A stretch of 64,000 nt of DNA. It comes from Cyanosarcina radialis HA8281-LM2 (GTDB lineage Bacteria; Cyanobacteriota; Cyanobacteriia; Cyanobacteriales; CCAP-1448). The position numbers and the translations under genes are program-made. The stretch is from assembly GCA_019359615.1 (NCBI GenBank), contig JAHHHA010000026.1:1-64000 (forward strand). Direction: 5' to 3'. Positions 1 through 64,000 of this stretch are shown piece by piece; the first letter of the stretch is position 1, and each line of letters starts with the position of its first letter. The notes beneath the pieces were generated by a model that saw only the letters and a list, made by a program, of their open reading frames with translations, searched no databases and had not been told where the DNA came from.

Positions 1-224
1 TGAAGACATTAGGGATAGAAATTTATGCTGGACGCATTCAAGCACACCAAGATCGAACACCCAGACAGAGTGAATTTAGTTTTGGACTCTATGGGCAACG
101 ATGGATATATGGGATGGAATTGTGGGCCGATTGGGTACAAGCGTTGATGGCCCTCAAACCCCATAAACGCCTCCATTTTCAGCGGGGCTTTGCGGCTCTA
201 TCCCTGATGCAACAAGCTTTTTAG
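1..224 (+). CDS. 3' end of an unrecognised protein gene (partial)
   Basis: An open frame enters from the left edge (first full codon at base 3) and ends with TAG at 222-224, giving about 73 residues. The visible C-terminus is rich in Trp, Tyr, Arg and Gln, for example YGMELWADWVQALMALKPHK, and ends LMQQAF. I do not recognise the family. It converges on ccsB, with a hairpin between them. The true start lies outside the window, so only the frame and the stop can be supported; the long uninterrupted frame and protein-like composition make it likely to be real. Confidence 0.5.
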   Translation, partial: KTLGIEIYAGRIQAHQDRTPRQSEFSFGLYGQRWIYGMELWADWVQALMALKPHKRLHFQRGFAALSLMQQAF

Positions 225-263
225 CTTGGTTGTCCTCCGTTAAGGACTTATATATAAAAAATG

Positions 264-286
264 GGGATAGGCTAGAAGCCTATCCC
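264..286. terminator. Hairpin between convergent genes (GGGATAGGCT repeat family)
   Basis: A perfect 10-bp stem, GGGATAGGCT / AGCCTATCCC, with a 3-nt loop lies between the partial gene ending at 224 and ccsB ending at 332. Its position suits a bidirectional terminator, although no long T tract follows. Close relatives of the same hairpin occur at 3315-3337 and 47436-47456, so it is also a member of a dispersed repeat family. Confidence 0.4.
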
Positions 287-331
287 ACAAGATATAACTT
301 TTGACTGAGCTACATGAGTCTTCTTTTGACT

Positions 332-1384
332 TTAAAAGAACCAACCGTAGCTGTGCAGTCCTTTACCTAAAAGATTGACTCCTAAGTAACAAACCCAAAC
401 GACCATGAAGCCTGTAGCTGCTAGAATGGCGGGCTTTCTTCCTTGCCAACCTTTAGTGATGCGGGCGTGGAGATAGGCCGCAAATACTAACCAGGTAATG
501 AGCGCCCAGGTTTCTTTAGGGTCCCAACTCCAGTAAGAACCCCAAGCTTCATTAGCCCAAACCGCACCAGCGATGATCCCGATAGTTAACAACGGGAAGC
601 CCAAGCCAATGACGCGATAGCTGATGTTATCTAGAGTTTCGGCTAAACTGAGTCGCTGAGGTGTCAGAGGTTCAGTAGATGTCGCTCCATTTTCTGAGGT
701 TTTAGGGGTAACTAAGTCTAAAACGGCAGTTTTCGCCGCTCCATTGCCGTTCGCTACAGGAATTACTACCGACTCTCCCACAGATGGCTCGGAATTAGAG
801 ATTGGCTGGCCGGAACGTTTGAGTCGGGTGCTGCTGTCGCGATAAGCTCCAGTGCCTACAGAACTACCGCGAAGTTCGATATTTTGACCGCGAGTGACCA
901 CCAAAAATGCGATCGCCAGCAGCGAACCGACCATTAAAGCCGAGTAAGACAGCATCATGACGCTGACGTGCATCATCAGCCAGTTGGATTTCAATGCTGG
1001 CACTAAAGGGGCCGAGTTTTGCATTTCTGATGGTAGCGACATGGCAGCAAAAGCGGTAATCGCCATGGCTACTGGGGCAGTAACTACGCCCACCAAGCGG
1101 CTGCGACTCATGTATTCAGCAATCAAATGAACGGTTGTGATGCCCCAAGCGAGGAAAAATAGGGATTCATAAAGATTGCTCAAAGGAAAGTAGCCTGCTT
1201 CTAGCCAGCGGGCAATTAGTAAAGTAGCGATACACAAGTTTGCGATCGCCATCAAAGCCGTCGATAAGCCCGGAAGATAGGGAATTCCTTTAAAAGCTGC
1301 TCCTACCCAATACATCAGCATGGTTAAAAACAGGACGGCAAAAGAAATATTATCCAACCAGTTCTGGAGCACTACCAGATCCAT
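332..1384 (-). CDS. ccsB: Cytochrome c biogenesis protein CcsB (ResC/plastid CcsA type)
   Basis: This is the haem-handling membrane component of the system II cytochrome c maturation complex; it works with Ccs1/ResB to attach haem to apocytochromes on the lumenal/periplasmic side. The 350-residue product has about eight hydrophobic segments. Near the C-terminus it has the tryptophan-rich WWD-type signature [18 protein letters not shown], and conserved His residues sit in the membrane segments (for example MMHVSVMML and the final GLHSYGWFF). A poorly conserved hydrophilic insert of about 80 residues (about 170-250) separates the two membrane halves. Cyanobacterial annotations call this protein CcsB, whereas plastid nomenclature calls it CcsA. 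The ATG at 1384 gives the expected hydrophobic N-terminus. Confidence 0.9.
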
Positions 1385-1439
1385 AACTATTGTTCTCCTA
1401 TAGATAGATGTCAGCGGATCGGTGAGGGAGTAGTCGGGG

Positions 1440-1546
1440 GAATTAACACACCTACCCTACAGTATAGGAGTTCAGAAGTTCAGGAGTAAGGGTCATAGGG
1501 CATGGGGCATGGGGCATAGATTATCCCCGCATCCCTCTTCTATCCC
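1440..1546. repeat. Short tandem repeats between ccsB and malQ
   Basis: The spacer holds two simple repeat tracts: a heptamer-like GTTCAGAAGTTCAGGAG tract around 1468-1488 and CATGGGG repeats at about 1499-1520. Both recur elsewhere in the window (GTTCAGA at 27689-27722, 31564-31597, 35605-35641 and 56765-56812; CCCCATG at 35656-35697). These are typical cyanobacterial short tandemly repeated sequences. No gene is visible in this spacer. Confidence 0.6.
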
Positions 1547-3076
1547 TTATTCCCGCTCTTTGCGCTCTTTGCGCTCGATCGGGGCGCGACCGCAGATTTG
1601 AGTTAGGATTTGGAGGCGATCGCTCAATTCCTCTGTTAAAGCATCGTGGTGATAGCGCCATTCCCAATTACCTTCAGGCGTGCTAGGAAAATTCATCCGC
1701 GATTGGGTGTCTAATCCCAAAAGATCTTGGACGGGAATGACTGCTAAATTGGCGATCGAACTTAAAGCTAACCGAATCAAATCCCAGTGAATGCCTTCTG
1801 CACCGACACCACCGAGATAGCGCAGTAAAGTTTGCTTTTCGTAGTCTGAGAGTTGGTCAAACCAACCGATGGTGGTGTCGTTATCGTGAGTGCCAGTATA
1901 AACCAGGCAATTACGGGAGTAATTAAATGGTAAAAAAGGATTGCCAGGGCCGCCACCAAAGGCAAACTGCAAAATCTTCATCCCAGGAAATTCGTAGCGA
2001 TCGCGCAATGCTTCTACTTCTGGCGTAATTACTCCTAAATCTTCGGCAATAATTGGTAGCTTGCCGAGGCGATCCCTAATAGTATCGAAAAAAGCTTCTC
2101 CTGGCGCTTCCAACCATTTGCCCTTCTCGGCTGTAGTTTCGCCTTGTTCGACTGCCCAGTAAGCCTGAAACCCTCGAAAATGGTCGATCCGAATGATATC
2201 GACATAATCTAAGATTGCATGGAATCGCTGTACCCACCAGCTAAACCCACTGGCTTGCAATTTTTCCCAGTTATAGACGGGATTACCCCAAAGTTGTCCG
2301 GTGGCGCTGAAATAGTCGGGGGGAACTCCTGCCATTAATGCTACTTCGCCCGTTTCTTCATCTAAGCAAAATATTTCTGGACGGGACCAAACTTCGGCGC
2401 TATCGTGAGCTACATAGATGGGAATATCGCCGATAATCTGGATGCCGACTTCGTTGGTATAAGCCTTTAACTCAGACCATTGCCTGAAAAACTCGAACTG
2501 CAAATACTTGTGGAACGAGATTTCTTTGCCCAATTGCTGTCGCCACTGTTCCAAGGCTTCTGGGTGTCGTTTCGCCAGTTCTGGTTTCCAGGTATGCCAA
2601 CTGGCCGAACCTTGGGCTTCTCGCAGTGCCATAAATAAAGCGTAGTCATCTAACCAGCTAGCATGACTTTGGCAAAAGTTAGTAAATTCCTGTTTTTGTT
2701 CTGGTGAAGCTTGGGTAATAAAGCGATCGCAGGCTGTTTGCAACAGGGGTATTTTGGTAGCGATTACCCGATCGAAATCTACTTTGTCAGCGGGAAAATC
2801 GGGTATAGCTGCCAAATCTTCTTGAGTTAGGAACCCATCTTCTTGTAGCTTTTCGGGACTAATTAACAGCGGGTTGCCAGCCATGGCTGAGTAGCACATA
2901 TACGGGGAGTTGCCGTACCCAGTTGGTCCTAGAGGCAAAATTTGCCAAAATAGCTGGTCGCTTTGATGTAAAAAATCAATAAACCGATAAGCTTCTGGGC
3001 CTAAATCGCCGATACCAAAGCGACTGGGGAGAGAGGTTGGATGTAGCAAAATGCCGCTAGATCTGGGAAAGAGCAT
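1547..3076 (-). CDS. malQ: 4-alpha-glucanotransferase (amylomaltase)
   Basis: This GH77 enzyme transfers alpha-1,4-glucan segments between maltodextrins in glycogen breakdown. The 509-residue length fits bacterial MalQ. Recognisable family stretches include SSGILLHPTSLPSRFGIGDL at the N-terminus, DIIRIDHFRGFQAYW around the catalytic Asp nucleophile, IAEDLGVITPEV with the acid/base Glu, and YTGTHDNDTTIGW near the C-terminus. The last dozen residues (RKERKERE) are encoded by a run of CTCTTTGCG repeats. They are probably a repeat-derived tail rather than part of the fold, since the family core already ends a little earlier. The ATG at 3076 is followed directly by the conserved N-terminus. Confidence 0.95.
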   Translation of the reverse strand: MLFPRSSGILLHPTSLPSRFGIGDLGPEAYRFIDFLHQSDQLFWQILPLGPTGYGNSPYMCYSAMAGNPLLISPEKLQEDGFLTQEDLAAIPDFPADKVDFDRVIATKIPLLQTACDRFITQASPEQKQEFTNFCQSHASWLDDYALFMALREAQGSASWHTWKPELAKRHPEALEQWRQQLGKEISFHKYLQFEFFRQWSELKAYTNEVGIQIIGDIPIYVAHDSAEVWSRPEIFCLDEETGEVALMAGVPPDYFSATGQLWGNPVYNWEKLQASGFSWWVQRFHAILDYVDIIRIDHFRGFQAYWAVEQGETTAEKGKWLEAPGEAFFDTIRDRLGKLPIIAEDLGVITPEVEALRDRYEFPGMKILQFAFGGGPGNPFLPFNYSRNCLVYTGTHDNDTTIGWFDQLSDYEKQTLLRYLGGVGAEGIHWDLIRLALSSIANLAVIPVQDLLGLDTQSRMNFPSTPEGNWEWRYHHDALTEELSDRLQILTQICGRAPIERKERKERE

Positions 3077-3652
3077 GAAAAACCTGGAGTGCTAGTGTCT
3101 TGAATCTACCACGCAATAGATAAATTAGGCTATCCTAAATTTTTTTGAATATAGCCTTTTTAAATTAAATATAAATCTACCTTTAGGATATTCCTTTTGC
3201 ATTCTTTGTGTCTTTGTAATTCCTCTTCGATCGAGTTTTTACAGATCGAATAGAAATAGCATTTAATAATCTAAAAAATATAACATTTATCAATTTACTG
3301 AAGTACATTATTGCGGGATAGGCTTCCAGCCTGTCCCACAGGCAGTAACTCAGAGCAACACCTCTCATCTATTTAAGAAATGCTATATATCAATTAGAAT
3401 TATCGATTAGTCGATCGCATTGGGCAATACAAGCAGCAGCTAACTCAGATAAAAGACCCTCATCTAGAATTGGAAATAGCTCGAACTTTGCCAAAACATC
3501 CAGAGTATTTATCTAGCAAAAAACGCCATATCGCTATGTAAATAGGGAAAAAGCTGCCCCAGAACTAAGGCAGAATGCTTTTTAATTCCTCTATAAAAAT
3601 TCCTTTAAGCTTTTGACTGTCAGACATAACTTTAAACTGCAATTGAATTGAG
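3077..3652. other. Gene-poor spacer with a dispersed hairpin and a possible gene remnant
   Basis: No intact gene is convincing here. The stretch is AT-rich. It contains the hairpin GGGATAGGCT/AGCCTGTCCC at 3315-3337 and a repeat-like ATTCTTTGTGTCTTTGTAATTCC tract near 3201. On the minus strand, 3390-3512 stays open for 40 codons ending in TGA and reads like the helical C-terminus of a soluble protein (ELFPILDEGLLSELAAACIA). It has a stop just upstream and no start codon, so it is at best a decayed fragment. An open frame at 3183-3368 is built largely from the repeat and was not called. Confidence 0.4.
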
Positions 3653-3988
3653 CTAGGCTACACCAAAGCCAGTGTAGATTCGCGCGTATTCCGGCTGAAA
3701 GCCTAGCACGATATCCTCCTTTGGCGCTCCCAATGCTATCAATTCTTTCCCAATATGGAGTTCAGTAGCGTTGTGCTGTACCCAGATTTTGCCATCTTTG
3801 ATATCTAGATGTAAAACACAGCCATGAACGCGGCGATCGCGATCCCAACCGACATTCACTACTTGATAGCGATCTTGTTGGAGATCGAAAATCGTTTGAC
3901 ATTCAATTTGACCATTAGCGATCGGAATAGCTGCATACTCTGTCAGAATTTTTTGAATATATTGTCGATAGGAACTTAGTTTATCCAT
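3653..3988 (-). CDS. xisI: XisI family protein
   Basis: The 111-residue product matches the XisI family: the N-terminus DKLSSYRQYIQKILTEY, a central VNVGWDRDRRVHGCVLHLDI and the C-terminal GFQPEYARIYTGFGVA are typical. In Anabaena, XisI and XisH are needed together with the recombinase XisF to excise the fdxN element. Most cyanobacterial copies, like this one, sit far from any such element, and their role is unknown. It lies 11 bp downstream of xisH on the same strand, so the two are almost certainly co-transcribed. No xisF-like recombinase is present in the window. Confidence 0.85.
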   Translation of the reverse strand: MDKLSSYRQYIQKILTEYAAIPIANGQIECQTIFDLQQDRYQVVNVGWDRDRRVHGCVLHLDIKDGKIWVQHNATELHIGKELIALGAPKEDIVLGFQPEYARIYTGFGVA

Positions 3989-3999
3989 TGGAATATTAC

Positions 4000-4392
4000 C
4001 TAATTAGTTGGATCGCAAATAATTCGTTTAATTTGATATCGTTCGATCGAAAGTTGAGCAAATTCTCGTTGAAAAAATGACTTGTGAGTAATAGAAGGAA
4101 TTGCTAAATAAAGGGTACGATCGGGTTCGCTCAATTCGAGTGCCAATCGGTAGTTGAGAAATTGTCCCAAGGCTGCATGGTAATCGGTAATGGGTGAATC
4201 GCTCAAAAATGACTTAATTTCCACAGCAATCTTTTCATTTTCCCGCTGTGCTGCTAGAAGACGCTCGGACCCCAGATCGATTTCTAGCTTTGCACCTGCG
4301 ACTTCTAGCTTTAATGGATCGTCAGTAATAGCCCAGTTTTCCTTCTGAAGGGCAATTTTTACAGCTTCATGAAAGAGATCTTTAGCTGCCAT
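4000..4392 (-). CDS. xisH: XisH family protein (PD-(D/E)XK-like fold)
   Basis: XisH is the partner of XisI. From the chosen ATG at 4392 the protein starts MAAKDLFHEAVKIALQKENW, the usual family N-terminus; an upstream ATG at 4431 adds 13 basic residues and is less likely. The segment LEIDLGSERLLAA followed by KIAVEIKSF places D and ExK residues as in PD-(D/E)XK nucleases, in keeping with published XisH structures. The C-terminal half (HAALGQFLNYRLALE) is also conserved. The pair sits among other accessory nuclease-type genes (Nudix, Uma2). A nuclease or toxin-antitoxin-like function is inference only. Confidence 0.85.
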   Translation of the reverse strand: MAAKDLFHEAVKIALQKENWAITDDPLKLEVAGAKLEIDLGSERLLAAQRENEKIAVEIKSFLSDSPITDYHAALGQFLNYRLALELSEPDRTLYLAIPSITHKSFFQREFAQLSIERYQIKRIICDPTN

Positions 4393-4489
4393 CTTCAGGC
4401 GAGTAGAATGCTTACTTCTATTTTGCCGCAAATGTAGATGAGCGATCGCCTGCTATCTTGAGGAATAAGAATTCAATAACATCGATTTT

Positions 4490-4921
4490 GTGGCTTACCG
4501 AAATCCTACTCCTACAGTCGATATCATCATCGAACTAGTCGATCGACCTCACAGACCGATCGCGCTCATCGAACGTCATAATCCTCCCTATGGTTGGGCG
4601 ATACCTGGCGGTTTTGTCGATTATGGCGAATCAGTAGAAACCGCAGCTAAGCGAGAAGCCGAAGAAGAAACTGGCTTGCAAGTCGAACTTATAGAACAAT
4701 TCCACGTTTATTCCGAACCCAGCCGCGATCCTCGCCAACATACGATTAGCGTTGTCTTCATCGCCACCGCTACCGGGAAACCATCTGCGGGAGATGACGC
4801 TAAAGGCATTGAGATTTTCGAGTTATGGCAGATGCCGACGAATCTTTGCTTCGACCACGATCGCATTTTGCGAGATTATTGCCGTTATCGCTATTATGGG
4901 ATGCGTCCTCAGCTTGGTTGA
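4490..4921 (+). CDS. NUDIX hydrolase
   Basis: A 143-residue Nudix-fold pyrophosphohydrolase. The complete Nudix box GX5EX7REUXEEXGU is present from residue 42 onwards (GFVDYGE, then REAEEETGL), with metal-binding Glu residues intact. The N-terminus [20 protein letters not shown] resembles cyanobacterial and archaeal ADP-ribose pyrophosphatase-type Nudix proteins. The substrate cannot be told from sequence. The start is a GTG at 4490. The gene is divergent from xisH and converges on the Uma2 gene, whose stop is only 6 bp away. Confidence 0.85.
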
Positions 4922-4927
4922 AGGGCA

Positions 4928-5635
4928 TCACCAAGTTGCCCGTCGTCTGGCTAATTCTGCGACAAAATCTTGATGCTCGATCGTAGCTATTCCCTCTTGC
5001 AGCACGTTTAACACTTCCATCATTTTGCCCTCCAGCAATGCTGGTACGACTAGCCACAATCCTGGAAAAGTGCTGCTGCGGATAACTCCATCAGCATCCG
5101 GTTCGATTAAAACAAATTCTTCAGCTTGCCATCTGAACCAACTGAAGCGATTCTCAAAGGTTTGCCAAACTAAATACTCTTGCACGCCATTTCGACGATA
5201 GGCGTTTTTCTTGGCTCCTAGATCGATCGCCGCACTGCTGGTGGCGATTTCTGCGACTAATTCTGGTGCGCCTTCAATGTAGCCATCTTCACTGACAGTA
5301 GAAGTACCGCCAATTTCAATCCGCAGCAGGGCATCTGGTTGGGGTTCGTTGTCTAAATCTAGTCGGGTAGTGGTATTGTCAGCGATCGCCACTCCAGGAG
5401 TAGCCGACCAATAGACTCCCAGCCAAGTTACTAAGGCAGCATGAGGTCCGCCATGAAAAGCCCGTACAGGTGATGCCACGTAGACTACTCCTTCAATTAA
5501 TTCGGCTTTAAATTTTTCTGGAGTCGCTTCATAGCGGCGTTCAAACTCAGCACGAGTCAAGCGATCGCCGCTTTCTAACGTTGGCACTGACATCGCCGAT
5601 GGCTGCCTTGGAGGCTGCTGCAACACCATACCCAA
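4928..5635 (-). CDS. Uma2 family (DUF820) putative endonuclease
   Basis: A 235-residue member of the Uma2/DUF820 family, which is greatly expanded in cyanobacteria and has a PD-(D/E)XK nuclease-like fold. The N-terminus has the typical LTRAEFERRYEATPEKFKAE and LIEGVVYVASPV. The active-site region is QPDALLRI, then APELVAEIATSSAAIDLGAK and KNAYRRNGVQEYLVW, with the conserved D, E and K in place. The function is unknown; no partner gene is visible. The start at 5635 gives a short Pro-rich lead; the ATG at 5593 (MSVPTLESGD) is an equally good start. Confidence 0.8.
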   Translation of the reverse strand: MGMVLQQPPRQPSAMSVPTLESGDRLTRAEFERRYEATPEKFKAELIEGVVYVASPVRAFHGGPHAALVTWLGVYWSATPGVAIADNTTTRLDLDNEPQPDALLRIEIGGTSTVSEDGYIEGAPELVAEIATSSAAIDLGAKKNAYRRNGVQEYLVWQTFENRFSWFRWQAEEFVLIEPDADGVIRSSTFPGLWLVVPALLEGKMMEVLNVLQEGIATIEHQDFVAELARRRATW

Positions 5636-5870
5636 ACCTCCGATTTGTAGGGATAGTGCTATTATCGCCCACGTCCGAGCGAGATGCGATCGCAGGGTTG
5701 AGAACTAACCAATTTGAGGAGATGAGTATGAAAATAGTGCAACTTTGAGGTTCTTGCTGTTAGTCTAGTAGAATTTACGGGAAGTATATGACTAATAGTG
5801 TTTCTCCCTGGCTGAGAAAATCTTCGCTCCGATAAATTCCCACCTCAATTTTTACAGGGTATACAATCTT

Positions 5871-7259
5871 ATGCGCGTTTGTGTTATTGGTACTGGTTAC
5901 GTTGGCTTGGTTACAGGTGCTTGTCTGGCCCATATCGGGCATCACGTAATCTGCGTAGATAACAACGAAGAAAAAGTCAAATTGATGAAATCAGGACAAT
6001 CGCCAATCTACGAACCGGGATTGTCAGAAATTATGCAGTCTGCCAGTAAAGATGGCAAGCTGGAATTTACTAGCGATTTAGCTGGTGGTGTCGCCCACGG
6101 AGAAATTTTATTCATTGCGGTCGGTACGCCAGCTTTACCCACGGGCGAAAGCGATACCCGCTACGTTGAGGCAGTAGCTAAGGGAATTGGGGCCCATCTC
6201 AACGGCGGTTATAAAGTCATCGTCAATAAATCTACAGTGCCCATCGGTTCGGGCGACTGGGTGCGCAGGATCGTCTTAGATGGGGTAGCCGAGCGCCAGC
6301 AATCTCTAGTAACCGCTGGTGGCGCGACTACAGAAGTCCTACCAGAAAACCACGCCCAGTTTGATGTCGTCAGCAATCCAGAGTTCTTGCGGGAAGGTTC
6401 AGCAGTTTACGACACCTTCAACCCCGATCGCATCGTCTTAGGCAGCAACAATAAAAAAGCGATCGCCATGATGCAGGAACTCTACATCCCCATCATCGAG
6501 CGCCAATATGCCGAAGATAAATCTTTGCCTCCAGTACCCGTGGTAGTCACCGATCTCAGTTCGGCTGAGATGATCAAATATGCGGCTAATGCTTTCTTAG
6601 CCACCAAAATTAGCTTTATCAATGAAGTCGCCAATATCTGCGATCGCGTCGGTGCTGATGTTACCGAAGTAGCCAAAGGTATCGGGCTAGATTCTCGGAT
6701 TGGCGGCAAGTTTTTACAAGCCGGGATCGGCTGGGGCGGTTCTTGCTTCCCCAAAGATGTCTCGGCTCTCGTCCATACCGCCGACGACTACGGCTATGAA
6801 GCCCATTTGCTCAAATCTGCTGTCAGCGTCAACCAACGCCAGCGGCTGATCGTAGTCGAAAAACTCCAGCAGGTACTCAAAATCCTCAAGGGCAAAACTG
6901 TCGGACTTTTAGGCTTAACTTTCAAGCCAGACACCGACGATATGCGCGACGCGCCAGCCCTCGATATCATCGAGCATCTCAATCGCTTGGGAGCCAAAGT
7001 TAAAGCTTACGATCCGATCGTGGCTCAAAGCGGAATGCGCCACGGTTTGGCTGGGGTATTAGTCGAAACCGATCCCGAACGTTTAGCTGATGGGTGCGAT
7101 GCTTTAGTAGTAATTACAGAATGGCAGCAGTTCCGTCAACTCGACTATGCCAAAATGTCCTCTTTGATGACTAATCCTGTAGTCATCGATGGGCGTAACT
7201 TCCTCGACAGAGAAGCTGTAGAAACTGCGGGCTTCCGTTACGTCGGTATTGGCAGGTAG
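5871..7259 (+). CDS. ugd: UDP-glucose / GDP-mannose 6-dehydrogenase family
   Basis: This NAD-dependent enzyme oxidises a nucleotide sugar twice, here most likely UDP-glucose to UDP-glucuronate for extracellular polysaccharide synthesis. The 462-residue product has an N-terminal Rossmann fold starting MRVCVIGTGYVGLVTGACLA. The catalytic cysteine is C292 in GGSCFPKDVSALV, and the C-terminal substrate domain includes GLTFKPDTDDMRDAPALDII. The length and the GWGGSCFPKD motif favour the UDP-glucose branch. It stands alone on the plus strand and is followed by simple GGGAGAT repeats at about 7260-7299 and a palindrome at 7357-7384. Confidence 0.92.
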   Translation: MRVCVIGTGYVGLVTGACLAHIGHHVICVDNNEEKVKLMKSGQSPIYEPGLSEIMQSASKDGKLEFTSDLAGGVAHGEILFIAVGTPALPTGESDTRYVEAVAKGIGAHLNGGYKVIVNKSTVPIGSGDWVRRIVLDGVAERQQSLVTAGGATTEVLPENHAQFDVVSNPEFLREGSAVYDTFNPDRIVLGSNNKKAIAMMQELYIPIIERQYAEDKSLPPVPVVVTDLSSAEMIKYAANAFLATKISFINEVANICDRVGADVTEVAKGIGLDSRIGGKFLQAGIGWGGSCFPKDVSALVHTADDYGYEAHLLKSAVSVNQRQRLIVVEKLQQVLKILKGKTVGLLGLTFKPDTDDMRDAPALDIIEHLNRLGAKVKAYDPIVAQSGMRHGLAGVLVETDPERLADGCDALVVITEWQQFRQLDYAKMSSLMTNPVVIDGRNFLDREAVETAGFRYVGIGR

Positions 7260-7384
7260 AGGAGAGGGGGAGATGGGGAGATGGGGAGATGGGGAGATAA
7301 TGAGGAATTATTCACTTCACACTCCACACTTAAAACTTAACACTTCCTCAACTCCTGTACAGACGTTGCATGCAACGTCTCTAC
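7260..7384. repeat. GGGGAGAT tandem repeats and a GTACAGACG palindrome
   Basis: After ugd there is a run of GGGGAGAT units (about 7262-7299). A 28-bp near-perfect palindrome, GTACAGACGTTGCA / TGCAACGTCTCTAC, follows at 7357-7384. The palindrome belongs to a dispersed family also seen at 31598-31625, 34748-34775, 39498-39527, 54083-54110 and 55531-55556. It may act as a terminator for the convergent genes here. Confidence 0.6.
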
Positions 7385-7387
7385 CTC

Positions 7388-7792
7388 CTAAACTCCTAAA
7401 CTCCTTAGAACTGCCCGCTTTAAATAATTAACCAGCTTGGAAATTGTTAGCATTTTAGCCCTCGATCGATTTGGGTTTTGTGTAACGCTTCTAGCTGGTT
7501 TTTGCTTTACAGCAGGAGCGATCGCGGTTAAATATAGTTCTATGCTTTCTTGGAGTCGATCGCTTGCCCCTACGATTCGCCGATCTCCTGGAACTGCTAG
7601 CGCGATTGCGGTTAATTCCCGATTGGCTGCCTCTAGTTCGGCTGCTAGTCGCGCCAGACGCTGCCCGATCTGAGTAGCAGTTAACCGCCGATTTAGAGGA
7701 AATTGCAGAATTTTAGCTTTGGTAGTCGTCCGCTTTGGGGATGCGATCGAGGGTAGTTTGGGCTGCTGGTGCGAAGGCTGGTGGTCTTTCAT
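7388..7792 (-). CDS. Conserved-looking hypothetical protein
   Basis: A 134-residue protein that I do not recognise. The N-terminal 35 residues are basic and Pro/Gln/Ser-rich. The centre (ATQIGQRLARLAAELEAANREL) is a predicted amphipathic helix, and a second helix SDRLQESIELYLTAIAPAVK follows; the C-terminus is basic and hydrophobic. A GGGAG ribosome-binding-like sequence lies about 8 bases before the ATG at 7792. A plus-strand open frame overlaps it (7437-7673) but has worse composition, so the minus strand is preferred. It converges with ugd. Confidence 0.5.
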   Translation of the reverse strand: MKDHQPSHQQPKLPSIASPKRTTTKAKILQFPLNRRLTATQIGQRLARLAAELEAANRELTAIALAVPGDRRIVGASDRLQESIELYLTAIAPAVKQKPARSVTQNPNRSRAKMLTISKLVNYLKRAVLRSLGV

Positions 7793-7903
7793 GCTGACTT
7801 ACTCCCATGCAGAGATTAATTTCGTCATGATAGTACAAATGAACTACTTTGGCAAGCGATCGAGCTTTTTATGGTGTGTAGAAGTCAATAAAATCTCTTA
7901 CAT

Positions 7904-8035
7904 AAATCAAAACTTCGGATATAAAATGCTTTATTGACCACAGATGTAGACGCGATAGCGGCTTCCCGCAGGGTACACAGATAAACACAGATAAAAGTGA
8001 TGATTTATCGACTTTTGCCAGAAGTCTATAAAGCC
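7904..8035. repeat. Dispersed repeat sharing a core with 24999-25114
   Basis: The stretch reads AAATCAAAACTTCGGATATAAAA, then TTGACCACAGATG and ACACAGATAAACACAGATAAA. The same ordered blocks occur at 25014-25078. This copy carries an extra insertion (TAGACGCGATAGCGGCTTCCCG, about 7947-7968) and lacks the clear terminal inverted repeats of the other copy. No gene is supported in 7793-8048; a plus-strand open frame at 7719-7937 is considered spurious. Confidence 0.6.
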
Positions 8036-8048
8036 GCTCGAAATTGCC

Positions 8049-8654
8049 ATGAACTATTTAGCTCACTTATTTCTCTCCGCGCCTACACCAGAGTCGCTGA
8101 TTGGAAATCTTTTAGGTGACTTCGTAAAAGGCTCTGTCAAACATTTATATACTGAAGAAATTAGAAGAGGGATCGACCTACATCGAAAAATTGATATTTA
8201 TACTGACTCTCATGACGTTGTTCGCTCTAGTAAAAGTTTTATCCATCCCGATAGGCGTAAGTTTGCAGGCATAATTATCGATATTTTTTACGATCATTTT
8301 CTAGCAAAAAATTGGCGCGAATACTCAAAGGTGTCGCTACCAGAATTTACTAACTATGTTTACCAAGTTTTGGAAGCGAACCGAAATACTTTACCTGACT
8401 CCCTGCAACGAATTTTGCCCCACCTAATTGTTGAAGATTGGCTGACCTCATATCGAGAATTTTCTGGAATCGATCGTACCCTGAAAAGAATGTCTGCCAG
8501 AATCAAAAGAGCAAATAATTTAGGCGATGCGATCGAAGACTTACAGACTAATTATCAGCAATTTGAATCAGATTTTCGCGCTTTCTTCCCCGACTTAATC
8601 GATTACACCAAATCTATGACTGTCGGCGCGGGCGAAACAGCCCAGTCATACTAA
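8049..8654 (+). CDS. ACP phosphodiesterase family protein (DUF479)
   Basis: A 201-residue protein of the acyl-carrier-protein phosphodiesterase (AcpH, HD-like) family, which in E. coli removes the phosphopantetheine arm from ACP. The diagnostic N-terminus is present: MNYLAHLFLSAP, then LIGNLLGDFVKG, GIDLHRKIDIYTDSH and FYDHFLAKNW, containing the His and Asp residues that coordinate the metal. A start at 8049 leaves no alternative upstream. Its 3' end overlaps the convergent PepSY gene by 41 bp. Confidence 0.85.
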   Translation: MNYLAHLFLSAPTPESLIGNLLGDFVKGSVKHLYTEEIRRGIDLHRKIDIYTDSHDVVRSSKSFIHPDRRKFAGIIIDIFYDHFLAKNWREYSKVSLPEFTNYVYQVLEANRNTLPDSLQRILPHLIVEDWLTSYREFSGIDRTLKRMSARIKRANNLGDAIEDLQTNYQQFESDFRAFFPDLIDYTKSMTVGAGETAQSY

Positions 8655-8883
8655 TACCAGTCCCCAGCATTACCAGCAATCCCAAACCATTAAGAACTGG
8701 ATAAATTTTGTCTAGCTTCAAAAATCTTCCCGTGTGAACGCTCATCAACAGATTACCTACATTATCTATATTCAACCACTCATCTAAAATTACATAGCCC
8801 ATACCAGTTAAACCAGTTAAAAACAAAGGCAAAAATACAATAAGTGCAAGCAATCGATGATACTTCCGAAAATTGCGAATCAT
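8614..8883 (-). CDS. Small PepSY-associated membrane protein
   Basis: An 89-residue protein with a basic N-terminus (MIRNFRKYHRLLALIVFLPL) and two or three transmembrane helices (about 10-35 and 65-85). It resembles the first helices of PepSY-associated membrane proteins, which are common in cyanobacteria as short stand-alone genes. The function is unknown. It overlaps the convergent upstream gene by 41 bp, which is unusual but tolerable for tail-to-tail genes. Confidence 0.65.
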   Translation of the reverse strand: MIRNFRKYHRLLALIVFLPLFLTGLTGMGYVILDEWLNIDNVGNLLMSVHTGRFLKLDKIYPVLNGLGLLVMLGTGISMTGLFRPRRQS

Positions 8884-8954
8884 AGAGCGACCTAAACTAC
8901 CAGATGTTAATATCTAAATCCTGACAAAAAACTAACTTCCCAACCTTAAAAACC

Positions 8955-9000
8955 CTCTGCGAACCTTTGCGCTCACCTTTGCGCCCCTCTGCGTTAAAAA
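8955..9000. repeat. CTTTGCGC simple repeat tract
   Basis: The tract CTCTGCGAACCTTTGCGCTCACCTTTGCGCCCCTCTGCG is made of degenerate CTTTGCGC units followed by a nine-A run. The same kind of unit encodes the C-terminal tail of malQ (about 1555-1575). It lies between the PepSY gene and agrE, which diverge. Confidence 0.5.
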
Positions 9001-9048
9001 AAAATCTCTTCGCCCCAGCAGGATCGCTTTAAAATAGATCTTACGTCA

Positions 9049-9064
9049 TGTAGCAAACTCTACA
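9049..9064 (+). promoter_or_regulatory. Candidate NtcA binding site upstream of agrE
   Basis: TGTAGCAAACTCTACA fits the full NtcA consensus TGTA-N8-TACA exactly (GTA at 9050-9052, TAC at 9061-9063). A possible -10 element, TATCTAAAT at 9087-9095, lies about 23 bases downstream, the spacing expected for NtcA-activated promoters. The agrE ATG is at 9127. Nitrogen control of an arginine-catabolic gene makes biological sense, but binding is inferred from the sequence alone. Confidence 0.55.
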
Positions 9065-9126
9065 GAATTCGTCGATCGAAGATCGGTATCTAAATTTAAG
9101 GATAAATTCCATCTCTAGATAAATTT

Positions 9127-11235
9127 ATGGCATCTCAAATTCGCTTCCTCATGTGTTCTCCCGATCGCTACGACGTGGATTACGTCATCAATCCATGGAT
9201 GGAGGGCAACATTCACAAATCCTCGCCCGAACGCGCCAAAGAGCAATGGCAAAAGCTACACCACATCCTCAAAGAAAAGGCGATCGTCGATTTAGTCGAA
9301 CCTCAAGGAGGCTGGCCCGATATGGTATTTACTGCCAACGCTGGCTTAGTTTTAGGAGATAACGTGGTCTTGAGTCGTTTTTTCCATAAAGAACGCCAAG
9401 GAGAAGAACCTCACTTCAAACGGTGGTTTGAGTCGCAAGGTTACACGGTACACGAACTCCCCAAAGACTTACCATTTGAAGGTGCAGGCGATGCGCTGCT
9501 CGATCGAGAAGGCTGCTGTTTGTGGGCGGGATACGGCTTTAGATCGGAACTAGATTCCCACCCCTATTTGGCAAAATGGCTCGATATCGAAGTTCTATCC
9601 CTGCGATTGATGGACGATCGCTTTTATCACTTAGATACCTGCTTTTGTCCCCTCACAGATGGCTATTTGCTCTATTATCCGCCAGCATTTGATGCTTATT
9701 CCAACCGCTTAATTGAAATGCGGATTCCAGCCGAGAAGCGAATTGCGGTAGAAGAAGCAGATGCAGTTAAATTCGCCTGCAACGCCGTCAACATCGATAA
9801 AGTAGTGGTGCTAAATCAAGCTAGCGACGGCTTAAAACAACGTTTAGCTGAAGCTGGATTTACCGCGATCGAAACCCCCTTAACCGAATTTCTCAAAGCT
9901 GGAGGCGCAGCCAAATGTTTGACATTGCGCGTTACCGAACCAGTGCGGACGGAAGTTTGCGCGATCGTCTCGGTAGAAAGTCGCATCATTCGGTTAGAAG
10001 GACATTTGCTCGATTCTGGCTTGATCAACCGTGCTTTAGATAAAATCGTCGAAGCTGGCGGTAGTTTCCAAGTCCTGAAGTTCGATTTAGGAGAGCAACG
10101 CCAAAGTACATCTTCGGCTGAAATTAAGGTAACGGCTCCCTCTCACGAGGTCATGGAGGCGATTTTATCGCAATTAATCGACTTAGGAGCCTTAGATTTA
10201 CCCCAAGAAGAACGAGATGCCAAGCTAGAACCAGTAACTAGTGCTGGCGTGGCTCCCGATGACTTCTACGTGACGACGATCTATCCTACCGAGGTGCGAG
10301 TTAACGGCGAGTGGATGCGGGTACAAAATCAGCGAATGGATGGAGCGATCGCAGTTAGTGCTGATGGTAAGGTAGCGCAGTGTAAGTTACTCCGAGATTT
10401 AGAAATCAGCGATCGCGTGGTAGTAGACATCCTCGGTATCCGTACCGTCAGAAAGCCAGAATCGAGAGAACAGCGTAACGCTCAAGAATTCAGTTTCATG
10501 TCGGCTGGGGTTTCCAGCGAACGCCGGGTCGAATTGATCGTAGAACAAGTAGCCTGGGAATTGCGCCAAATCCGCGATCGCGGCGGTAAAGTAGTCGTTA
10601 CGGCTGGTCCCGTAGTGATTCATACTGGCGGCGGCGAACACTTATCCCAACTGATCCGCGAAGGTTACGTGCAAGCCTTGTTAGGCGGAAATGCGATCGC
10701 CGTCCACGACATGGAACAAGCTTTAATGGGAACTTCCCTCGGTGTCGATATGCAGCGGGGAGTCGCCGTCCGAGGGGGACACCGCCATCACCTGAAAGTT
10801 ATTAACGCCATCCGGCGCTGCGGTAGTATCGCTCAAGCTGTCGAGAAAGGAGTAATCAAAAGTGGGGTGATGTACGAATGCGTGAAGCACCAAGTTCCCT
10901 TCTGTCTGGCAGGTTCCATCCGCGATGACGGGCCGTTACCCGATACCCAGATGGATTTAATTAAAGCCCAAGAAGAATACGCCCGGTTATTAGAAGGTGC
11001 AGAAATGATTTTGATGCTCTCTTCCATGCTGCACTCGATCGGGGTCGGAAATATGACTCCTGCGGGTGTGAAGATGGTGTGCGTCGATATCAACCCAGCC
11101 GTAGTCACCAAATTGAGCGATCGAGGTTCGATCGAGTCTCTCGGTGTCGTCACCGATGTCGGCTTATTCCTGAGTTTGTTAATCCAACAGTTGGATAAAC
11201 TCACCAGTCCTTACCGCGCTTTAATTGGAACCTAA
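9127..11235 (+). CDS. agrE: Bifunctional arginine dihydrolase / ornithine cyclodeaminase (AgrE/ArgZ)
   Basis: This 702-residue enzyme catabolises arginine. The N-terminal guanidine-group-modifying domain converts arginine to ornithine, CO2 and ammonia; the C-terminal LOR/SDH-type domain converts ornithine to proline in the AgrE orthologue. Catalytic residues known from Synechocystis ArgZ fall at the same numbers: N71 (FTANAG), H168 (FYHLDT) and C264 (GGAAKCLTL). The C-terminal half begins near residue 280 and includes the Gly-rich HTGGGEHLSQLIREGYVQAL and SSMLHSIGVGNMTPAGVK. The enzyme drives an arginine/ornithine cycle and cyanophycin mobilisation in cyanobacteria. A perfect NtcA-type box lies 63 bp upstream of the ATG, suggesting nitrogen control. 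Confidence 0.95.
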   Translation: MASQIRFLMCSPDRYDVDYVINPWMEGNIHKSSPERAKEQWQKLHHILKEKAIVDLVEPQGGWPDMVFTANAGLVLGDNVVLSRFFHKERQGEEPHFKRWFESQGYTVHELPKDLPFEGAGDALLDREGCCLWAGYGFRSELDSHPYLAKWLDIEVLSLRLMDDRFYHLDTCFCPLTDGYLLYYPPAFDAYSNRLIEMRIPAEKRIAVEEADAVKFACNAVNIDKVVVLNQASDGLKQRLAEAGFTAIETPLTEFLKAGGAAKCLTLRVTEPVRTEVCAIVSVESRIIRLEGHLLDSGLINRALDKIVEAGGSFQVLKFDLGEQRQSTSSAEIKVTAPSHEVMEAILSQLIDLGALDLPQEERDAKLEPVTSAGVAPDDFYVTTIYPTEVRVNGEWMRVQNQRMDGAIAVSADGKVAQCKLLRDLEISDRVVVDILGIRTVRKPESREQRNAQEFSFMSAGVSSERRVELIVEQVAWELRQIRDRGGKVVVTAGPVVIHTGGGEHLSQLIREGYVQALLGGNAIAVHDMEQALMGTSLGVDMQRGVAVRGGHRHHLKVINAIRRCGSIAQAVEKGVIKSGVMYECVKHQVPFCLAGSIRDDGPLPDTQMDLIKAQEEYARLLEGAEMILMLSSMLHSIGVGNMTPAGVKMVCVDINPAVVTKLSDRGSIESLGVVTDVGLFLSLLIQQLDKLTSPYRALIGT

Positions 11236-11248
11236 AGACAAGGCGGTA

Positions 11249-11992
11249 TTAAGCTAAAGCAATATCGAATCGGCCTGTATATCCTGCTGCGTTCTGGGTT
11301 AACTGAAGTAACAGTCGAGCGCCGCCATCTAAGAAAATACCATCGCTATTATTTCTTTGGCGGCCCGATCTTTTGGTGGCATAAGGTAACTGGGCGTGAA
11401 CTCGATCGGTAAGGGCATCATCAAAGTAAAGCTGCGAGGTAAACTCAGTCCCCGATCCCGATGTCAAACTGGTGCGAATTTTGAAATGAATGTGAACGGC
11501 TCTGCCAGGATACCAACCGGGATAAATCGTCACGAATCGAGCGATGCCATTGGCATCAGTTACCTGGTAGCCCCGGAGAAATTTTTGTCCGACGGTACTG
11601 AAACTGGGATCGCTGACATCAGAATAGACACCTAAAGCATCGCAATGCCAGATATCGACGATCGCATTTGCTAGGGGGGTACAGGCATTTCCACTCAATT
11701 GCGAAACTCGAAAGACCAATTGCAACGGCACGCCTTCCTTGACGACACCATCGGCTGGATCGGAACGGATATCGGCACGGTTTAGCCTTTCATCCACGAA
11801 ATAAGGGCCTTCGGTCTGTTGCGGTTTGATGACGCATCCAGGAGTTACGGGTGTTTGTTGCGCCACAGTGCTGGGCACGCTTGAAGCCGATTCATCCCGC
11901 CAGCAGCCCAACAGGGTAAAGCCGATCGTTCCTCCAAAAAAATGCAAAACCTGTCGGCGTTTCAGCGGGTTAGCAGCTAGAAATTTTTTCAT
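11249..11992 (-). CDS. Exported intradiol ring-cleavage dioxygenase family protein
   Basis: A 247-residue member of the intradiol dioxygenase family (protocatechuate 3,4-dioxygenase type), which uses non-haem Fe(III) to cleave catechol rings. All four iron ligands are visible: Y123 (GVYSD), Y161, H167 and H169 (YPGWYPGRAVHIHF). The N-terminus has KRRQVLHFFG, a Tat-like twin arginine followed by a hydrophobic stretch, and a lipobox-like TLLGC with Cys30. The protein is therefore probably exported folded and possibly lipid-anchored. No ring-hydroxylation or beta-ketoadipate genes are nearby, so the substrate is unknown. It is only 13 bp from the convergent agrE stop. Confidence 0.85.
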   Translation of the reverse strand: MKKFLAANPLKRRQVLHFFGGTIGFTLLGCWRDESASSVPSTVAQQTPVTPGCVIKPQQTEGPYFVDERLNRADIRSDPADGVVKEGVPLQLVFRVSQLSGNACTPLANAIVDIWHCDALGVYSDVSDPSFSTVGQKFLRGYQVTDANGIARFVTIYPGWYPGRAVHIHFKIRTSLTSGSGTEFTSQLYFDDALTDRVHAQLPYATKRSGRQRNNSDGIFLDGGARLLLQLTQNAAGYTGRFDIALA

Positions 11993-12014
11993 CTATTTAT
12001 TCTCTGACATTCTC

Positions 12015-12133
12015 ATACCAAATCCGGTTTCCAAAACAGTCTTTCTCTCAAGGAGCCTCCGGCTCCCCTCTCGCTTGGGAGAGGGGTTGGGGGTGAGGGC
12101 TGGATTGGGGGGTATGAGAAGCGGATTTGGTAT
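12015..12133. repeat. MITE-like element with 12-bp terminal inverted repeats
   Basis: ATACCAAATCCG at 12015-12026 is repeated in exact inverted form as CGGATTTGGTAT at 12122-12133. Between them is a CCCCTCTCGCTTGGGAGAGGGGT hairpin and GGGGGTGAGGGCTGGA. Related left ends (AAATCCGG) occur at 14250, 20781, 26811, 26928, 55341 and 59929. There is no coding capacity, and no target-site duplication was identified with confidence. Confidence 0.6.
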
Positions 12134-12183
12134 CAGTCTCGATCGAATGTAGCTTTACTTTAGATCGAACCCATATTAGGGGT

Positions 12184-12651
12184 CTAAGTTCCCGATGGAT
12201 TGCCTTGTTGGCGTTGTTGGCGTTGCTGCTTCCGCTGCTCTAATTGCAGGCGCTGTTGTGGAGTCAGAACGGCCTCAATTTGGGCCTTAGAGGATTGCTT
12301 GACAGCATCAATTTGGGCACGTTGTTGGGCAGTAAGATTGAGCGATTCAAAACCCCAACCCCGCTTTTTCCGACCTCCTTCAGCGGGAGAATTACCTCGA
12401 TTTTCTCGCTCCCGCTGGAGTTGCGCTTTCTGTTCTGCGGTCAAAATGTTCTCGATTTGCGTTCGCGTATTTTGGCGAATTTGTTGGATTCTAGTTTGCT
12501 GATCCGGTGTCAAATTCAAGAAGTCGAGACGGCCCTTCCGATAGGATGGAGAGGGAGCCGTGGGCGCAGTCGATTGAGCGAATGCAGGTAACGACGAGCC
12601 GATCGATAAGGCGATCGCAGTAGCTAGTAACGGTAAAACTTTAGAATTCAT
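12184..12651 (-). CDS. Spy/CpxP-like periplasmic protein with LTxxQ repeats
   Basis: From the ATG at 12651 the product is 155 residues with a clear signal peptide (ending LPAFAQS). Two copies of a helical LTxxQ-type module follow: LNLTPDQQTRIQQIRQNTR with ILTAEQKAQL, and LNLTAQQRAQIDAVKQSSK with VLTPQQRLQL. The C-terminus is a Gln/Arg-rich tail. Spy/CpxP proteins are periplasmic helical chaperones that often feed into a two-component system. The divergent neighbour is a histidine kinase, so the protein may modulate or be regulated by it. The ATG at 12681 would place charged residues before the signal and is less likely. Confidence 0.8.
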   Translation of the reverse strand: MNSKVLPLLATAIALSIGSSLPAFAQSTAPTAPSPSYRKGRLDFLNLTPDQQTRIQQIRQNTRTQIENILTAEQKAQLQRERENRGNSPAEGGRKKRGWGFESLNLTAQQRAQIDAVKQSSKAQIEAVLTPQQRLQLEQRKQQRQQRQQGNPSGT

Positions 12652-12831
12652 GCAGATCCTCTTTGAGAAATCGAACTTCAATACTTAAATCCTAAGCGTC
12701 GAGATCGGTCTGCCACATGAATCGATCTTCCCAATTCGATCTAGGACTAAAGTACCAATTTTGTTGAGTAAGGTTCTCGCTAGAGTATAAATAGATTAAC
12801 TTTTCCCAGCCTCAAAACATCTTCTTATCTC

Positions 12832-14121
12832 GTGCCTCCCCCATTTTTATCAGGCGCAAATTCACGGGAATCTCTATCGGGAAGCTTCTGGCGAGCCTTC
12901 GGCACTTCACGAAATCGATCGCCCGATCGATCTTTTCGTCTGATTCTCTATCTGGAATGGATTCTGCTCGGTTTGACCTTTCTGCTCCAGATTCGCCCGG
13001 CTCGTTTTGGGATCGATGCTACGGATCGGCTGCTCGTCATCCTGATTCTGATTGGCTTCGGGCTAATGGGACTCAAGCTCCCCACTGGTAAAACCAGCCA
13101 CAAAGTTCTCTACACGGCACTAGAAATTGGGTTGCTGGTCTTAACTTTTTTACTCGATCGACGCACCGGATTTTTCCCGCTCCTCGGTTTGATAATTGCC
13201 ATTCGCAGTTGCCTGATTTTTCAGCCAACCGGACGGTTAATCGCCGCCGGATTGGTGTTTGCGCTCTCAGCGCTGATGGTATTTGAAGGCAGGCCGTATC
13301 GGCTCCCCAGACATCGACCTGGAATACCTAGTGAGTCGATCGCTAATACGATTTTGACCCTCCACCTCAACACGGCGATCGGCTTTGGATTGACGCTATT
13401 GTTTATCCTATTGTTAGTCAATGCCTTACTAGCAGAACGAGAGAGTCGAGAAAAATTGTTGCTGGCCAACGAGCGATTGCGTCAATACGCCATTCAAGTC
13501 CAAGATCGAGCCACGCTGCAAGAGCGAAATCGGATCGCCCGCGAAATTCACGATGCCCTCGGTCACGCGCTTACGGCTCAAAGCATTCAGTTAGAAAATG
13601 CCCTGCTGTTTTTGCCCCCGGAGGCCGAGAGAAGTAAGTCTTTTTTGCAAGAGTCGCAGCGACTCGGTGCCAGTGCCTTACAGGAAGTGCGGCGATCGAT
13701 TGTCACTTTGCGATCGAATCCCCTAGAGGGAAAATCGTTGGAAAATGCGATCGCCGAACTCACGGCCGATTTCCAAACCATGACTGCAATTACTCCTGAT
13801 TTGACCCTGCAAATTTCCCCGTCGATGCCAACCGAGATCGCTACTGCGCTCTACCGCATCTTGCAAGAAGCACTGACAAACATTGCTAAACATAGCGCGG
13901 CCACTGAGGTCGAGATCGGACTTCAAGAAAGCCGCGAAACCATTCAGCTTCAGATTGCAGATAACGGCCGGGGATTCGAGCCAAACCAAAACACCACTGG
14001 ATTCGGGCTGCAAGGCATCCGAGAGCGAACTGTAGCTTTAGGGGGACAATTCTTTTTAACCAGTCATCCCGGTCGAGGCTGTCGCCTGACTGTATCCATT
14101 CCGTTGCCGAGGCAGTTATAG
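12832..14121 (+). CDS. NarL-family sensor histidine kinase
   Basis: A 429-residue membrane kinase. The first 35 residues are hydrophilic; five or six transmembrane helices span about 38-205, followed by a coiled linker. The HisKA_3 dimerisation motif RNRIAREIHDALGHALTAQ carries phospho-acceptor H240. A C-terminal HATPase domain follows with an N box (LQEALTNIAKHS) and G boxes (DNGRGFEP, GFGLQGIRERTVALGG). It starts with GTG at 12832. HisKA_3 kinases normally pair with NarL/LuxR regulators, usually the next gene. Here the next gene of that type is at 24318, on the far side of the restriction island, so the pair appears to have been split. It diverges from the Spy-like gene. Confidence 0.9.
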   Translation: MPPPFLSGANSRESLSGSFWRAFGTSRNRSPDRSFRLILYLEWILLGLTFLLQIRPARFGIDATDRLLVILILIGFGLMGLKLPTGKTSHKVLYTALEIGLLVLTFLLDRRTGFFPLLGLIIAIRSCLIFQPTGRLIAAGLVFALSALMVFEGRPYRLPRHRPGIPSESIANTILTLHLNTAIGFGLTLLFILLLVNALLAERESREKLLLANERLRQYAIQVQDRATLQERNRIAREIHDALGHALTAQSIQLENALLFLPPEAERSKSFLQESQRLGASALQEVRRSIVTLRSNPLEGKSLENAIAELTADFQTMTAITPDLTLQISPSMPTEIATALYRILQEALTNIAKHSAATEVEIGLQESRETIQLQIADNGRGFEPNQNTTGFGLQGIRERTVALGGQFFLTSHPGRGCRLTVSIPLPRQL

Positions 14122-14491
14122 CAGTTCTCATACCAAATTCGATCGAAGTCGCTTCCTTTAAGTTTTCTCCTCGATCGTTGCGGTACAAATCCCAAAGTAC
14201 CGATAATGGCTCTTTAGAGACTTTAATAACGGAAGTTGCCAGTTATACTAAATCCGGTTTTTAAAGCCATGAATCCAGCCCTCACCCTAAATCCCTCTCC
14301 CGTGGGAGAGGGACTTTAACCGCCAGTAATTGGCATTGAAACTTCCTGGTTGCTAATGTCCGAACTGGTTTGACTCTGGCTCCCCTTCTCCCTGGGGAGA
14401 AGGGGCCGGGGGATGAGGGCAAACCCACTTTTGCTAAGCGGATTTGAGATCGAGTCAAATTTTGGATAAAGTCAGATCTTCTAAGATAACG
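14122..14491. repeat. Spacer with a MITE-like AATCCGG element before hsdM
   Basis: This spacer contains no convincing gene. An element runs from AAATCCGGTTT (14250-14260) to AAGCGGATTT (14436-14445), the same end sequences as the 12015-12133 element. Inside are a CCCTCTCCCGTGGGAGAGGG hairpin (about 14291-14310) and a CCCCTTCTCCCTGGGGAGAAGGGG hairpin (about 14382-14405). A lone ATACCAAATTCGATCGAAG end-like sequence lies at about 14131. The element directly precedes the restriction operon and may mark the left border of the island. Confidence 0.5.
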
Positions 14492-16543
14492 ATGGCAGAC
14501 CATCACCAACTCTCGAATTTCATTTGGCAAGTAGCCGATCTGCTGCGCGGACCGTATCGTCCGCCGCAGTACGAGCGGGTGATGTTGCCGCTGACGGTGC
14601 TGCGTCGGTTTGATTGCGTGCTGGCTCCGACGAAGGCAAAGGTGCTTCAGGCTTACACCAGTAAGTGGCGACATAAAACCGAAACAGAACAAGATTTTAT
14701 TCTAAATAACATCGCAGGACAGCGTTTTCACAACCATTCAGAATTTAGTTTTGAAGGAACCGATGACGGTTCGGGCAAGCGTAAAGGTGGACTAAAAGGC
14801 GATCCAGACAATATCGATCGGCATTTGATTAACTACATCAACGGATTTTCTAAAAATATTCGAGATATCTTCGATTTCTTTGATTTCAGTAAAGAAATCG
14901 AACAGATGCGAATCCATAATATTCTTTATCTGGTCGTTTCTAAGTTTTGCGAGATCGATCTGCACCCAGATTCGTTAGACAACATCCAGATGGGGTTATT
15001 ATTTGAGGATTTAATTCGGCGATTTAATGAAGAGGCTAATGAGACAGCCGGGGATCACTTTACGCCGCGAGAAGTGATTCGATTGATGGTGGATTTGCTG
15101 TTCGATCCGGATGATGCGGTGCTGACGCAACCTGTTATCTGCAAGATGCTCGATCCTACCTGCGGGACGGGTGGGATGCTGGCAGAGGCACAGAATCATT
15201 TACGGGAAAATAATGCTAAGGCAAAGTTATACGTGTTCGGGCAAGATTTTAATCCTCGTGCCTATGCGATCGCAGCTTCCGATCTGTTGCTCAAAGAAAA
15301 TTACAACAGCGATATTCGGTTTGGCGATACGTTGATTGATGACCAATTCCCCGACGATCGCTTCGATTATTTGATTGCGAATCCGCCGTTTGGAGTCGAT
15401 TGGAAGAAGCAGCAATCAGAGGTGAAAAAGGAACACGATCGCTATGGTTTTGCAGGCCGATTTGGGGCGGGTTTGCCCCGCGTAAACGATGGCTCGCTGC
15501 TGTTTTTGCAGCACATGGTCAGTAAGTTTGAACTAGTCGATCCAGAGGGGAAAAAGAATGGCTCGCGGTTGGCGATCGTCTTTAATGGTTCGCCGCTGTT
15601 TACGGGGGGTGCGGGCAGTGGGGAAAGCGAGATTCGCAAGTGGATTATTGAAAATGACTGGCTAGAAGCGATCGTGGCGCTGCCGGAGCAGATGTTTTAT
15701 AACACGGGAATTGGAACGTATATATGGGTAGTGACGAATCGCAAGCAAGCCGATCGTAAAGGTAAGGTGCAGTTGATTGACGGGCGGGAGCTATGGCAAC
15801 CGATGCGGCGCAGCTTAGGAAATAAGCGGCGCTATATGGGTGAGGCTGATATTGCGTCGGTGGTGCAGGAGTATGGCAGGTTTGCGGAAACGAAGATTAG
15901 CAAAATTTTTGATAACGAGGACTTTGGTTACAATCGGGTGCCGATAGAGCGTCCGTTACGGTTGTTGTATGAGATGACGCTAGAGCGCAAGAGCAATTTT
16001 TTGGATCGGGCATCGCATTTATTGGACGACGTACAAGTCATCGATAAAAAGTTGGGACGCGAGCCTCGGACGGATTGGAATGAGTTCGATGAGTTGCTAA
16101 AGCAATTGTTGGGACAGCGGGAAAGTAAATGGACGGCGGCGGAACGAAAGTTTTTCCGGGAGACATTTACAGTGGTAGAACCGGAAGCCGAGCCTGTAAT
16201 TGCCAAAGAGCGCAAAGCCAAAAAGGAACCGAACGCGCGGGTGTGGGGTTGGTTTCCGGTGGGAGATGGCAAGTGGGAGCGGCTGTATGAGGCAGATACG
16301 AAGCTGCGGGACTATGAGAATGTGGAGTTAAAAGATGAGGTGGTGCGTTACTTCCTCGCCGAAGTGGAACCCCATGTAGCCGATGCTTGGGCAGATGGGG
16401 AGAAGATTCGCAGTGCCTATGAGATTAATTTCAATCGGTATTTTTATGAGTATCAGCCGCCAAGACCGCTAGCGGAAATTGATGCAGATTTGCGAGAAAT
16501 GGAGGAGCAGATCTTGCATTTGCTGCGAGAGGTGATTGGATGA
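14492..16543 (+). CDS. hsdM: Type I restriction-modification DNA methyltransferase subunit HsdM
   Basis: HsdM is the adenine-N6 methyltransferase subunit of a type I restriction-modification enzyme. From the ATG at 14492 the protein is 683 residues, beginning MADHHQLSNFIWQVADLLRG. The N-terminal helical domain comes first. It is followed by the SAM-binding motif DPTCGTGGM at residue 221 and the catalytic NPPF at residue 297. A C-terminal extension follows that contacts HsdS. It is the first gene of an operon that continues into hsdS with a 4-bp overlap. An upstream in-frame ATG at 14444 adds 16 residues derived from the adjoining repeat and is not favoured. Confidence 0.95.
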   Translation: MADHHQLSNFIWQVADLLRGPYRPPQYERVMLPLTVLRRFDCVLAPTKAKVLQAYTSKWRHKTETEQDFILNNIAGQRFHNHSEFSFEGTDDGSGKRKGGLKGDPDNIDRHLINYINGFSKNIRDIFDFFDFSKEIEQMRIHNILYLVVSKFCEIDLHPDSLDNIQMGLLFEDLIRRFNEEANETAGDHFTPREVIRLMVDLLFDPDDAVLTQPVICKMLDPTCGTGGMLAEAQNHLRENNAKAKLYVFGQDFNPRAYAIAASDLLLKENYNSDIRFGDTLIDDQFPDDRFDYLIANPPFGVDWKKQQSEVKKEHDRYGFAGRFGAGLPRVNDGSLLFLQHMVSKFELVDPEGKKNGSRLAIVFNGSPLFTGGAGSGESEIRKWIIENDWLEAIVALPEQMFYNTGIGTYIWVVTNRKQADRKGKVQLIDGRELWQPMRRSLGNKRRYMGEADIASVVQEYGRFAETKISKIFDNEDFGYNRVPIERPLRLLYEMTLERKSNFLDRASHLLDDVQVIDKKLGREPRTDWNEFDELLKQLLGQRESKWTAAERKFFRETFTVVEPEAEPVIAKERKAKKEPNARVWGWFPVGDGKWERLYEADTKLRDYENVELKDEVVRYFLAEVEPHVADAWADGEKIRSAYEINFNRYFYEYQPPRPLAEIDADLREMEEQILHLLREVIG

Positions 16544-17874
16544 ATAGTGTAGCAAATCAATGTTCAAACCATAGAAATATAGAATTAGATTGGCTCCAGA
16601 AAATCCCTGAGCATTGGCAGATATTGACACTACGACGAGTTGTAAAAAATTTTGTTGATTATCGTGGACAAACACCTGAAAAAGTAGAGATGGGTATTCC
16701 TCTAATCACTGCTAAAAATGTGAAAGATGGATTCCTTAGTTTTCAAGGTTCCCAAGAATTTATTCCTTTTGAACTGTATAGCGATTGGATGGTGAGAGGA
16801 TTGCCTGAAGTTGGCGATGTAATGGTAACAACCGAAGCTCCGTTAGGGAATGTAGCGCAAATTGTTGACAGTAACGTCGCTCTAGCACAAAGACTTATCT
16901 TGCTAAAGACATATTCTGGGATTATTCATAATGACTACTTAAAATACTACTTTATGTCCTTAAGTGGAAAAAGTGAGTTATTTAGTCAGGCTACTGGTTC
17001 TACTGCCGAAGGAATTAAAGCATCGAAATTCAAGGGAATCCTACTATGTGTTCCATCTTTATTGGAACAAAAGCAAATTGCTGACTATCTCGATCGCGAA
17101 ACCCAAAAAATCGATGCTCTAATTACCGCCAAGAAACGACTTCTAGAACTGCTGGTGGAAAAAAGGCGATCGCTAATCACCCATATGGTGACTCACGGGT
17201 TAGATGCGGATGCACCGATGAAAGATTCTGGGGTTGAGTGGTTGGGTAAAATTCCTGAAAATTGGCAAGTCATTAGCTTATCCTTTCTGGCACAAGTCAA
17301 AACAGGAGTCACAAAAGGACGAGATTTAGGAAGTGCCGAAACAGTTCGCGTTCCCTATCTACGAGTCGCTAACGTACAAGATGGTTATGTAGATTTAGAA
17401 GATGTAGCTGATATTGAAGTTTTGCCTGAAGAAGTTGCCTCATTTAGCTTGAAAAAGGGGGATGTCTTAATGAATGAAGGTGGTGATGCTGACAAGTTAG
17501 GGCGCGGTGCAGTGTGGAAGGGGGCGATCGAACCTTGCTTGCATCAAAATCACGTTTTTGCTGTTAGATGTTATGGAGTTGAACCTGAGTGGCTGTCAAC
17601 CGTGACTAGTTCAAGTTACGCAAAAGCTTATTTTGAATCTCGTGCAAAACAAAGCACCAATCTGGCTTCAATCTCATCTACTAATCTTAAGGAACTTCCA
17701 GTCATTTTGCCTCCAAGGGAGATGCAGATACAAATAGTCAATATATTGCGAAACTCATTAGCTAAGTTAGATGCTCTTTGTAATGCTGCTAATACAACGA
17801 TCGCTCTCCTTCAAGAACGCCGCACTTCCCTAATTTCCGCTGCTGTCACAGGTCAACTCAAGATCGCCGACTAG
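16540..17874 (+). CDS. hsdS: Type I restriction-modification specificity subunit HsdS
   Basis: HsdS reads the bipartite target sequence for the HsdMS and HsdRMS complexes. The 444-residue protein has two target-recognition domains, each opening with the same conserved phrase: LDWLQKIPEHWQILTLRRV at about 14, and VEWLGKIPENWQVISLSFL at about 231. Each is followed by a coiled-coil spacer; the first begins EQKQIADYLDRETQKIDALI, and the second ends LLQERRTSLISAAVTGQLK. The start overlaps the hsdM stop (ATGA). A second, degenerate copy of the last 26 or so codons lies at 18627-18707, downstream of the toxin-antitoxin pair. Confidence 0.93.
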   Translation: MNSVANQCSNHRNIELDWLQKIPEHWQILTLRRVVKNFVDYRGQTPEKVEMGIPLITAKNVKDGFLSFQGSQEFIPFELYSDWMVRGLPEVGDVMVTTEAPLGNVAQIVDSNVALAQRLILLKTYSGIIHNDYLKYYFMSLSGKSELFSQATGSTAEGIKASKFKGILLCVPSLLEQKQIADYLDRETQKIDALITAKKRLLELLVEKRRSLITHMVTHGLDADAPMKDSGVEWLGKIPENWQVISLSFLAQVKTGVTKGRDLGSAETVRVPYLRVANVQDGYVDLEDVADIEVLPEEVASFSLKKGDVLMNEGGDADKLGRGAVWKGAIEPCLHQNHVFAVRCYGVEPEWLSTVTSSSYAKAYFESRAKQSTNLASISSTNLKELPVILPPREMQIQIVNILRNSLAKLDALCNAANTTIALLQERRTSLISAAVTGQLKIAD

Positions 17875-17930
17875 CCGCGTGTTCTTCCAAAGCCAACGCC
17901 TATACAACTATCAAAAAACTGGAGTCCATT

Positions 17931-18182
17931 ATGGAAATCACAATTGCCAATCTCAGCGAAGAAGATAGAAGAAAACTCGAATATATTCAACAAAAAACCG
18001 ATCGGGATCTACAATCTGCTATCTCAGCTTCAATTGATGCTTACTATCAGAAACTTCACGAAGTTAGCGATCCTCTCAGTCGTCTCAAGCAAAGTCCTTT
18101 GATTGCAAGTTTTCAAGGAGATCCAAATTTAGCAGAAAAATCTGAGGAGATATTTCGCTCCTTGATGAGTGATGAACGATGA
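17931..18182 (+). CDS. Small antitoxin-like protein (VapB role)
   Basis: An 83-residue protein directly before a PIN-domain gene, overlapping it by 4 bp (ATGA). The N-terminus (MEITIANLSEEDRRKLEYIQ) and a middle helix ending SASIDAYYQKLHE suggest a ribbon-helix-helix or related dimerising fold. The C-terminus (SRLKQSPLIASFQGDPNLAE) resembles the tail of VapB-type antitoxins that wraps the toxin. The position and overlap are the main evidence for the antitoxin role. The gene is on the same strand as, and inside, the type I restriction operon. Confidence 0.7.
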   Translation: MEITIANLSEEDRRKLEYIQQKTDRDLQSAISASIDAYYQKLHEVSDPLSRLKQSPLIASFQGDPNLAEKSEEIFRSLMSDER

Positions 18183-18604
18183 TTATTGCTGACACTGGTT
18201 TCTTCCTGGCACTGTTTAATGCTAACGATAATTACCATCAAAGAGCAATTACCGTGTTAAATAGCCTCACTGAATCACTCATCACAACACATCCTGTGAT
18301 TTGCGAAACTTGCTACCTACTAGTTTCTAGGGGTGGCGGGATTAGACAAGAGTGCCAATTTTTAATCGATGTTTCAGAACAGGCTTTCCAAATATTCGAT
18401 CTACAATTCATCCATTTTCAACGAATGGCATCTTTAATTCAGCAGTATGTAGAGTTACCGATGGACTACGCTGACGCTTCACTCGTGGTGCTGGCAGAAC
18501 ACTTGCAACATGGCAAAATTCTTACTGCCGATCGTCGAGATTTCGCAATCTACCGCTGGAATGCTGTTAACCCTTTTGAGAATTTATTCTTAGATTTTGT
18601 ATAA
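18179..18604 (+). CDS. PIN-domain ribonuclease toxin (VapC-like)
   Basis: A 141-residue PIN-domain protein. The acidic active-site residues are in place: D5 (MIIADTGFFLALFN), E43 (VICETCYLL), D99 (DYADASLVVLAEH) and D118/D121 (ILTADRRDF). VapC toxins cleave RNA, often tRNA or rRNA, when the partner antitoxin is lost. It is translationally coupled to the antitoxin by the ATGA overlap. The pair separates hsdS from the Septu-like genes and is flanked by two copies of the hsdS 3' end, which suggests it arrived by insertion or recombination. Confidence 0.85.
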   Translation: MIIADTGFFLALFNANDNYHQRAITVLNSLTESLITTHPVICETCYLLVSRGGGIRQECQFLIDVSEQAFQIFDLQFIHFQRMASLIQQYVELPMDYADASLVVLAEHLQHGKILTADRRDFAIYRWNAVNPFENLFLDFV

Positions 18605-18626
18605 GCGTACTGAATTTCTGACACGC

Positions 18627-18735
18627 GATCGATTCGCTCTCCTCCAAGAACGCCGCACATCCCTAATTTCTGCTACTGTCACAGGACAACTTCAAATTAC
18701 TGACTAGCCCCGTGTTTCTTAAAAGCCTCACCCTC
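18627..18735 (+). pseudogene. Duplicated hsdS 3' end (remnant)
   Basis: The frame ending with TAG at 18705-18707 reads LLQERRTSLISATVTGQLQ then ITD, against LLQERRTSLISAAVTGQLK then IAD at the end of hsdS. The similarity continues past the stop into CCGTGTTTCTTAAAAGCC compared with GCGTGTTCTTCCAAAGCC after hsdS. The copy has no upstream frame and is a remnant. With the true hsdS end at about 17797-17897 it forms a direct repeat of roughly 100 bp flanking the VapBC pair, and it runs into the start of the following ATPase gene. Confidence 0.85.
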
Positions 18736-20004
18736 ACCAACGTTCGTACTTTCAATCATGCTGAATTTAACTTTCAATTCGGCATGAACTTGCTCGTTGG
18801 TATCAACGCGGTGGGCAAATCCACAGTGCTTGATGCCATCCGCATTCTGCTATCCCAATCCCTCCTTAAAGTCTCCCAATGTCGCAGCAAACCCCTTAAA
18901 TTTGAAGACTCAGATATTGCGATCGATAAAAACTACTTGACCGCAGAGATCGGATTTGAAATTGCTGACACTGAATTTCGTTACCTCGTCCATCAGTCAA
19001 GATCGCTATACATAGCAGCATCCGATCGTACAGGCGAAGTTCGCGATCTAGCTTATACCAGCGATCGCCGCGACCTTACCCCTACCGAAAAAGAGATTCC
19101 CAAATCTCTCAAAAACGCACGTCAACAACCCCTAGCCCTCTATTTTTCCGCTCGCCGCGCCCTCGCCAATAGCAACAGATTTACCAGCAAAGCCAAAGGA
19201 CTTGCCGCTGCGTTTGCAGACGCACTCGACCATCGCGAACTTCGCCTCATGGAACTCGCAGACTGGTGGCTTGCCCAAACCGCCCTTGCCGCCGAAAACG
19301 CTCCCAACGCTCAAAGACACTTGGATGCTCTCAACCTCGCCATTAGTCGCACGATCGACACCTGTGCTAACCTTCGCGTCCACCGAGAAACCTTCAATTA
19401 CCAAGACAAAAACGGTAAACTCATTCCCAAAACTGCGATCGCCCTCCTCATCGAAAAATCTGGACAACCCTTTGACTTGGGACAACTTTCTGATGGCGAA
19501 CGGGGTATTCTTGCCCTCGCTCTCGACCTCACCCGCCGACTCTCTCAAGCCAACCCCCACTTAGAAGACCCGCTGCAAGCCCAAGCCGTTGTTCTCATCG
19601 ACGAACTCGATCTGCACCTCCATCCCAAATGGCAACGGGCGATCGTCGAAAAACTCACCAGCACCTTCCCCAACTGCCAATTCATCGCTACCACCCACTC
19701 CCCCCAAATCATCGGCGAAGTCCCTCCAGAAAGCATTATCCTGCTGGAAGAAGGACAGCCACCCCTCCGCCCCAGCCAATCCCTCGGCATGGATACCGAC
19801 TGGATTCTCAAGTACCTCATGGGGGCAACCACCCGCAATCTGGAAACCGAAACCGAACTCAAACGAATTGCCGACCTCATCGAAACTGAAGACTATGACG
19901 AAGCCACTGAGGCGATCGATACCCTGCGCGATCGCATCGGCGAATTTCCCGAACTCGTTCGCCTTCAAACCCGGATCGATCGGCTGCAACTGCTAGGTGA
20001 GTAA
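18712..20004 (+). CDS. ptuA: Septu-like (PtuA-type) AAA/ABC-class ATPase
   Basis: A 430-residue SMC/RecF-like ATPase. The Walker A motif GINAVGKST is at residues 30-38. An ABC-type signature LSDGERGILALAL comes before a Walker B segment VVLIDELDLHLHPKWQ and an H-loop ATTHSPQ. The C-terminal 70 residues are helical and acidic. The next gene, one base later, encodes a TIGR02646-type HNH nuclease. That gene pair is the hallmark of the Septu anti-phage system, in which the ATPase controls the nuclease. The GTG start at 18712 lies inside the duplicated hsdS-end segment. A general RloA-like role cannot be excluded. Confidence 0.75.
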   Translation: MFLKSLTLTNVRTFNHAEFNFQFGMNLLVGINAVGKSTVLDAIRILLSQSLLKVSQCRSKPLKFEDSDIAIDKNYLTAEIGFEIADTEFRYLVHQSRSLYIAASDRTGEVRDLAYTSDRRDLTPTEKEIPKSLKNARQQPLALYFSARRALANSNRFTSKAKGLAAAFADALDHRELRLMELADWWLAQTALAAENAPNAQRHLDALNLAISRTIDTCANLRVHRETFNYQDKNGKLIPKTAIALLIEKSGQPFDLGQLSDGERGILALALDLTRRLSQANPHLEDPLQAQAVVLIDELDLHLHPKWQRAIVEKLTSTFPNCQFIATTHSPQIIGEVPPESIILLEEGQPPLRPSQSLGMDTDWILKYLMGATTRNLETETELKRIADLIETEDYDEATEAIDTLRDRIGEFPELVRLQTRIDRLQLLGE

Positions 20005-20727
20005 ATGAAACGCATTTTTAAAAGTCCCAGTCCCAAAGAACTCACCCAGTGGTTAAAAAGCCAGCAGAAGATTACTCAAGGGAAGAACTGTAGCTATAAA
20101 GACGATCTAGGTACAGATATCAAAGCGATCGTCAAACAGTGCCTCCTCGAAGACCAAGGCTATCTGTGCTGCTACACGGGCATCCGCATCGATCGGGCCC
20201 AATCCCACATCGAACACTTCAAACCTCAGAGTCGCTTCTTTGAAAATCATGAAGATGTAGATTACAACAACCTATTTGCTGCTTTTCCTGGCTCTGACTA
20301 TGAGAAAAAGCACGGCTCTTGTCCCTTTGGGGCTCATGCTAGACGAGACTGGTACGATGAAGACCAATTCATCAGCCCTCTCAGTTCCCACTGCGAAAGT
20401 GCTTTCCACTTCAATCTAAACGGCGAAATTCAAGCATCTCCCAACAATACCGCCGCTAAAACTACGATCGATCGCCTCAACCTCGCCCACGCATCCCTGA
20501 CCGAAATGCGCCAACAGGCGATCGAATCGCTTCTATTTGAATCTGAGATCGGCCTAAAACAAGCTGAAAATCTCTTAGAAAAGATCTACGATCGCAATAC
20601 CAAAGGTCAGTTTCGTCCCTTTTGTTTCGTCCTCAAACAGGCGTGCCAAGAGTATATTCGACGAGGCAAACAAAAGCAAACTCGCAACAAAGCTATCCAA
20701 TCTCAAGGTAAAAGACAAAAAAAATAA
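20005..20727 (+). CDS. ptuB: Septu-like (PtuB-type, TIGR02646) HNH endonuclease
   Basis: A 240-residue HNH-type nuclease. The core is YLCCYTGI (C55, C56), SHIEHFKPQS (H68, E70, H71) and DYNNLFAAF (N88, N89), then SCPFGAH. This is the CxYC/IEHxxP/NL pattern of the TIGR02646 family used as PtuB in Septu systems. The C-terminal third is helical and ends in a Lys/Gln-rich tail. Its ATG follows the ATPase stop directly, so the two are translated together. Inferred role: degrade nucleic acid on phage infection under control of the ATPase. A repeat element follows before the next gene. Confidence 0.78.
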   Translation: MKRIFKSPSPKELTQWLKSQQKITQGKNCSYKDDLGTDIKAIVKQCLLEDQGYLCCYTGIRIDRAQSHIEHFKPQSRFFENHEDVDYNNLFAAFPGSDYEKKHGSCPFGAHARRDWYDEDQFISPLSSHCESAFHFNLNGEIQASPNNTAAKTTIDRLNLAHASLTEMRQQAIESLLFESEIGLKQAENLLEKIYDRNTKGQFRPFCFVLKQACQEYIRRGKQKQTRNKAIQSQGKRQKK

Positions 20728-20775
20728 GCATCTGCGCTTAAATAAAAGGGTACAATAGCAAGTAGTTGAGGAATC

Positions 20776-20852
20776 ATATCAAATCCGGTTAAACACCCAT
20801 AATTAAGATCGATTGTAGTTGGGTTGAACGGAGTGAAACCCAACATCCCAGG
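20776..20852. repeat. AATCCGGTTAAACACCCAT dispersed element
   Basis: The sequence TATCAAATCCGGTTAAACACCCATAATTAAGATCGAT, then GTTGGGTTGAACGGAGTGAAACCCAACA, closely matches 55337-55430. GTTGGGTT and AACCCAAC form an inverted repeat. It interrupts the restriction operon between the HNH gene and the coiled-coil gene and may act as a terminator or attenuator there. Confidence 0.6.
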
Positions 20853-20906
20853 AGAGTTGAGTTTCTGAGAAAATAGCTAAAAATTGACAATTATAACAAT
20901 AAGATT

Positions 20907-21194
20907 ATGACAGCATCGAACGTACCAAACGATCGCGATCGGGAAATCGATCGCCAGTTTAGAGATTTAAGTCGCAGGGTTGACCGACTGGAATACGCCC
21001 AAATCACTCCTCAAGAGTTTACGAGAGCATTCGATCGCGTGTATGACGAAATCGATGCCCTTGAAGACACCGTGAACGAACGATTCGATCGAGTTGATGA
21101 GAGATTCGAGCGGCTTGAAGGCGAGGTCAGAGAATTAAATCGCAAATTTGACATTGTGATGCAACATATTACCGGACAAGGAGGAACGAGCTAA
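20907..21194 (+). CDS. Small coiled-coil protein inside the restriction operon
   Basis: A 95-residue, highly charged protein predicted to be almost entirely coiled coil: DREIDRQFRDLSRRVDRLEY, then EIDALEDTVNERFDRVDERF and LEGEVRELNRKFD repeat the abcdefg heptad pattern. There is no catalytic motif. It is 17 bp upstream of hsdR on the same strand. Similar small coiled-coil proteins are common in cyanobacteria, and I cannot assign a function. A link with restriction or with the Septu-like pair is suggested only by position. Confidence 0.65.
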   Translation: MTASNVPNDRDREIDRQFRDLSRRVDRLEYAQITPQEFTRAFDRVYDEIDALEDTVNERFDRVDERFERLEGEVRELNRKFDIVMQHITGQGGTS

Positions 21195-21211
21195 TTTAAG
21201 GGGGCGAAACC

Positions 21212-24200
21212 ATGAGCGTTCATACTGAAGCTAGTTTTGAAAGCGCGATCGAAACCCACCTGCTCGATCGCGGCTACACTCGCCTCAATCCCAAAAAATT
21301 CGACTGCGATCGCGCCCTTTTCCCCGACCCCGCCATTAGCTTCATCCAGCAAACCCAAGCTAAAGAGTGGGAACGCCTCGAAAAACTCCACGGTGACAAC
21401 ACCGCTACTCAAATCCTCGCCGACCTCTGCAAATGGCTCGATACCTACGGTAGCCTGCAAGTTTTGCGCCACGGGTTCAAATGCTACGGTCGCACCCTCC
21501 GCATCGCCACTTTTAAAGCCGCCCACAGCCTCAACCCGGAACTCGAAGCTCAATACCAAGCCAACCAACTCACTATTACTCGCCAACTCCAATACCGCAA
21601 ACCCAGTAAAAAAACTAAATCTACCTACAGCACGGGTACTGACACCAAAAGCGGCATTATCGACTTAACCATCAGCCTCAACGGTATCCCGATCGTTACC
21701 CTGGAACTGAAAAATCCCCTCACCGGGCAAACTGCCGAAGACGCAAAGCAGCAATACTGCCAAGATCGCGACCCCCGCGAACCCATCTTTGAATTCAAGC
21801 GCCGTAGCCTAGTCCATTTTGCCCTCGATACCGAAGTCGCGTGGATGACTACCCGCCTTGCCGGAAACGCCACCTACTTTCTGCCCTTCAACCGAGGTAA
21901 CGATGGCGGCGCGGGCAACCCGCTAGACCCCACAGGCCGCACCTACCGCACCGCTTACTTGTGGGAAGAAGTCTTACAGCGGGATAGTTGCCTCGACTTG
22001 TTCGCCCGCTTCCTCCACATCCAAATCGACGACAAGCAAGACGACGACGGCCGGAAATTCAAAAAAGAAACCCTCATATTCCCCCGCTACCACCAACTCC
22101 AAGCCGTTCGCACCCTCACCCAAGCCGCCCAGCAAGAAGGGATCGGGCACAACTACTTAATCGAACACTCGGCTGGGAGCGGTAAAAGCAACACCATCGG
22201 CTGGCTCGCCCATCGCCTGGCCTCCCTTCACAACCAAGCCAACGATCGCCTCTTCGATAGCGTCATTGTCATCACCGACCGCCGCGTCCTCGATCGACAA
22301 CTGCAAAACACGATCTACCAATTCGAGCATCGTCAGGGTGTCGTCCAAAAAATCGATAAAGACTCCAAACAACTGACTCAAGCCCTAGAATCTGCTGTCC
22401 CCATTATTATCACCACCCTGCAAAAATTTCCCCACGTCGCCAAACAACTCCTCAAACTCGCCGAAGAACGCGGCAGCACTACATTACCCACTCGCCGCTG
22501 TGCCATCATCATTGACGAGGCCCACAGTTCCCAATCTGGCCAAACCGCGATCGAACTCAAAAGCGTTCTCGGTGGCGAACAACTGCAACAAGCAGCCAAA
22601 CAACAGGCAGAAGAGGAAGGTTTAGCAGATTTGGCGGAACTTTTTAGAACCATGGCAGCGCGATCGCATCAAGCCAATCTCAGTTTTTTCGCCTTTACCG
22701 CTACTCCCAAACACAAAACCCTCAAATTCTTCGGTCGCGACGGCCAAGCTTTTCACCAATACACCATGCGCCAAGCGATTGAAGAGGGCTTCATCATGGA
22801 TGTGTTGCAAAACTACACTACCTACAAAACTTATTACAAACTCATCCACAACTGTGCCGAAGATCCTCACGTCGAGCGCAAAGCGGCTGCCGCCGCCCTG
22901 GCCCGCTTCCTGCGCCTCCACCCCCACAACATCGCCCAAAAGACCGAAATCGCGATCGAACATTTTCACGCCGTCACCCGTCACAAAATTGGCGGCAGAG
23001 CCAAAGCCATGGTGGTCGCCGGATCTCGCCTCGAAGCAGTGCGCTACAAGCAAAGTTTCGATCGCTACATCCAAGAAAAAGGCTACCCGATTAAATCCCT
23101 GGTGGCCTTTTCGGGCATAGTTGAAGATGACAAAATTGCGGGTCAGGTTTACACCGAAGAAATTATGAACGGCATCCGGGAAAGCGAACTGCCCGATCGA
23201 TTCGCCACTAACGATTACCAAGTCTTACTCGTGGCTGAGAAATACCAAACTGGTTTCGACCAACCTTTACTTCACAGTATGTATATCGATCGCCGTCTTG
23301 CAGGTATCCAAGCCGTCCAAACTCTCTCTCGCCTCAACCGCATCCATCCCCTTAAAGAAGACACCTTCGTTCTCGATTTCGTCAACGATCGCGAAGAAAT
23401 CCGCGCCGCGTTCGGGCAGTTCTACGAAGGGGCAGAAATGGGGGAGGAAGCCACGCCAGAGCAGCTTTACCAATTAATCGCCGAGCTAGATCGAGCCGGA
23501 ATTTACCTGAACGAAGAGGTCGATCGCTTCTGTAGCATCTATTTCAAACCCAAAAAACGCCAAAATCAGTCCGACCATCAGGCGATGAATGCGGCGCTAG
23601 ATCCTGCTGTCGATCGCTTTATTCACTGGCAAACCGATAACCCCGATGCTGCGACTATCTGGCGCGATCGACTTACTGCCTTCCGCCATCTCTACACCTT
23701 TCTCAGCCAAGTCATTCCCTACCAAGACTCCGACCTCGAAAAACGCTACGTCTTCCTTCGCTACCTATCTACCAAACTTCCTCGACGCGATCGCCAACTG
23801 CAATACGACTTCGATGGCGAGATTCAACTTGAATACTATCGCCTGCAAAAAATTAGCGAAGGCTCGATCGACCTCAAACCAGGTTACAGCCATCCTCTAG
23901 ACGGCCCCAAAGCAGTCGGTAGCGGTCGGGTTAAAGAAAGCAGCGTTCTACTCTCTCAACTCGTAGACATCATCAACGATCGCTGCGGTACTGACTTCAA
24001 CCACGCAGACCAACTCTTCTTCGACCAGTTAGTTGAAACTGCGGTCAATTCCGACGAACTACAACAAGCCGCCAAAGCTAACTCCAAAGATAACTTCGAT
24101 CTCTTATTCAAGCAAGTTCTCCAACTTTTGTTGGTCGAGAGAGTCGATCGAAATGAAGCCATTTTTGCCCAGTATATGAACGATCGCGCCTTCCAAAACG

Positions 24201-24253
24201 TGGTCGCTGACTGGTTGAGCGCAGAAGTCTATCAACGGCTGAGCAAACTATAG
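21212..24253 (+). CDS. hsdR: Type I restriction-modification endonuclease subunit HsdR
   Basis: HsdR translocates and cuts DNA in the type I complex. The 1013-residue protein has an N-terminal nuclease domain with GIIDLTISLNGIPIVTLELK (about 147-168; D and ExK of the PD-(D/E)XK site). Two RecA-like helicase domains follow, with Walker A SAGSGKSN (about 320), DEAH (about 434) and a TATP motif (FTATPKH). The second domain includes EKYQTGFDQPLLHSMYIDRR and TLSRLNRI. The C-terminal helical region of about 250 residues binds the methyltransferase core. The frame is intact, so the system may be functional. It is the last gene of the island. Confidence 0.95.
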   Translation: MSVHTEASFESAIETHLLDRGYTRLNPKKFDCDRALFPDPAISFIQQTQAKEWERLEKLHGDNTATQILADLCKWLDTYGSLQVLRHGFKCYGRTLRIATFKAAHSLNPELEAQYQANQLTITRQLQYRKPSKKTKSTYSTGTDTKSGIIDLTISLNGIPIVTLELKNPLTGQTAEDAKQQYCQDRDPREPIFEFKRRSLVHFALDTEVAWMTTRLAGNATYFLPFNRGNDGGAGNPLDPTGRTYRTAYLWEEVLQRDSCLDLFARFLHIQIDDKQDDDGRKFKKETLIFPRYHQLQAVRTLTQAAQQEGIGHNYLIEHSAGSGKSNTIGWLAHRLASLHNQANDRLFDSVIVITDRRVLDRQLQNTIYQFEHRQGVVQKIDKDSKQLTQALESAVPIIITTLQKFPHVAKQLLKLAEERGSTTLPTRRCAIIIDEAHSSQSGQTAIELKSVLGGEQLQQAAKQQAEEEGLADLAELFRTMAARSHQANLSFFAFTATPKHKTLKFFGRDGQAFHQYTMRQAIEEGFIMDVLQNYTTYKTYYKLIHNCAEDPHVERKAAAAALARFLRLHPHNIAQKTEIAIEHFHAVTRHKIGGRAKAMVVAGSRLEAVRYKQSFDRYIQEKGYPIKSLVAFSGIVEDDKIAGQVYTEEIMNGIRESELPDRFATNDYQVLLVAEKYQTGFDQPLLHSMYIDRRLAGIQAVQTLSRLNRIHPLKEDTFVLDFVNDREEIRAAFGQFYEGAEMGEEATPEQLYQLIAELDRAGIYLNEEVDRFCSIYFKPKKRQNQSDHQAMNAALDPAVDRFIHWQTDNPDAATIWRDRLTAFRHLYTFLSQVIPYQDSDLEKRYVFLRYLSTKLPRRDRQLQYDFDGEIQLEYYRLQKISEGSIDLKPGYSHPLDGPKAVGSGRVKESSVLLSQLVDIINDRCGTDFNHADQLFFDQLVETAVNSDELQQAAKANSKDNFDLLFKQVLQLLLVERVDRNEAIFAQYMNDRAFQNVVADWLSAEVYQRLSKL

Positions 24254-24317
24254 CGAACCTAGATCGGTTGTAATATTTCCGGCTCCTCTCTCCCATAAAA
24301 AGAAACTTCGATTTCAG

Positions 24318-24986
24318 ATGATTGAGAATAAAATTAGGGTGTTAGTCGTAGACGATCGCTCGATCGTGCGTCAAGGGTTGACAAGTTTGCTGGATGCCAA
24401 ACCCGATTTAGAAGTTGTAGGAGAAGCAGAAAACGGGCAACAAGCGATCGCGCTGGTAGAAGCCCTTCAGCCGGACGTGGTATTGATGGACGTGCGGATG
24501 CCCGTGATGGATGGAGTGGCTGCCACCCGACAAATTTCTCAACAATTTAGTCAAACTAAGGTCTTAGTTCTCAGCACTTTCGATGACGATGAATACGTGT
24601 CTCAAGCGATGCGAGTTGGGGCGCGAGGCTATCTGCTCAAAGACATCCATTCTGACGATCTCGCTGCCGCCATTCGCGCCGTGCATAAAGGCTACACCCA
24701 ACTAGGTCCTGGATTGCTCGAAAAAGCGATTGCCCCTAATTCACCTCCGATTCCTACTGAACCGACTCACTTACCGCCGGAATTAGCTGGGTTGACACCG
24801 AGAGAACGCGAGGTTCTGAGTTTAATCGTTGCTGGGGAGAGCAATCGCGAGATCGCTCAATCGCTCTATATTTCAGAGCGAACGGTCAAAAATCACATCA
24901 CTCATATTCTCAGCCAGTTGAACGTGCGCGATCGCACTCAAGCTGCAATGTTCGCTAGTCCATTTCTATCTCTGCTATCAGATTGA
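24318..24986 (+). CDS. NarL/LuxR-type response regulator
   Basis: A 222-residue regulator. The N-terminal receiver domain has VLVVDDRSIVRQGL and phospho-acceptor D58 in VLMDVRMPVMDG, with the conserved Lys in GYLLKDIHSDDLA. The C-terminal LuxR HTH is LTPREREVLSLIVAGESNRE followed by RTVKNHITHILSQL. This is the expected partner type for the HisKA_3 kinase at 12832, and there is no other NarL-type regulator in the window. It lies 64 bp after hsdR on the same strand, so it may now be read partly from the restriction operon. Confidence 0.93.
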   Translation: MIENKIRVLVVDDRSIVRQGLTSLLDAKPDLEVVGEAENGQQAIALVEALQPDVVLMDVRMPVMDGVAATRQISQQFSQTKVLVLSTFDDDEYVSQAMRVGARGYLLKDIHSDDLAAAIRAVHKGYTQLGPGLLEKAIAPNSPPIPTEPTHLPPELAGLTPREREVLSLIVAGESNREIAQSLYISERTVKNHITHILSQLNVRDRTQAAMFASPFLSLLSD

Positions 24987-24998
24987 CTATCAAGGGAC

Positions 24999-25114
24999 AA
25001 TAGACCTTTTGCACAAATCAAAACTTCGGATCTAAAAGGCTTTTTTGTCCACAGATGAACACAGATAAACACAGATGATTTTGATGAGTTATCGAGTTAT
25101 ATCAAAGGTCTATT
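24999..25114. repeat. 116-bp element with 11-bp terminal inverted repeats
   Basis: AATAGACCTTT at 24999-25009 is mirrored exactly by AAAGGTCTATT at 25104-25114. The interior contains AAATCAAAACTTCGGATCTAAAAG and CCACAGATGAACACAGATAAAC, shared with 7904-8000. The right end overlaps the last codon region of the following minus-strand gene by two bases. The structure is that of a small non-autonomous mobile element or a structured repeat. Confidence 0.55.
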
Positions 25115-26324
25115 AATGACAAAACTTTTCGACGCAACGAGCAAATATTTCTACTCCCATCGAAAGAGCGGTTTCGTCAAAATCAAATCGGGGATGATGA
25201 TGGGGATAAGCTAAGTTTTTGCTGGGATTAGCCGAGCCTAAAAAGAAATAGCAACCTGGAACCGCCTCTAAGAAGAAAGACATATCCTCGCCGCCCATAG
25301 TTTGACATTCTGGCACTACACCTACAGGAGTTTCTATTACATCTGAAGCTACAGAACGGACGAGTTCGGCTATTTGAGGATCGTTAATTACTGGGGGATA
25401 AAGATGCCAGTAATTTAACTCGTAACTCGCCCCGTGACTCTGGCAAATTCCAGCTACGATCTGCTCGATTCGGCGGGCAAAATATCCAGCTAAATTTGGA
25501 TTGAAATACCTGACCGTGCCGCTGAGTTTGGCAGTATCGGCAATAACATTGAGCGCAGTGCCAGCATGAAATTCGCCCACGCTGACAACTGCTGATTCTA
25601 GCGGATCGACGTTGCGAGCGACGATCGCTTGCAAGGCATTGACGATTTGGCTGCCCACGACGATCGAATCGATAGTTTGATGGGGCATAGCACCGTGTCC
25701 GCCTTGACCGAAAATCGTGCAGCGAAATGACTCTACTGCTGCCATTAAAGCGCCGCTGCGAACGCCGACAGTACCGAGGGGTAAATTATTCCACAGATGC
25801 AGTCCGATAATGGCCTCGACATCGGGATTGGTTAATACTCCAGCTTCTACCATCGGCTTAGCCCCACCCGGTCCTTCTTCGGCTGGCTGGAAGACGATTT
25901 TCACCGTTCCCGCGAAGTTTTGCCGATGCTGGGAAAGATAGTAAGCCGTCCCCAGAGCGATCGCAACGTGGCCGTCGTGCCCGCAAGCGTGCATCTGGCC
26001 GTCGTGGAGCGATCGATATGGCACGTCATTTTCTTCTTGAATTGGTAGGGCATCCATATCGGCCCGAATGGCCAAGACTCGTCCGGGTTGACGGCCGGAA
26101 ATTGTAGCCACTATTCCGGTTTGGGCGATTCCAGTTTGATGCTCGATTCCCCATTCGGTCAGTTTTTGAGAGACGAATTCAGCCGTCAGTAGTTCGCGAA
26201 AACCGAGTTCGGGGCGTTGGTGCAATTGCCGCCGCCATGCCACTAATTGCGGCTGTAACTCTTGGATTGGCGATCGAATGCGAGATACATCAACTGGCAG
26301 CGGACTTAAAGAAGTAGAAACCAT
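25113..26324 (-). CDS. M20-family amidohydrolase (N-acyl amino acid hydrolase type)
   Basis: A 403-residue metallo-amidohydrolase of the M20D group (IAA-amino acid, hippurate or N-acetyl-amino acid hydrolases). The metal and catalytic motifs are present: MHACGHDGHVAIALGTA, VFQPAEEGPGGAKPMVEAG with the catalytic Glu pair, and the C-terminal YPHHHPRFDFDETAL. The middle dimerisation domain starts near GGHGAMPHQTIDSIV. It releases an amino acid from an N-acyl conjugate; the actual substrate is not determined by sequence. The stop lies at the border of the 24999-25114 repeat element. Confidence 0.9.
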   Translation of the reverse strand: MVSTSLSPLPVDVSRIRSPIQELQPQLVAWRRQLHQRPELGFRELLTAEFVSQKLTEWGIEHQTGIAQTGIVATISGRQPGRVLAIRADMDALPIQEENDVPYRSLHDGQMHACGHDGHVAIALGTAYYLSQHRQNFAGTVKIVFQPAEEGPGGAKPMVEAGVLTNPDVEAIIGLHLWNNLPLGTVGVRSGALMAAVESFRCTIFGQGGHGAMPHQTIDSIVVGSQIVNALQAIVARNVDPLESAVVSVGEFHAGTALNVIADTAKLSGTVRYFNPNLAGYFARRIEQIVAGICQSHGASYELNYWHLYPPVINDPQIAELVRSVASDVIETPVGVVPECQTMGGEDMSFFLEAVPGCYFFLGSANPSKNLAYPHHHPRFDFDETALSMGVEIFARCVEKFCH

Positions 26325-26361
26325 TTGCAGTTCTCATTTACTGGATAGCGATCGCTTTAAA

Positions 26362-26574
26362 TTAATTGCTATGACTTTGCTCGATTCGTTGCTGAATTAA
26401 TTGCTGTACCTTGGCTAAATCTTCTGGTGTTTGAGGATAGGGATGCCATCCTCGATCTTCAGGGTTAGCTTTAAAGCGATCGACAAATTTCTCGAAAGCT
26501 TCTTTTTCGTTCGGATGACTAACTATATAAGCTCTTAATTCAGCTTTGCTCATTTGCTCAAAATCTGGTTTCAT
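26362..26574 (-). CDS. DUF6887-like small protein
   Basis: A short acidic protein, 70 residues from the ATG at 26574 (MKPDFEQMSKAELRAYIVSH), or 75 from an ATG at 26589. The conserved core is MSKAELRAYIVSHPNEKEAF then FVDRFKANPE, characteristic of a small cyanobacterial family that is almost always paired with the gene upstream. The ATG at 26574 overlaps the upstream stop (ATGA), the arrangement seen in toxin-antitoxin-like pairs, so I prefer that start. The function is unknown. Confidence 0.7.
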   Translation of the reverse strand: MKPDFEQMSKAELRAYIVSHPNEKEAFEKFVDRFKANPEDRGWHPYPQTPEDLAKVQQLIQQRIEQSHSN

Positions 26575-26726
26575 GGCAGAAATATCCATGTACCTCCTCG
26601 ATCGATTTCAATTTCTAGTTCATCCCCCGCTAGGATGTAAATATTACCAGTGCGTTCGTCAAGACGTAATAAAACTATTGGTCGGTAAAAATTTGTCAAT
26701 GACTGACACAGGATGATACAAATCAT
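26571..26726 (-). CDS. DUF6888-like small protein (start uncertain)
   Basis: An unlisted minus-strand frame ends with TGA at 26571-26573, overlapping the start of the DUF6887-like gene. It reads CQSLTNFYRPIVLLRLDERT, then GNIYILAGDELEIEIDRGG and TWIFLP, the pattern of the family that accompanies DUF6887. The first ordinary start in frame is ATG at 26726, giving 51 residues. Similarity to the family extends upstream (LPTVEQG), where only an ATC at 26750 could start it, so the 5' end may be altered. The function is unknown. Confidence 0.6.
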   Translation of the reverse strand: MICIILCQSLTNFYRPIVLLRLDERTGNIYILAGDELEIEIDRGGTWIFLP

Positions 26727-26782
26727 CCCTTGTTCTACGGTAGGAAGGATAGCTGTACCTCGAAAACTTATTATTTATTTTA

Positions 26783-26911
26783 CTATGACAGCACTTGGCA
26801 CTGCGATATCGAATCCGGTCGATCGGCCGTAATTAAACCGTTGATGATTCCCGAACCCTGAGAGCCATTTGGACTTTTAATTCGCACGGTGATGACTTTG
26901 GCGATCGCCAC
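26783..26911 (-). pseudogene. Fragment resembling the N-terminus of a trypsin-like protease domain
   Basis: A 42-codon frame (GTG at 26911, TAG at 26783) reads VAIAKVITVRIKSPNGSQGS then GIINGLI. This is like the opening strand of cyanobacterial trypsin-like (S1) domains (AITVRI...GSGVI). Nothing of the catalytic triad follows, and the frame runs into the AATCCGG repeat at 26806-26820. It is best read as a gene remnant. The rest of 26751-26992 holds a second AATCCGG repeat at about 26928-26973 and no gene. Confidence 0.3.
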
Positions 26912-26976
26912 TCGGTTAGTAAGACAAAATCCGGTTTTTCAAACCATGAATCCAGCCCTCACATCAAATCCCAAGA
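26806..26976. repeat. Two AATCCGG-type repeat ends upstream of the DUF6888-like gene
   Basis: GATATCGAATCCGGTCGATC lies at 26804-26823 and AAAATCCGGTTTTTCAAACC at 26926-26945, the latter followed by ATGAATCCAGCCCTCAC. The second matches the left ends at 14250 and 59929; the first matches the type at 20778 and 55337. They flank the protease-like fragment. Confidence 0.5.
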
Positions 26977-26992
26977 TCTGAGTAACAGATCG

Positions 26993-27679
26993 CTACCAAG
27001 AAAGGGGTAGGAGTTGCTCTATCTCCAAATTTGATGCCACTTGGGCTAATTTGGTAAGGTCTGTTGGCTCTGTAAGATAAGGAATAACACCTAGTACGGG
27101 GATATTCGTTAAAGATTGAATGAGATCGATCGATGATAAGTCAGAAATTTCTGCCTCCGATCGCGGTTGCGTGCAGTTGAGAACGATCCCCTTGAGGTTA
27201 ACGCCAGCATGACGCGCCAAAGCAACGTTGGCCACAGCTTGAGCGATCGCCCCCAACTTTACTGGCACTACTAACACCGTTGGTAAGCCCCAATCTCTGG
27301 CCAGATCTGCCACCGTAATTTCCCAGGTGACGGGAGTTCCCAGCCCTCCTAAAGCTTCTACTAGTACCCAATCGCTTTGGCGGCGTAAAGTATCAAACGC
27401 CTGCCAAGCTAATTTCAAATCTACTTGTCGCCCTTCTTTATCGGCAGCAATTGGCGGAGCCAGCGGTGCTTGGAAATATAAGGGGGTAATCTCTTCTAAA
27501 GAGCGATCGAGATCGAACAGTCGAGCGTACAGTTCGCGATCGCCTGCTCCCGATTGAATTGGTTTCATCATTCCCAAACGGCGATCTCGAAGATAGGCTT
27601 GCCAATAAGCCGCCAAAGCAGTTGTCAAAACGGTTTTGCCGACTTCCGTATCGCTGCCAGTAATTAGTAAACCGTTGAT
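26993..27679 (-). CDS. bioD: Dethiobiotin synthetase, start codon unusual
   Basis: BioD closes the ureido ring of biotin using ATP and CO2. The open frame from the first ATG (27628) gives 211 residues but misses the P-loop. Upstream in the same frame is GLLITGSDTEVGKTVLTTAL, the expected BioD N-terminus with its Walker A. No ATG, GTG or TTG precedes it: the frame begins after a TAA and runs through GTTCAGA heptamer repeats (27689-27722). The most natural start by alignment is ATC at 27677-27679, where ATG would be expected. Other motifs (MKPIQSGAGD, VEALGGLGTP) are intact. The gene may use a rare start or be impaired. Confidence 0.8.
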   Translation of the reverse strand: MNGLLITGSDTEVGKTVLTTALAAYWQAYLRDRRLGMMKPIQSGAGDRELYARLFDLDRSLEEITPLYFQAPLAPPIAADKEGRQVDLKLAWQAFDTLRRQSDWVLVEALGGLGTPVTWEITVADLARDWGLPTVLVVPVKLGAIAQAVANVALARHAGVNLKGIVLNCTQPRSEAEISDLSSIDLIQSLTNIPVLGVIPYLTEPTDLTKLAQVASNLEIEQLLPLSW

Positions 27680-27725
27680 GTTTGATTCTGAACTTCTGAA
27701 CTTCTGTATTCTGAACTCCTTTTAA

Positions 27726-29150
27726 TTAGTAAGCATTTGTTCCTTGGAACCAGACTAAGAAAGTCCGCAAGATAATTTCAAAATCCAAGGATAAAGACCA
27801 TCTCTTCATGTAATCGAGATCGTATTCTATCCGTTTTTTCATTTTATCGATCGTATCTGTCTCGCCCCTAAATCCATGAACTTGGGCCCAGCCAGTAATT
27901 CCAGGCTTTACCTTATGACGCAGCATATAACCGCTAATTAGCCGCCGATAGTGTTCGTTGTGCGCTACCGCATGAGGTCGAGGACCGACAATACTCATCC
28001 GCCCTTGGAGAACGTTAATAAATTGCGGTAACTCATCTAAAGAAGTTCGGCGCAGTAACGCCCCCACTCTGGTAACTCTAGGATCGTTTTTCTGGGCTTG
28101 GGTTACTGTATCGTCATTTTCAGCTACCGTCATCGAGCGGAATTTATATACCAAGATTTCTTGACCGTTAAATCCATAACGTCGCTGCTTGAATAGCACT
28201 GGCCCCGGAGAATCTAACTTAATCGCAATTGAAATTGCGATCATAATTGGTGAGAGCATCGCCAAGGCCAAGCTGCCAACAATGATATCTACAGTCCGTT
28301 TCAAGAAGTATTGAATTTCCGAAAAAGGTATTTCCCAAAGGGGAATTACAGGTACGCCGTTAATTTCGTAATATCTCGCCTGCATTAAATTCAGATCTGC
28401 CATCAAAATGTTGGGCACGAAGTAGACGCAAGCTGTAGTGTCTCGCAAAGACTCGATTAAAACTCGAATTTGGTATTCGTCATCGCTAGAACCCGTGAGA
28501 TACACGATCTCAATATTGCGATCGCGAACGTATTCCGGGAGTTCTTTGAGTTTGCCGAGTAATTTAGTTCCCTGCAACGGTCTGGGAGCAGAAGGAATCT
28601 TATCGTCAAAGAAGCCATGCAACTCAATTCCCAGTTCGGGAGTTTTTGATAGCTGCCTGCCCAAATATTGGCTGACTTTGCTGATACCAACAATGACAGC
28701 ACTTCGGTTGTTGCGCCCCGCCAAGCGAAAATGCCGCAACATTTTCCAGATAGCTAAATGAATTGAAAATAAACTAATAGGAACTAACCCTACCCAGGAT
28801 AACAAAATGGCACGGGAAAATTCTTCTGAAGTCTTAGTAATGTATCCTAAAAACAACAGAATGCCGACTACTAATGCCCAACCGAGAAATATTTTGGTTA
28901 TAATTGCCTTGGGAGGATTAGCGCGATAAGAATGATATGCTCCTGTAGCGCCAAAAACTAAAAATATCAGCAGAAAGCTAACAATTGATAGCACCCGATA
29001 AGGAACTCTAAATGACTCTTCTTGCAATTCCAGCAGAGCCAACAACCAAAGCACAGCAATCGCCGGATCTAGCCACCGTTGTATAAGGCTGATTGCCGAA
29101 GCATTATCCTTTAGTAGGTTGTATGGCATCTTTGATTTCTTAACCAGCAT
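27726..29150 (-). CDS. Polyprenyl-phosphate hexose-1-phosphate transferase (WcaJ/WbaP type)
   Basis: This membrane enzyme moves a sugar-1-phosphate, usually glucose-1-phosphate, to undecaprenyl phosphate to start exopolysaccharide repeat synthesis. The 474-residue protein has four N-terminal transmembrane helices and a central Rossmann-like CoA-binding-type domain (SAVIVGISKVSQYLGRQL). A further membrane helix (about 285-305) follows. The C-terminal catalytic domain has the family phrases LFKQRRYGFNG, YKFRSM, RVTRVGALLRRTSLDELPQF, SIVGPRPHAV and VKPGITGWAQVHGFRGET. Two starts are possible (29150 or 29129). It is upstream of bioD on the same strand. Confidence 0.92.
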   Translation of the reverse strand: MLVKKSKMPYNLLKDNASAISLIQRWLDPAIAVLWLLALLELQEESFRVPYRVLSIVSFLLIFLVFGATGAYHSYRANPPKAIITKIFLGWALVVGILLFLGYITKTSEEFSRAILLSWVGLVPISLFSIHLAIWKMLRHFRLAGRNNRSAVIVGISKVSQYLGRQLSKTPELGIELHGFFDDKIPSAPRPLQGTKLLGKLKELPEYVRDRNIEIVYLTGSSDDEYQIRVLIESLRDTTACVYFVPNILMADLNLMQARYYEINGVPVIPLWEIPFSEIQYFLKRTVDIIVGSLALAMLSPIMIAISIAIKLDSPGPVLFKQRRYGFNGQEILVYKFRSMTVAENDDTVTQAQKNDPRVTRVGALLRRTSLDELPQFINVLQGRMSIVGPRPHAVAHNEHYRRLISGYMLRHKVKPGITGWAQVHGFRGETDTIDKMKKRIEYDLDYMKRWSLSLDFEIILRTFLVWFQGTNAY

Positions 29151-29830
29151 AAGCAGTTAAATATTGAGTTGTAAAGTTTTATTGGCGATCGATCGCTTCT
29201 TGGAAGCTGACACTACGCAGTAACGCCATAACGCATCCGCTGTTCTTACTCCCTTTTCTACCTCTCTTCCCCCATTTCTTTACCTCCCAAACTTGAGAGC
29301 GAGGTTTGCCTGCTAGGGCTAGGTAAGAAAAAAGAGCTTTTTCTTCAGCGAATTTGGTATCGCTTAGCTCCGAGAGCTATAGAGTTGTTCAAAAACGAGT
29401 AACCTCTGATACATAAACTGCCTCCGCCATAAGTAACTATTTCCCTATATTGAATTTGCCCAGTTTAAAGTTGAAAATTACTAGCATTATAAATAAACTT
29501 TTATATAGATAATATAAGATTAATGTAACAAAAGATCTAAAATGCTAAAAATATACCTCTTTTATGACTTTAAAGAGTCAGTAAAGGTTCCCGTAAATAA
29601 TAAAAAGATAATAATAGAGCGCTCGACTCTCGGAAATATTATCGCCGATCGAGCCTAATAAGCGCGTGTTTTGCCGCGATCGAACTAAGATCGACAGTTA
29701 GCGTTTTGAACCAGACGGTGTTATCCAATAACAAAAGAGGCAGGGATATCTTCTTCTCTGCCTCAGAAATCATATCTGGCTATGCCCTGACTTCGACCCA
29801 AGACCCAATAGTTAATGAAAGCTTAACTAC
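29151..29830. other. Long AT-rich spacer with a terminator hairpin
   Basis: No gene is supported in this stretch of 680 bp. It is AT-rich around 29440-29640. It contains a small inverted repeat AAGAAAAAAGAGCTTTTTCTT near 29327-29347 and, at its right end, a hairpin that would terminate the minus-strand GTPase gene. A promoter for the sugar transferase must lie in its left part, but no element is clear enough to name. Confidence 0.5.
29733..29764 (-). terminator. Rho-independent terminator after the DUF697 GTPase gene
   Basis: On the minus strand GAGGCAG (29764-29758) pairs with CTGCCTC (29743-29737) across a 14-nt loop and is followed by TTTTGT. It lies about 65 bp downstream of the GTPase stop. 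Confidence 0.6.
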
Positions 29831-31330
29831 TTAACTAGCTGTTTGCTCGATCGCGGCTTGGGGTTGAAGCGATGCTGGCAAAATTCGCGCTGCTGCTTGC
29901 TGGGCAAAAGATTGCAACAGAGCCAACCGTTGATTTTGTTGAAAAACTTTTTGCAGCGTTTCGCCCAACTTGTCAAAATTCAACAAATGAGACTCGGCGT
30001 TAGGTTCCTGTGCTTGGAAGTATTCGATCGAGCTTAACCCTGCCAATCGCGTCAGATAAGCGGCACTGACTCCTTGCACCAGGCCTCCAGCCGCGAAGGT
30101 GACAGCATTACTTTTAAGGATGCTAGCGATCGTCGAGGTGGAAAGCTCGACTAAACCTAACTTCAGCATCAGTTTTCCTAGCGTTTCAGCCATCGTTTGG
30201 GCTTGAGAGAAAGAAAACTTTTGCTGGTAAATCGCAGCCAAATCCATTACCAGTTGGGCGTTAATCGCCGCAGCGGCTAACAAGTCCAGGGCTGGAACTG
30301 GGTTAGCGCCTGCGGTGGCAGCAGCAATCCACTGATATTGCTCGACCACTGGTAGGGCGCGATCGCGTCTGACTCCATTTAAGATTTCTTTGGCTTCGGC
30401 TTTAAGGGCAACAGCCGATCGCCATGTACTAGCCCAAACTAACTGCTGCCTTTCTTGAGTTAAGATATCACCCAATCGGGGCGCGAGATTTAACAGATCT
30501 GAATTCGGCTGCTCCATCCATTCTTTGATAGTGCCATCAGCTTGATGCTGCCTTACTTTTACCTGCCCAGGTGCAGCCGCGATCGACACTACATCTTCTG
30601 GTTTCAGAATTCCAGCAGTGCGTTTCTGTAATTGTTGTCGCAGCAAGGCTCTTTCTTCTGGTAAATACTGGTCTTGTTTGTTAAAAACCAGCAGCATTCG
30701 TTGGTGTTCTGCTGCCGCTTGCTGCAAAAGTTGAAACTCAGACTCAGTTAGATCGCCAGCGATGAGGAATAATAGCAAGTCGCAGGGAAAGGGAGAGGGG
30801 GAGAGGGGGAGAGGGGGAGAGGGGGAAGATTTTTTATCTTCCTTTGCTTCGTCTGTAGCAACAAATAATGCTGGCGTTTCTGTGAAGGTAATTTTCCTGT
30901 GCTGTTGAGGTAGCCAATTAGACTCTAACTCTTTAATCAGAGCGGTTTTTCCCATGTTTTTCCCACCAGCTACTACCAGATGTAATTCCTGTCGTTCCAA
31001 ATCGGCAGTTACTTTGGCAACTTGCTGGCGAAGGGAAGCGATCGCTTCGGCATCTGATGTTTCAGATTCGAGTTGGTCGATGGCCAAATTAGCTCGATCG
31101 ATCTCTCCTTCCACGGTTTCGCGGGCCAAGGGGGCTGCTAAAGGGGATAAATCTATGGAGGCAACCTTGTGGGATTGGAACCACCAACAACCAGCACCGA
31201 GAGCGATCGCAGCTAATACGACATACTCACCCATGTCCATCAGCGAATGCTGGAAACTTTCTAGCATCCACAGCCCAAACGACAGAATAATTCCACCAAC
31301 TAAAATCGGACGACGCAATGCTAACGCCAT
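29831..31330 (-). CDS. GTPase with C-terminal DUF697 domain
   Basis: A 499-residue membrane-associated GTPase. Two N-terminal transmembrane segments (about 10-50) precede a G domain with P-loop GGKNMGKTALIKE (about 124), a G3-like LFLIAGD region and an NKQD G4 motif (LLVFNKQDQY). The C-terminal DUF697 part is hydrophobic and Ala-rich (AAATAGANPVPALDLLAAAA). This architecture is a common cyanobacterial family of unknown function. A low-complexity stretch SSPSPPLPLSPSPFPC in the G domain is encoded by GGGGGAGA tandem repeats (about 30786-30832) and is likely a repeat insertion in a surface loop. Confidence 0.85.
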   Translation of the reverse strand: MALALRRPILVGGIILSFGLWMLESFQHSLMDMGEYVVLAAIALGAGCWWFQSHKVASIDLSPLAAPLARETVEGEIDRANLAIDQLESETSDAEAIASLRQQVAKVTADLERQELHLVVAGGKNMGKTALIKELESNWLPQQHRKITFTETPALFVATDEAKEDKKSSPSPPLPLSPSPFPCDLLLFLIAGDLTESEFQLLQQAAAEHQRMLLVFNKQDQYLPEERALLRQQLQKRTAGILKPEDVVSIAAAPGQVKVRQHQADGTIKEWMEQPNSDLLNLAPRLGDILTQERQQLVWASTWRSAVALKAEAKEILNGVRRDRALPVVEQYQWIAAATAGANPVPALDLLAAAAINAQLVMDLAAIYQQKFSFSQAQTMAETLGKLMLKLGLVELSTSTIASILKSNAVTFAAGGLVQGVSAAYLTRLAGLSSIEYFQAQEPNAESHLLNFDKLGETLQKVFQQNQRLALLQSFAQQAAARILPASLQPQAAIEQTAS

Positions 31331-31395
31331 TTTTCCCTCATTCCTGCTTCACACATCACAGTTGGAATAGTTTCAAGACCAGCATAAAACAAAAT

Positions 31396-31422
31396 CCCTG
31401 CAAGTATCTTCTACTTCCAGGG
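31396..31422 (-). terminator. Terminator hairpin downstream of tRNA-fMet
   Basis: On the minus strand CCCTGGAAGTA pairs with TACTTGCAGGG across GAAGA (plus-strand arms CCCTG at 31396-31400 and CAGGG at 31418-31422), followed by ATTTTGTTTTA. It sits about 20 bp after the CCA end of the tRNA. Confidence 0.65.
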
Positions 31423-31440
31423 ATAGTTTTTTTCTTTTAT

Positions 31441-31517
<77 letters not shown>

Positions 31518-31559
31518 TCAACCTTTCTAGTATAACCACATATTTCCCAAAGCTGCAAC

Positions 31560-31712
31560 TACAAGTTCAGAATTTAATGAGTTCAGGAGTTCAGAATGTA
31601 GAGACGCGAGATCTCGCGGCTTTACAGGATTTCAGAAGTGTGGAGTGTGGAGTTGTTAATTGTCAGTTGTTAATCTGCTCCCCATCTCCCCATCTCCCCC
31701 TCTCCCCTCGGC
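31560..31712. repeat. Mixed repeats upstream of tRNA-fMet
   Basis: The region holds GTTCAGA heptamer-like units (31564-31597), a GTAGAGACGCGAGATCTCGCG palindrome (31598-31625, with 14 bp CGCGAGATCTCGCG perfect) and CCCCATCTCCCC tandem units (31679-31709). All three families recur in the window. Confidence 0.6.
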
Positions 31713-32666
31713 TCACAGAATCGATAATTCTCCGATGACTTCGAGACGGCTAAATTCACCTATCGTCATAAATTTCTCTGTGAGGTTTTCCGCCACCGTC
31801 GGGCCGATCCAGCCTAATTGCTTCAACAACTGAATCGCTACGGCGTGTTTGGCCCGGTTAGCTCCATCTGTGACTTTAATTGCCAACCCCATGCCCTCGC
31901 CAATCCGCCCGACGCATTGCACGCCTTCGGCTCCAGACTTACTGACCAATTCTCCTTGGGTTAATTGCATGATTTGGGTGTCAAACATCTCATTGCCAGC
32001 CACCAATACTGGATGATGAGTCATAGCCCTGACGATCCGCTCCATGTCCAAACTGTCTCCAGAGGCTAGTTGAGCGTAGAGAGCAGCCATTTGATCCAAT
32101 TGCATTAAATAAGTCGGAGCGCCGCAGTTATCGCGAGCGCCAATAAACTCTTCGGCAGGCATCCGCAGCAACTCAGCTACTTTACTCAAGATCAGCTTTT
32201 GAACTGGATGCTGGCGCTGCAAGTAAGTAGTAAGCGGCCAATTGCGTTGCTGGCAGACGGCTAACATCCCTGCGTGTTTCCCAGAGCAGTTGTATTCTAG
32301 TGGGCTGCGTTTGCCTGGGGGAATGGGACACTGGAGGGCTGATGGATCGATATCGCAACGCCATAAGACGTTAAAAACTTGCCTGGTTTGCTCGACCGTA
32401 CCTTGATGGGAACTACAGATAATTGCTAAGTCTCTATCTGTAAGTTGATAGCGTTCTAAAGTCCCAGTGGTAGTTACGGCTAGGGCTTGAACGGGTTTCA
32501 GGGCAGAGCGAACGAACGCAGTTGTTTCGGCATTACCCGCACTCAATAAAACCCGCCCGCGATTGTCGCAAACAATGGCTTGGACTTGATGAGTCGATTC
32601 TACAATTCCTTCTCGCAGCAAGCGGACTTCTAGTTCTGGTGTTTGAGTTCTTTTTCCCCGTGTCAT
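31713..32666 (-). CDS. L-asparaginase (Rhizobium etli type)
   Basis: A 317-residue asparaginase of the class related to Rhizobium etli ReAV, which deamidates asparagine to aspartate. The N-terminal active-site Ser/Lys region is SALKPVQALAV, and the Cys/Ser/Lys region is YNCSGKHAGMLAVCQQ; CSSHQG also matches the family. The C-terminus (GMGLAIKVTDGANRAKHAVA) is typical. It is the last gene in a minus-strand run with CGLD27, rsfS and yqeK, an arrangement seen in other cyanobacteria. The repeat AATTATGAATTATGAATT lies just upstream (about 32670-32698). Confidence 0.88.
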   Translation of the reverse strand: MTRGKRTQTPELEVRLLREGIVESTHQVQAIVCDNRGRVLLSAGNAETTAFVRSALKPVQALAVTTTGTLERYQLTDRDLAIICSSHQGTVEQTRQVFNVLWRCDIDPSALQCPIPPGKRSPLEYNCSGKHAGMLAVCQQRNWPLTTYLQRQHPVQKLILSKVAELLRMPAEEFIGARDNCGAPTYLMQLDQMAALYAQLASGDSLDMERIVRAMTHHPVLVAGNEMFDTQIMQLTQGELVSKSGAEGVQCVGRIGEGMGLAIKVTDGANRAKHAVAIQLLKQLGWIGPTVAENLTEKFMTIGEFSRLEVIGELSIL

Positions 32667-32806
32667 CTGAATTATGAATTATGAATTATGAATTATGAAA
32701 ATCCCGTAGATACAGCAATAGGGATTCAGGCTAGAGGAAGATGCTTAAAGATAGATGGTTGGGCGCTACTCTCTATGCCTTAATTAGTTTATTGCCAACG
32801 ATCGCT

Positions 32807-33307
32807 CTAAAGAAATATCCAAACCAAGGCAACCAGACCAAGAAATAGAGCCTGGACGATAAAAGTGCGCTGGAGCCGTTGCAGTATCGGTTGAACTTCA
32901 TACGTAACGATCAAGCGATCGCGGGCTAAGATTTCTGGGGTCTTTTGCCAGGTTTGCCCATCATACCAACCAGACTCCTCATAAGCTACTGTCTCGCCCC
33001 CCAGGCGATCGCGCACGTAAAACCAGCCTAAGTATAGCCGCAGCAGCACCAACGCGACCGATAAATCAGCCCCGCCAGCACTAGCCAAGATAAATTGGAC
33101 TGGGTGTTTTGCTACTGGGAAACTCGCGGCTGCCAGCGGTGCCACTAACAAGCAACTACCAAAACCGATCCAAACTAACTTTCTCAAGTATTTAGGCAAA
33201 TCTGATGCCGGACAGGAAAAAAAACAAGATGCCTGCAATTGTTGGTACTCATTAATCGGTTGTTGTTCGGCTGGAACTGGACAATCAAAAACTGAAGACC
33301 CCATCAC
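32807..33307 (-). CDS. CGLD27-like (DUF1230) membrane protein
   Basis: A 166-residue protein with Cys/Pro-rich N-terminus (VFDCPVPAEQQPINEYQQLQ), three predicted membrane helices (about 43-65, 75-98, 148-166) and a loop GGETVAYEESGWYDGQTWQK. This is the pattern of the CGLD27 family conserved in cyanobacteria, algae and plants; in Chlamydomonas and Arabidopsis it has been linked to chloroplast iron or photoprotection. The molecular function is not established. Tandem TAATAGG repeats (33310-33337) lie upstream, between it and rsfS. Confidence 0.82.
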   Translation of the reverse strand: MMGSSVFDCPVPAEQQPINEYQQLQASCFFSCPASDLPKYLRKLVWIGFGSCLLVAPLAAASFPVAKHPVQFILASAGGADLSVALVLLRLYLGWFYVRDRLGGETVAYEESGWYDGQTWQKTPEILARDRLIVTYEVQPILQRLQRTFIVQALFLGLVALVWIFL

Positions 33308-33353
33308 AAGTTAGGTAATAGGTAATAGGTAATAGGTAGGAGCATTGACGGTT

Positions 33354-33767
33354 TTAGTCTCCATTACTTAGAAATTTGATGCTTTCGGCATGGCTCCAAA
33401 AAGCTTCCAAATTATAAAATTCTCGCTCTTGTGGTAATAAAATGTGAACGATCGCGTCTCCATAGTCCAGCAGTACCCAAGTTCCTTCTGCCATTCCTTC
33501 TACTCGCAGTGGCTGCTGCTGCCATACCTTTTCGACTTCATCTTGAATAGATTGAGAGATCGCTCTGACCTGGACGCGCGAGAACCCAGTAATCGTGACA
33601 AAATAATCTGCCAGGTACGACACTTCGCCTACCTTGAGAGCGACGATATCGCCGCCTTTGCGATCGTCAGCTGCCCGAACGATGGTTGAAACTAAATCGT
33701 AACTTGTTGCCTCTTTTGCTTCATTAATCGTGACTAGTTTTGAGGTAGTAGGATAATTTTTTACCAT
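33354..33767 (-). CDS. rsfS: Ribosome silencing factor
   Basis: RsfS binds ribosomal protein uL14 and blocks subunit joining when nutrients are short. The 137-residue protein has the family core: DDRKGGDIVALKVGEVSYLA, DYFVTITGFSRVQVRAISQS, then WVLLDYGDAIVHILLPQERE and FYNLEAFWSHA. It starts with ATG at 33767 with about 20 residues before the core. It lies between yqeK and the CGLD27 gene, the conserved bacterial order yqeK-rsfS. Confidence 0.93.
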   Translation of the reverse strand: MVKNYPTTSKLVTINEAKEATSYDLVSTIVRAADDRKGGDIVALKVGEVSYLADYFVTITGFSRVQVRAISQSIQDEVEKVWQQQPLRVEGMAEGTWVLLDYGDAIVHILLPQEREFYNLEAFWSHAESIKFLSNGD

Positions 33768-33789
33768 TAAGCTCGATATTCCTTTCTCG

Positions 33790-34030
33790 CAATTAATTAT
33801 TACTAACTTCAGACGTTTGTATGGGTGTAAATCTTGGGGGAACTACTTCTGACTTTTACTCTTTGACCAAAAATAAGCGGATACAAGATTCTCCTGTTGA
33901 GGGGCAAAGTTTTTTGGTAGGAGTTTAACACCTCGACTGCGCTTGGTGTTGACCCTTCGGCTACGCTCAGGATCGAGCTTATTCCAAAAAACAATTTTTG
34001 ACTTTTGACTTTTGACTTTTGACTTGATTT
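33790..34030. repeat. Composite dispersed repeats invading the 3' end of yqeK
   Basis: GACTTTT units (about 33999-34027) and CGACTGCGCTTGGTGTTGACCC followed by TTCGGCTACGCTCAGGATCG (about 33932-33977) are simple or dispersed repeats. The GACTTTT run encodes the end of YqeK (QVKSQKSKVKN). AGTCAAA units of the same kind are at 38425-38460. Confidence 0.6.
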
Positions 34031-34605
34031 GACTGCTTTCGATCGGCAATTTCCATTGCCCAATTCCTAGTTTTAATCGTGCGAGGGTGAATGAGGCAGC
34101 GGCTATCTAACAAATATTTGAGAGAATAATCGCAGGTTTTCCAGACAGCTTTGTGTAGTTCTTGCCAGCTAATCTGTCGCAGTTTTTCTAACTCAGTCGT
34201 ACTGCCGCGCCCAGGTTCTAAAGAATCAGCTAAAAACACGATACAACTGAGCAAATCCATTCCAGGACTGCCTAAGGTATGATTTTTAATTGCTTGTAAA
34301 ACTTCTTCATCTTTAATTCCAAATTGCTCTCTAGCGACGATCGCGCTGACGTTAGCGTGTAACAGATGGGGATTAGCAATATCTACAGGATCTAATTCTA
34401 AGCCTTCTGCTTGCGCCATTTGCAACAGTTTTTGGGGTTTGAAGTATTTAGCCAGATCGTGCATCAATCCTGCTCTGGCAGCTTTTTCTTCATCTAGGTG
34501 GTAATGACGAGCTAAGGCGATCGCCATCTGCTCGACTCCTAGAATATGTTGTAGCCGTGAAGCCGGAACGTTATCTGCTAACCAGGCTAAAACCTGTTGG
34601 CGCAT
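33979..34605 (-). CDS. yqeK: HD-domain bis(5'-nucleosyl)-tetraphosphatase, YqeK family
   Basis: YqeK hydrolyses diadenosine tetraphosphate symmetrically using an HD metal site. The 208-residue protein shows H20 (RLQHILGVEQMA), the HD pair H49/D50 in GLMHDLAKYF, LLHANVSAIVA and NHTLGSPGMDLLSCIVFLAD SLEP-type segments. The family usually ends soon after the LDSRCLIHPRT region. The last 20 residues (KQSNQVKSQKSKVKN then CFLE) are encoded by a GACTTTT tandem repeat, so the C-terminus looks extended by a repeat insertion. It is upstream of rsfS in the same run. Confidence 0.9.
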   Translation of the reverse strand: MRQQVLAWLADNVPASRLQHILGVEQMAIALARHYHLDEEKAARAGLMHDLAKYFKPQKLLQMAQAEGLELDPVDIANPHLLHANVSAIVAREQFGIKDEEVLQAIKNHTLGSPGMDLLSCIVFLADSLEPGRGSTTELEKLRQISWQELHKAVWKTCDYSLKYLLDSRCLIHPRTIKTRNWAMEIADRKQSNQVKSQKSKVKNCFLE

Positions 34606-34843
34606 GAGGAATTATGAATGATAAATTATGAATGAGGAATTGCTAACCATTGGGGAATCTGCTTTTATTATACTCAGCACTTATTGCGATCGACTTTCGA
34701 TATAGGGGCGATCGGTGAGGCAGGGCAGGTTTGATTTATAGTATGTGGTAGAGACGCGAGATCTCCCGTCTCTACATTCTGGCAAAACCCGCCTCTACAA
34801 AAATCAATGGCAATTCTTTCCTTCTGAACTCCTGTATTCTTCT
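34606..34843. repeat. Repeats between the HEAT gene and yqeK
   Basis: The spacer has AATTATGAATGATAAATTATGAATGAGG (34611-34638), part of the AATTATGA simple-repeat family also at 32670 and 49206. It also has the GTAGAGACGCGAGATCTCCCGTCTCTAC palindrome at 34748-34775. No gene is supported. Confidence 0.55.
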
Positions 34844-35599
34844 TCATATTACTTCTTGTTCTAAAGATTCAATGATTTGCAAACCGCGAGGATCGCCGAG
34901 TTTCAAAAGAGCGGCTTTGGCATCTTCTCGCACGCTTAAATCTTCATCTTCTTCTAAAATCTGAATCAAGCCATCGATCGCTCCAGCATAGACGACGTTA
35001 GAAGGCAGTTCGCGACACAATTGCCCCAACGCCCAAGCACAATTGCTGCGGACGGCGGCAATGGGATCTTGAATCGCTGCTTCAATTAGAGGGGGAACCG
35101 CTGCGATCGCGATTTCATATCCTAATTGAGCCATTTGAGCTAGGGCACTAGCAGACCACATTCTGACGGCGGAGATATCGGTTTTGAGAGCATCAGTTAG
35201 CGATGATAATGCCCGACGATCGCGACAGTTTCCCAAAGCCCAAACTACTCCTTTACGGACGTAGCCGTTCCAGTCGCGGTGGAGTCGATCGATTAAAGGT
35301 TCTACTGCCCCCGGACTGGGATTGCGTCCTAAAGCATAGGCCGCGCTGACCCGCACCAAGGGGCAAGGATCGGCTAGCAGGTGAATCAGATCGGGAATCG
35401 CTCTTGGTTCTTCGATCTCGCAGAAAGCTCTAGCTGCGAGCATTCGTTGCGGCGTTGCTGGCGATTTGAGCAACGCTAACATTTCCTCTGGATCGGCTGT
35501 TGGCTCAGCAGATTGAGAATCGATCGGCTCGATATCGTCCAGAGGACTTTCTAGATCGACATCGGGATCGAGTAGTGTCAGATCGTCATCGTCATACAT
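34844..35599 (-). CDS. HEAT-repeat protein
   Basis: A 251-residue protein made of about five HEAT/PBS-lyase-type helical repeats; examples are LVRVSAAYALGRNPSPGAVE, VRKGVVWALGNCRDRRALSS and VRSNCAWALGQLCRELPSNV. The first 50 residues are acidic and low in complexity. Such proteins are protein-interaction scaffolds, and in cyanobacteria relatives include phycobilin lyases. No lyase-specific feature is visible, and no phycobiliprotein genes are near, so only the fold is assigned. Confidence 0.8.
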   Translation of the reverse strand: MYDDDDLTLLDPDVDLESPLDDIEPIDSQSAEPTADPEEMLALLKSPATPQRMLAARAFCEIEEPRAIPDLIHLLADPCPLVRVSAAYALGRNPSPGAVEPLIDRLHRDWNGYVRKGVVWALGNCRDRRALSSLTDALKTDISAVRMWSASALAQMAQLGYEIAIAAVPPLIEAAIQDPIAAVRSNCAWALGQLCRELPSNVVYAGAIDGLIQILEEDEDLSVREDAKAALLKLGDPRGLQIIESLEQEVI

Positions 35600-35604
35600 A
35601 ACTT

Positions 35605-35699
35605 AGGAGTTCAGAAGTTCAGAAGTTCAGGAGTTCAGAAGTGAAGCATGACTCTTTCCCATGCCCCATGCCCCATGCGCTATGCCCCATGCCCCTCCT
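35605..35699. repeat. GTTCAGA and CCCCATG tandem repeats
   Basis: GTTCAGAAGTTCAGAAGTTC lies at about 35610-35640 and CCATGCCCCATGCCCC at about 35656-35697. These are the same two simple repeat families found together at 1468-1520. Confidence 0.65.
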
Positions 35700-36845
35700 T
35701 TAATAACTCCCACTCAGTTGTGCCTTACGCGCCTGTAATAACCCAGTATAGAGTGCTTCTAAGTGAGTGATATTTCCTTGCAAGGTGTAACGCTCTAACA
35801 CGCGATCGCGGGCTTTTTGTCCTAGTAGCATCTTTAATTCTGGGTGCTGCCGAAACAAGGGTAGCAAAGTTCGCAATTGTCCTACCACTCCTTGGGTATT
35901 CAAGATCGCTCCCGCACCCTCTAAAACTTCGCCGTCGGCTCCAGCATCGGTAGCGATACAGGCGGTGCCGCAAGCCATCGCTTCTAGTAAAGATAGAGAT
36001 AATCCCTCAACCAAGGAAGGTAAGATAAAGGCATCTGCTCCCCGCAGGATTTCGATCCGTTCTTCTTCGCTAGCGATCGCCCCCAGCCAGATGATGCCGT
36101 ACTCGTTACCGTAAAATGGTTCTAAAGAGGGCTTCAACGGGCCGTCGCCAACGATCAGTAACTTGCTATCATCTCCCATTTCCGACTGCTTCCAAGCCCG
36201 CAGCAAGGCTTCTACGTTCTTCTCGGTCGCCAGCCGCCCTTGGTAGACAAACAGGTGTTTGGCGTTAAATTTAGCTTTAATCTTAGAAGGGCCGGGACAA
36301 TATTTGTCTGCATCCACCCCATTAGGAATCACGGCGATATTTTCTGACAATAATCCCATGCGGCTGAGGATTTCTCGCTGTGCTTCCGAAAAAATAATTA
36401 CTCGATCGTACCTGGCCAAAAAAGGAGCGTAAACTTGGTAGCTCAAAAGCTGAGTTCCAGATTTGATATTGCGCCGCTTGCCGTCAAAGGGAGTGTGAAA
36501 AGTAGCAACTAAGGGCAAATCTAGTTCTTGGCAAATCTCCGGCAGCAAAAAGTCTAGAGGCGATAGAGTCAGGGAGGCATGGACCACATCCGGCCGCAAA
36601 TCGTCTAATGACTGACTGAGGATTTTACTGGCTTTGAGCGTAGGAATAGTATAAACCTGAGATTTATAGATAAACGGTAGAGGTACTTCTTGATAACCAG
36701 GCCAGTTGTCTGGATCGGTTTCTTCTTCAGCAAAGTGCAGAAAACTCACCTGATGCCCTCGATCGAGTAAAGCATTAGTGACTTCTCGGCTGTAAGTGAC
36801 ATTTCCACAGAAAGGTGATTTTTTTCCAAGCCAGGCGATGTGCAT
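35700..36845 (-). CDS. Family 4 glycosyltransferase
   Basis: A 381-residue GT-B enzyme. The N-terminal acceptor half includes YSREVTNALLDRGHQVSFLH and VHASLTLSPLDFLLPEIC. The C-terminal nucleotide-sugar half has VFYQGRLATEKNVEALLRAW-like phrases, LLIVGDGPLKPSLE, WLGAIASEEE, and the EX7E motif in PSLVEGLSLSLLEAMACGTA, the hallmark of family 4. It probably adds a hexose to a lipid or polysaccharide; donor and acceptor are unknown. It follows the MFS gene on the same strand by about 50 bp. Confidence 0.88.
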   Translation of the reverse strand: MHIAWLGKKSPFCGNVTYSREVTNALLDRGHQVSFLHFAEEETDPDNWPGYQEVPLPFIYKSQVYTIPTLKASKILSQSLDDLRPDVVHASLTLSPLDFLLPEICQELDLPLVATFHTPFDGKRRNIKSGTQLLSYQVYAPFLARYDRVIIFSEAQREILSRMGLLSENIAVIPNGVDADKYCPGPSKIKAKFNAKHLFVYQGRLATEKNVEALLRAWKQSEMGDDSKLLIVGDGPLKPSLEPFYGNEYGIIWLGAIASEEERIEILRGADAFILPSLVEGLSLSLLEAMACGTACIATDAGADGEVLEGAGAILNTQGVVGQLRTLLPLFRQHPELKMLLGQKARDRVLERYTLQGNITHLEALYTGLLQARKAQLSGSY

Positions 36846-36896
36846 TCAGGAGTCAGGAGTCGTACGGGAGGTGAGGAGAAGGTTTTTCTTCAAAAT

Positions 36897-38351
36897 TCAG
36901 CATTCAGAATTCTGAATTTTACTTGCTCCTTTTCGGCAAATATACCAGGTTAAGACCCTTCCTGTAATGACGATCGCCGCTAAACACAAAAGTACCGATG
37001 GCAAACCCAAAAAAGTTTCGGCTACCCCAGTTAATGCCAGAGGCAAACTCAGGGCAATATTGACGGCGTTGTTTTGCAGCCCAAAAACCTTGCCGCGAAA
37101 TTCTTCTGGGGTGTCAGCTTGGATGGTTGTTTGCATGGGAATTGCCACCATCGCCCCAAACGCGCCCATGACGGCCAGCCAGAGCAAAGTCAGCCATAGG
37201 TGATGGGTAAACAGCGAAAGGGCAACGAGGGAAGTTGCCATTCCCAACGAACCGTAGAGACTGAGGCGAGCGTGGGGAATTTGCTGGCCGTAATTACCTA
37301 AAAGGGCGGCTCCGCAGCCCATTCCTATACCGCCAGCCGCCAGTAAGAAGCCAAATTGAGAGGCCTTCAATCCTGGCAAAATTTCTGCTATCCGCACCGC
37401 CAGTACCGTCATGGCGGCAAATACCGAAAACAAGATGACCAATTGAATTAGTGCCCCTCGCACCCGATTGTCTTTGTTTAAGTAATCGATGCCATCTTTG
37501 AGATCTTGGAGGACGTGGGGAGGTTCGGTTTCGGTGGTAGGGATAGTTTCTTTAGTTTTGAGAAATATTAATAGCAAGCCCGCGATCGCATAACTGCCGC
37601 CGACTACCAATTCTTTACCCATATTCCAGGGAATTCCCAGATGATAGGCCAGGGTATCTGCTAGCTCTAGAACTGGCTGTCCGACGGCAAAGCCGACGAT
37701 CAGCGATCCCATCATCGTGGTGGTATAAAGCGAGTTGGCCGAGAGCAGGTGGCGCTTTTCGACAATCGTAGAAATTGCGGCTTGCTCGGCTGGCGCGAAA
37801 AACTGAGTGAGGGTGGAAACCAAAAAGGTGATAACTAGAAGAATGTAAAATCCTACGGGCAAAGCGGCTAAAAACACGTCGCGAGTTAGCCACAATAAGA
37901 ATGGCATCGACAATACCAATATTCCTCGCAGGAGATTGGTCGCTACTAATATGGCTTTTTTCGGCCAGCGATCGACAAATACCCCAGCGAGGGAACCAAA
38001 TAACACCGCTGGAATGGTGAAGGCCATCATGATGGCGGAAACCCACCCGCTGACGGTTTGATTTTGGGCTTGAAAGCGACTGGCAATAATAGCGATCGTT
38101 AATACCAGATAGACTTTATCGGCTAGCTGAGAGAAAACCTGACCGCTCCACAATACTAGGAAGTTGCGGTTCTTTAAAACGGGAACCAATCCGCGCTCTT
38201 CCGGCAGGTTGGCATCATCTTCGCTAGCTTTAGCCTCGGCTATATCGGTCGGGATTTTACCGTTAGTATCACCAGCAGTTACCGAACCGTTACCTGCCAA
38301 CAGGTTTGGCTCGGTGTATTGCGTTGCTCCTTCAGACTCAGATAATCGCAT
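36897..38351 (-). CDS. MFS transporter (EntS/MFS_3-like)
   Basis: A 484-residue twelve-helix permease. After a hydrophilic, acidic N-terminus of about 60 residues comes NFLVLWSGQVFSQLADKVYL, the typical start of the MFS_3 group, and a motif A-like GSLAGVFVDRWPKKAI between helices 2 and 3. The group contains enterobactin and macrolide exporters; the substrate here is unknown. It lies between recO and the glycosyltransferase on the minus strand. Confidence 0.88.
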   Translation of the reverse strand: MRLSESEGATQYTEPNLLAGNGSVTAGDTNGKIPTDIAEAKASEDDANLPEERGLVPVLKNRNFLVLWSGQVFSQLADKVYLVLTIAIIASRFQAQNQTVSGWVSAIMMAFTIPAVLFGSLAGVFVDRWPKKAILVATNLLRGILVLSMPFLLWLTRDVFLAALPVGFYILLVITFLVSTLTQFFAPAEQAAISTIVEKRHLLSANSLYTTTMMGSLIVGFAVGQPVLELADTLAYHLGIPWNMGKELVVGGSYAIAGLLLIFLKTKETIPTTETEPPHVLQDLKDGIDYLNKDNRVRGALIQLVILFSVFAAMTVLAVRIAEILPGLKASQFGFLLAAGGIGMGCGAALLGNYGQQIPHARLSLYGSLGMATSLVALSLFTHHLWLTLLWLAVMGAFGAMVAIPMQTTIQADTPEEFRGKVFGLQNNAVNIALSLPLALTGVAETFLGLPSVLLCLAAIVITGRVLTWYICRKGASKIQNSEC

Positions 38352-38424
38352 TTTAGAGATAAAAAGTTTACCGATCGACTGCTGCTGGGTTATCTATCAA
38401 ATATCTTGACACCAAGTGGAGACA

Positions 38425-38462
38425 AGTCAAAAGTCAAAAGTCAAAAGTCAAAAGTCAAAAGC
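38425..38462. repeat. AGTCAAA tandem repeat
   Basis: Five perfect AAGTCAA units lie at about 38427-38460 between recO and the MFS gene. The reverse complement of this unit makes up the tract at the end of yqeK. Confidence 0.7.
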
Positions 38463-38532
38463 TTGCACTGAGCGAAGCGAATGTGTCAAAAATTAACTCC
38501 GAATTCCGAACTGTTAGACTACTCCATCACCA

Positions 38533-39456
38533 TCATGCCATTGTTTCAGCGAAGCAGGCATCTACTAAAGAGGCAGATCGAATCGCTCTTCCGAGTTGAT
38601 ATTGGGTGTACTGGCGTAAGATTTTCTCGATCGCCAACCAAGCTCGATCGACTAATAATGCTTGGTAAGGCTCCCCGATCTCACTTGGCAGCAACGTTTC
38701 TAGGCGATCGAGATCCCGTCCGGCAAGTTGCTGAAACAGAGCTAGTTCGACACCTTTGAGCTTAAAGTTAATTTTCAAAGGTGCTTCGGTTGAAGCATTA
38801 GTAACTGGTAACTGGTAACTGCTCCCTTCCTCTCTCGCCCTCTCGCCCTCTCGCCCTCTCGCCCTCTCGCCTTCTGGTGCTAAATTGACTATGCCGCCCG
38901 ATTCTATACTGAAACCTACTCGCCAGTCGGGAGCGTTGAAATCTGGGGCTAACGGCTGCTTGGTCAGGCAACAAATATGAACTTGGGGGGCAATCCCAGA
39001 TAGAGCCAAGACGTGAAAGATCCCGTGAGACAAGTGAGCTAATACTAAAGAGTTATCGCTAGTCTTGTTGGGCAAGTTTTCCAACCGTCTGAGGTGTTCG
39101 TTCAAAATTTCAAACAGTTCTGTTTGGGGTTGTTCGCTTAAGGCTTGATACAGCACTAGTTCTGCGAGGTACTGACTGGCTGCTAATTTGCTTAAGTTTT
39201 TGGCTAACCCAGGATAAGATTCGACAGTTTCGGCTTGAGTAATTTTATCGAGCGATCGCCCTTTGGCAATTAGTAATTCGTTGACGACAAATAGCTCGCT
39301 TCTCCCCCTTAGCGGCGATTGGTGCTTGCGCGATCCGGGCGCGATCACTCTAATTAAACCGAACTCTGGGGTCAAAATCGTCAGCAGGCGATCGGTTTCA
39401 CCCATCGGCATACTTTTGAGATTAATTCCAGTCGCTTTATAAGTACGGCTCATCAA
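38533..39456 (-). CDS. recO: DNA repair protein RecO with a repeat-encoded insert
   Basis: RecO loads RecA onto gaps together with RecR. The 307-residue protein begins [20 protein letters not shown] and shows the OB fold ([20 protein letters not shown]) and a helical C-terminal part. The zinc site is degenerate ([14 protein letters not shown]). After NLAPEGE comes [20 protein letters not shown] then VTNASTE, encoded by CTCGCCCT and TAACTGG tandem repeats (about 38800-38875). This is an in-frame insertion of about 25-30 residues, and the family sequence resumes at [16 protein letters not shown]. The gene looks intact despite the insert. Confidence 0.9.
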
Positions 39457-39497
39457 AAGTGTGAAGTGTTGAGTTGAGGAAGTGTGAAATGTTGAAT

Positions 39498-39527
39498 GGT
39501 ACAGACGTTGCCTGCAACGTCTGTACC
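39498..39527. repeat. GGTACAGACGTTGC perfect palindrome
   Basis: Arms GGTACAGACGTTGC and GCAACGTCTGTACC (14 bp each, 2-nt centre) lie between deoC and recO. This is the most perfect member of the GTAxAGACG palindrome family in the window. Confidence 0.7.
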
Positions 39528-39567
39528 AGAGTGTTGAGTTAAAAATGCTCCGCCCTCTTCGCCCTCT

Positions 39568-40242
39568 TTACCTCCTCTCCTCAGCCCCTTGTCTCAATAA
39601 ATCGAGGCTGCGAGATGTTCCCAACCTGGTTGCGCCTGCCAAGATTAATTCTATCGCTTGCTCTTTGGTGCGAATTCCTCCAGAGGCTTTAATTCCCACT
39701 CGCTCTTTGGTTAATTCTTTCAATAGGCGTACATCTGCTACTGTCGCCCCTCCATACCAACCCGTGTTGGTTTTTAAAAATGCTACCCCAGCCTCCATAC
39801 AAATCTCTGCGGCTAATTTTTTTTCGGCATCTGTTAGCAAAGCGGTTTCTAAAATTGCTTTCACAGTTTGCCCTGTCTCCTCACAAATCTCGGCAATTTC
39901 TCGATGTAATTCATTAGTTTTTTGAGTTTTTATCCAGCCTAAATTGATGACAATATCTAATTCTGTCGCTCCATTTTCTACCGCTTCTCGAGCTTCATAA
40001 AGCTTAGTAGCTGAGGTTGTCGCTCCTGTAGGAAATCCGATAACCGTACAGACTTTAGGTTTCTTGTGGTGCAGGATTTCGGCTGCCTGTCGCACGTAAG
40101 TTGGATAGACGCACACGGCGGCGAAGTTAAATCTATCTGCCTCTTCACACCACTGTTCTACTTGTTCTGGAGTAGCTGTGGGAGTTAAAAGTGAGTGATC
40201 TATAAATGCGGTTAGATCGATTTCTTCTGGAGCTAGAGCCAT
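39568..40242 (-). CDS. deoC: Deoxyribose-phosphate aldolase
   Basis: DeoC cleaves 2-deoxyribose-5-phosphate to acetaldehyde and glyceraldehyde-3-phosphate. The 224-residue class I aldolase has [20 protein letters not shown], the Schiff-base lysine in [15 protein letters not shown] and the second essential lysine in [19 protein letters not shown]. The length is standard. It precedes recO on the same strand, an order common in cyanobacteria. Confidence 0.95.
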
Positions 40243-40284
40243 TGGTTATTTTTATAGCTTACACTCTTCAATTTTATCAAAATA

Positions 40285-40605
40285 TTAACACCGATTACCA
40301 TGGCGATCGAGGTTAGCGATCGCTTTACGAGCCGTCGATCGGTTGAGGTTCGGATCGACTACAGTAAGAAAATAGCTGGATTGAGATAAAAAAAATCTCC
40401 CAACTTCAGAAGTAAGAAAATTTTTAAAAAAGGCAATTTGTTTTTGATAATTGATGAAGAGAATCAAACGGTAACGATTTCCTTTAATGTTAAACACTGT
40501 AAAATTTCCTACAGCTTCGGCTGAAGAGAAAGATTGTTTGACTTCTTCTAAATTTTGCCAGTTAATTGAGAACAAAATGGCAACTTTTCTAATATCTGTC
40601 GTCAA
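40285..40605 (-). pseudogene. Degenerate HigB-type toxin gene
   Basis: The middle of this 106-codon frame (INWQNLEEVKQSF, SAEAVGNFTVFNIKGNRYRL) matches the intact HigB at 59193 (AEAVGNFTVFDIKGNNYRLI). The usual N-terminus (MHVISKVKLREFWVQH type) is missing. The part after FFKNFLT no longer resembles HigB, ending in a different sequence (LNRSTARKAIANLD), consistent with frameshift or replacement. No higA follows. Its start overlaps the 3' end of the giant kinase gene by 17 bp. I read it as a broken toxin copy. Confidence 0.6.
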
Positions 40606-43600
40606 TCAGATCGGATAAACTCTTCAAGAGATCTTGTGCGGTATAGGGCTTAGACAGAAATATCCTGGCTCCGGCGGTTATAGCGGCTTCTTTTTGAGCA
40701 GACAATCCGCTCATCGCAATAATTTTTACCTGCGGGTTCATCTTTTGCATGGTACGAATGGCGGTGATGCCATCCATATTCGGCATCATAATATCGATCG
40801 CTACTACCTGAATCTGTTTCTTATGTTTGGCGTAAGTGGCGATCGCCTCGATGCCATCGTTTGCGAGTAAGGTGGTATAGCGATATTGTTCTAAGAGCGA
40901 TTGAGTGACTCGTTGCACGGCCGGATCGTCATCGGCAATTAACACCAGTTCCCCATTGCCTAATAGCAGTGCTTCTGTGCGATCGCTTTCCCTAACAGAG
41001 CCTTCGATCGCGGGTAGGTACACCTTAAATTGAGTGCCCTTGCCCACCTCGCTTAAAACTCGCACGAATCCACCATAGTTTTTGACGATGCCGTATACCG
41101 TTGACAGCCCCAAACCCGTTCCTTGTCCGCGTTCCTTGGTGGTAAAGAAAGGCTCGAAGATGCGATCGCGGATTTCTGGATCGATCCCGGTTCCGGTATC
41201 GGTAATGGTTATTAATACATGGTTGCCTACTCTGGCATTGAGGTTCATTTGGGCAAAAACCTCATCGACCAGGCAGTTTTCAGCACTGAGAGTAATTACG
41301 CCGCCGTTCGGCATGGCATCGCGAGCGTTAACGCACAGGTTCATGAAAACTTGATGCAGGTACGTCGGATCGGCAGCCACCAACCACAGAGGTTCTGCTG
41401 GAATATCTTGGCAGATGACAAGCGATTTGGGAAAAGTGCGCTCGCTCGCTTTAAAAACTTCTTCTAACACGGAAGCCACTGGCAACGCGACACGCTCTCC
41501 CCCAGTTCCCCTGGTGAAGGCAAGAATTTGTTTGACCATGTTCGCACCCCGTTTGGTGCTATCTTCTAAAATTCTCAACATCTCCTGCGATTCGGGATTT
41601 AGATCTGGCTGCTGCAACCGTAGTAATTGAGAAATCGTCAAAATTGGGGTCAAGACATTGTTGAGATCGTGAGCGATCCCGCCTGCAAGAGTACCCAAAC
41701 TCTCTAAGCGTTGGGCTTGATAAAACTGAGCTTCCAGGCGTTTCTTTTCGGTAATGTCGGTATCGACTGACAAAATCAACTTGGGTTGCCCGGTTTCATC
41801 TCTTACCAGCGTCCAGCGGGCCTCGACGATCGCTTTATTACCCGCTTTGGTGACTTTGTGAAGCTCGCCCCGCCACTCGCCCCGCTCTAACAAGGCGTGC
41901 ATAATTTCGGGTATCTGCTCTGGATCGGTTTGTAAAAGCTCGTTCGCCTTCTGACCGATCGCTTCTTCTGCCAGCCAGCCGTACAGCCGCTCGGCTCCCT
42001 GATTCCAGTAGAGAATGGTGCGATCTAAGTCCCGTACCGAAATGGCATCGGAGGCAATATCTAACAAAGCGGCTTGTTCGCGGATCTTGCGTTCTGCTTC
42101 TTTGCGATCGGTGATATCTTTATGCAGTCCTGCCATCCGCAGCGGATTTCCCTGCTCGTCTCGCACTACAACCTGGCCGTGATTGCCAATCCATTTCCAT
42201 GTCCCCGACTTGGTTTGCACTCGATATTCAAATGAATAGGGAGAAGCACTATCTTTTAAGTGGGCGTTCAATCTCTCCATCACCCAGGGGCGATCGTCTG
42301 GATGAATCAGTCTTTCCCACGTACTTACGTGGCCGGGTAATTCGCCCACGTCGTAGCCCAGCATGGCCGACCATTCGGGACTGAGATAAACTTCGCCTGT
42401 CACGATGTTCCAGTCCCACAACCCATCGCCAGACCCTTCAATGGCAAGCTGTAGTCGTTCCTGACTGAGATAGAGAGCCGACTCTGCTTGCTTGCGAGCG
42501 GTGATATCTCGTCCTTCTGGAATCAGCATGATGACTTTCCCAGTTTCATCAAACACGGGCTTGAGAGAAAAGTCTACGAACGCGGAGGTTCGATCGGCTA
42601 AGATATGTTCGGCTTCAAACCTGACTAACTCACCATTGGCGGCTCGAACGATCGCTGCTTGCAATTGTTGCTGCAACTGGGTCGAATGGTTCCACCACGG
42701 AGTCTCCCAAATAGGCTGACCGATTATATCCGAGGGTTGGGCAGCAATAGCATTCAAGGCTGTGCGATTGGCTTCGAGGACAATTCCCTTCAGCGTCAGC
42801 AGTCCAATGAATTGGAAGGTACTATCGAAAATAGCCCGAAATTTCTGTTCGCTTTGCCTTAACTCGGCTTCCAGGCGCTTTCTGTCGCTGATGTCTTTCA
42901 TAAAGCAGTAATGCCCGCTGATTTGCTGCCGTTCGTCGTAGCGAGCGATGAGGGAGATTTGTTTGTAAAAAATGGCCCCATCTCGGCGGATACCTCTGGC
43001 TTCTACTTCTGCTTTCCCTTGGTGCAGCATTTGTTGATATGCCGCTGATACCGCTTCCAGATCGTCTGGGTGAAGGGTTGTTTGCCAATTCATGCCCACC
43101 ATGTCTGCTGGCGCGTATCCTACCATTCGGGCATAGGCTTCATTGACGGAAATGTAGCATCCGCGATCGTCTAGCCGGGAAATGCCTTCTACGGCATTGC
43201 TCAGGGCGGCACTCATTTCTCGCAGTTCGATTTCGGCTTGCTTGCGATCGGTGACATCTTTATAAACCAGTGCGACTCTATCTTTGTTGGCATCTTTGGG
43301 TTTAAAAGCGTAGAACTCGTACCAAGTGTTGAGGGGGGCGGCGGGTAATTCCATCCGCAAGGCTTCGCCCGTGCGAGCGACGCGACCCAAGATTTCAAAC
43401 CACTCAGATTCAAAATCTGGACTGATATCGGTCGTCCGTCGCCCCGCAAGTTCTTGTCCGGTCATCCTCACAGCAGCAGCGTTGGCTTCGACATAAAATA
43501 TGTCAACGGGGCGATCGCTCTCGTCGAAAATTACGTCGCAAATAATGAAGCCTTCATCAATGGAATCGAACAGGAGGCGATATTTACCCACAGACTCCCG

Positions 43601-45205
43601 CAAGGCGGCTTCGGCTTGTTGGCGATCGCTAATATCCATTACCGAGCCGATGTAGCCTTGGAATTGGCCGTCATTTCCCATCCACGGTTTGGCAGCATCG
43701 ATTGCCCAGCAATACTCGCCATCATAACGACGCAAGCGATAATCGATTTGAAATGCCTTCAGGCGTTCGTTAGCACGTAAAAAAATGGTTCGCGCTCGCT
43801 CTCGATCGTCGGGATGTACCGCTTCTAACCAACCAAAACCCAATCCTGTCTCCTCAGTCTGACCGGAAAAGTCGTACCAGCTTTGACTGAGAAAGGTACA
43901 GTAGCCCGTCGGATCTGTCACCCACACCATGACGGGAGCATAATCTGCCATATTGCGGAATCGTTGCTCGCTTTCGCGGATCGCAGCTTCAGCCTGCTGG
44001 CGATCGCTGATATCTCGCAAAATCGACAGGTGACGACCGGGCAAAAAATTCGAGATCGCGTTAAATTCAGTTTTCCGCGTGGTGCCATCGGGACGATGCA
44101 GGCGAAATTCCGCCGACATTTGCCCTTGTTGCAAAAACTGTTGCCAAATTTGGGCGACATCCAAGTCTGGGGTGGCAAAATCGGCCACCCTCAGACGCAG
44201 AAATTCTGCTTTAGAAACCCCAAACAATTCGCAGGCGGCCCGATTGGCATCGACATAATGCCCCTCGTCATCCGCAATGGCGATCGCATCTAAGGCGCGA
44301 TCGAACAAGGCTTGCCATTGGTTCCCTGGCTCTAGTTCTGCTCCTTGCCGTTGTTGGCGTTCTGCCTCGATCTTCTGACGAGCAATTTCCAACTCTCGAT
44401 CCTTTTGAGCTAGTTCGGCTTGGGTCGATCGCAGTTGCTCTATGGTCGCTCGCAACTCCTCTTTTACCGCGCTGAGTTCGTCGATTGGCAATTCAGTCTG
44501 CTCCTGGGTCTGGGCGGCGACCACCGAGGAATACAAGGGGTTTAACCGATAACCCGCTTGATAAAGGGTTTCGATCGAATCTTTGGGAGCGCCCACGCGA
44601 GTAAATTTTCGCCGCAGTTCTTTAATGTGACCCCGAACCGCTTCTTCTCCTGGAGATTGGGCCGAATCCCAAACGCGATCGAGAATGGCTCTGGGGCTAA
44701 ATACCTGCTGGGGATTTCGCAAAAATAACTCCAAAATGGCATACTCCTTGGCCGTTAAAGACAGGAGATGAGTACCATAGGTAACTTGACGGCTGCTCGG
44801 ATCGACAGATAGAGCGCCCCAGGTCAAGATCGGCAAGGTAGCGGACCCGCCTCGACGCAACAAAGCTTGCACCCGCGCGATCAATTCTTCGGTATCGAAC
44901 GGCTTGACCACATAATCGTCGGCTCCAGCATTGAGGGCGATCGCTTTTTGGTGTCCTCCATCTAGCCCGGTTAATAGCAAGATCGGAGTTTTAAATCCTC
45001 GATCGCGCAACTTTTGACAAAGACTGACACCATCCAACTTTGGCAGGCCAACATCTAGCAACACCAGGTCGTACTCAAAGGTATCTGCCATTTCCAGGCC
45101 AGCTTCTCCATCGGCGGCGATGTCAACGGCGTAGTTATGGCTGGAGAGCAAGATCTGTAGCGTCTGTGCCACCAGGCGATCGTCTTCTACCACCAGGATT
45201 TTCAT
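40589..45205 (-). CDS. REC-wHTH-multiPAS hybrid histidine kinase
   Basis: A 1538-residue cytosolic signalling protein. In order it has: a receiver domain with D51 (LVLLDVGLPKLDG); an OmpR-type winged helix (about 125-225; LTAKEYAILELFLRNPQQVF, EEAVRGHIKELRRKF); a coiled coil (about 240-285); and seven PAS/PAC units (WQALFDRALDAIAIADDEGH onward, with repeated ISDRKQAE linkers). It ends with HisKA (H1179 in LAGGIAHDLNNVLTPI), HATPase (TDTGTGIDPEIRDRIFEPFF, GTGLGLSTVYGIVKNYGG) and a second receiver with D1471 (VVAIDIMMPNMDG). There are no membrane segments. A complete DNA-binding regulator is fused in front of a multi-sensor hybrid kinase. The frame is uninterrupted, so this is a real fusion. 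It diverges from the PAS gene at 45377. Confidence 0.92.
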   Translation of the reverse strand: MKILVVEDDRLVAQTLQILLSSHNYAVDIAADGEAGLEMADTFEYDLVLLDVGLPKLDGVSLCQKLRDRGFKTPILLLTGLDGGHQKAIALNAGADDYVVKPFDTEELIARVQALLRRGGSATLPILTWGALSVDPSSRQVTYGTHLLSLTAKEYAILELFLRNPQQVFSPRAILDRVWDSAQSPGEEAVRGHIKELRRKFTRVGAPKDSIETLYQAGYRLNPLYSSVVAAQTQEQTELPIDELSAVKEELRATIEQLRSTQAELAQKDRELEIARQKIEAERQQRQGAELEPGNQWQALFDRALDAIAIADDEGHYVDANRAACELFGVSKAEFLRLRVADFATPDLDVAQIWQQFLQQGQMSAEFRLHRPDGTTRKTEFNAISNFLPGRHLSILRDISDRQQAEAAIRESEQRFRNMADYAPVMVWVTDPTGYCTFLSQSWYDFSGQTEETGLGFGWLEAVHPDDRERARTIFLRANERLKAFQIDYRLRRYDGEYCWAIDAAKPWMGNDGQFQGYIGSVMDISDRQQAEAALRESVGKYRLLFDSIDEGFIICDVIFDESDRPVDIFYVEANAAAVRMTGQELAGRRTTDISPDFESEWFEILGRVARTGEALRMELPAAPLNTWYEFYAFKPKDANKDRVALVYKDVTDRKQAEIELREMSAALSNAVEGISRLDDRGCYISVNEAYARMVGYAPADMVGMNWQTTLHPDDLEAVSAAYQQMLHQGKAEVEARGIRRDGAIFYKQISLIARYDERQQISGHYCFMKDISDRKRLEAELRQSEQKFRAIFDSTFQFIGLLTLKGIVLEANRTALNAIAAQPSDIIGQPIWETPWWNHSTQLQQQLQAAIVRAANGELVRFEAEHILADRTSAFVDFSLKPVFDETGKVIMLIPEGRDITARKQAESALYLSQERLQLAIEGSGDGLWDWNIVTGEVYLSPEWSAMLGYDVGELPGHVSTWERLIHPDDRPWVMERLNAHLKDSASPYSFEYRVQTKSGTWKWIGNHGQVVVRDEQGNPLRMAGLHKDITDRKEAERKIREQAALLDIASDAISVRDLDRTILYWNQGAERLYGWLAEEAIGQKANELLQTDPEQIPEIMHALLERGEWRGELHKVTKAGNKAIVEARWTLVRDETGQPKLILSVDTDITEKKRLEAQFYQAQRLESLGTLAGGIAHDLNNVLTPILTISQLLRLQQPDLNPESQEMLRILEDSTKRGANMVKQILAFTRGTGGERVALPVASVLEEVFKASERTFPKSLVICQDIPAEPLWLVAADPTYLHQVFMNLCVNARDAMPNGGVITLSAENCLVDEVFAQMNLNARVGNHVLITITDTGTGIDPEIRDRIFEPFFTTKERGQGTGLGLSTVYGIVKNYGGFVRVLSEVGKGTQFKVYLPAIEGSVRESDRTEALLLGNGELVLIADDDPAVQRVTQSLLEQYRYTTLLANDGIEAIATYAKHKKQIQVVAIDIMMPNMDGITAIRTMQKMNPQVKIIAMSGLSAQKEAAITAGARIFLSKPYTAQDLLKSLSDLIDDRY

Positions 45206-45376
45206 GATGGAGTCACCAGCAACTTTTTGTCAGTGCTATAACTATTGTCAATCCAATTTTAGTAAACTTCTATTAAGAAATTTTTGCTGATAGTTTAGTT
45301 TCGTTACAAAAGCTCGATTATTTGCCGACACCTCACAAATTCCTTACAACCGATCGCCAAAAATACCTATAGCGAT

Positions 45377-45865
45377 TTGATGGTTGCAGGAATAAAAATG
45401 GTTAGAGCTAACAATACATCTCGATCGAATAATGTTGGTGTCGCCCAACGCACATTAGAAGTCCTGAGTCGGCTTCAGCCATATACAAATAAAAGCATTC
45501 CCAATAGCGTTTATATCTACGACCTCATCGACCAGCGCACCCTCTGTGCCACCGACTCTCTGCCCGCACTAGTAGGCTATACGCCCGATGAAATTCATGT
45601 CATGGGAGCCAGCGGTTTAGCAAGCCTGATTCACCCAGACGATTTAAAATCGGTTTCGGAGCATTACCAACGGTTTACTACTCTGCGATCTGGAGAAGTC
45701 ATCGCCATCGAGTATCGCATCAAGCGACCCGACGGCACTTGGTGTCGCCTGCGATCGCAAGAAACCTCATTAGCGCAAGCGATCGACGGTTTACCGTTGC
45801 AAGTGTTGGGACTAGTTGAAGACATTACCGATCTTTCTTCTCATAATTCCAGACAGGCAGAATAA
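45377..45865 (+). CDS. Single PAS-domain protein
   Basis: A protein of about 160 residues consisting of one PAS_3-type fold: DLIDQRTLCATDSLPALVGY, SLIHPDDLKSVSEHYQRF, then EYRIKRPDGTWCRLRSQETS and LGLVEDITDLS at the PAC end. There is no output domain. Divergent transcription from the giant PAS kinase, about 170 bp apart, suggests that it could feed into that kinase, but this is inference. Possible starts are TTG 45377, ATG 45380 or ATG 45398; the last is also preceded by an A/G-rich stretch. Confidence 0.8.
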   Translation: MMVAGIKMVRANNTSRSNNVGVAQRTLEVLSRLQPYTNKSIPNSVYIYDLIDQRTLCATDSLPALVGYTPDEIHVMGASGLASLIHPDDLKSVSEHYQRFTTLRSGEVIAIEYRIKRPDGTWCRLRSQETSLAQAIDGLPLQVLGLVEDITDLSSHNSRQAE

Positions 45866-45907
45866 ATCGATCGCCACAACCAAGATTTCTTTACTAGGCG
45901 GAAGCGC

Positions 45908-47302
45908 TTACCGAAAGCCGGACATGGCCAAGAGTGCTGTGCCATAAGCAGCGGCGGTATTGACTGGAGGAGCGATCGCTACTTGCAGATGGCGGCTGCG
46001 AATCTTCGTCCAAACTGAATTTTTGGCTCCACCGCCAGCCGTGTAGACGCGAGTTAGGGGAGTAGCGCCCAGTTGTTGCAGGAGTCGATAGCCTCGCGCT
46101 TCAATTCTGGCAATACTTTCGAGCAAACCGTGGAGAAACTCCACTCGATCGCTGGGGCGCGGTTCCAGTCTCGGCAGTAGGTTTGGATCGTTAATCGGGA
46201 AGCGATCGCCTGCTGTTAACAACGGATAATAATCTAGCGAACTTTCTCGTCGGGGATCGATTTGGGAACTGAGGCTTTCTAACTCATCATCAGTAAAGAA
46301 TTGCCGCAACACCGCTCCCCCAGTATTAGAAGCACCGCCCACTAACCACAAGTTCCCCAGTCGATGGCTGTAAATTCCATATTGTGGATCGTCGATGCGA
46401 GTAGGACTCAATAGTTTTAGTACCAGAGTAGAGCCGAGAGAAGTCACAGCTTCGCCAGGAAACTCAGCCCCGCTGGCCAGGAAAGCGGCAATACTATCAG
46501 TAGTGCCAGCACAGACCGTACAATCGGGTTTTAACCCAAAGCGATCGCTAATCTCAACTGTAACCGGAGCGATCGCCGTTCCAGGGGCGACAACTTGCGG
46601 CAGTTGATACGAAATCTGCCGAGCATCACCTGGGTTGTCCTCACCCCCGTCCCCTCTCCCAATAGGAGAGGGGTGCCCGCTAGGGCGGGGTGAGGGCATT
46701 AGCAGTTTTTCTAACCATTCTGGGTAACAAAGTCGATCGACATCGTAACCGAGTTTCAAAGCATTGTGATAATCGCTAATTCCCAACTGGCCGTGCAATA
46801 AAAATCCCAACCAATCCGCCTGATGTAAAAAATAATAATTTTCTCCCTCTGCTCTGTGGAAGAGGGCGGGTTTAATCGCAGCGAAACCTGCCCCTACACC
46901 GTCCTCTCGCCCTTTCTCCATCCACCACATGAGTTTGGCCAGACTGGATGTGGCGCTTAATACGGTGTGATTTGGAGGCGCAACGGTTTTTAAAATGGCG
47001 ATCGCTTCTACCCCACGGGCATCGTTATAAAGAATCGGCGCATCGACTGGTTTTCCCGTCTCATCGCACAACAGAACCGTGGAGGAAGTACCGTTAATCG
47101 CGATCGCGTTTATTTGGGGTTTTAATTCTTGGGGAAGGCGATCGATTAAGGCAAATAAAGCCGTTTGCCAACAGCTAGCTAAATCTGCGTCTGTCAACTG
47201 GGTAAAGGAATATTGAGTTTCAAATTGAATGGCGCGATCGGTATTTATGACTATAGCTCGCGCTCCAGAAGTGCCAAAGTCTATACCTAGATAAGAAGTC
47301 AT
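45908..47302 (-). CDS. FGGY-family sugar kinase (D-ribulose/xylulose kinase-like)
   Basis: A 464-residue kinase of the FGGY family. The N-terminal ATPase fold starts MTSYLGIDFGTSGARAIVIN, and the C-terminal half includes VCAGTTDSIAAFLASGA, VTSLGSTLVLKLLS and VYTAGGGAKNSVWTKIRSR. Compact members like this in cyanobacteria and plants act on D-ribulose or a related pentulose. The sequence PSPRPSGHPSPIGRGDGGED then NPGDA (about residues 205-229) is encoded by a nested palindromic repeat at 46639-46695, an in-frame insertion in an otherwise conserved protein. Elsewhere the frame is normal. Confidence 0.85.
   Translation of the reverse strand: MTSYLGIDFGTSGARAIVINTDRAIQFETQYSFTQLTDADLASCWQTALFALIDRLPQELKPQINAIAINGTSSTVLLCDETGKPVDAPILYNDARGVEAIAILKTVAPPNHTVLSATSSLAKLMWWMEKGREDGVGAGFAAIKPALFHRAEGENYYFLHQADWLGFLLHGQLGISDYHNALKLGYDVDRLCYPEWLEKLLMPSPRPSGHPSPIGRGDGGEDNPGDARQISYQLPQVVAPGTAIAPVTVEISDRFGLKPDCTVCAGTTDSIAAFLASGAEFPGEAVTSLGSTLVLKLLSPTRIDDPQYGIYSHRLGNLWLVGGASNTGGAVLRQFFTDDELESLSSQIDPRRESSLDYYPLLTAGDRFPINDPNLLPRLEPRPSDRVEFLHGLLESIARIEARGYRLLQQLGATPLTRVYTAGGGAKNSVWTKIRSRHLQVAIAPPVNTAAAYGTALLAMSGFR
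46639..46695. repeat. Nested palindromic repeat inside the sugar kinase gene
   Basis: CCTCACCCC...GGGGTGAGG forms the outer arms and CCCCTCTCC-CAATA-GGAGAGGGG the inner hairpin. The same motifs (CTCACCC, CCCCTCTCCC, GGGAGAGGGG) make up the cores of the intergenic elements at 12060-12110, 14280-14310 and 47340-47375. Confidence 0.7.
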
Positions 47303-47584
47303 AATTTTTACTTTATAACCATCTATAGCACCCTCTCGACCTCACCCCCGGCCCCTCTTCTGCAAGGAGAGGGGAGATAGGAGAAGGGAGTCGGAAATGT
47401 ATATGTTTAAGATTGCTGTCGCGAACGCTCTTGTAGGGTAGGCTTCCAGCCTGCCCTAGTTCCTAGTAGGCAGTATAGATAAATAGGCGATCGCCCGATC
47501 TATGCAGAGCGTCTATTCCCCATACTAGAATCGAGTCAGTAAGCATTTGCTAGGGTCTTTCGAGTACCAGGTTGGGATAAACGC
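47303..47584. repeat. Spacer with CCCCTC hairpin and GGGTAGGCT hairpin
   Basis: The gap between the sugar kinase and the next gene, which diverge, has CTCACCCCCGGCCCCTCTTC pairing with GGAGAGGGG (about 47342-47374). It also has GGGTAGGCT-TCC-AGCCTGCCC (47436-47456). The latter belongs with the hairpins at 264 and 3315. No gene is seen. Confidence 0.55.
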
Positions 47585-47863
47585 ATGAACTGCAAAGAGT
47601 CAAAAGATGAAGATCCTAGAGAACAAGCGATACCTCTACCATCTACCATCCACTACGAACTGGTACTGCAACTGCTCGAACGCCAAACTTTAATCGCTGC
47701 CGATCGCACCCCAGCCATTCGAGAACAGGTTCAACAATTAATTGTTACCCTTCGCAAAGCCTTAGCACAGCACAAACGACTCGAAGAAACCTGCCAGCAG
47801 GCAGACTTAGCTGTTGAGTATCGCTGGTCTTTAACTAGACAGGCGGGAATTCCCCCGCCATAG
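47585..47863 (+). CDS. Short conserved cyanobacterial protein (possibly DUF5340)
   Basis: A 92-residue helical protein. After a charged lead, PLPSTIHYELVLQLLERQTL and QVQQLIVTLRKALAQHKRLE look like two amphipathic helices, ending AVEYRWSLTRQAG. This resembles a small cyanobacterial family of unknown function that I believe is DUF5340. There is no cysteine cluster, signal or membrane segment. The ATG at 47585 is preceded by GGTTGGGATAAACGC. The TnpB element begins immediately downstream. Confidence 0.65.
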   Translation: MNCKESKDEDPREQAIPLPSTIHYELVLQLLERQTLIAADRTPAIREQVQQLIVTLRKALAQHKRLEETCQQADLAVEYRWSLTRQAGIPPP

Positions 47864-47962
47864 GTGTACTCACCTTGGCGGCGTTCGAGGAGACAAACAA
47901 ATTCTTGGTTTGACCATTGGCTTATCCTGTGTTATCATTAAATCAGTTAGTGATAAACTTAG

Positions 47963-49171
47963 ATGTATCAGTCTGTCAAAGCAAGAATCTATCCCAGCGA
48001 CGAGCAAACCGAAAAGCTTTCTCAGTTTTTTGGTTGCGCTCGTTGGTGGTGGAATCGCGCTCTGAACGAGACTACTAATACCTACGCCAAAACGGGAAAA
48101 GGATTGTCTAGAGAAGGACTCAACGCACTGCTGCCAGCACTCAAAAAAGAGTTTCCCTGGCTGGGTGAATGTCATTCTCAAGTCTTGCAATCTGTTACCC
48201 TCAATTTGAGTAAAGCGTTTATCAACTTTTTTGAGAAACGGGCTAAATTTCCTAATTTCAAATCGAAGCATGGTAAACAATCTATTCAGTATCCTCAAGG
48301 GACTAAGTTGGTTGATAACTTGATTTATCTCCCTAAATTGGGATGGGTCAAAACCAACCTGCATCGTCCGCTTGATGGAGAAGTCAAAACTGTTACTATC
48401 TCCCAAAATCCCAGCCGTCAATATTTCGCTGCTATCTTGACAGAACCAGAGGGTGAATATCCTCAGCCCAGTAGAGAAGGAAACGCGATTGGCATCGATT
48501 TGGGTATAACAGATTTTGCTATTACTAGCACTGGCTCTAAGTATCCCAATCCACGACATATCAAGAAGCATGAACGCAACCTTAAACGCAAACAACGTAA
48601 ATTAGCTAGAAAAGTAAAAGGATCTAACAGTCGGAATAAAGCGAGATTGTTGGTGGCAAGAGTTCATCAACGGATAAGCAATTTGAGACAAGATTTTTTG
48701 CATAAACTCTCTCACAAACTAGTGAACGAAAACCAAGTCATTGTTGTGGAAGATCTAGCAGTCAAGAACATGGTGAGAAATCATTGTTTGGCCAAAGCTA
48801 TTAGCGATTGTGGCTGGTCTAGTTTCGTGGGAATGCTCAACTATAAGTGTGAGCGTTCTGGCAAAATATTGGTCAAGGTAGATAGATTTTTTCCTTCATC
48901 GAAAAGCTGTAGTAATTGTTATCACCGAGTTTATTCCTTGCCTTTAGATGTGCGTCAATGGACTTGTTCTAGTTGTGGAACCCACCACGACAGAGACATC
49001 AATGCGGCACAAAATCTGAAAGCCGAAGGTTTGAGACTTCTCGCGTTAGGAACTAGCGCGACTGCTGGTGGAGGGGAAGTAAGACCAACTAGAGGTCGCA
49101 AGACAGCTACAAGGCATTCTCCCGCGAAGCCAGAAGCCCCCGTCATAGCGTACTCGCTTGACGGTGGGTAG
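47963..49171 (+). CDS. tnpB: RNA-guided endonuclease TnpB (OrfB)
   Basis: TnpB is the RNA-guided nuclease ancestral to Cas12; it uses a guide from the element's right end. The 402-residue protein begins MYQSVKARIYPSDEQTEKLS and has the helical N-terminal domain. The RuvC residues are D179 (GIDLGITDFA), E263 (VVEDLAVKNM) and the final Asp in HHDRDINAAQN (about 343-345). The zinc ribbon is CSNC...CSSC (SKSCSNCYHR, WTCSSCGTHH). All catalytic residues are intact, so it is probably active. The C-terminal 40 residues are encoded within the right-end/guide-RNA region. Confidence 0.93.
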   Translation: MYQSVKARIYPSDEQTEKLSQFFGCARWWWNRALNETTNTYAKTGKGLSREGLNALLPALKKEFPWLGECHSQVLQSVTLNLSKAFINFFEKRAKFPNFKSKHGKQSIQYPQGTKLVDNLIYLPKLGWVKTNLHRPLDGEVKTVTISQNPSRQYFAAILTEPEGEYPQPSREGNAIGIDLGITDFAITSTGSKYPNPRHIKKHERNLKRKQRKLARKVKGSNSRNKARLLVARVHQRISNLRQDFLHKLSHKLVNENQVIVVEDLAVKNMVRNHCLAKAISDCGWSSFVGMLNYKCERSGKILVKVDRFFPSSKSCSNCYHRVYSLPLDVRQWTCSSCGTHHDRDINAAQNLKAEGLRLLALGTSATAGGGEVRPTRGRKTATRHSPAKPEAPVIAYSLDGG

Positions 49172-49176
49172 TTCAC
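49040..49176 (+). ncRNA. Putative TnpB guide RNA (omega/reRNA)
   Basis: In IS605 elements the guide RNA comes from the end of tnpB and the right end. Here the strong hairpin at 49139-49164 and the terminal GTGGGTAGTTCAC provide the expected scaffold end. The guide would begin at about 49177 (ATACCATTAACAATAAGAGC). The 5' limit is a guess. Confidence 0.45.
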
Positions 49177-49205
49177 ATACCATTAACAATAAGAGCAATT
49201 CAACC

Positions 49206-49232
49206 TTTCATAATTCATAATTCATAATTCAG
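49206..49232. repeat. CATAATT tandem repeat
   Basis: Three CATAATT units lie between the TnpB element and the aminotransferase gene; the reverse complement family (AATTATGA) is at 32670 and 34611. Confidence 0.6.
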
Positions 49233-49258
49233 TTGACGTTCCCCCCACAGCAAAAGAT

Positions 49259-50413
49259 ATGGACGACAAATTAATGCTGATGATTCCCGGTCCAACACCA
49301 GTACCGGAACAGGTGTTACTAGCTTTAGCCAAACACCCCATCGGACACCGCAGCGGCGATTTCAGCAAGATTATGGCTGAGGTGACGGCCAACCTCAAGT
49401 GGCTGCACCAAACCCAGAACGACGTTCTGATGCTGACAGTATCGGGAACTGGAGCGATGGAAGCCGGAATTATTAACTTTTTGAGTCCGGGCGATCGCAT
49501 TTTAGTTGGATCTAATGGCAAATTTGGCGATCGCTGGGCCGAAGTGGGTCAAGCTTATGGTTTAGATGTAGTCAAGATCGAAGCCGAATGGGGACACCCC
49601 CTCGATCCCGAAAAGTTCCGCGCCCAGCTTGAAGCCGATACTGGCAAACAAATTAAAGCGGTCGTCGTTACCCACAGCGAAACCTCTACTGGAGTCATCA
49701 ACGATCTCGAAACTATCAATCGTCATGTTAAAGCCCACGGCGAAGCTTTAATTATTGTCGATGCCGTTACTAGTTTAGGGGCAGTCAATTTGCCGATCGA
49801 TGAATGGGGTCTTGATGTTGTCGGTTCCGGTTCGCAAAAAGGCTATATGATCCCTCCAGGATTGGGCTTTGTCTCTGTCAGCGCCAAAGCTTGGGAAGCA
49901 TATAAAACCGCTAAACTGCCCCGTTTTTATCTCGATTTGGGCAAATATCGCAAAGATGCTGCCAAAAATACTACTCCTTTTACACCTCCAGTCAATTTAA
50001 TCGTCGGTTTGCAAGCTGCCTTGAAGATGATGCAAGCTGAAGGGCTAGAATCGATCTTCAAACGCCACGATCGCCTGAAGAGAGCCACTCAAGAAGCAGT
50101 TAAGGCTTTAGGGTTGCCCTTGTATGCCGCTGAAGGTGCAGGCAGTCCGGCCATTACGGCTGTCGCCCCCACGGGAGTAGACGCAGAACAAGTGCGGGCA
50201 GTGATGAAAAAGCAATTCGATATCGTCCTGGCTGGCGGTCAAGACCACCTAAAAGGGAAGATTTTCCGCATCGGTCATTTGGGGTTTGTCAGCGATCGCG
50301 ATATTCTAGCTGCGATCGGCTCTCTCGAAGCTACCTTAGTCGAGTTGGGATACGAAGGCTTTACTCCTGGTGCTGGTGTAGCTGCTGCTGCTAGGGTGTT
50401 TGCTAAAGGTTAG
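49259..50413 (+). CDS. Class V aminotransferase (alanine/serine-glyoxylate type)
   Basis: A 384-residue PLP enzyme. The N-terminus MLMIPGPTPVPEQVLLALAK and VSGTGAMEAGIINFL are characteristic. The PLP lysine is K194 in GSGSQKGYM, and ETSTGVINDLETINRHVKAH and IIVDAVTSLGAV carry cofactor-binding residues. Cyanobacterial members are annotated as alanine- or serine-glyoxylate aminotransferases (photorespiration), and older records call them soluble hydrogenase small subunit, a misnomer. The exact amino donor is not readable. An ATG at 49259 is preceded by CCCCCCACAG rather than a strong ribosome-binding site. Confidence 0.9.
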   Translation: MDDKLMLMIPGPTPVPEQVLLALAKHPIGHRSGDFSKIMAEVTANLKWLHQTQNDVLMLTVSGTGAMEAGIINFLSPGDRILVGSNGKFGDRWAEVGQAYGLDVVKIEAEWGHPLDPEKFRAQLEADTGKQIKAVVVTHSETSTGVINDLETINRHVKAHGEALIIVDAVTSLGAVNLPIDEWGLDVVGSGSQKGYMIPPGLGFVSVSAKAWEAYKTAKLPRFYLDLGKYRKDAAKNTTPFTPPVNLIVGLQAALKMMQAEGLESIFKRHDRLKRATQEAVKALGLPLYAAEGAGSPAITAVAPTGVDAEQVRAVMKKQFDIVLAGGQDHLKGKIFRIGHLGFVSDRDILAAIGSLEATLVELGYEGFTPGAGVAAAARVFAKG

Positions 50414-50433
50414 GAGAAACCTAACCCCTCAGA

Positions 50434-50456
50434 CCCCTTCCCTTGCAGGGAAGGGG
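50434..50456 (+). terminator. Hairpin after the aminotransferase gene
   Basis: CCCCTTCCCT-TGC-AGGGAAGGGG forms a perfect 10-bp stem 20 bp after the stop. It is followed by GGAGAAAACCC rather than T residues, so it may equally be a dispersed CCCCTC-type repeat. Confidence 0.4.
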
Positions 50457-50545
50457 GAGAAAACCCAAACGATCGGTTCCAGTTTTAAAATGAGAATCTA
50501 ATGTCGTCGCAATGAGCTAGAAGCATTGATGTCAAAGAGCTAGCT

Positions 50546-50947
50546 TCAAAGACTGTCGCGATAGTCTGAAAGCAGGGCAATGGTCTGAACCAACACCCTC
50601 CGACTCGGCTCGGAAGGGTCAGCTAGAAAGCTCAAGAATGCAAGATCTCGTTCAACTTCGATTCTAGCTCTGCGAGCCTGGCGTTCTGCCTCTTCAGTTC
50701 GCTCAGCCTCTGCTCGTGCCAAGCGGTCTGTTTCTCGATTTCGACGGTTCCACTCAACGCCGAGATTAACCACTGCCACCAAGAGGGCTGCCACGGTGAG
50801 TCGGTTGCTCCAGATGCGGGGGTGGGCGAGTTGTCCGAGGAAGATGAAGTCGGTTTCGTCATAGAACCTCAAAAAGGCGATCCCGATTACCAGTAAGGTC
50901 AGGCTAGTGCTGGGTAAGAGGGCTAGCAGATTAATCCATCGGCTCAT
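50546..50947 (-). CDS. Hypothetical two-helix membrane protein
   Basis: A 133-residue protein that I do not recognise. Two predicted transmembrane helices (about 5-27 and 48-66) are followed by a strongly charged coiled coil rich in Arg and Glu (TDRLARAEAERTEEAERQAR). A short C-terminal helix (VLVQTIALLSDYRDSL) closes it. Similar small membrane plus coiled-coil proteins are common in cyanobacteria with no known function. It converges with the aminotransferase gene. Confidence 0.6.
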   Translation of the reverse strand: MSRWINLLALLPSTSLTLLVIGIAFLRFYDETDFIFLGQLAHPRIWSNRLTVAALLVAVVNLGVEWNRRNRETDRLARAEAERTEEAERQARRARIEVERDLAFLSFLADPSEPSRRVLVQTIALLSDYRDSL

Positions 50948-51118
50948 GGGGGATAATCTCGGTAGACCCCTATTTTAATTCATCTTTGGGTCAGGAAAAA
51001 CGACTTTACTGCGCGTGTTGTTGGGATTATTGCCCATCCAGTCTGGGGCAATCTATTGGAACCAATTACCTATAAGTATGGTCACAAGAAATACAGATGT
51101 TTTTATTTTTTTCTCTAT

Positions 51119-51646
51119 ATGCGATCGCTATTATTATCGATACGGGGTGTTTTAGGCTTAGCCGCTGGGGCTGGAATTTGGCTGTGTGGTTCTCTAGCAG
51201 ATGCTTCCGAAACAGCAATCATTAAATACCGCTTTTTGCGAATGCCCGTATCCGTGCCAGAACTGGCTAAATTTGCTGAAACTGGGGAGGCTTCGGCATC
51301 TTTAGGAGCCTACCTCAAAATGACTCGCAAAGCCCCTGAAGAAGTTCAAAAACCTCTAACGCAAACAGTTCCAGTTAATGGAGTGCTGTTATATCGAGTG
51401 CTAAACACTCCCCTGGGGGAAATACTGCTAGATGAAATTTCTCAGGTAATTCATACCCCCGATAACTTAGCCAATCGGCAATCTTTGCGATCGGCCCTGG
51501 TAACATCGGCTCTAGGAGACAACAAGATTAACATCGTTGAAATCCTGCAAAATTATCCCACCCAAGAAGTTCATCTCGAAGGCGAACGCCTCGCCGAACT
51601 CTACGCGAAACTCAACCGCCTATCTAGAAGCATCCCTAGATTTTAG
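51119..51646 (+). CDS. DUF1400-type protein (alpha/beta-hydrolase lead domain only)
   Basis: From the ATG at 51119 (MRSLLLSIRGVLGLAAGAGI) the product is 175 residues with a signal peptide ending ASETA. The DUF1400 pattern follows: RFLRMPVSVPELAKFAETGE, then ALVTSALGDNKINIVEILQN. DUF1400 usually precedes a secreted alpha/beta hydrolase domain; here only the lead domain is present, ending LNRLSRSIPRF. It may be a stand-alone exported protein or the 5' part of a truncated gene. An upstream TTG start (51056) would add 21 residues. Confidence 0.7.
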   Translation: MRSLLLSIRGVLGLAAGAGIWLCGSLADASETAIIKYRFLRMPVSVPELAKFAETGEASASLGAYLKMTRKAPEEVQKPLTQTVPVNGVLLYRVLNTPLGEILLDEISQVIHTPDNLANRQSLRSALVTSALGDNKINIVEILQNYPTQEVHLEGERLAELYAKLNRLSRSIPRF

Positions 51647-51701
51647 TTCTCTCCCTAGTCTCCATTTAGCGATTTGGCAATTGTGTATTTACAGTTGTTT
51701 T

Positions 51702-51881
51702 TCAACGGCGGGCGTATAAACCAGGGGCGTAGGCTTCAATCACTCTGCCAGTGCGAGAGCACGCAATCATTAAATAATCGCACGTCGGGCATTGCGTCCG
51801 AGTTAATTCTTGCAAATCGAGGTGGTGGCGTTCGGCTCTACTGCCGCAATTGGGACAGCAAATTCTTTGTATTCTTTGCAT
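51702..51881 (-). CDS. Small two-CxxC zinc-ribbon protein
   Basis: A 59-residue protein, below the usual length cut-off. It reads MQRIQRICCPNCGSRAERHH, then LTRTQCPTCDYLMIACSRTG and RVIEAYAPGLYARR. Two CPxC pairs form a zinc ribbon. Near-identical short proteins are widespread in cyanobacteria, often mislabelled as PriA-like. The function is unknown. The ATG at 51881 is well placed after TAGGAGTTTAAAT. Confidence 0.8.
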   Translation of the reverse strand: MQRIQRICCPNCGSRAERHHLDLQELTRTQCPTCDYLMIACSRTGRVIEAYAPGLYARR

Positions 51882-52231
51882 ATTTAAACTCCTAAAAATC
51901 GCTAAACAAAGTTAATTTATTGGAAACATCAAAATGTATCTTAGATAACAAAAATTGTTAAGAAGCCTTAAGTAATTAATGTTATGTAAGTATTATGTAA
52001 GTATTTTTCCCGATTGACCACTTCCTATGGGGATCAACGATCGAGCTATAAGAATGGATATAAATGCTTATAATCCAGTCTGGATAACGATCGCAGTTAA
52101 TTAGGTCGATCGAGAAACAATTATAAAAAATTGATTAAGATTGCCAAAAATTAGGATCGCTGAAGATTTAGCAGAAATGTGCTCTGCTGGCATCGCTCCT
52201 CAGATTTAGCTTGGGAATAGAGCGCGATCGA
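51882..52231. other. AT-rich spacer, no gene seen
   Basis: This spacer is AT-rich with no convincing open frame. It must contain the promoter of the minus-strand zinc-ribbon gene. I see no repeat family member, hairpin or operator that I would name. Confidence 0.4.
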
Positions 52232-53080
52232 TTATGTTTCTAAAGGGAAAAATTCTTTAGTTTTTTCAGAAAATCTCCAAGCAATCCCTTCTGGATCGCG
52301 GCTGCGAGTCCACTCAGCAAAATCTGGATCGTCTCTGCGGCGGTAAACCGTGCTGGAAGAAACGTCAAGGCGTTTGGCTAATTGCCACTGAATCAGGCGC
52401 TTAGGAGTTGAAGGGCGATGAGATGCTTCTGAGGGCTGGCTCGACGCTAGCGGTAAAGATTCTGTCTGTGGCGGCTCGTCCCAAGGAGAAGGTTCGAGGA
52501 CTTCTGGGAGCGGGCTAGAATCTTTATCGGGTTGACTTGAGATCGGGCTGGAATCTTCTGCTGATTCGGTTTCTAAGAGGGGAACAGCGCCTTGGTGCAG
52601 CCTGTTGCTTTGCAACGTATCGCTCTGTGTGGCAACATCAGGCTGTAATGCAGGTGGCTCGCTCTCATCAAAGAGACTGCCGAGAGATTGAACTGTCAGG
52701 AAGTAATAGACAGTGCCTTTATCTTCAAACGCTTGCTTTTGAGCCGCAAATTCATTGGCTTTGCCATCGAGATACTTCTGGGCTGTTTCTCCAGAAAGAT
52801 TGGCTTTCATTGCCAAGTCTAGAGAGGTTACGGCCCCCTGGCGCTCGACGATCAGTTCGTGGAAGACGGGGTTAACGCGATCGCAAAGCTTTTCCCACTC
52901 GTAATTTTGCCAAAAACCCCAGAGGGCGATCGATCCCACTATTGCCAGCAGCAAAGGCCAGGCGAGGAATATTAAGACAATTAAAAACGCCGTTGGCACG
53001 AGCAGAACCAAACAGCCAGCGGGGTTTTTATCGATTGCTTTTTCTGGCATTGGCTTTTTTGCTAATTCGGTTAACGGCAA
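52232..53080 (-). CDS. Membrane protein with C-terminal helix-turn-helix-like domain
   Basis: A 282-residue protein that I recognise only as a cyanobacterial type. One or two transmembrane helices (about 22-57; CLVLLVPTAFLIVLIFLAWP) are followed by a helical region with FHELIVERQGAVTSLDLAMK. A long Pro/Ser/Glu-rich linker (about 135-225) comes next. The C-terminal domain IQWQLAKRLDVSSSTVYRRR resembles a DNA-binding HTH. A membrane-tethered regulator is possible but not shown. The ATG at 53050 (MPEKAIDKN) is an alternative start. Confidence 0.6.
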   Translation of the reverse strand: MPLTELAKKPMPEKAIDKNPAGCLVLLVPTAFLIVLIFLAWPLLLAIVGSIALWGFWQNYEWEKLCDRVNPVFHELIVERQGAVTSLDLAMKANLSGETAQKYLDGKANEFAAQKQAFEDKGTVYYFLTVQSLGSLFDESEPPALQPDVATQSDTLQSNRLHQGAVPLLETESAEDSSPISSQPDKDSSPLPEVLEPSPWDEPPQTESLPLASSQPSEASHRPSTPKRLIQWQLAKRLDVSSSTVYRRRDDPDFAEWTRSRDPEGIAWRFSEKTKEFFPLET

Positions 53081-53184
53081 ACGATCTTAAGGTTTACCAG
53101 CAATGTAGTCAATCAATGAATATTAAGCGACAAATTCCCGATCGGTTGCCGCATATGCGGACACGCAGGCGATGTAAAGCTTCT

Positions 53185-53234
53185 GTTGCTAGCACTTCGC
53201 CCGCGCCGCCCTCAAGCAGCAGTCTGCTAGCAAC
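53185..53234. repeat. 10-bp inverted repeat GTTGCTAGCA / TGCTAGCAAC
   Basis: Exact arms at 53185-53194 and 53225-53234, with a 30-bp GC-rich spacer (CTTCGCCCGCGCCGCCCTCA...), lie upstream of psbN's 3' end and the membrane/HTH gene's start. It could be a structured repeat or a regulatory site; no other copy is seen in the window. Confidence 0.4.
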
Positions 53235-53327
53235 ACCTAGCGAGTAGGCGTTGTTCGCCAACTCCTTTCTGACGCTGGTGCAGCCTGTCTGTAGAAGATA
53301 CTCCGAACTCCCTATCGATTTCCCGAT

Positions 53328-53459
53328 CTAATCTTCGTGTTCTTCATACGGATCTCGCAATTCTTTGGAGGGAGGGCCGAAAGCGGTATAGATCGAAAAG
53401 GCCGCGATGCCAATTACTGCCGCGCCGAGGGTCAAAATCAGAGTAGTTGCTGGTTCCAT
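53328..53459 (-). CDS. psbN: Photosystem II assembly protein PsbN
   Basis: A 43-residue protein, too short for ordinary gene callers: MEPATTLILTLGAAVIGIAA, then FSIYTAFGPPSKELRDPYEE. One transmembrane helix is followed by the invariant GPPSKELRDPYEEHED tail, which is diagnostic of PsbN. PsbN is needed for photosystem II assembly and repair rather than being a core subunit. It is divergent from psbH, the conserved cyanobacterial and plastid arrangement of these two genes. Confidence 0.97.
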   Translation of the reverse strand: MEPATTLILTLGAAVIGIAAFSIYTAFGPPSKELRDPYEEHED

Positions 53460-53714
53460 AAGTTAACGAATTATTAATTCTGGTTTTCTTAAGGATATTA
53501 CATCAAGCGATCGGGCTTGAGGGAGGAAAACCACACCTCAATTCCACCGAATTGACATTGTTGGGGATCGGTCTATGGTACGATTATGGTCAGTAGCCGC
53601 GATCGGCACGGGTAGGGGAGTCTCAGCCCCAAAATCTCCTGGCTTGTTAGCTTCAGGAGAAAGTCAAAGATAAAAAACTCGGTTAAATTTGTTGAATCTA
53701 ATTGTAGGTGACTG

Positions 53715-53918
53715 ATGGCACAGCGGACTTGGTTGGGAGATGTTCTTAAGCCCTTGAACTCTGAATATGGCAAAGTGGTTCCTGGTTGGGGAACTACTCT
53801 AGTTATGGGTTCTTTTATGGCGCTATTTTTGGTGTTTTTGCTGATTATCTTGCAAGTATACAACTCTTCGCTGTTGATCGAAGGAGTTGACGTTGATTGG
53901 ACCAGCTTAGGTGGCTAA
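53715..53918 (+). CDS. psbH: Photosystem II reaction centre protein PsbH
   Basis: A 67-residue protein with the typical PsbH sequence: [32 protein letters not shown], one transmembrane helix (about 29-50) and [16 protein letters not shown]. It lacks the phosphorylated N-terminal extension of plant PsbH, as in other cyanobacteria. It is a photosystem II core subunit that stabilises the QB site. It diverges from psbN with a 255-bp intergenic region that must hold both promoters. Confidence 0.98.
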
Positions 53919-54082
53919 AGCTCGACCTGACTTGAGAGACGGTTGAGACTTAGAGCGTCGAGATCGTCAGCTTTTCCCAAGGATATTGAGGGATGAAGCG
54001 CAATTTCGATCGCCAATGCCCCAACATACATCTAGCGGGCGTGCAAGTTTAGTCGAGAAGTGTCAAACTAAAATAAGGAATT

Positions 54083-54110
54083 GTAGAGACGCGAAAGCTC
54101 GCGTCTTTAC
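54083..54110. repeat. GTAGAGACGCGA palindrome
   Basis: GTAGAGACGCGAAAGCTCGCGTCTTTAC, 12-bp arms with one mismatch around AAGC-type centre, lies 20 bp before the tatA ATG. It belongs to the same family as 31598, 34748 and 55531. It could form a hairpin in the tatA leader. Confidence 0.6.
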
Positions 54111-54130
54111 GAGTTTGGAGGAGCATTTTT

Positions 54131-54403
54131 ATGAACTTTTTTGGCATCGGTTTGCCAGAAATGGCAGTAATTTTAGTCATTGCCCTGTTGGTCTTCGGTC
54201 CGAAAAAATTGCCAGAAATCGGTCGCAGTATGGGGAAAGCAATTCGCGGCTTTCAGGAAGCTTCTAAAGAATTTGAGACTGAGTTTAAACGCGAAGCCGA
54301 ACACCTAGAAGAAGCCATCAAAGCGCCTCGACAGATAGCAGATGCCCAAACAACAGACAATGAGGCCAAAGATCCGGCATCTAGCACTTCTCAATCGGGT
54401 TAA
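54131..54403 (+). CDS. tatA: Twin-arginine translocase subunit TatA/E
   Basis: A 90-residue protein: one N-terminal transmembrane helix (IGLPEMAVILVIALLVFGPK), the FGPKKLPEIGRSMGKAIRGF hinge and amphipathic helix, and an acidic, low-complexity tail. TatA forms the pore for folded protein export across the thylakoid or plasma membrane. It is on the same strand as psbH, about 210 bp downstream. The Tat-like signal of the dioxygenase at 11249 would use this pathway. Confidence 0.93.
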   Translation: MNFFGIGLPEMAVILVIALLVFGPKKLPEIGRSMGKAIRGFQEASKEFETEFKREAEHLEEAIKAPRQIADAQTTDNEAKDPASSTSQSG

Positions 54404-54609
54404 AAATTGGATTCAAGATATTGGAGTTTTACTCGGTCTAACAATCTGAGGTCAATTCTCTGCTGTAGCTGCTACACTAGACATCTAAGGAACTCTAGAT
54501 CCTAGTCGGTCAAAAAGTGGCTGAGAAAACTCTCTCAATGCAAAAAACGTTTATTAGTCTAGAGTTAATAAAAGCTATACCGAAATAGGGGATCTAGGGG
54601 AGGTTTGGG

Positions 54610-55233
54610 ATGAGCGATCGAAATCCCTACGAACAACTGGGAATTAAAGAAGATGCTTCTTTTGAGGAAATTCAGGAAGCGAAGGTGCGCTTGATGCAAG
54701 AGCATCGCAGCGATCGAAAGTTGCAAGAAGCAGTCGAGGCGGCTTACGATGCCATTTTGATGGATCGCCTCAGAATGCGCCAGCAAGGAAGGATTAAAGT
54801 ACCCGAAGACATTCAGTTTCCCGAACGGCTATCTCAAGCACCTCCGAGTTTTCCATCCGTACCGATTAATATTTCCAATAGCTGGCTGCAACGATTGCTA
54901 GATACTCCCAGTCGCTCCGAGGTTCTGTGGACATCTGGCGTATTTGCGGCCTTGGGGGTCTTAGTCGCTTTTCCCGGCTTTCAAGCCTCAGCGCTGTCTT
55001 TAGCCATAGCTTTAGGCGTAGGTGCGACTTTATACTTCCTCATTCGGAAAGAGCGTCTATTCGGTCGTTCTTTGTTGCTGACGCTGGTAGGTTTGTTTGT
55101 AGGTATCGGTTTAGGTAGCGTCATCGGTTCTTGGCTATCTCCCTCCCTAATTGGGATCGGGATGACAGCCGACAAGCTAGCCACTTTGGTAACGTTCGTG
55201 ATTTTGTGGTTAATCGCGAGCTTTTTACGATAA
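54610..55233 (+). CDS. CPP1-like (DUF3353) J-like membrane protein
   Basis: A 207-residue protein with a degenerate J domain without HPD (RNPYEQLGIKEDASFEEIQE, VEAAYDAILMDRLRMRQQGR). Four C-terminal transmembrane helices cover about 105-205. This is the CPP1/CDF1 family; plant CPP1 is a chaperone-like holdase for protochlorophyllide oxidoreductase in plastids. The cyanobacterial role is not established. A strong terminator follows at 55262-55300. Confidence 0.85.
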   Translation: MSDRNPYEQLGIKEDASFEEIQEAKVRLMQEHRSDRKLQEAVEAAYDAILMDRLRMRQQGRIKVPEDIQFPERLSQAPPSFPSVPINISNSWLQRLLDTPSRSEVLWTSGVFAALGVLVAFPGFQASALSLAIALGVGATLYFLIRKERLFGRSLLLTLVGLFVGIGLGSVIGSWLSPSLIGIGMTADKLATLVTFVILWLIASFLR

Positions 55234-55261
55234 GCGATCGCCAGCCAGAAAAAATGCTAAT

Positions 55262-55301
55262 AGAGGTGTGTTTGTCTCAGTGTCAAAGGCACCTCTTTTT
55301 A
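55262..55301 (+). terminator. Rho-independent terminator after the CPP1-like gene
   Basis: AGAGGTG (55262-55268) pairs with CACCTCT (55290-55296), followed by a T run (TTTTT to about 55300), 30 bp after the stop. Confidence 0.75.
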
Positions 55302-55748
55302 GCCAAGCTTAGAATGTCGTTTAAAAGCTTCGATCGTATCGAATCCGGTTAAACACCCATAATAAAATTGATCGCACGGTTGGGTCATTGCGATAGCGAA
55401 ACCCAACACTCGTGAGGTGTTGGGTTTCACTCCGTTCAACCCAACCTACTGGCGTGACACAGCTAAAATGAGGCATTAGCGTAGGGTGTATTATACCAAT
55501 TTTCATTATTGCTGGAGACATGACTGGGCTGGGAGACGCGATGTATCGCGTCTCTACATTAAGAATCCCTCCAGCTACTTTTGATAAATGGTATTAGACG
55601 GCGATAACTTTTGCTCTGACTTAAATTCAACAATCCGTCGCAGGGCACCGTTTAAGCTGTGTCATGCCACTACATTAATTACGATCGATCGACCGGATTT
55701 GATATTACTCCTAGTCGTTGTCCGATCGCGATTTAGAATGCCAAGAGA
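55302..55748. repeat. Spacer with AATCCGGTT element and palindromes
   Basis: TATCGAATCCGGTTAAACAC (55338 onward), CCCATAATAAAATTGATCG and GTTGGGTTTCACTCCGTTCA with AACCCAACAC form a copy of the element at 20776. CACTCGTGAGGTGTTGGGTT pairs with the preceding AACCCAACAC. The palindrome GGGAGACGCGATGTATCGCG then TCTCTAC follows at 55531-55556. No gene is supported in this stretch. Confidence 0.6.
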
Positions 55749-56744
55749 TTACAGAAAATCAAAGCGAGGATTGAAGCTTTGAATTTGACGCAATTTTTCG
55801 TATAGTTCTCGCTCTTGAGGAGTGGGGTTTTTGGGAACAACGATCTGAATTTCCACTAGCTGATCTCCACGTTTGCCGCTGTCGGTGGGAAACCCTTTAC
55901 TAGCCAGACGCAGCCTTTGACCTGAAACTACGCCTGCTGGAATTGTCATTTTTACTAAACCATCAAGAGTGGGTAACTCGACAACGCCTCCTAAAACTGC
56001 TTCGCTGGGCGTAACTGGTAGCTGACACAAAACATCCCATCCTTCAAGTTTAAATATGGGATGAGGGGCGACTGTAATTTTTAAATATAAGTCTCCGCCA
56101 GCAATTCCCTGTCCTCTGAGTCGCACTCTTTGACCAGAAATCATCCCTGGAGGCATATCGACTTCAAGCGATCGCCCATCTTCGAGTCGAATTCGCTCTC
56201 TTCCTCCAATGTAAGCTTTCTCTAGAGGCAAAGTTAGTTGTGCTTCCACGTTTTTGCTAGCGATCGTATGAGTGTATTTGGTGGTACCAGGGCGAAAAGG
56301 ATCGTCGGCTGCGGCTACAGATCTAGCCTCTGATTGGGTTTGCGGCTCGGCAACTTTGACGGTGCGCTGACGGCCTAAAAGTCGATCGACAAAGCTTTCA
56401 AAGTCAGAAAATTGCCGGAAATAATCGTCATCTTCTTCAGCAGCGCGATCGCTGGCAGACCGATTGCTCCAAGATTTGAAATTATAATTGCGACCGTTTT
56501 TGCCTTTAAATCCTTTTTGCTGCCAAACCCGACTGTAGCGATCGTACTGCGATCGCTTAGTAGCATCAGACAAGACTTCATAGGCTTCGCTAATATCTTT
56601 AAACTTTTCTTCTGCTACTTTATCTCCAGGATTTAAGTCAGGGTGATATTGCCTAGCGAGTCGCCGATATACCTTTTTAATTTCATCAACCGAAGCATCT
56701 GGAAGCACCCCTAACATTTGATAGTAATTGCGAAAGTTCTGCAT
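55749..56744 (-). CDS. dnaJ: DnaJ/CbpA-type co-chaperone
   Basis: A 331-residue type II J protein. The J domain has the HPD at residues 34-36 ([20 protein letters not shown]). A linker rich in Ser, Asp and Arg follows, then the C-terminal beta domains ([40 protein letters not shown]). The CxxCxGxG zinc domain is absent. It stimulates DnaK ATPase activity. It lies immediately downstream of dnaK on the same strand, with GTTCAGA repeats between (56765-56812). Confidence 0.92.
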
Positions 56745-56911
56745 AGTTATAAGAAGTTTAGAATATAGAAGTTCAGAAGTTCAGGAGTTCAGAAGTTCAG
56801 GAGTTCAGAATTCAACTTTGAACTCTTTTCTCTATCTCCTGGTTTCCTACTTTCTTCCGATCCTGAAGACTTAGAAGTAATACGTATTTTAACGATAATT
56901 AGCACTCCTAC
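56745..56911. repeat. GTTCAGA heptamer repeats between dnaK and dnaJ
   Basis: AGTTCAGAAGTTCAGGAGTT and further units fill about 56765-56812. They separate the two chaperone genes and may allow separate expression. Confidence 0.6.
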
Positions 56912-59005
56912 TTAGAACCAATCATCATCATCATCATCCCAATCATTTTCTGGAGGAGCATTTTTGGGGTTGGGACGACGAGGAATTTCATTGTTACTGG
57001 TGCGAGGGGAATATCGATCGTAGCGATCGCCAGTATCGCGGCCGGGACGATCGAAGTAAGAGCGATCGTCATTGCGACTGGGGCGATCGAAGTAAGAGCG
57101 ATCGTCGTAGTCTCTTTCATAAATATCGCTATCTTTTTCTCCGGTAAAGACACGGCGGATGGAGCCGAAAAAGTCATCTTCATCTTCATCGGATAGCGAT
57201 CGCACTTCTCGACTTAGATCGTACAAAGCTTCCTGTAACTCTGCCTGGATTTGGTCGATCCCTTGCTCGTTATTGCTCTTCAGGTCTTCTCGCAGTTCTT
57301 TTATTAGAGATTCTATCCGCCGTCGCTGGCTGCTGGCAAACTGCATCCCAAAATCTAAGGCTACTTCCCGCAGTTGCCGTTCGGCTTGAAATGTCAAGGC
57401 TTCGGCTCGATTGCGCTTTTCAACCCGCTCGCGTTTTTGGCGATCTGATTGGGCGTATTGCTCGGCTTCCCGCAGCATCCGGTTGACTTCGGCTTCGCCC
57501 AGGTTGGAAGCGCCTTGAATGGTAATGCTTTGCTGTCTCCCAGTGGTGCGATCGACGGCGGTAACTTGCAAGATGCCGTTGGCATCGATATCAAAAGCAA
57601 CCTGCACTTGAGGAATCCCTTTGGGGGCGGGCGGAATCCCCGTGAGTTTAAAGCGTCCGAGGGATTTGTTATCGGCGGCCATTTCCCGTTCGCCTTGAAC
57701 GACGTGAATTTCTACCAAGGTTTGGTTGTTTTCGGCAGTAGAGAAAATATCCGATCGCCTCGATGGAATTGAGGTGTTGCGGGGCATGAGTTTTTTCATC
57801 ACGCCGCCTATGGTTTCTAAACCCAAGGACAGGGGCGTAACATCTAATAGCAAGATGTCTTTGACTTCTCCGGCGAGAATTCCAGCTTGAATGGCAGCAC
57901 CGACGGCTACGACTTCATCGGGATTGACGTTTTGATTCGGTTCGATGTCGATTAAACTTTCGACTAATTGCTGCACCATCGGAATGCGAGTGGAACCACC
58001 GACTAAAACCACTTCATCAATGTCAGCTTGGGTCATTCCGGCATCGGCTAAAGCGCGTTTGACAGGCGATCGCAACCTCGCGACTAAATCGCCGCACATG
58101 GCTTCAAATTGCGCTCTGGTGAGGCGAGTTTCTAAGTGTTTGGGTCCGTCTTCGGTGGCAGTGATGAAGGGTAAGTTGATGTCTGTTACCCCCACTCCAG
58201 AGAGTTCGATTTTAGCTTTTTCGGCGGCTTCTAGGAGTCTCTGCAAGCTTTGGCGATCTTTGCGCAAGTCGATCTTGTCGGTTTCTAAAAATTGCTCTGC
58301 TAGCCAGTCAACAATTTTGCCATCGAAGTCGTTGCCACCTAGTTGAGTATCGCCGCTGGTGGCTTTAACTTCAAATACGCCGTCGCCGACTTCCAAAATC
58401 GAGACATCAAAGGTACCGCCCCCTAAATCGAAGACTAAGATGGTTTCGCTCTGGCGGCGATCGAATCCATAAGCTAAAGATGCTGCTGTGGGTTCGTTAA
58501 TAATCCGCAATACATCCAATCCAGCAATCTTGCCTGCGTCTTTGGTGGCTTGGCGTTGAGAATCGTTGAAATAAGCGGGAACGGTAATTACGGCCCCCGT
58601 AACTGGTTCTCCCAGGTAGCGGCCAGCATCTTCTGCCAGTTTTCGCAGAATCATTGCCGAGACTTCTTCGGGGGCAAATTCCTTTTTCAGTCGCGGACAC
58701 TTAATTTTAATGTTGCCCTCTTCATCTTTGCGGATGGTGTAGGGGACTTGCTTGGAGTGGGGGCTGAGTTCGGCATACTTGCGCCCGATAAATCGCTTGA
58801 CGGCATAGAAGGTATTTTGGGGGTTGAGAACTGCTTGACGGCGAGCCATTTGTCCTACTAGGCGTTCGCCTTCTTTGCTGAACCCAACAACGGAGGGAAC
58901 GATCCGCATTCCTTCTGAGTTGGCAATTACTACGGGTTTGCCCCCTTCCATTACAGCTACTACTGAGTTGGTCGTCCCCAAATCGATGCCGACTACCTTG
59001 CCCAT
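56912..59005 (-). CDS. dnaK: Hsp70 chaperone DnaK with an Asp/Arg-rich tail
   Basis: A 697-residue Hsp70. The nucleotide domain has [37 protein letters not shown] and [17 protein letters not shown]. The substrate domain has [19 protein letters not shown] and [20 protein letters not shown]. The C-terminus is unusual: two near-copies of DDRSYFDRP (at about 640-660) lead into a Pro/Asn and poly-Asp tail ending WDDDDDDWF, not the EEVD-like end of DnaK2. Cyanobacteria carry three DnaKs; this one belongs with the DnaK1/DnaK3-like forms with variable tails, and the paralogue was not resolved. It is followed by dnaJ. Confidence 0.93.
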
Positions 59006-59192
59006 GCGTTGAAGTTTTCCTAACTTGCCTAAATATTGAGAACTGTTGCTGGATTTATTCTATCCTGCCTCGGCAAGATCTACAGGGGCAGATGGTAGCA
59101 CAGAGCGAGCGTTACTTGGTAGAGCGATCGCACTATTCCCTGGCATGACTCTCGATCGATGCTACAATTAGCAGAAATTTATAACTTTAGGG

Positions 59193-59492
59193 ATGCATGT
59201 AATCAGCAAAGTGAAATTGCGGGAATTCTGGGTTCAACACGCTGATTCTGAAGATGCTCTCAATGACTGGTACAAGTTTACATCAAAAGCAAACTGGTCT
59301 AATTTACTGGATGTTCAGAAAAGATATCCGAAGGCAGAAGCTGTTGGTAACTTTACTGTGTTCGACATCAAGGGTAATAACTATCGTTTGATTGTAGACA
59401 TTAGATATTCCAACCAGACAATTTTTGTTAAATACATTCTTACCCATCCTGAATACGATAAAGAAAGGTGGAAAGATGACCCCTACTTTTAA
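59193..59492 (+). CDS. higB: HigB-type mRNA interferase toxin
   Basis: A 99-residue RelE-superfamily toxin: MHVISKVKLREFWVQHADSE, then NWSNLLDVQKRYPKAEAVGN and FTVFDIKGNNYRLIVDIRYS, ending YILTHPEYDKERWKDDPYF. This matches the HigB type that precedes a HigA antitoxin. It cuts mRNA on the ribosome. It overlaps higA by 17 bp. A broken paralogue is at 40285-40605. Confidence 0.9.
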   Translation: MHVISKVKLREFWVQHADSEDALNDWYKFTSKANWSNLLDVQKRYPKAEAVGNFTVFDIKGNNYRLIVDIRYSNQTIFVKYILTHPEYDKERWKDDPYF

Positions 59493-59907
59493 TCAACAAA
59501 ACTATACTGACTTACTAATTCAGTATCAGCCGAAGCCAATTAAAACAGAACAGGAGTATAAGAGAGCCTTAAAAGTAGTAGAGGGAATGATGTCTCTGGA
59601 ATTAACAGAGGCAGAAACTGCGCTTTTTGAGTTATTGGTTCTTCTAATTGAGAAATACGAGGAAAACCATTATCCGATGGGTGAATCTACACCTGTGGCT
59701 ACTTTGTCATCCCTGATGCATGAGTTTGATGTGGAGCCAACTTCTTTAGTCGAGGTTTTTGGCTCTGTTGAGCTTGTGAGAGAAGTGGTTAATGGTCAAC
59801 GGCAAGTTAGTCAATCTCAAGCGGAGTCCCTAGCTAAGTTTTTTAATGACCATTATTCTGGGCTTTCCCTAACGGCTCTTGACTTTGGAAAACGCTGTCC
59901 TCAATAG
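59476..59907 (+). CDS. higA: HigA-type antitoxin (XRE-like)
   Basis: From the ATG at 59476 the product is 143 residues, of the longer HigA type. An N-terminal helical region (KTEQEYKRALKVVEGMMSLE, TEAETALFELLVLLIEKYEE) is followed by a helix-turn-helix (LSSLMHEFDVEPTSLVEVFG; VNGQRQVSQSQAESLAKFFN). It neutralises HigB and represses the operon. The translational overlap with higB supports coupling. A TTG at 59425 gives a longer frame inside higB and is not preferred. Confidence 0.88.
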   Translation: MTPTFNQQNYTDLLIQYQPKPIKTEQEYKRALKVVEGMMSLELTEAETALFELLVLLIEKYEENHYPMGESTPVATLSSLMHEFDVEPTSLVEVFGSVELVREVVNGQRQVSQSQAESLAKFFNDHYSGLSLTALDFGKRCPQ

Positions 59908-59927
59908 CAAACGCTCTGTTCGACTCT

Positions 59928-60080
59928 CAAATCCGGTTTTAAAGCCTTGAATCCAGCCCTCACCCCGTTCGGTAGGACTTCGGCGCGAGATCGAGCGTTC
60001 GGCGAGCGCTCAGCCGAGCCGTCGGACGCTCACGGCAACGCCCAACCCCTCTCCCAAGTTTGGGAGAGGGATGCCGGACA
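59928..60080. repeat. AATCCGGTTTT element between two toxin-antitoxin loci
   Basis: CAAATCCGGTTTTAAAGCC then TTGAATCCAGCCCTCACCCC matches the left ends at 14250 and 26928. A CCCCTCTCCCAAGTTTGGGAGAGGG hairpin follows at about 60049-60071. An open frame extends the next gene into this element (from 59947), but the repeat origin and the good ATG at 60151 argue against the longer form. Confidence 0.6.
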
Positions 60081-60150
60081 GATCGAAAATGATTTGGGAT
60101 CGCTATGGTGTTACTATAAAGTAGTACCAATTAATCGTACTATTTGGTCT

Positions 60151-60384
60151 ATGCAGTCTCAAAAGCTATCCATTTCGCTGACAGACGATTTAGTTAAATT
60201 TATCGATCGATATCGCTGCGATCGAGGGTTAAAAGCTCGCTCCGAGGTCATCGATCGAGCCTTGCGATTGCTGAAGCAGCAGTCGCTAGAATCTGCCTAT
60301 GATGAAGCCTATGGCGAAATGTTGCAGGAAGATGCGCTTTGGGATGCCGCGACTGGGGATGGTTTAACCGATGAGGCGTGGTGA
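60151..60384 (+). CDS. Ribbon-helix-helix antitoxin
   Basis: A 77-residue protein starting MQSQKLSISLTDDLVKFIDR, a MetJ/Arc-type ribbon-helix-helix fold (RSEVIDRALRLLKQQSLESA), with an acidic C-terminal tail (DEAYGEMLQEDALWD) that would bind the toxin. It overlaps the downstream MazF/PemK gene by 14 bp. The pair is a type II toxin-antitoxin module and the antitoxin probably autoregulates it. Confidence 0.82.
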   Translation: MQSQKLSISLTDDLVKFIDRYRCDRGLKARSEVIDRALRLLKQQSLESAYDEAYGEMLQEDALWDAATGDGLTDEAW

Positions 60385-60709
60385 GATCTATTATGCCAAT
60401 CTCGATCCCACAGTTGGCTCCGAAGTCTCGAAACAAAGACCCGTGTTAGTTGTCAGTAACGATCTACACAATCGGAAGGCCCCGATGGTTACGGTTGTGC
60501 CTCTCACCAGCAACGTGGAAAGAGTTTATCCGTTTGAGGTATTTTTGTCTGCCAAAGATACTCATTTACCGCAGGACTCGAAGGCAATGCCACAACAGAT
60601 TCGAGCGGTATCGAAGCAGAGAATTATTGGAGGCGCGATCGCACTTCTAAGTTCTGAGATAATGAGTTTGGTGGAAGATGCGTTAAAGTTGCATTTAGGG
60701 ATGGAGTGA
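60371..60709 (+). CDS. mazF: MazF/PemK-type toxin
   Basis: A 112-residue endoribonuclease toxin of the MazF/PemK family: MRRGEIYYANLDPTVGSEVS, KQRPVLVVSNDLHN, VTVVPLTSN and KAMPQQIRAVSKQRI carry the family's RNA-binding and catalytic residues (Arg in RPVLVVS, Ser/Thr in PLTS). It overlaps the antitoxin by 14 bp. It is the second toxin-antitoxin locus in 1.5 kb between dnaK and era. Confidence 0.92.
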   Translation: MRRGEIYYANLDPTVGSEVSKQRPVLVVSNDLHNRKAPMVTVVPLTSNVERVYPFEVFLSAKDTHLPQDSKAMPQQIRAVSKQRIIGGAIALLSSEIMSLVEDALKLHLGME

Positions 60710-60882
60710 ATTAGCCGCGATAAATTGCTGTGGCACAAGTAAACGCGATCGCCCGTAGCATCTCGATCGCGAGCGTCCCGCTCGCACTACATATTATGGG
60801 CGATCGCAGTTGTTTCGACCGGATTTAAGATCGGGCCAGCCCAGAGGGCTATCCCCCAAGTCTATGTCAGTAGAGGATTGCC
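60710..60882. other. Spacer with GCGAGCG hairpin before era
   Basis: GCGAGCG-TCC-CGCTCGC (60769-60785) is a perfect 7-bp hairpin. A repeat-end-like ACCGGATTTAAGATCGGG lies at about 60819-60836. The hairpin may end the toxin-antitoxin transcript. Confidence 0.45.
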
Positions 60883-61845
60883 TTGACTAAATTTGACGAT
60901 GCAAGTTACGAGCCAGATTCTCAGCCGGGAATGATTCCAGTTGCGCCAGCGGGGTTTAAATCGGGCTTTATTGGCATCGTCGGACGGCCCAATGTGGGCA
61001 AGTCTACTTTGATGAATCAATTGGTAGGGCAAAAGGTGGCAATAACTTCACCAGTAGCTCAAACCACCCGCAATCGCTTGCAGGGGATTTTAACTACGCC
61101 AACTGCCCAAATGATTTTTGTCGATACGCCAGGGATTCACAAGCCGCACCACAAATTGGGCGAGGTGCTGGTACAGAACGCGCGGATGGCAATTAACTCC
61201 GTAGACGTGTTGTTATTTGTAGTAGATGGTTCGGTAGAAGCAGGAGGAGGCGATCGCTTCGTGGCTGACTTGTTGGCTCAGACTAAAACCCCGGTAATTT
61301 TGGGACTCAACAAGTGCGATCGACAATCCGAAAAAGCAGAATTTTTAGATGACAGCTATGCCAAATTAGCCGTACCTCATAACTGGCAAACGTTGAAGTT
61401 TTCGGCTCTAACGGGTGAAGGTTTAGAGGCACTGCTGGGCGATTTAAGCGATCGCTTAGAGCCAGGACCGTACTACTATCCTCTAGATTTATTTACCGAC
61501 AGGCCGGAACGGTTCATTATGGGGGAACTGATTCGGGAGCAAATTTTGCTGCTGACGCGCGAAGAAGTCCCTCACTCAGTAGCTGCGATCGTCGAGCGAG
61601 TAGAAGAAGCAGAAAACATAACTCGCGTCTTTGCCACCATCTATGTCGAGCGAGACTCTCAGAAGGGAATTTTAATTGGGAAAAATGGCAGTATGCTTAA
61701 AACAATTGGCAGCGCCGCTCGCGAACAAATGCAGAAGCTAATTGCTGGTAAGGTTTATCTAGAATTATTTGTGAAAGTGCAGCCTAACTGGCGACAGTCT
61801 CGCCTGCACTTAGCAGATTTAGGCTATCGAGTGGAAAAATACTAA
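60883..61845 (+). CDS. era: GTPase Era
   Basis: Era is a GTP-binding factor for 30S subunit maturation that binds the 3' end of 16S rRNA. The 320-residue protein has G1 GRPNVGKST (34-42), the switch region TTRNRLQGI, G3 DTPGIHKP and G4 NKCD, and a C-terminal KH domain (KGILIGKNGSMLKTIGSAAR). The start is TTG at 60883; no ATG precedes the G domain except in GMIPVAPAG at residue 17, which would also keep the fold. It is downstream of the toxin-antitoxin loci. Confidence 0.94.
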   Translation: MTKFDDASYEPDSQPGMIPVAPAGFKSGFIGIVGRPNVGKSTLMNQLVGQKVAITSPVAQTTRNRLQGILTTPTAQMIFVDTPGIHKPHHKLGEVLVQNARMAINSVDVLLFVVDGSVEAGGGDRFVADLLAQTKTPVILGLNKCDRQSEKAEFLDDSYAKLAVPHNWQTLKFSALTGEGLEALLGDLSDRLEPGPYYYPLDLFTDRPERFIMGELIREQILLLTREEVPHSVAAIVERVEEAENITRVFATIYVERDSQKGILIGKNGSMLKTIGSAAREQMQKLIAGKVYLELFVKVQPNWRQSRLHLADLGYRVEKY

Positions 61846-61888
61846 ATAGAGGTGAAGCGCAATTTGGTTAAGCCCGAAATCTCGCTCC

Positions 61889-62077
61889 TCAACTCGCGGC
61901 CAGCAAACGGGTTGACGGTTGCATCCCGAATTTCCTGGCCGGACGAACCGAGAGTAAATCTGGTTTTTCCCAATCTAGTAGAGGCATTTGTTGCCAGCAA
62001 TTACGGCAAAACCAATACACTTGTTTACCCCTAACGTGTCTCAGCATTTGGTGAGAACAACAAGGACAGTCAGTCAT
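61889..62077 (-). CDS. Small zinc-ribbon protein
   Basis: From the ATG at 62077 the product is 62 residues: MTDCPCCSHQMLRHVRGKQV, YWFCRNCWQQMPLLD and a variable tail. CPCC and CRNC provide four cysteines for zinc. Similar short proteins (T-CPCCSHxxLRH...VYWFCRxCWxxMP) are frequent in cyanobacteria, with no known function. The longer frame from 62125 adds a hydrophobic lead unlike the family. It converges on era. Confidence 0.72.
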   Translation of the reverse strand: MTDCPCCSHQMLRHVRGKQVYWFCRNCWQQMPLLDWEKPDLLSVRPARKFGMQPSTRLLAAS

Positions 62078-62222
62078 AAAAATCTCAACATTTGTTAAAA
62101 AAGTATTGACAAAAAATTCAAACAATTTCGATCGTCTGTCATTTCAGTCAGCGACCCGCAGTCGCCACTAATTTAAGGCTACTCAGAAAAAATGAGGAAG
62201 TTGTGAGGGGCAGAAATATTTT

Positions 62223-62721
62223 TTATAGGTCTAGATACTTATTTTGTGGCAGAACGCGTACGTCGATCGAACGCATTCCCTCACGACGAGCAGCTTCTAA
62301 CCCTCTCTCACTATCTTCATAAACAATGCAACCTTGGAGAGCAATCCCCAATCTTTGAGATGCAAGTAAGAAAATATCTGGTTCTGGTTTGCCTTTCTCT
62401 ACATCATCAATACTCACAATAACGTCAAAAAAATTACGGAGATTAATATTGCTCAATGTGGCTTCGATCGCAACTCGTTCTCCACTGGAAGCAACTGTCA
62501 TTGGTATTTGCCTATGATGACTGCGAACAATTTCTACAACTGCCCGAACTTTTTTTTAGGAAATAATCTTTGTATTCGTCTATTTCTTGATAAATAGAAC
62601 TTACGGATTGAGGGAGAGCTTCATAAGTTTCTTTTGGTTTGATAGCGGCTGAAAACGTTAATCTTGGTTTTTGCTTGACCATTGCTGTAGTAGACTCTGT
62701 TGGATAAAGTGCAATACTCAA
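62223..62721 (-). pseudogene. Broken HAD-superfamily phosphatase gene
   Basis: Two frames together encode part of a HAD phosphatase of the beta-phosphoglucomutase type. The downstream part reads VASSGERVAIEATLSNINLR, IVSIDDVEKGKPEPDIFLLA and IVYEDSERGLEAARREGMRS, with the motif II Ser, motif III Lys and motif IV acidic pair intact. The upstream part (62512-62721) stops being in frame at an A8 run (about 62550-62557 on the plus strand as T8). The N-terminal DxDGxL motif I is absent. The gene is truncated at its 5' end and frameshifted, so it is most likely non-functional. Confidence 0.7.
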
Positions 62722-62822
62722 TCTCGTAGTTTGGGTCGATCGTCTTGGAAGCTTTGGATGGCAATGCCCTAACTAATTGAAAAAGGCAACAACTTCCCAG
62801 CATTGACAATGAAGTCCTTGCC

Positions 62823-62851
62823 CCACTTGGCCTGCGATCGCCGACAAGTGG
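62823..62851. other. Inverted repeat upstream of the ATP synthase beta gene
   Basis: CCACTTG (62823-62829) and CAAGTGG (62845-62851) enclose GCCTGCGATCGCCGA. The hairpin could lie in the leader of the downstream gene or end the minus-strand transcript; its role is unknown. Confidence 0.35.
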
Positions 62852-62908
62852 TAATCTGAAAATGACGATTTATTTTTTCTTCAGCTTTGGAAACACGCTG
62901 AGTTTTAA

Positions 62909-64000
<1,092 letters not shown>

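Follow-up and report, generated by a model that had tools for sequence, protein, structure and literature searches.

The window analysed here is a stretch of 64,000 nucleotides from Cyanosarcina radialis. Open reading frame calls place ptuA and ptuB on its forward strand with no intergenic base between them, as had been read from the sequence alone. ORF calls, Pfam and PADLOC together locate the two genes between an upstream hsdS and a downstream hsdR on one strand. This placement had also been recognized in the sequence-only reading, which missed a small ORF/PIN pair, a partial hsdS repeat, and a 95-residue ORF within the same operon. The features are listed below.

14122–24317 (approximate), + strand: block splitting a two-component gene pair
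14492–16543, + strand: hsdM, type I adenine methyltransferase (Pfam, PADLOC; NPPF motif in 30/30 homologues)
16540–17874, + strand: hsdS, specificity subunit, overlapping hsdM by 4 nt (ORF, Pfam, PADLOC)
17931–18182, + strand: putative antitoxin of a VapBC-like pair, from its position and an L043 homologue; no family match
18179–18604, + strand: PIN-domain protein, putative toxin (PF01850, 4.7e-10)
18634–18727, + strand: duplicated hsdS 3′ end reaching into the ptuA start (repeat of 17801–17894)
18712–20004, + strand: ptuA, ABC-type ATPase, GTG start, 430 aa (profiles, PDB matches, folds)
20005–20727, + strand: ptuB, HNH nuclease (H71, N89), ATG start, 240 aa (profiles, folds)
20907–21194, + strand: small ORF of 95 aa between ptuB and hsdR, candidate part of the system
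21212–24253, + strand: hsdR, type I motor/nuclease (D151, E165-x-K167, SAGSGKS, IIDEAH)

The hsdM frame is open from TTG 14444; ATG 14492, which gives 683 residues as in locus L043, was chosen as the probable start by this likeness. The duplicated hsdS 3′ end is identical to its source at 78 of 94 nucleotides (83%) and aligns with the hsdS–ptuA junction of L043, and is probably the scar of an earlier direct hsdS–ptuA junction. Over 659 nt, the antitoxin/PIN region and its L043 counterpart share 75% identity; in L043 the two genes lie between ptuB and hsdR, unlike their position in the hsdS–ptuA gap of the window. The 95-residue ORF matched no Pfam or PADLOC family and two NCBIfam models, both below cut-off; by eye it appears coiled-coil-like. 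The operon, ∼10 kb in total, separates a kinase gene from a regulator gene, the homologues of which are adjacent in the relatives L233 and L234 (kinase, 67% and 66% identity; regulator, 81% and 79%). Judging from these flanking genes, the whole operon probably arrived as a single block.

Profiles, solved structures and predicted folds all place the pair in the PtuA/PtuB (Septu) families, confirming the earlier description of a Septu-like ATPase/HNH pair. PtuA matched PADLOC PDLC00271 (E = 8.1e-119) and PtuB matched PDLC00346 (E = 1.9e-62); PtuB also scored 76.9 bits against NCBIfam TIGR02646, exceeding its cut-off of 52.15. PDB structures of PtuA were matched both by sequence and by predicted fold, and the predicted PtuB fold matched 8eea_G in Foldseek (E 2.1e-9). 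The top Foldseek matches of both proteins were mostly PtuAB of Ec83, Eco7 and Ec78, with 8eea and 8ee4 among the best folds. PtuA of the window contains the Walker A motif GINAVGKST, LSDGE, LIDELD and TTHSP. The Walker A lysine, the Walker B aspartate and glutamate, and the H-loop histidine are present in 31/31 homologues; the LSDGE signature is found in 27 of the 31, with near variants in the other four. H71 and N89 of PtuB are likewise kept in all 31. No PrrC family appeared among the Pfam and NCBIfam matches or among the best 25 of 145 (PtuA) and the best 25 of 30 (PtuB) PADLOC families. The pair could also be read as part of a retron, but this reading was rejected because there is no reverse transcriptase near the locus (the genome has four RVT_1 matches, all on other contigs) and because the matches to the retron-Ec78 equivalogs NF041760 and NF041761 fall under their cut-offs (233.1 of 500 and 94 of 150 bits).

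The window encodes a complete type I set of HsdM, HsdS and HsdR, in which both HsdM and HsdR have kept their catalytic motifs. HsdM matched PADLOC PDLC03029 (E 7.8e-261), and HsdR contains the Pfam domains SWI2_SNF2, ResIII and HSDR_N; the NCBIfam hsdM and hsdR models matched below cut-off (85 of 243 and 200 of 285 bits). The catalytic D, E and K of HsdR are kept in 29 of 30 homologues, the remaining row being partial with one gap.

The gene order hsdM–hsdS–ptuA–ptuB–hsdR was found in cyanobacteria, Chloroflexota, Bacteroidota, several Pseudomonadota, a Ketogulonicigenium plasmid and viral-labelled contigs; the plasmids inspected were 4 of 749 records with an HsdR match and 6 of 67 with a PtuA match. 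A gene order unique to one strain, which would have undone the earlier proposal, is excluded by these genomes, and with it a strain-specific accident. Since the order recurs in distant bacteria, it suggests that the Septu and type I defences were selected to work together and did not meet by chance. The arrangement was not met in the literature within a limited search.

In a tree of HsdR (duplicates L065, L157, L159, L167 and L199 and partial rows L042, L138, L164 and L189 omitted), the ATPase–HNH pair occupies the slot between hsdS and hsdR in 26/26 rows of one clade. One of the 26, L050, was labelled by hand: its ptuB and hsdR are 3.8 kb apart, with an AAA ATPase and a subtilase in between. 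The sister clade, in which L172 is covered for only 792 nt upstream, has the pair in 5 of 10 assessable rows; one of the five, L197, shows ptuB alone because the available sequence starts there. Outside both clades the pair was seen in 0/59 rows. It marks 31 of 98 HsdR rows, all within one 37-row clade. Of the 61 rows outside this clade, 41 show hsdS and no intervening pair; the remaining 20, of which two are ‘cut’, might conceal a pair located farther upstream. Presence of the pair requires 4 changes on the tree as against a mean of 26.7 after shuffling (0/500 shuffles as low), a test that near-copies favour. The HsdR bait A1 was built from PtuA-linked HsdRs; with the three seed/centre genomes excluded, 8/8 loci retrieved by HsdR bait carry the pair (L044, L153, L158, L160, L165, L166, L195 and L196), L044 having also been retrieved via PtuA. 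An apparent loss of ptuB in eight hsd-linked loci in phmmer searches (L047, L048, L049, L050, L054, L057, L067 and L072) was refuted by HNH ORFs, which were read in the gap of the seven loci reaching hsdR and detected by profile search in L047; in the two of the eight that were scanned, PtuB is PADLOC PDLC00322. The Septu-in-type-I architecture is well supported.

The genes of these operons are closely packed. Spacing is −11 to +4 nt between hsdS and ptuA in 29/31 loci, −35 to +15 nt between ptuA and ptuB in 31/31, and ≤11 nt between ptuB and hsdR in 22/30. The Mantel correlation between PtuA and HsdR is 0.70 (n = 27; 0/2000 permutations as high), a value that includes host relatedness, compared with 0.65 for HsdS–HsdR and 0.92 for HsdM–HsdR. 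Co-divergence of PtuA with HsdR is nominally at least as high as that of HsdS. PtuB, which belongs to three HNH subtypes in these loci, co-diverges only weakly with HsdR (r = 0.46).

In a first PtuA tree, from which rows shorter than 330 aa and L065 were omitted, one branch (SH-aLRT 96) parts the main embedded lineage from 87 PtuAs without hsd genes nearby; these were grouped without regard to RT genes, and 28 of them are covered for only about 1.5 kb beside ptuB. The window pair belongs to a PtuA lineage found, in this sample, in such type I operons. A second tree kept 35 of the 87 free PtuAs and included four plasmid/E. coli PtuAs and two retron PtuAs. Independent entry into the slot seems to have occurred in at least two further Septu lineages. 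One of them is carried by an Enterobacter plasmid and belongs to another type I family, the embedded Septu accompanying HsdM and HsdR of other PADLOC models. Another is found at L157, and L211/L212 perhaps represent a further one; all three lie on long branches and are counted simply as other lineages. L157 and L212 fall on the restriction-modification side of the branch in the first tree, the root of which is arbitrary. L211 is absent from that tree because its matched stretch is below 330 aa, and it entered the second as an ORF taken from stop to stop, its N-terminus left untrimmed. Within the 26-row clade, the pair appears to have been replaced by other Septu lineages in L165 and L166.

In related type I operons this slot is occupied by PIN-type pairs, an IrrE-domain protein with a PIN-like ORF, PDC-M23 (HamB-like), or AlbA-like, Fic-like, TIR-like or FRG-like proteins, or is empty; several of these names, and many cargo names outside the PtuAB clade, were assigned by eye. 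Since toxins and defences other than Septu are accommodated there too, embedding by itself is no proof of coupling.

The operon can be compared with several known systems, for which the published accounts cited here and below are drawn on in excerpt. It shares with stand-alone Septu both protein families, the gene order, the ATPase and HNH motifs and a similar PtuA length, and differs in being embedded between hsdS and hsdR and in having a PtuA across the SH-aLRT 96 branch. Type I-A retrons (Ec78/Eco7 and Ec83; Septu type II in PADLOC) also use a PtuAB effector under another partner's control: RT and msDNA restrain PtuAB (PMC12948488; PMC11555353), the role proposed here for the type I complex. 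The window operon differs from them in having no RT and in its hsd, small-ORF and PIN neighbours, and its PtuA has 430 aa as against 546 and 550 aa in two retron PtuAs. EcoprrI–PrrC (type IC) is likewise a nuclease inside a complete type I operon and a candidate fail-safe, and PrrC170 has an ABC-ATPase domain (excerpts of PMC3874165, PMC12707154 and PMC11555353); the nuclease here is a separate HNH protein, PtuB, and its gating by the type I complex is putative. RptR-RMS-DarTG2 carries a second defence in the same hsdS–hsdR slot of a complete type I operon (PMC12255303), and TgvAB of V. cholerae VPI-2 is also embedded in one (PMC11411939), the modules described in these excerpts being DarTG2 or a GmrSD-like pair and not PtuAB. 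Hma with associated or embedded Septu, as far as the PADLOC papers describe it, joins Septu to another multi-gene system, which is a helicase–methylase–ATPase set and not HsdRMS.

By analogy with these systems, PtuAB may be functionally coupled to the type I complex. The reading we prefer, with a probability of roughly 0.4, is a two-tier defence in which PtuAB would be the effector of a fail-safe wired like EcoprrI–PrrC. HsdMS would label self DNA and HsdR would cleave unmarked phage DNA, while PtuAB, produced in step with the Hsd subunits, would stay silent as long as the restriction complex is intact. A phage that blocks or overwhelms the complex, by an anti-restriction protein, modified DNA or NTP loss, would free PtuAB to abort the infection by cutting nucleic acid, whether tRNA, nicked DNA or single-stranded DNA, the substrates reported for other PtuABs. 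PrrC is sequestered in its type I complex and set free upon infection (PMC3874165; PMC12707154), and Septu PtuAB has been described to cut tRNA-Tyr (PMC13096335). Such a fail-safe is consistent with the association across the clade, with the co-divergence and touching genes, and with what is published on PrrC. Several findings count against it, namely the unrelated cargo or empty slots of related operons, the five of ten sister-clade HsdRs without the pair, and the three PtuB subtypes with their weak co-divergence; the hsdS–hsdR slot may be merely a tolerant insertion site. A further one is the length of PtuA, which lacks the ∼100 extra residues of retron PtuA and falls in the length class of Septu PtuA (8ee4, 465 aa). 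Septu PtuA is not known to need a separate inhibitor. A broader and more tentative proposal is that one type I family (HsdR, HsdM and HsdS) has acquired a dedicated PtuA lineage, found in several phyla, as its constitutive partner. Type I and PtuAB would then sense loss or engagement of restriction and fire a suicidal nuclease, a third mode of PtuAB gating beside stand-alone Septu and retron restraint that would have been reached independently of PrrC.

Alternatively, the hsdS–hsdR slot could be a permissive site where a mobile operon collects defence and toxin cassettes, so that PtuAB would draw mobility and expression from the operon yet act alone. The many unrelated cargoes fit this account, as do the report of DarTG2 and another gene pair at a site termed a potential recombination hotspot (PMC12255303) and the protection by embedded TgvAB without HsdR restriction activity (PMC11411939), although tgvAB alone gave less protection than the whole cluster against several phages in the same source. 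An open slot, however, fails to explain 26/26 across several phyla against 0/59 outside the two clades, the apparent exchange in L165 and L166 for other Septu lineages and not other cargo, or a PtuA–HsdR co-divergence nominally no lower than that of HsdS, and we regard co-delivery alone as rather unlikely. Serial action on one target, as opposed to a guard and its guardee, appears doubtful to a similar degree. ATP inhibits Septu; by translocating and cleaving, the type I enzyme would consume ATP and produce nicked or broken phage DNA, which PtuAB, freed from this inhibition or drawn to nicks, would degrade further. Intact motor and nuclease motifs in HsdR agree with this, touching genes and co-divergence fit it equally, and nicked DNA is the target of the E. 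coli ATCC25922 Septu PtuAB (PMC11555353) while retron Ec83 PtuAB degrades ssDNA (PMC12948488). Other Septu and retron PtuABs, however, cut tRNA-Tyr (PMC13096335; PMC11555353), an activity that would need no type I products. It is very unlikely that PtuAB is an accessory to restriction with no defence of its own, for example loading on or licensing HsdR. The pair is present in 26/26 rows of the clade and its genes are placed next to hsdR, and a family of restriction system-associated AAA ATPases exists (TIGR04435, a hypoth_equivalog), which is matched weakly here at 41.5 of 300 bits. Against this stand the five sister-clade HsdRs without the pair and the retention of the catalytic residues that characterize a free-standing effector.

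Restriction enzymes are among the commonest bacterial defences and phages encode many inhibitors of them; PrrC and PARIS are described as guards that detect restriction inhibition (excerpt of the review PMC12707154). A recurrent restriction–Septu operon of about 8–10 kb, clonable as a unit, would provide a compact model for such sensing and would account for how one PtuAB lineage is held or triggered. The Enterobacter case offers a natural comparison of embedded with free Septu, since the nearest relative of its PtuA in the second tree belongs to the E. coli Septu that lies free at the smrB locus. An embedded version in E. coli itself was rejected, the three contexts examined being free Septu at smrB. 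Relatives of the Enterobacter pair are present in 187 of 5426 E. coli genomes.

The Septu-like pair that the sequence-only reading had placed between hsdS and hsdR does lie there, on one strand, with ptuA ending at 20004 and ptuB beginning at 20005.

Features of the hsd-ptuAB operon and its flanks
12832-14121, histidine kinase, upstream of hsdM
about 14492-16543, + strand, hsdM (PADLOC HsdM, 7.8e-261)
16540-17874, + strand, hsdS
17931-18604, + strand, small ORF and PIN gene
18634-18727, + strand, duplicated 3' end of hsdS (83% to 17801-17894)
18712-20004, + strand, ptuA (PADLOC PtuA, 8.1e-119)
20005-20727, + strand, ptuB (PADLOC PtuB, 1.9e-62; NCBIfam TIGR02646 above its cut-off)
20907-21194, + strand, 95-aa ORF between ptuB and hsdR, no family match in Pfam or PADLOC
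21212-24253, + strand, hsdR
24318-24986, LuxR-type response regulator, downstream of hsdR

The proposed membership of both genes in the PtuA/PtuB families is upheld by these profile matches and by structure; scores against the retron equivalogs of NCBIfam fall below their cut-offs. Among solved structures, the top matches of PtuA are PtuA chains of the retrons Ec83/Ec78 and of E. coli Septu; PtuB has five matches, all of them PtuB chains from Septu or retron complexes. AlphaFold models made from relatives of this operon (pLDDT 84.0 for PtuA and 90.6 for PtuB) have PtuAB structures as their leading matches: 9e90 (E 9.3e-27) and 8eea (3.5e-25) for PtuA, and 8eea_G (E 2.1e-9) for PtuB.

The gene order was also borne out beyond one strain. 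A PtuA search of the genome collection returned 288 relatives, 80 of which were kept; a synteny scan of these and of cyanobacterial loci found ptuA with adjoining hsd genes at 22 loci, a count that takes in the copy in the window (L035) and two duplicate pairs, L042/L044 and L053/L065. The hosts, several of them metagenome bins, belong to Cyanobacteriota, Chloroflexota (Anaerolineales), Bacteroidota, Magnetococcales, and Alpha- and Gammaproteobacteria. On a Ketogulonicigenium vulgare plasmid the five-gene set overlaps at four of four junctions. An HNH ORF lies between ptuA and hsdR at all 21 loci whose contig reaches hsdR (assigned partly by eye, with profile matches too), and PtuB falls into at least two subtypes, PDLC00346-like in the window and PDLC00322-like in loci L048, L054, and L200. 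The PtuB model matched in 95 of 386 cyanobacterial genomes, counted whatever the gene context, which was read for a minority. Few genomes hold an HsdR scoring ≥1800 bits (3/386 cyanobacterial genomes, 4/385 from the class of Roseovarius, and 7/395 from the phylum of Neolewinella), indicating that the HsdR clade of the window is rare. All five genes are present on the viral-labelled IMG/VR contigs L195, L196, and L200; these could belong to prophages or satellites, or the label may be wrong.

HsdR served as bait so that loci were not sampled by PtuA; profile A1 was itself made from PtuA-linked HsdRs, and the second bait was the window's HsdR by itself. In the resulting tree of 98 rows (the label of locus L050 assigned by hand), one clade of 26 (SH-aLRT 98) has the ATPase-HNH pair in the hsdS-hsdR slot in 26/26, including all eight members found with HsdR bait in non-seed genomes or records. 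The sister clade of 11 rows has the pair in five (in L197, ptuB alone is in view) and other cargo in five; one is cut by the sequence end. No pair was seen in the remaining 61 rows (two cut), the slot being read through to hsdS in 41 of them.

Several features suggest that the pair is integrated into these operons. Across 31 loci, with start codons chosen by script, the hsdS-ptuA junction measures −11 to +4 nt in 29 (exactly −4 in 22), the window being one of the two outside this range; ptuA-ptuB spans −35 to +15 nt in 31/31, and ptuB-hsdR is ≤11 nt in 22/30. PtuA and HsdR distances correlate (Mantel 0.70, 0/2000 permutations as high), compared with 0.92 for HsdM-HsdR, 0.65 for HsdS-HsdR, and 0.46 for PtuB-HsdR, all including host relatedness. 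Catalytic residues are intact in PtuA (31/31), PtuB (31/31), HsdM (30/30), and HsdR (29/30, the other being a gap in the partial row L214).

Septu pairs appear to have entered hsdS-hsdR slots at least three times. One branch (SH-aLRT 96) of a 117-row PtuA tree splits 30 PtuAs with neighbouring hsd genes from 87 others; a tree that also takes in PtuAs from retrons and plasmids, and flags alternative lineages, places 28 of the hsd-linked PtuAs together (95). At L157, from the window genome's class, the slot is filled by another Septu lineage, whose best PADLOC model is PDLC00278; there hsdM-hsdS is followed by the Septu ATPase, an HNH of a third subtype (PDLC00315), a HigBA-like pair (by eye), and hsdR; its HsdR (L125 on the tree) falls in the sister clade. 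L211 and L212 carry a further PtuA pair of uncertain tree place, with a third-subtype HNH and HsdRs in the 26-row clade. The Enterobacter sp. MGH 14 plasmid NZ_CP072963.1 (L226/L228) has hsdM-hsdS-ptuA-ptuB-hsdR with other Hsd models (HsdM PDLC03027, HsdR PDLC03041), and its PtuA is closest to PtuAs from the smrB locus of E. coli and from Paraburkholderia, which lack adjoining hsd genes. The plasmid operon is preceded by a short hsdS and followed by a SprT-family protease gene, with a TnsD-family gene close by. E. coli matches occur in 187/5426 genomes, with a free Septu beside smrB in the three contexts read (L229-L231), annotated there as AAA ATPase plus hypothetical protein and in some others as HNH protein.

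The most economical reading, with a probability of roughly 0.42, is a fail-safe in which the restriction enzyme would hold or sense PtuAB. The analogy is PrrC, the precedent already raised in the sequence-only reading: its gene lies within the EcoprrI operon, and the protein is described as bound up in the type I complex until phage T4 infects and inhibits that complex, which sets it free (PMC3874165, PMC12707154). Retron-Eco7 PtuAB is reported to be toxic without msr-msd and RT (PMC11555353), and retron Ec83 to work by arrest and release through msDNA (PMC12948488). Serial action of the restriction enzyme and PtuAB on phage DNA is less likely; nicked DNA is the reported target of one Septu PtuAB (PMC11555353), and tRNA-Tyr is cut by that of one E. 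coli strain (PMC13096335).

Mere co-delivery of PtuAB by the type I operon is about as likely as serial action, and it is here that other cargo bears. Slots of the wider HsdR family hold PIN-type pairs, an IrrE-domain protein with a PIN-like ORF, PDC-M23A/B, or AlbA-like, Fic-like, TIR-like, and FRG-like proteins (several named by eye), or are empty. DarTG2 is described in the same hsdS-hsdR slot as the window's PtuAB, a site termed a potential recombination hotspot (PMC12255303). TgvAB, embedded in a type I operon of V. cholerae, is reported to defend without HsdR's restriction activity, although several phages were resisted less well with tgvAB alone than with the full cluster (PMC11411939). 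Given this variety and the DarTG2 and TgvAB precedents, embedding alone is weak evidence for a special Hsd-PtuAB bond; the stronger arguments are clade-wide fixation and the replacement of one Septu by another, with co-divergence in support. The gene families were already known and fail-safe logic has precedent; the placement in a type I operon may be the new part, no description of it having been found in the literature searched, which left out the preprint Payne 2024. Elsewhere, the candidate defence PDC-M23A/B (HamB-like helicase) lies between hsdS and hsdR in a Neolewinella-phylum genome (L218, 3058-7133), and an AAA ATPase and subtilase, maybe a further defence module, lie between ptuB and hsdR in a Magnetococcales operon (L050, 6219-9846).

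The whole operon separates the histidine kinase from its likely response regulator. Homologues of the two are adjacent at the loci of the nearest regulators (L233 and L234, about 90 and <20 nt apart), and the regulator has a kinase homologue next to it at 24/29 loci once paralogues are counted; from this arrangement in relatives, the ~10 kb operon most likely arrived in a single piece. Within it, the hsdS 3' end and first ptuA bases, duplicated directly on both sides of the PIN pair, are a trace of hsdS recombination. The copied hsdS end stops 3 nt ahead of ptuA, with identical spacing at locus L043, so the direct hsdS-ptuA junction probably predates the arrival of the PIN pair. This toxin-antitoxin-like pair seems to move inside, or re-enter, the operon: it follows hsdS in the window and lies between ptuB and hsdR in L043 (12140-12864), at 75% nucleotide identity over 659 nt.
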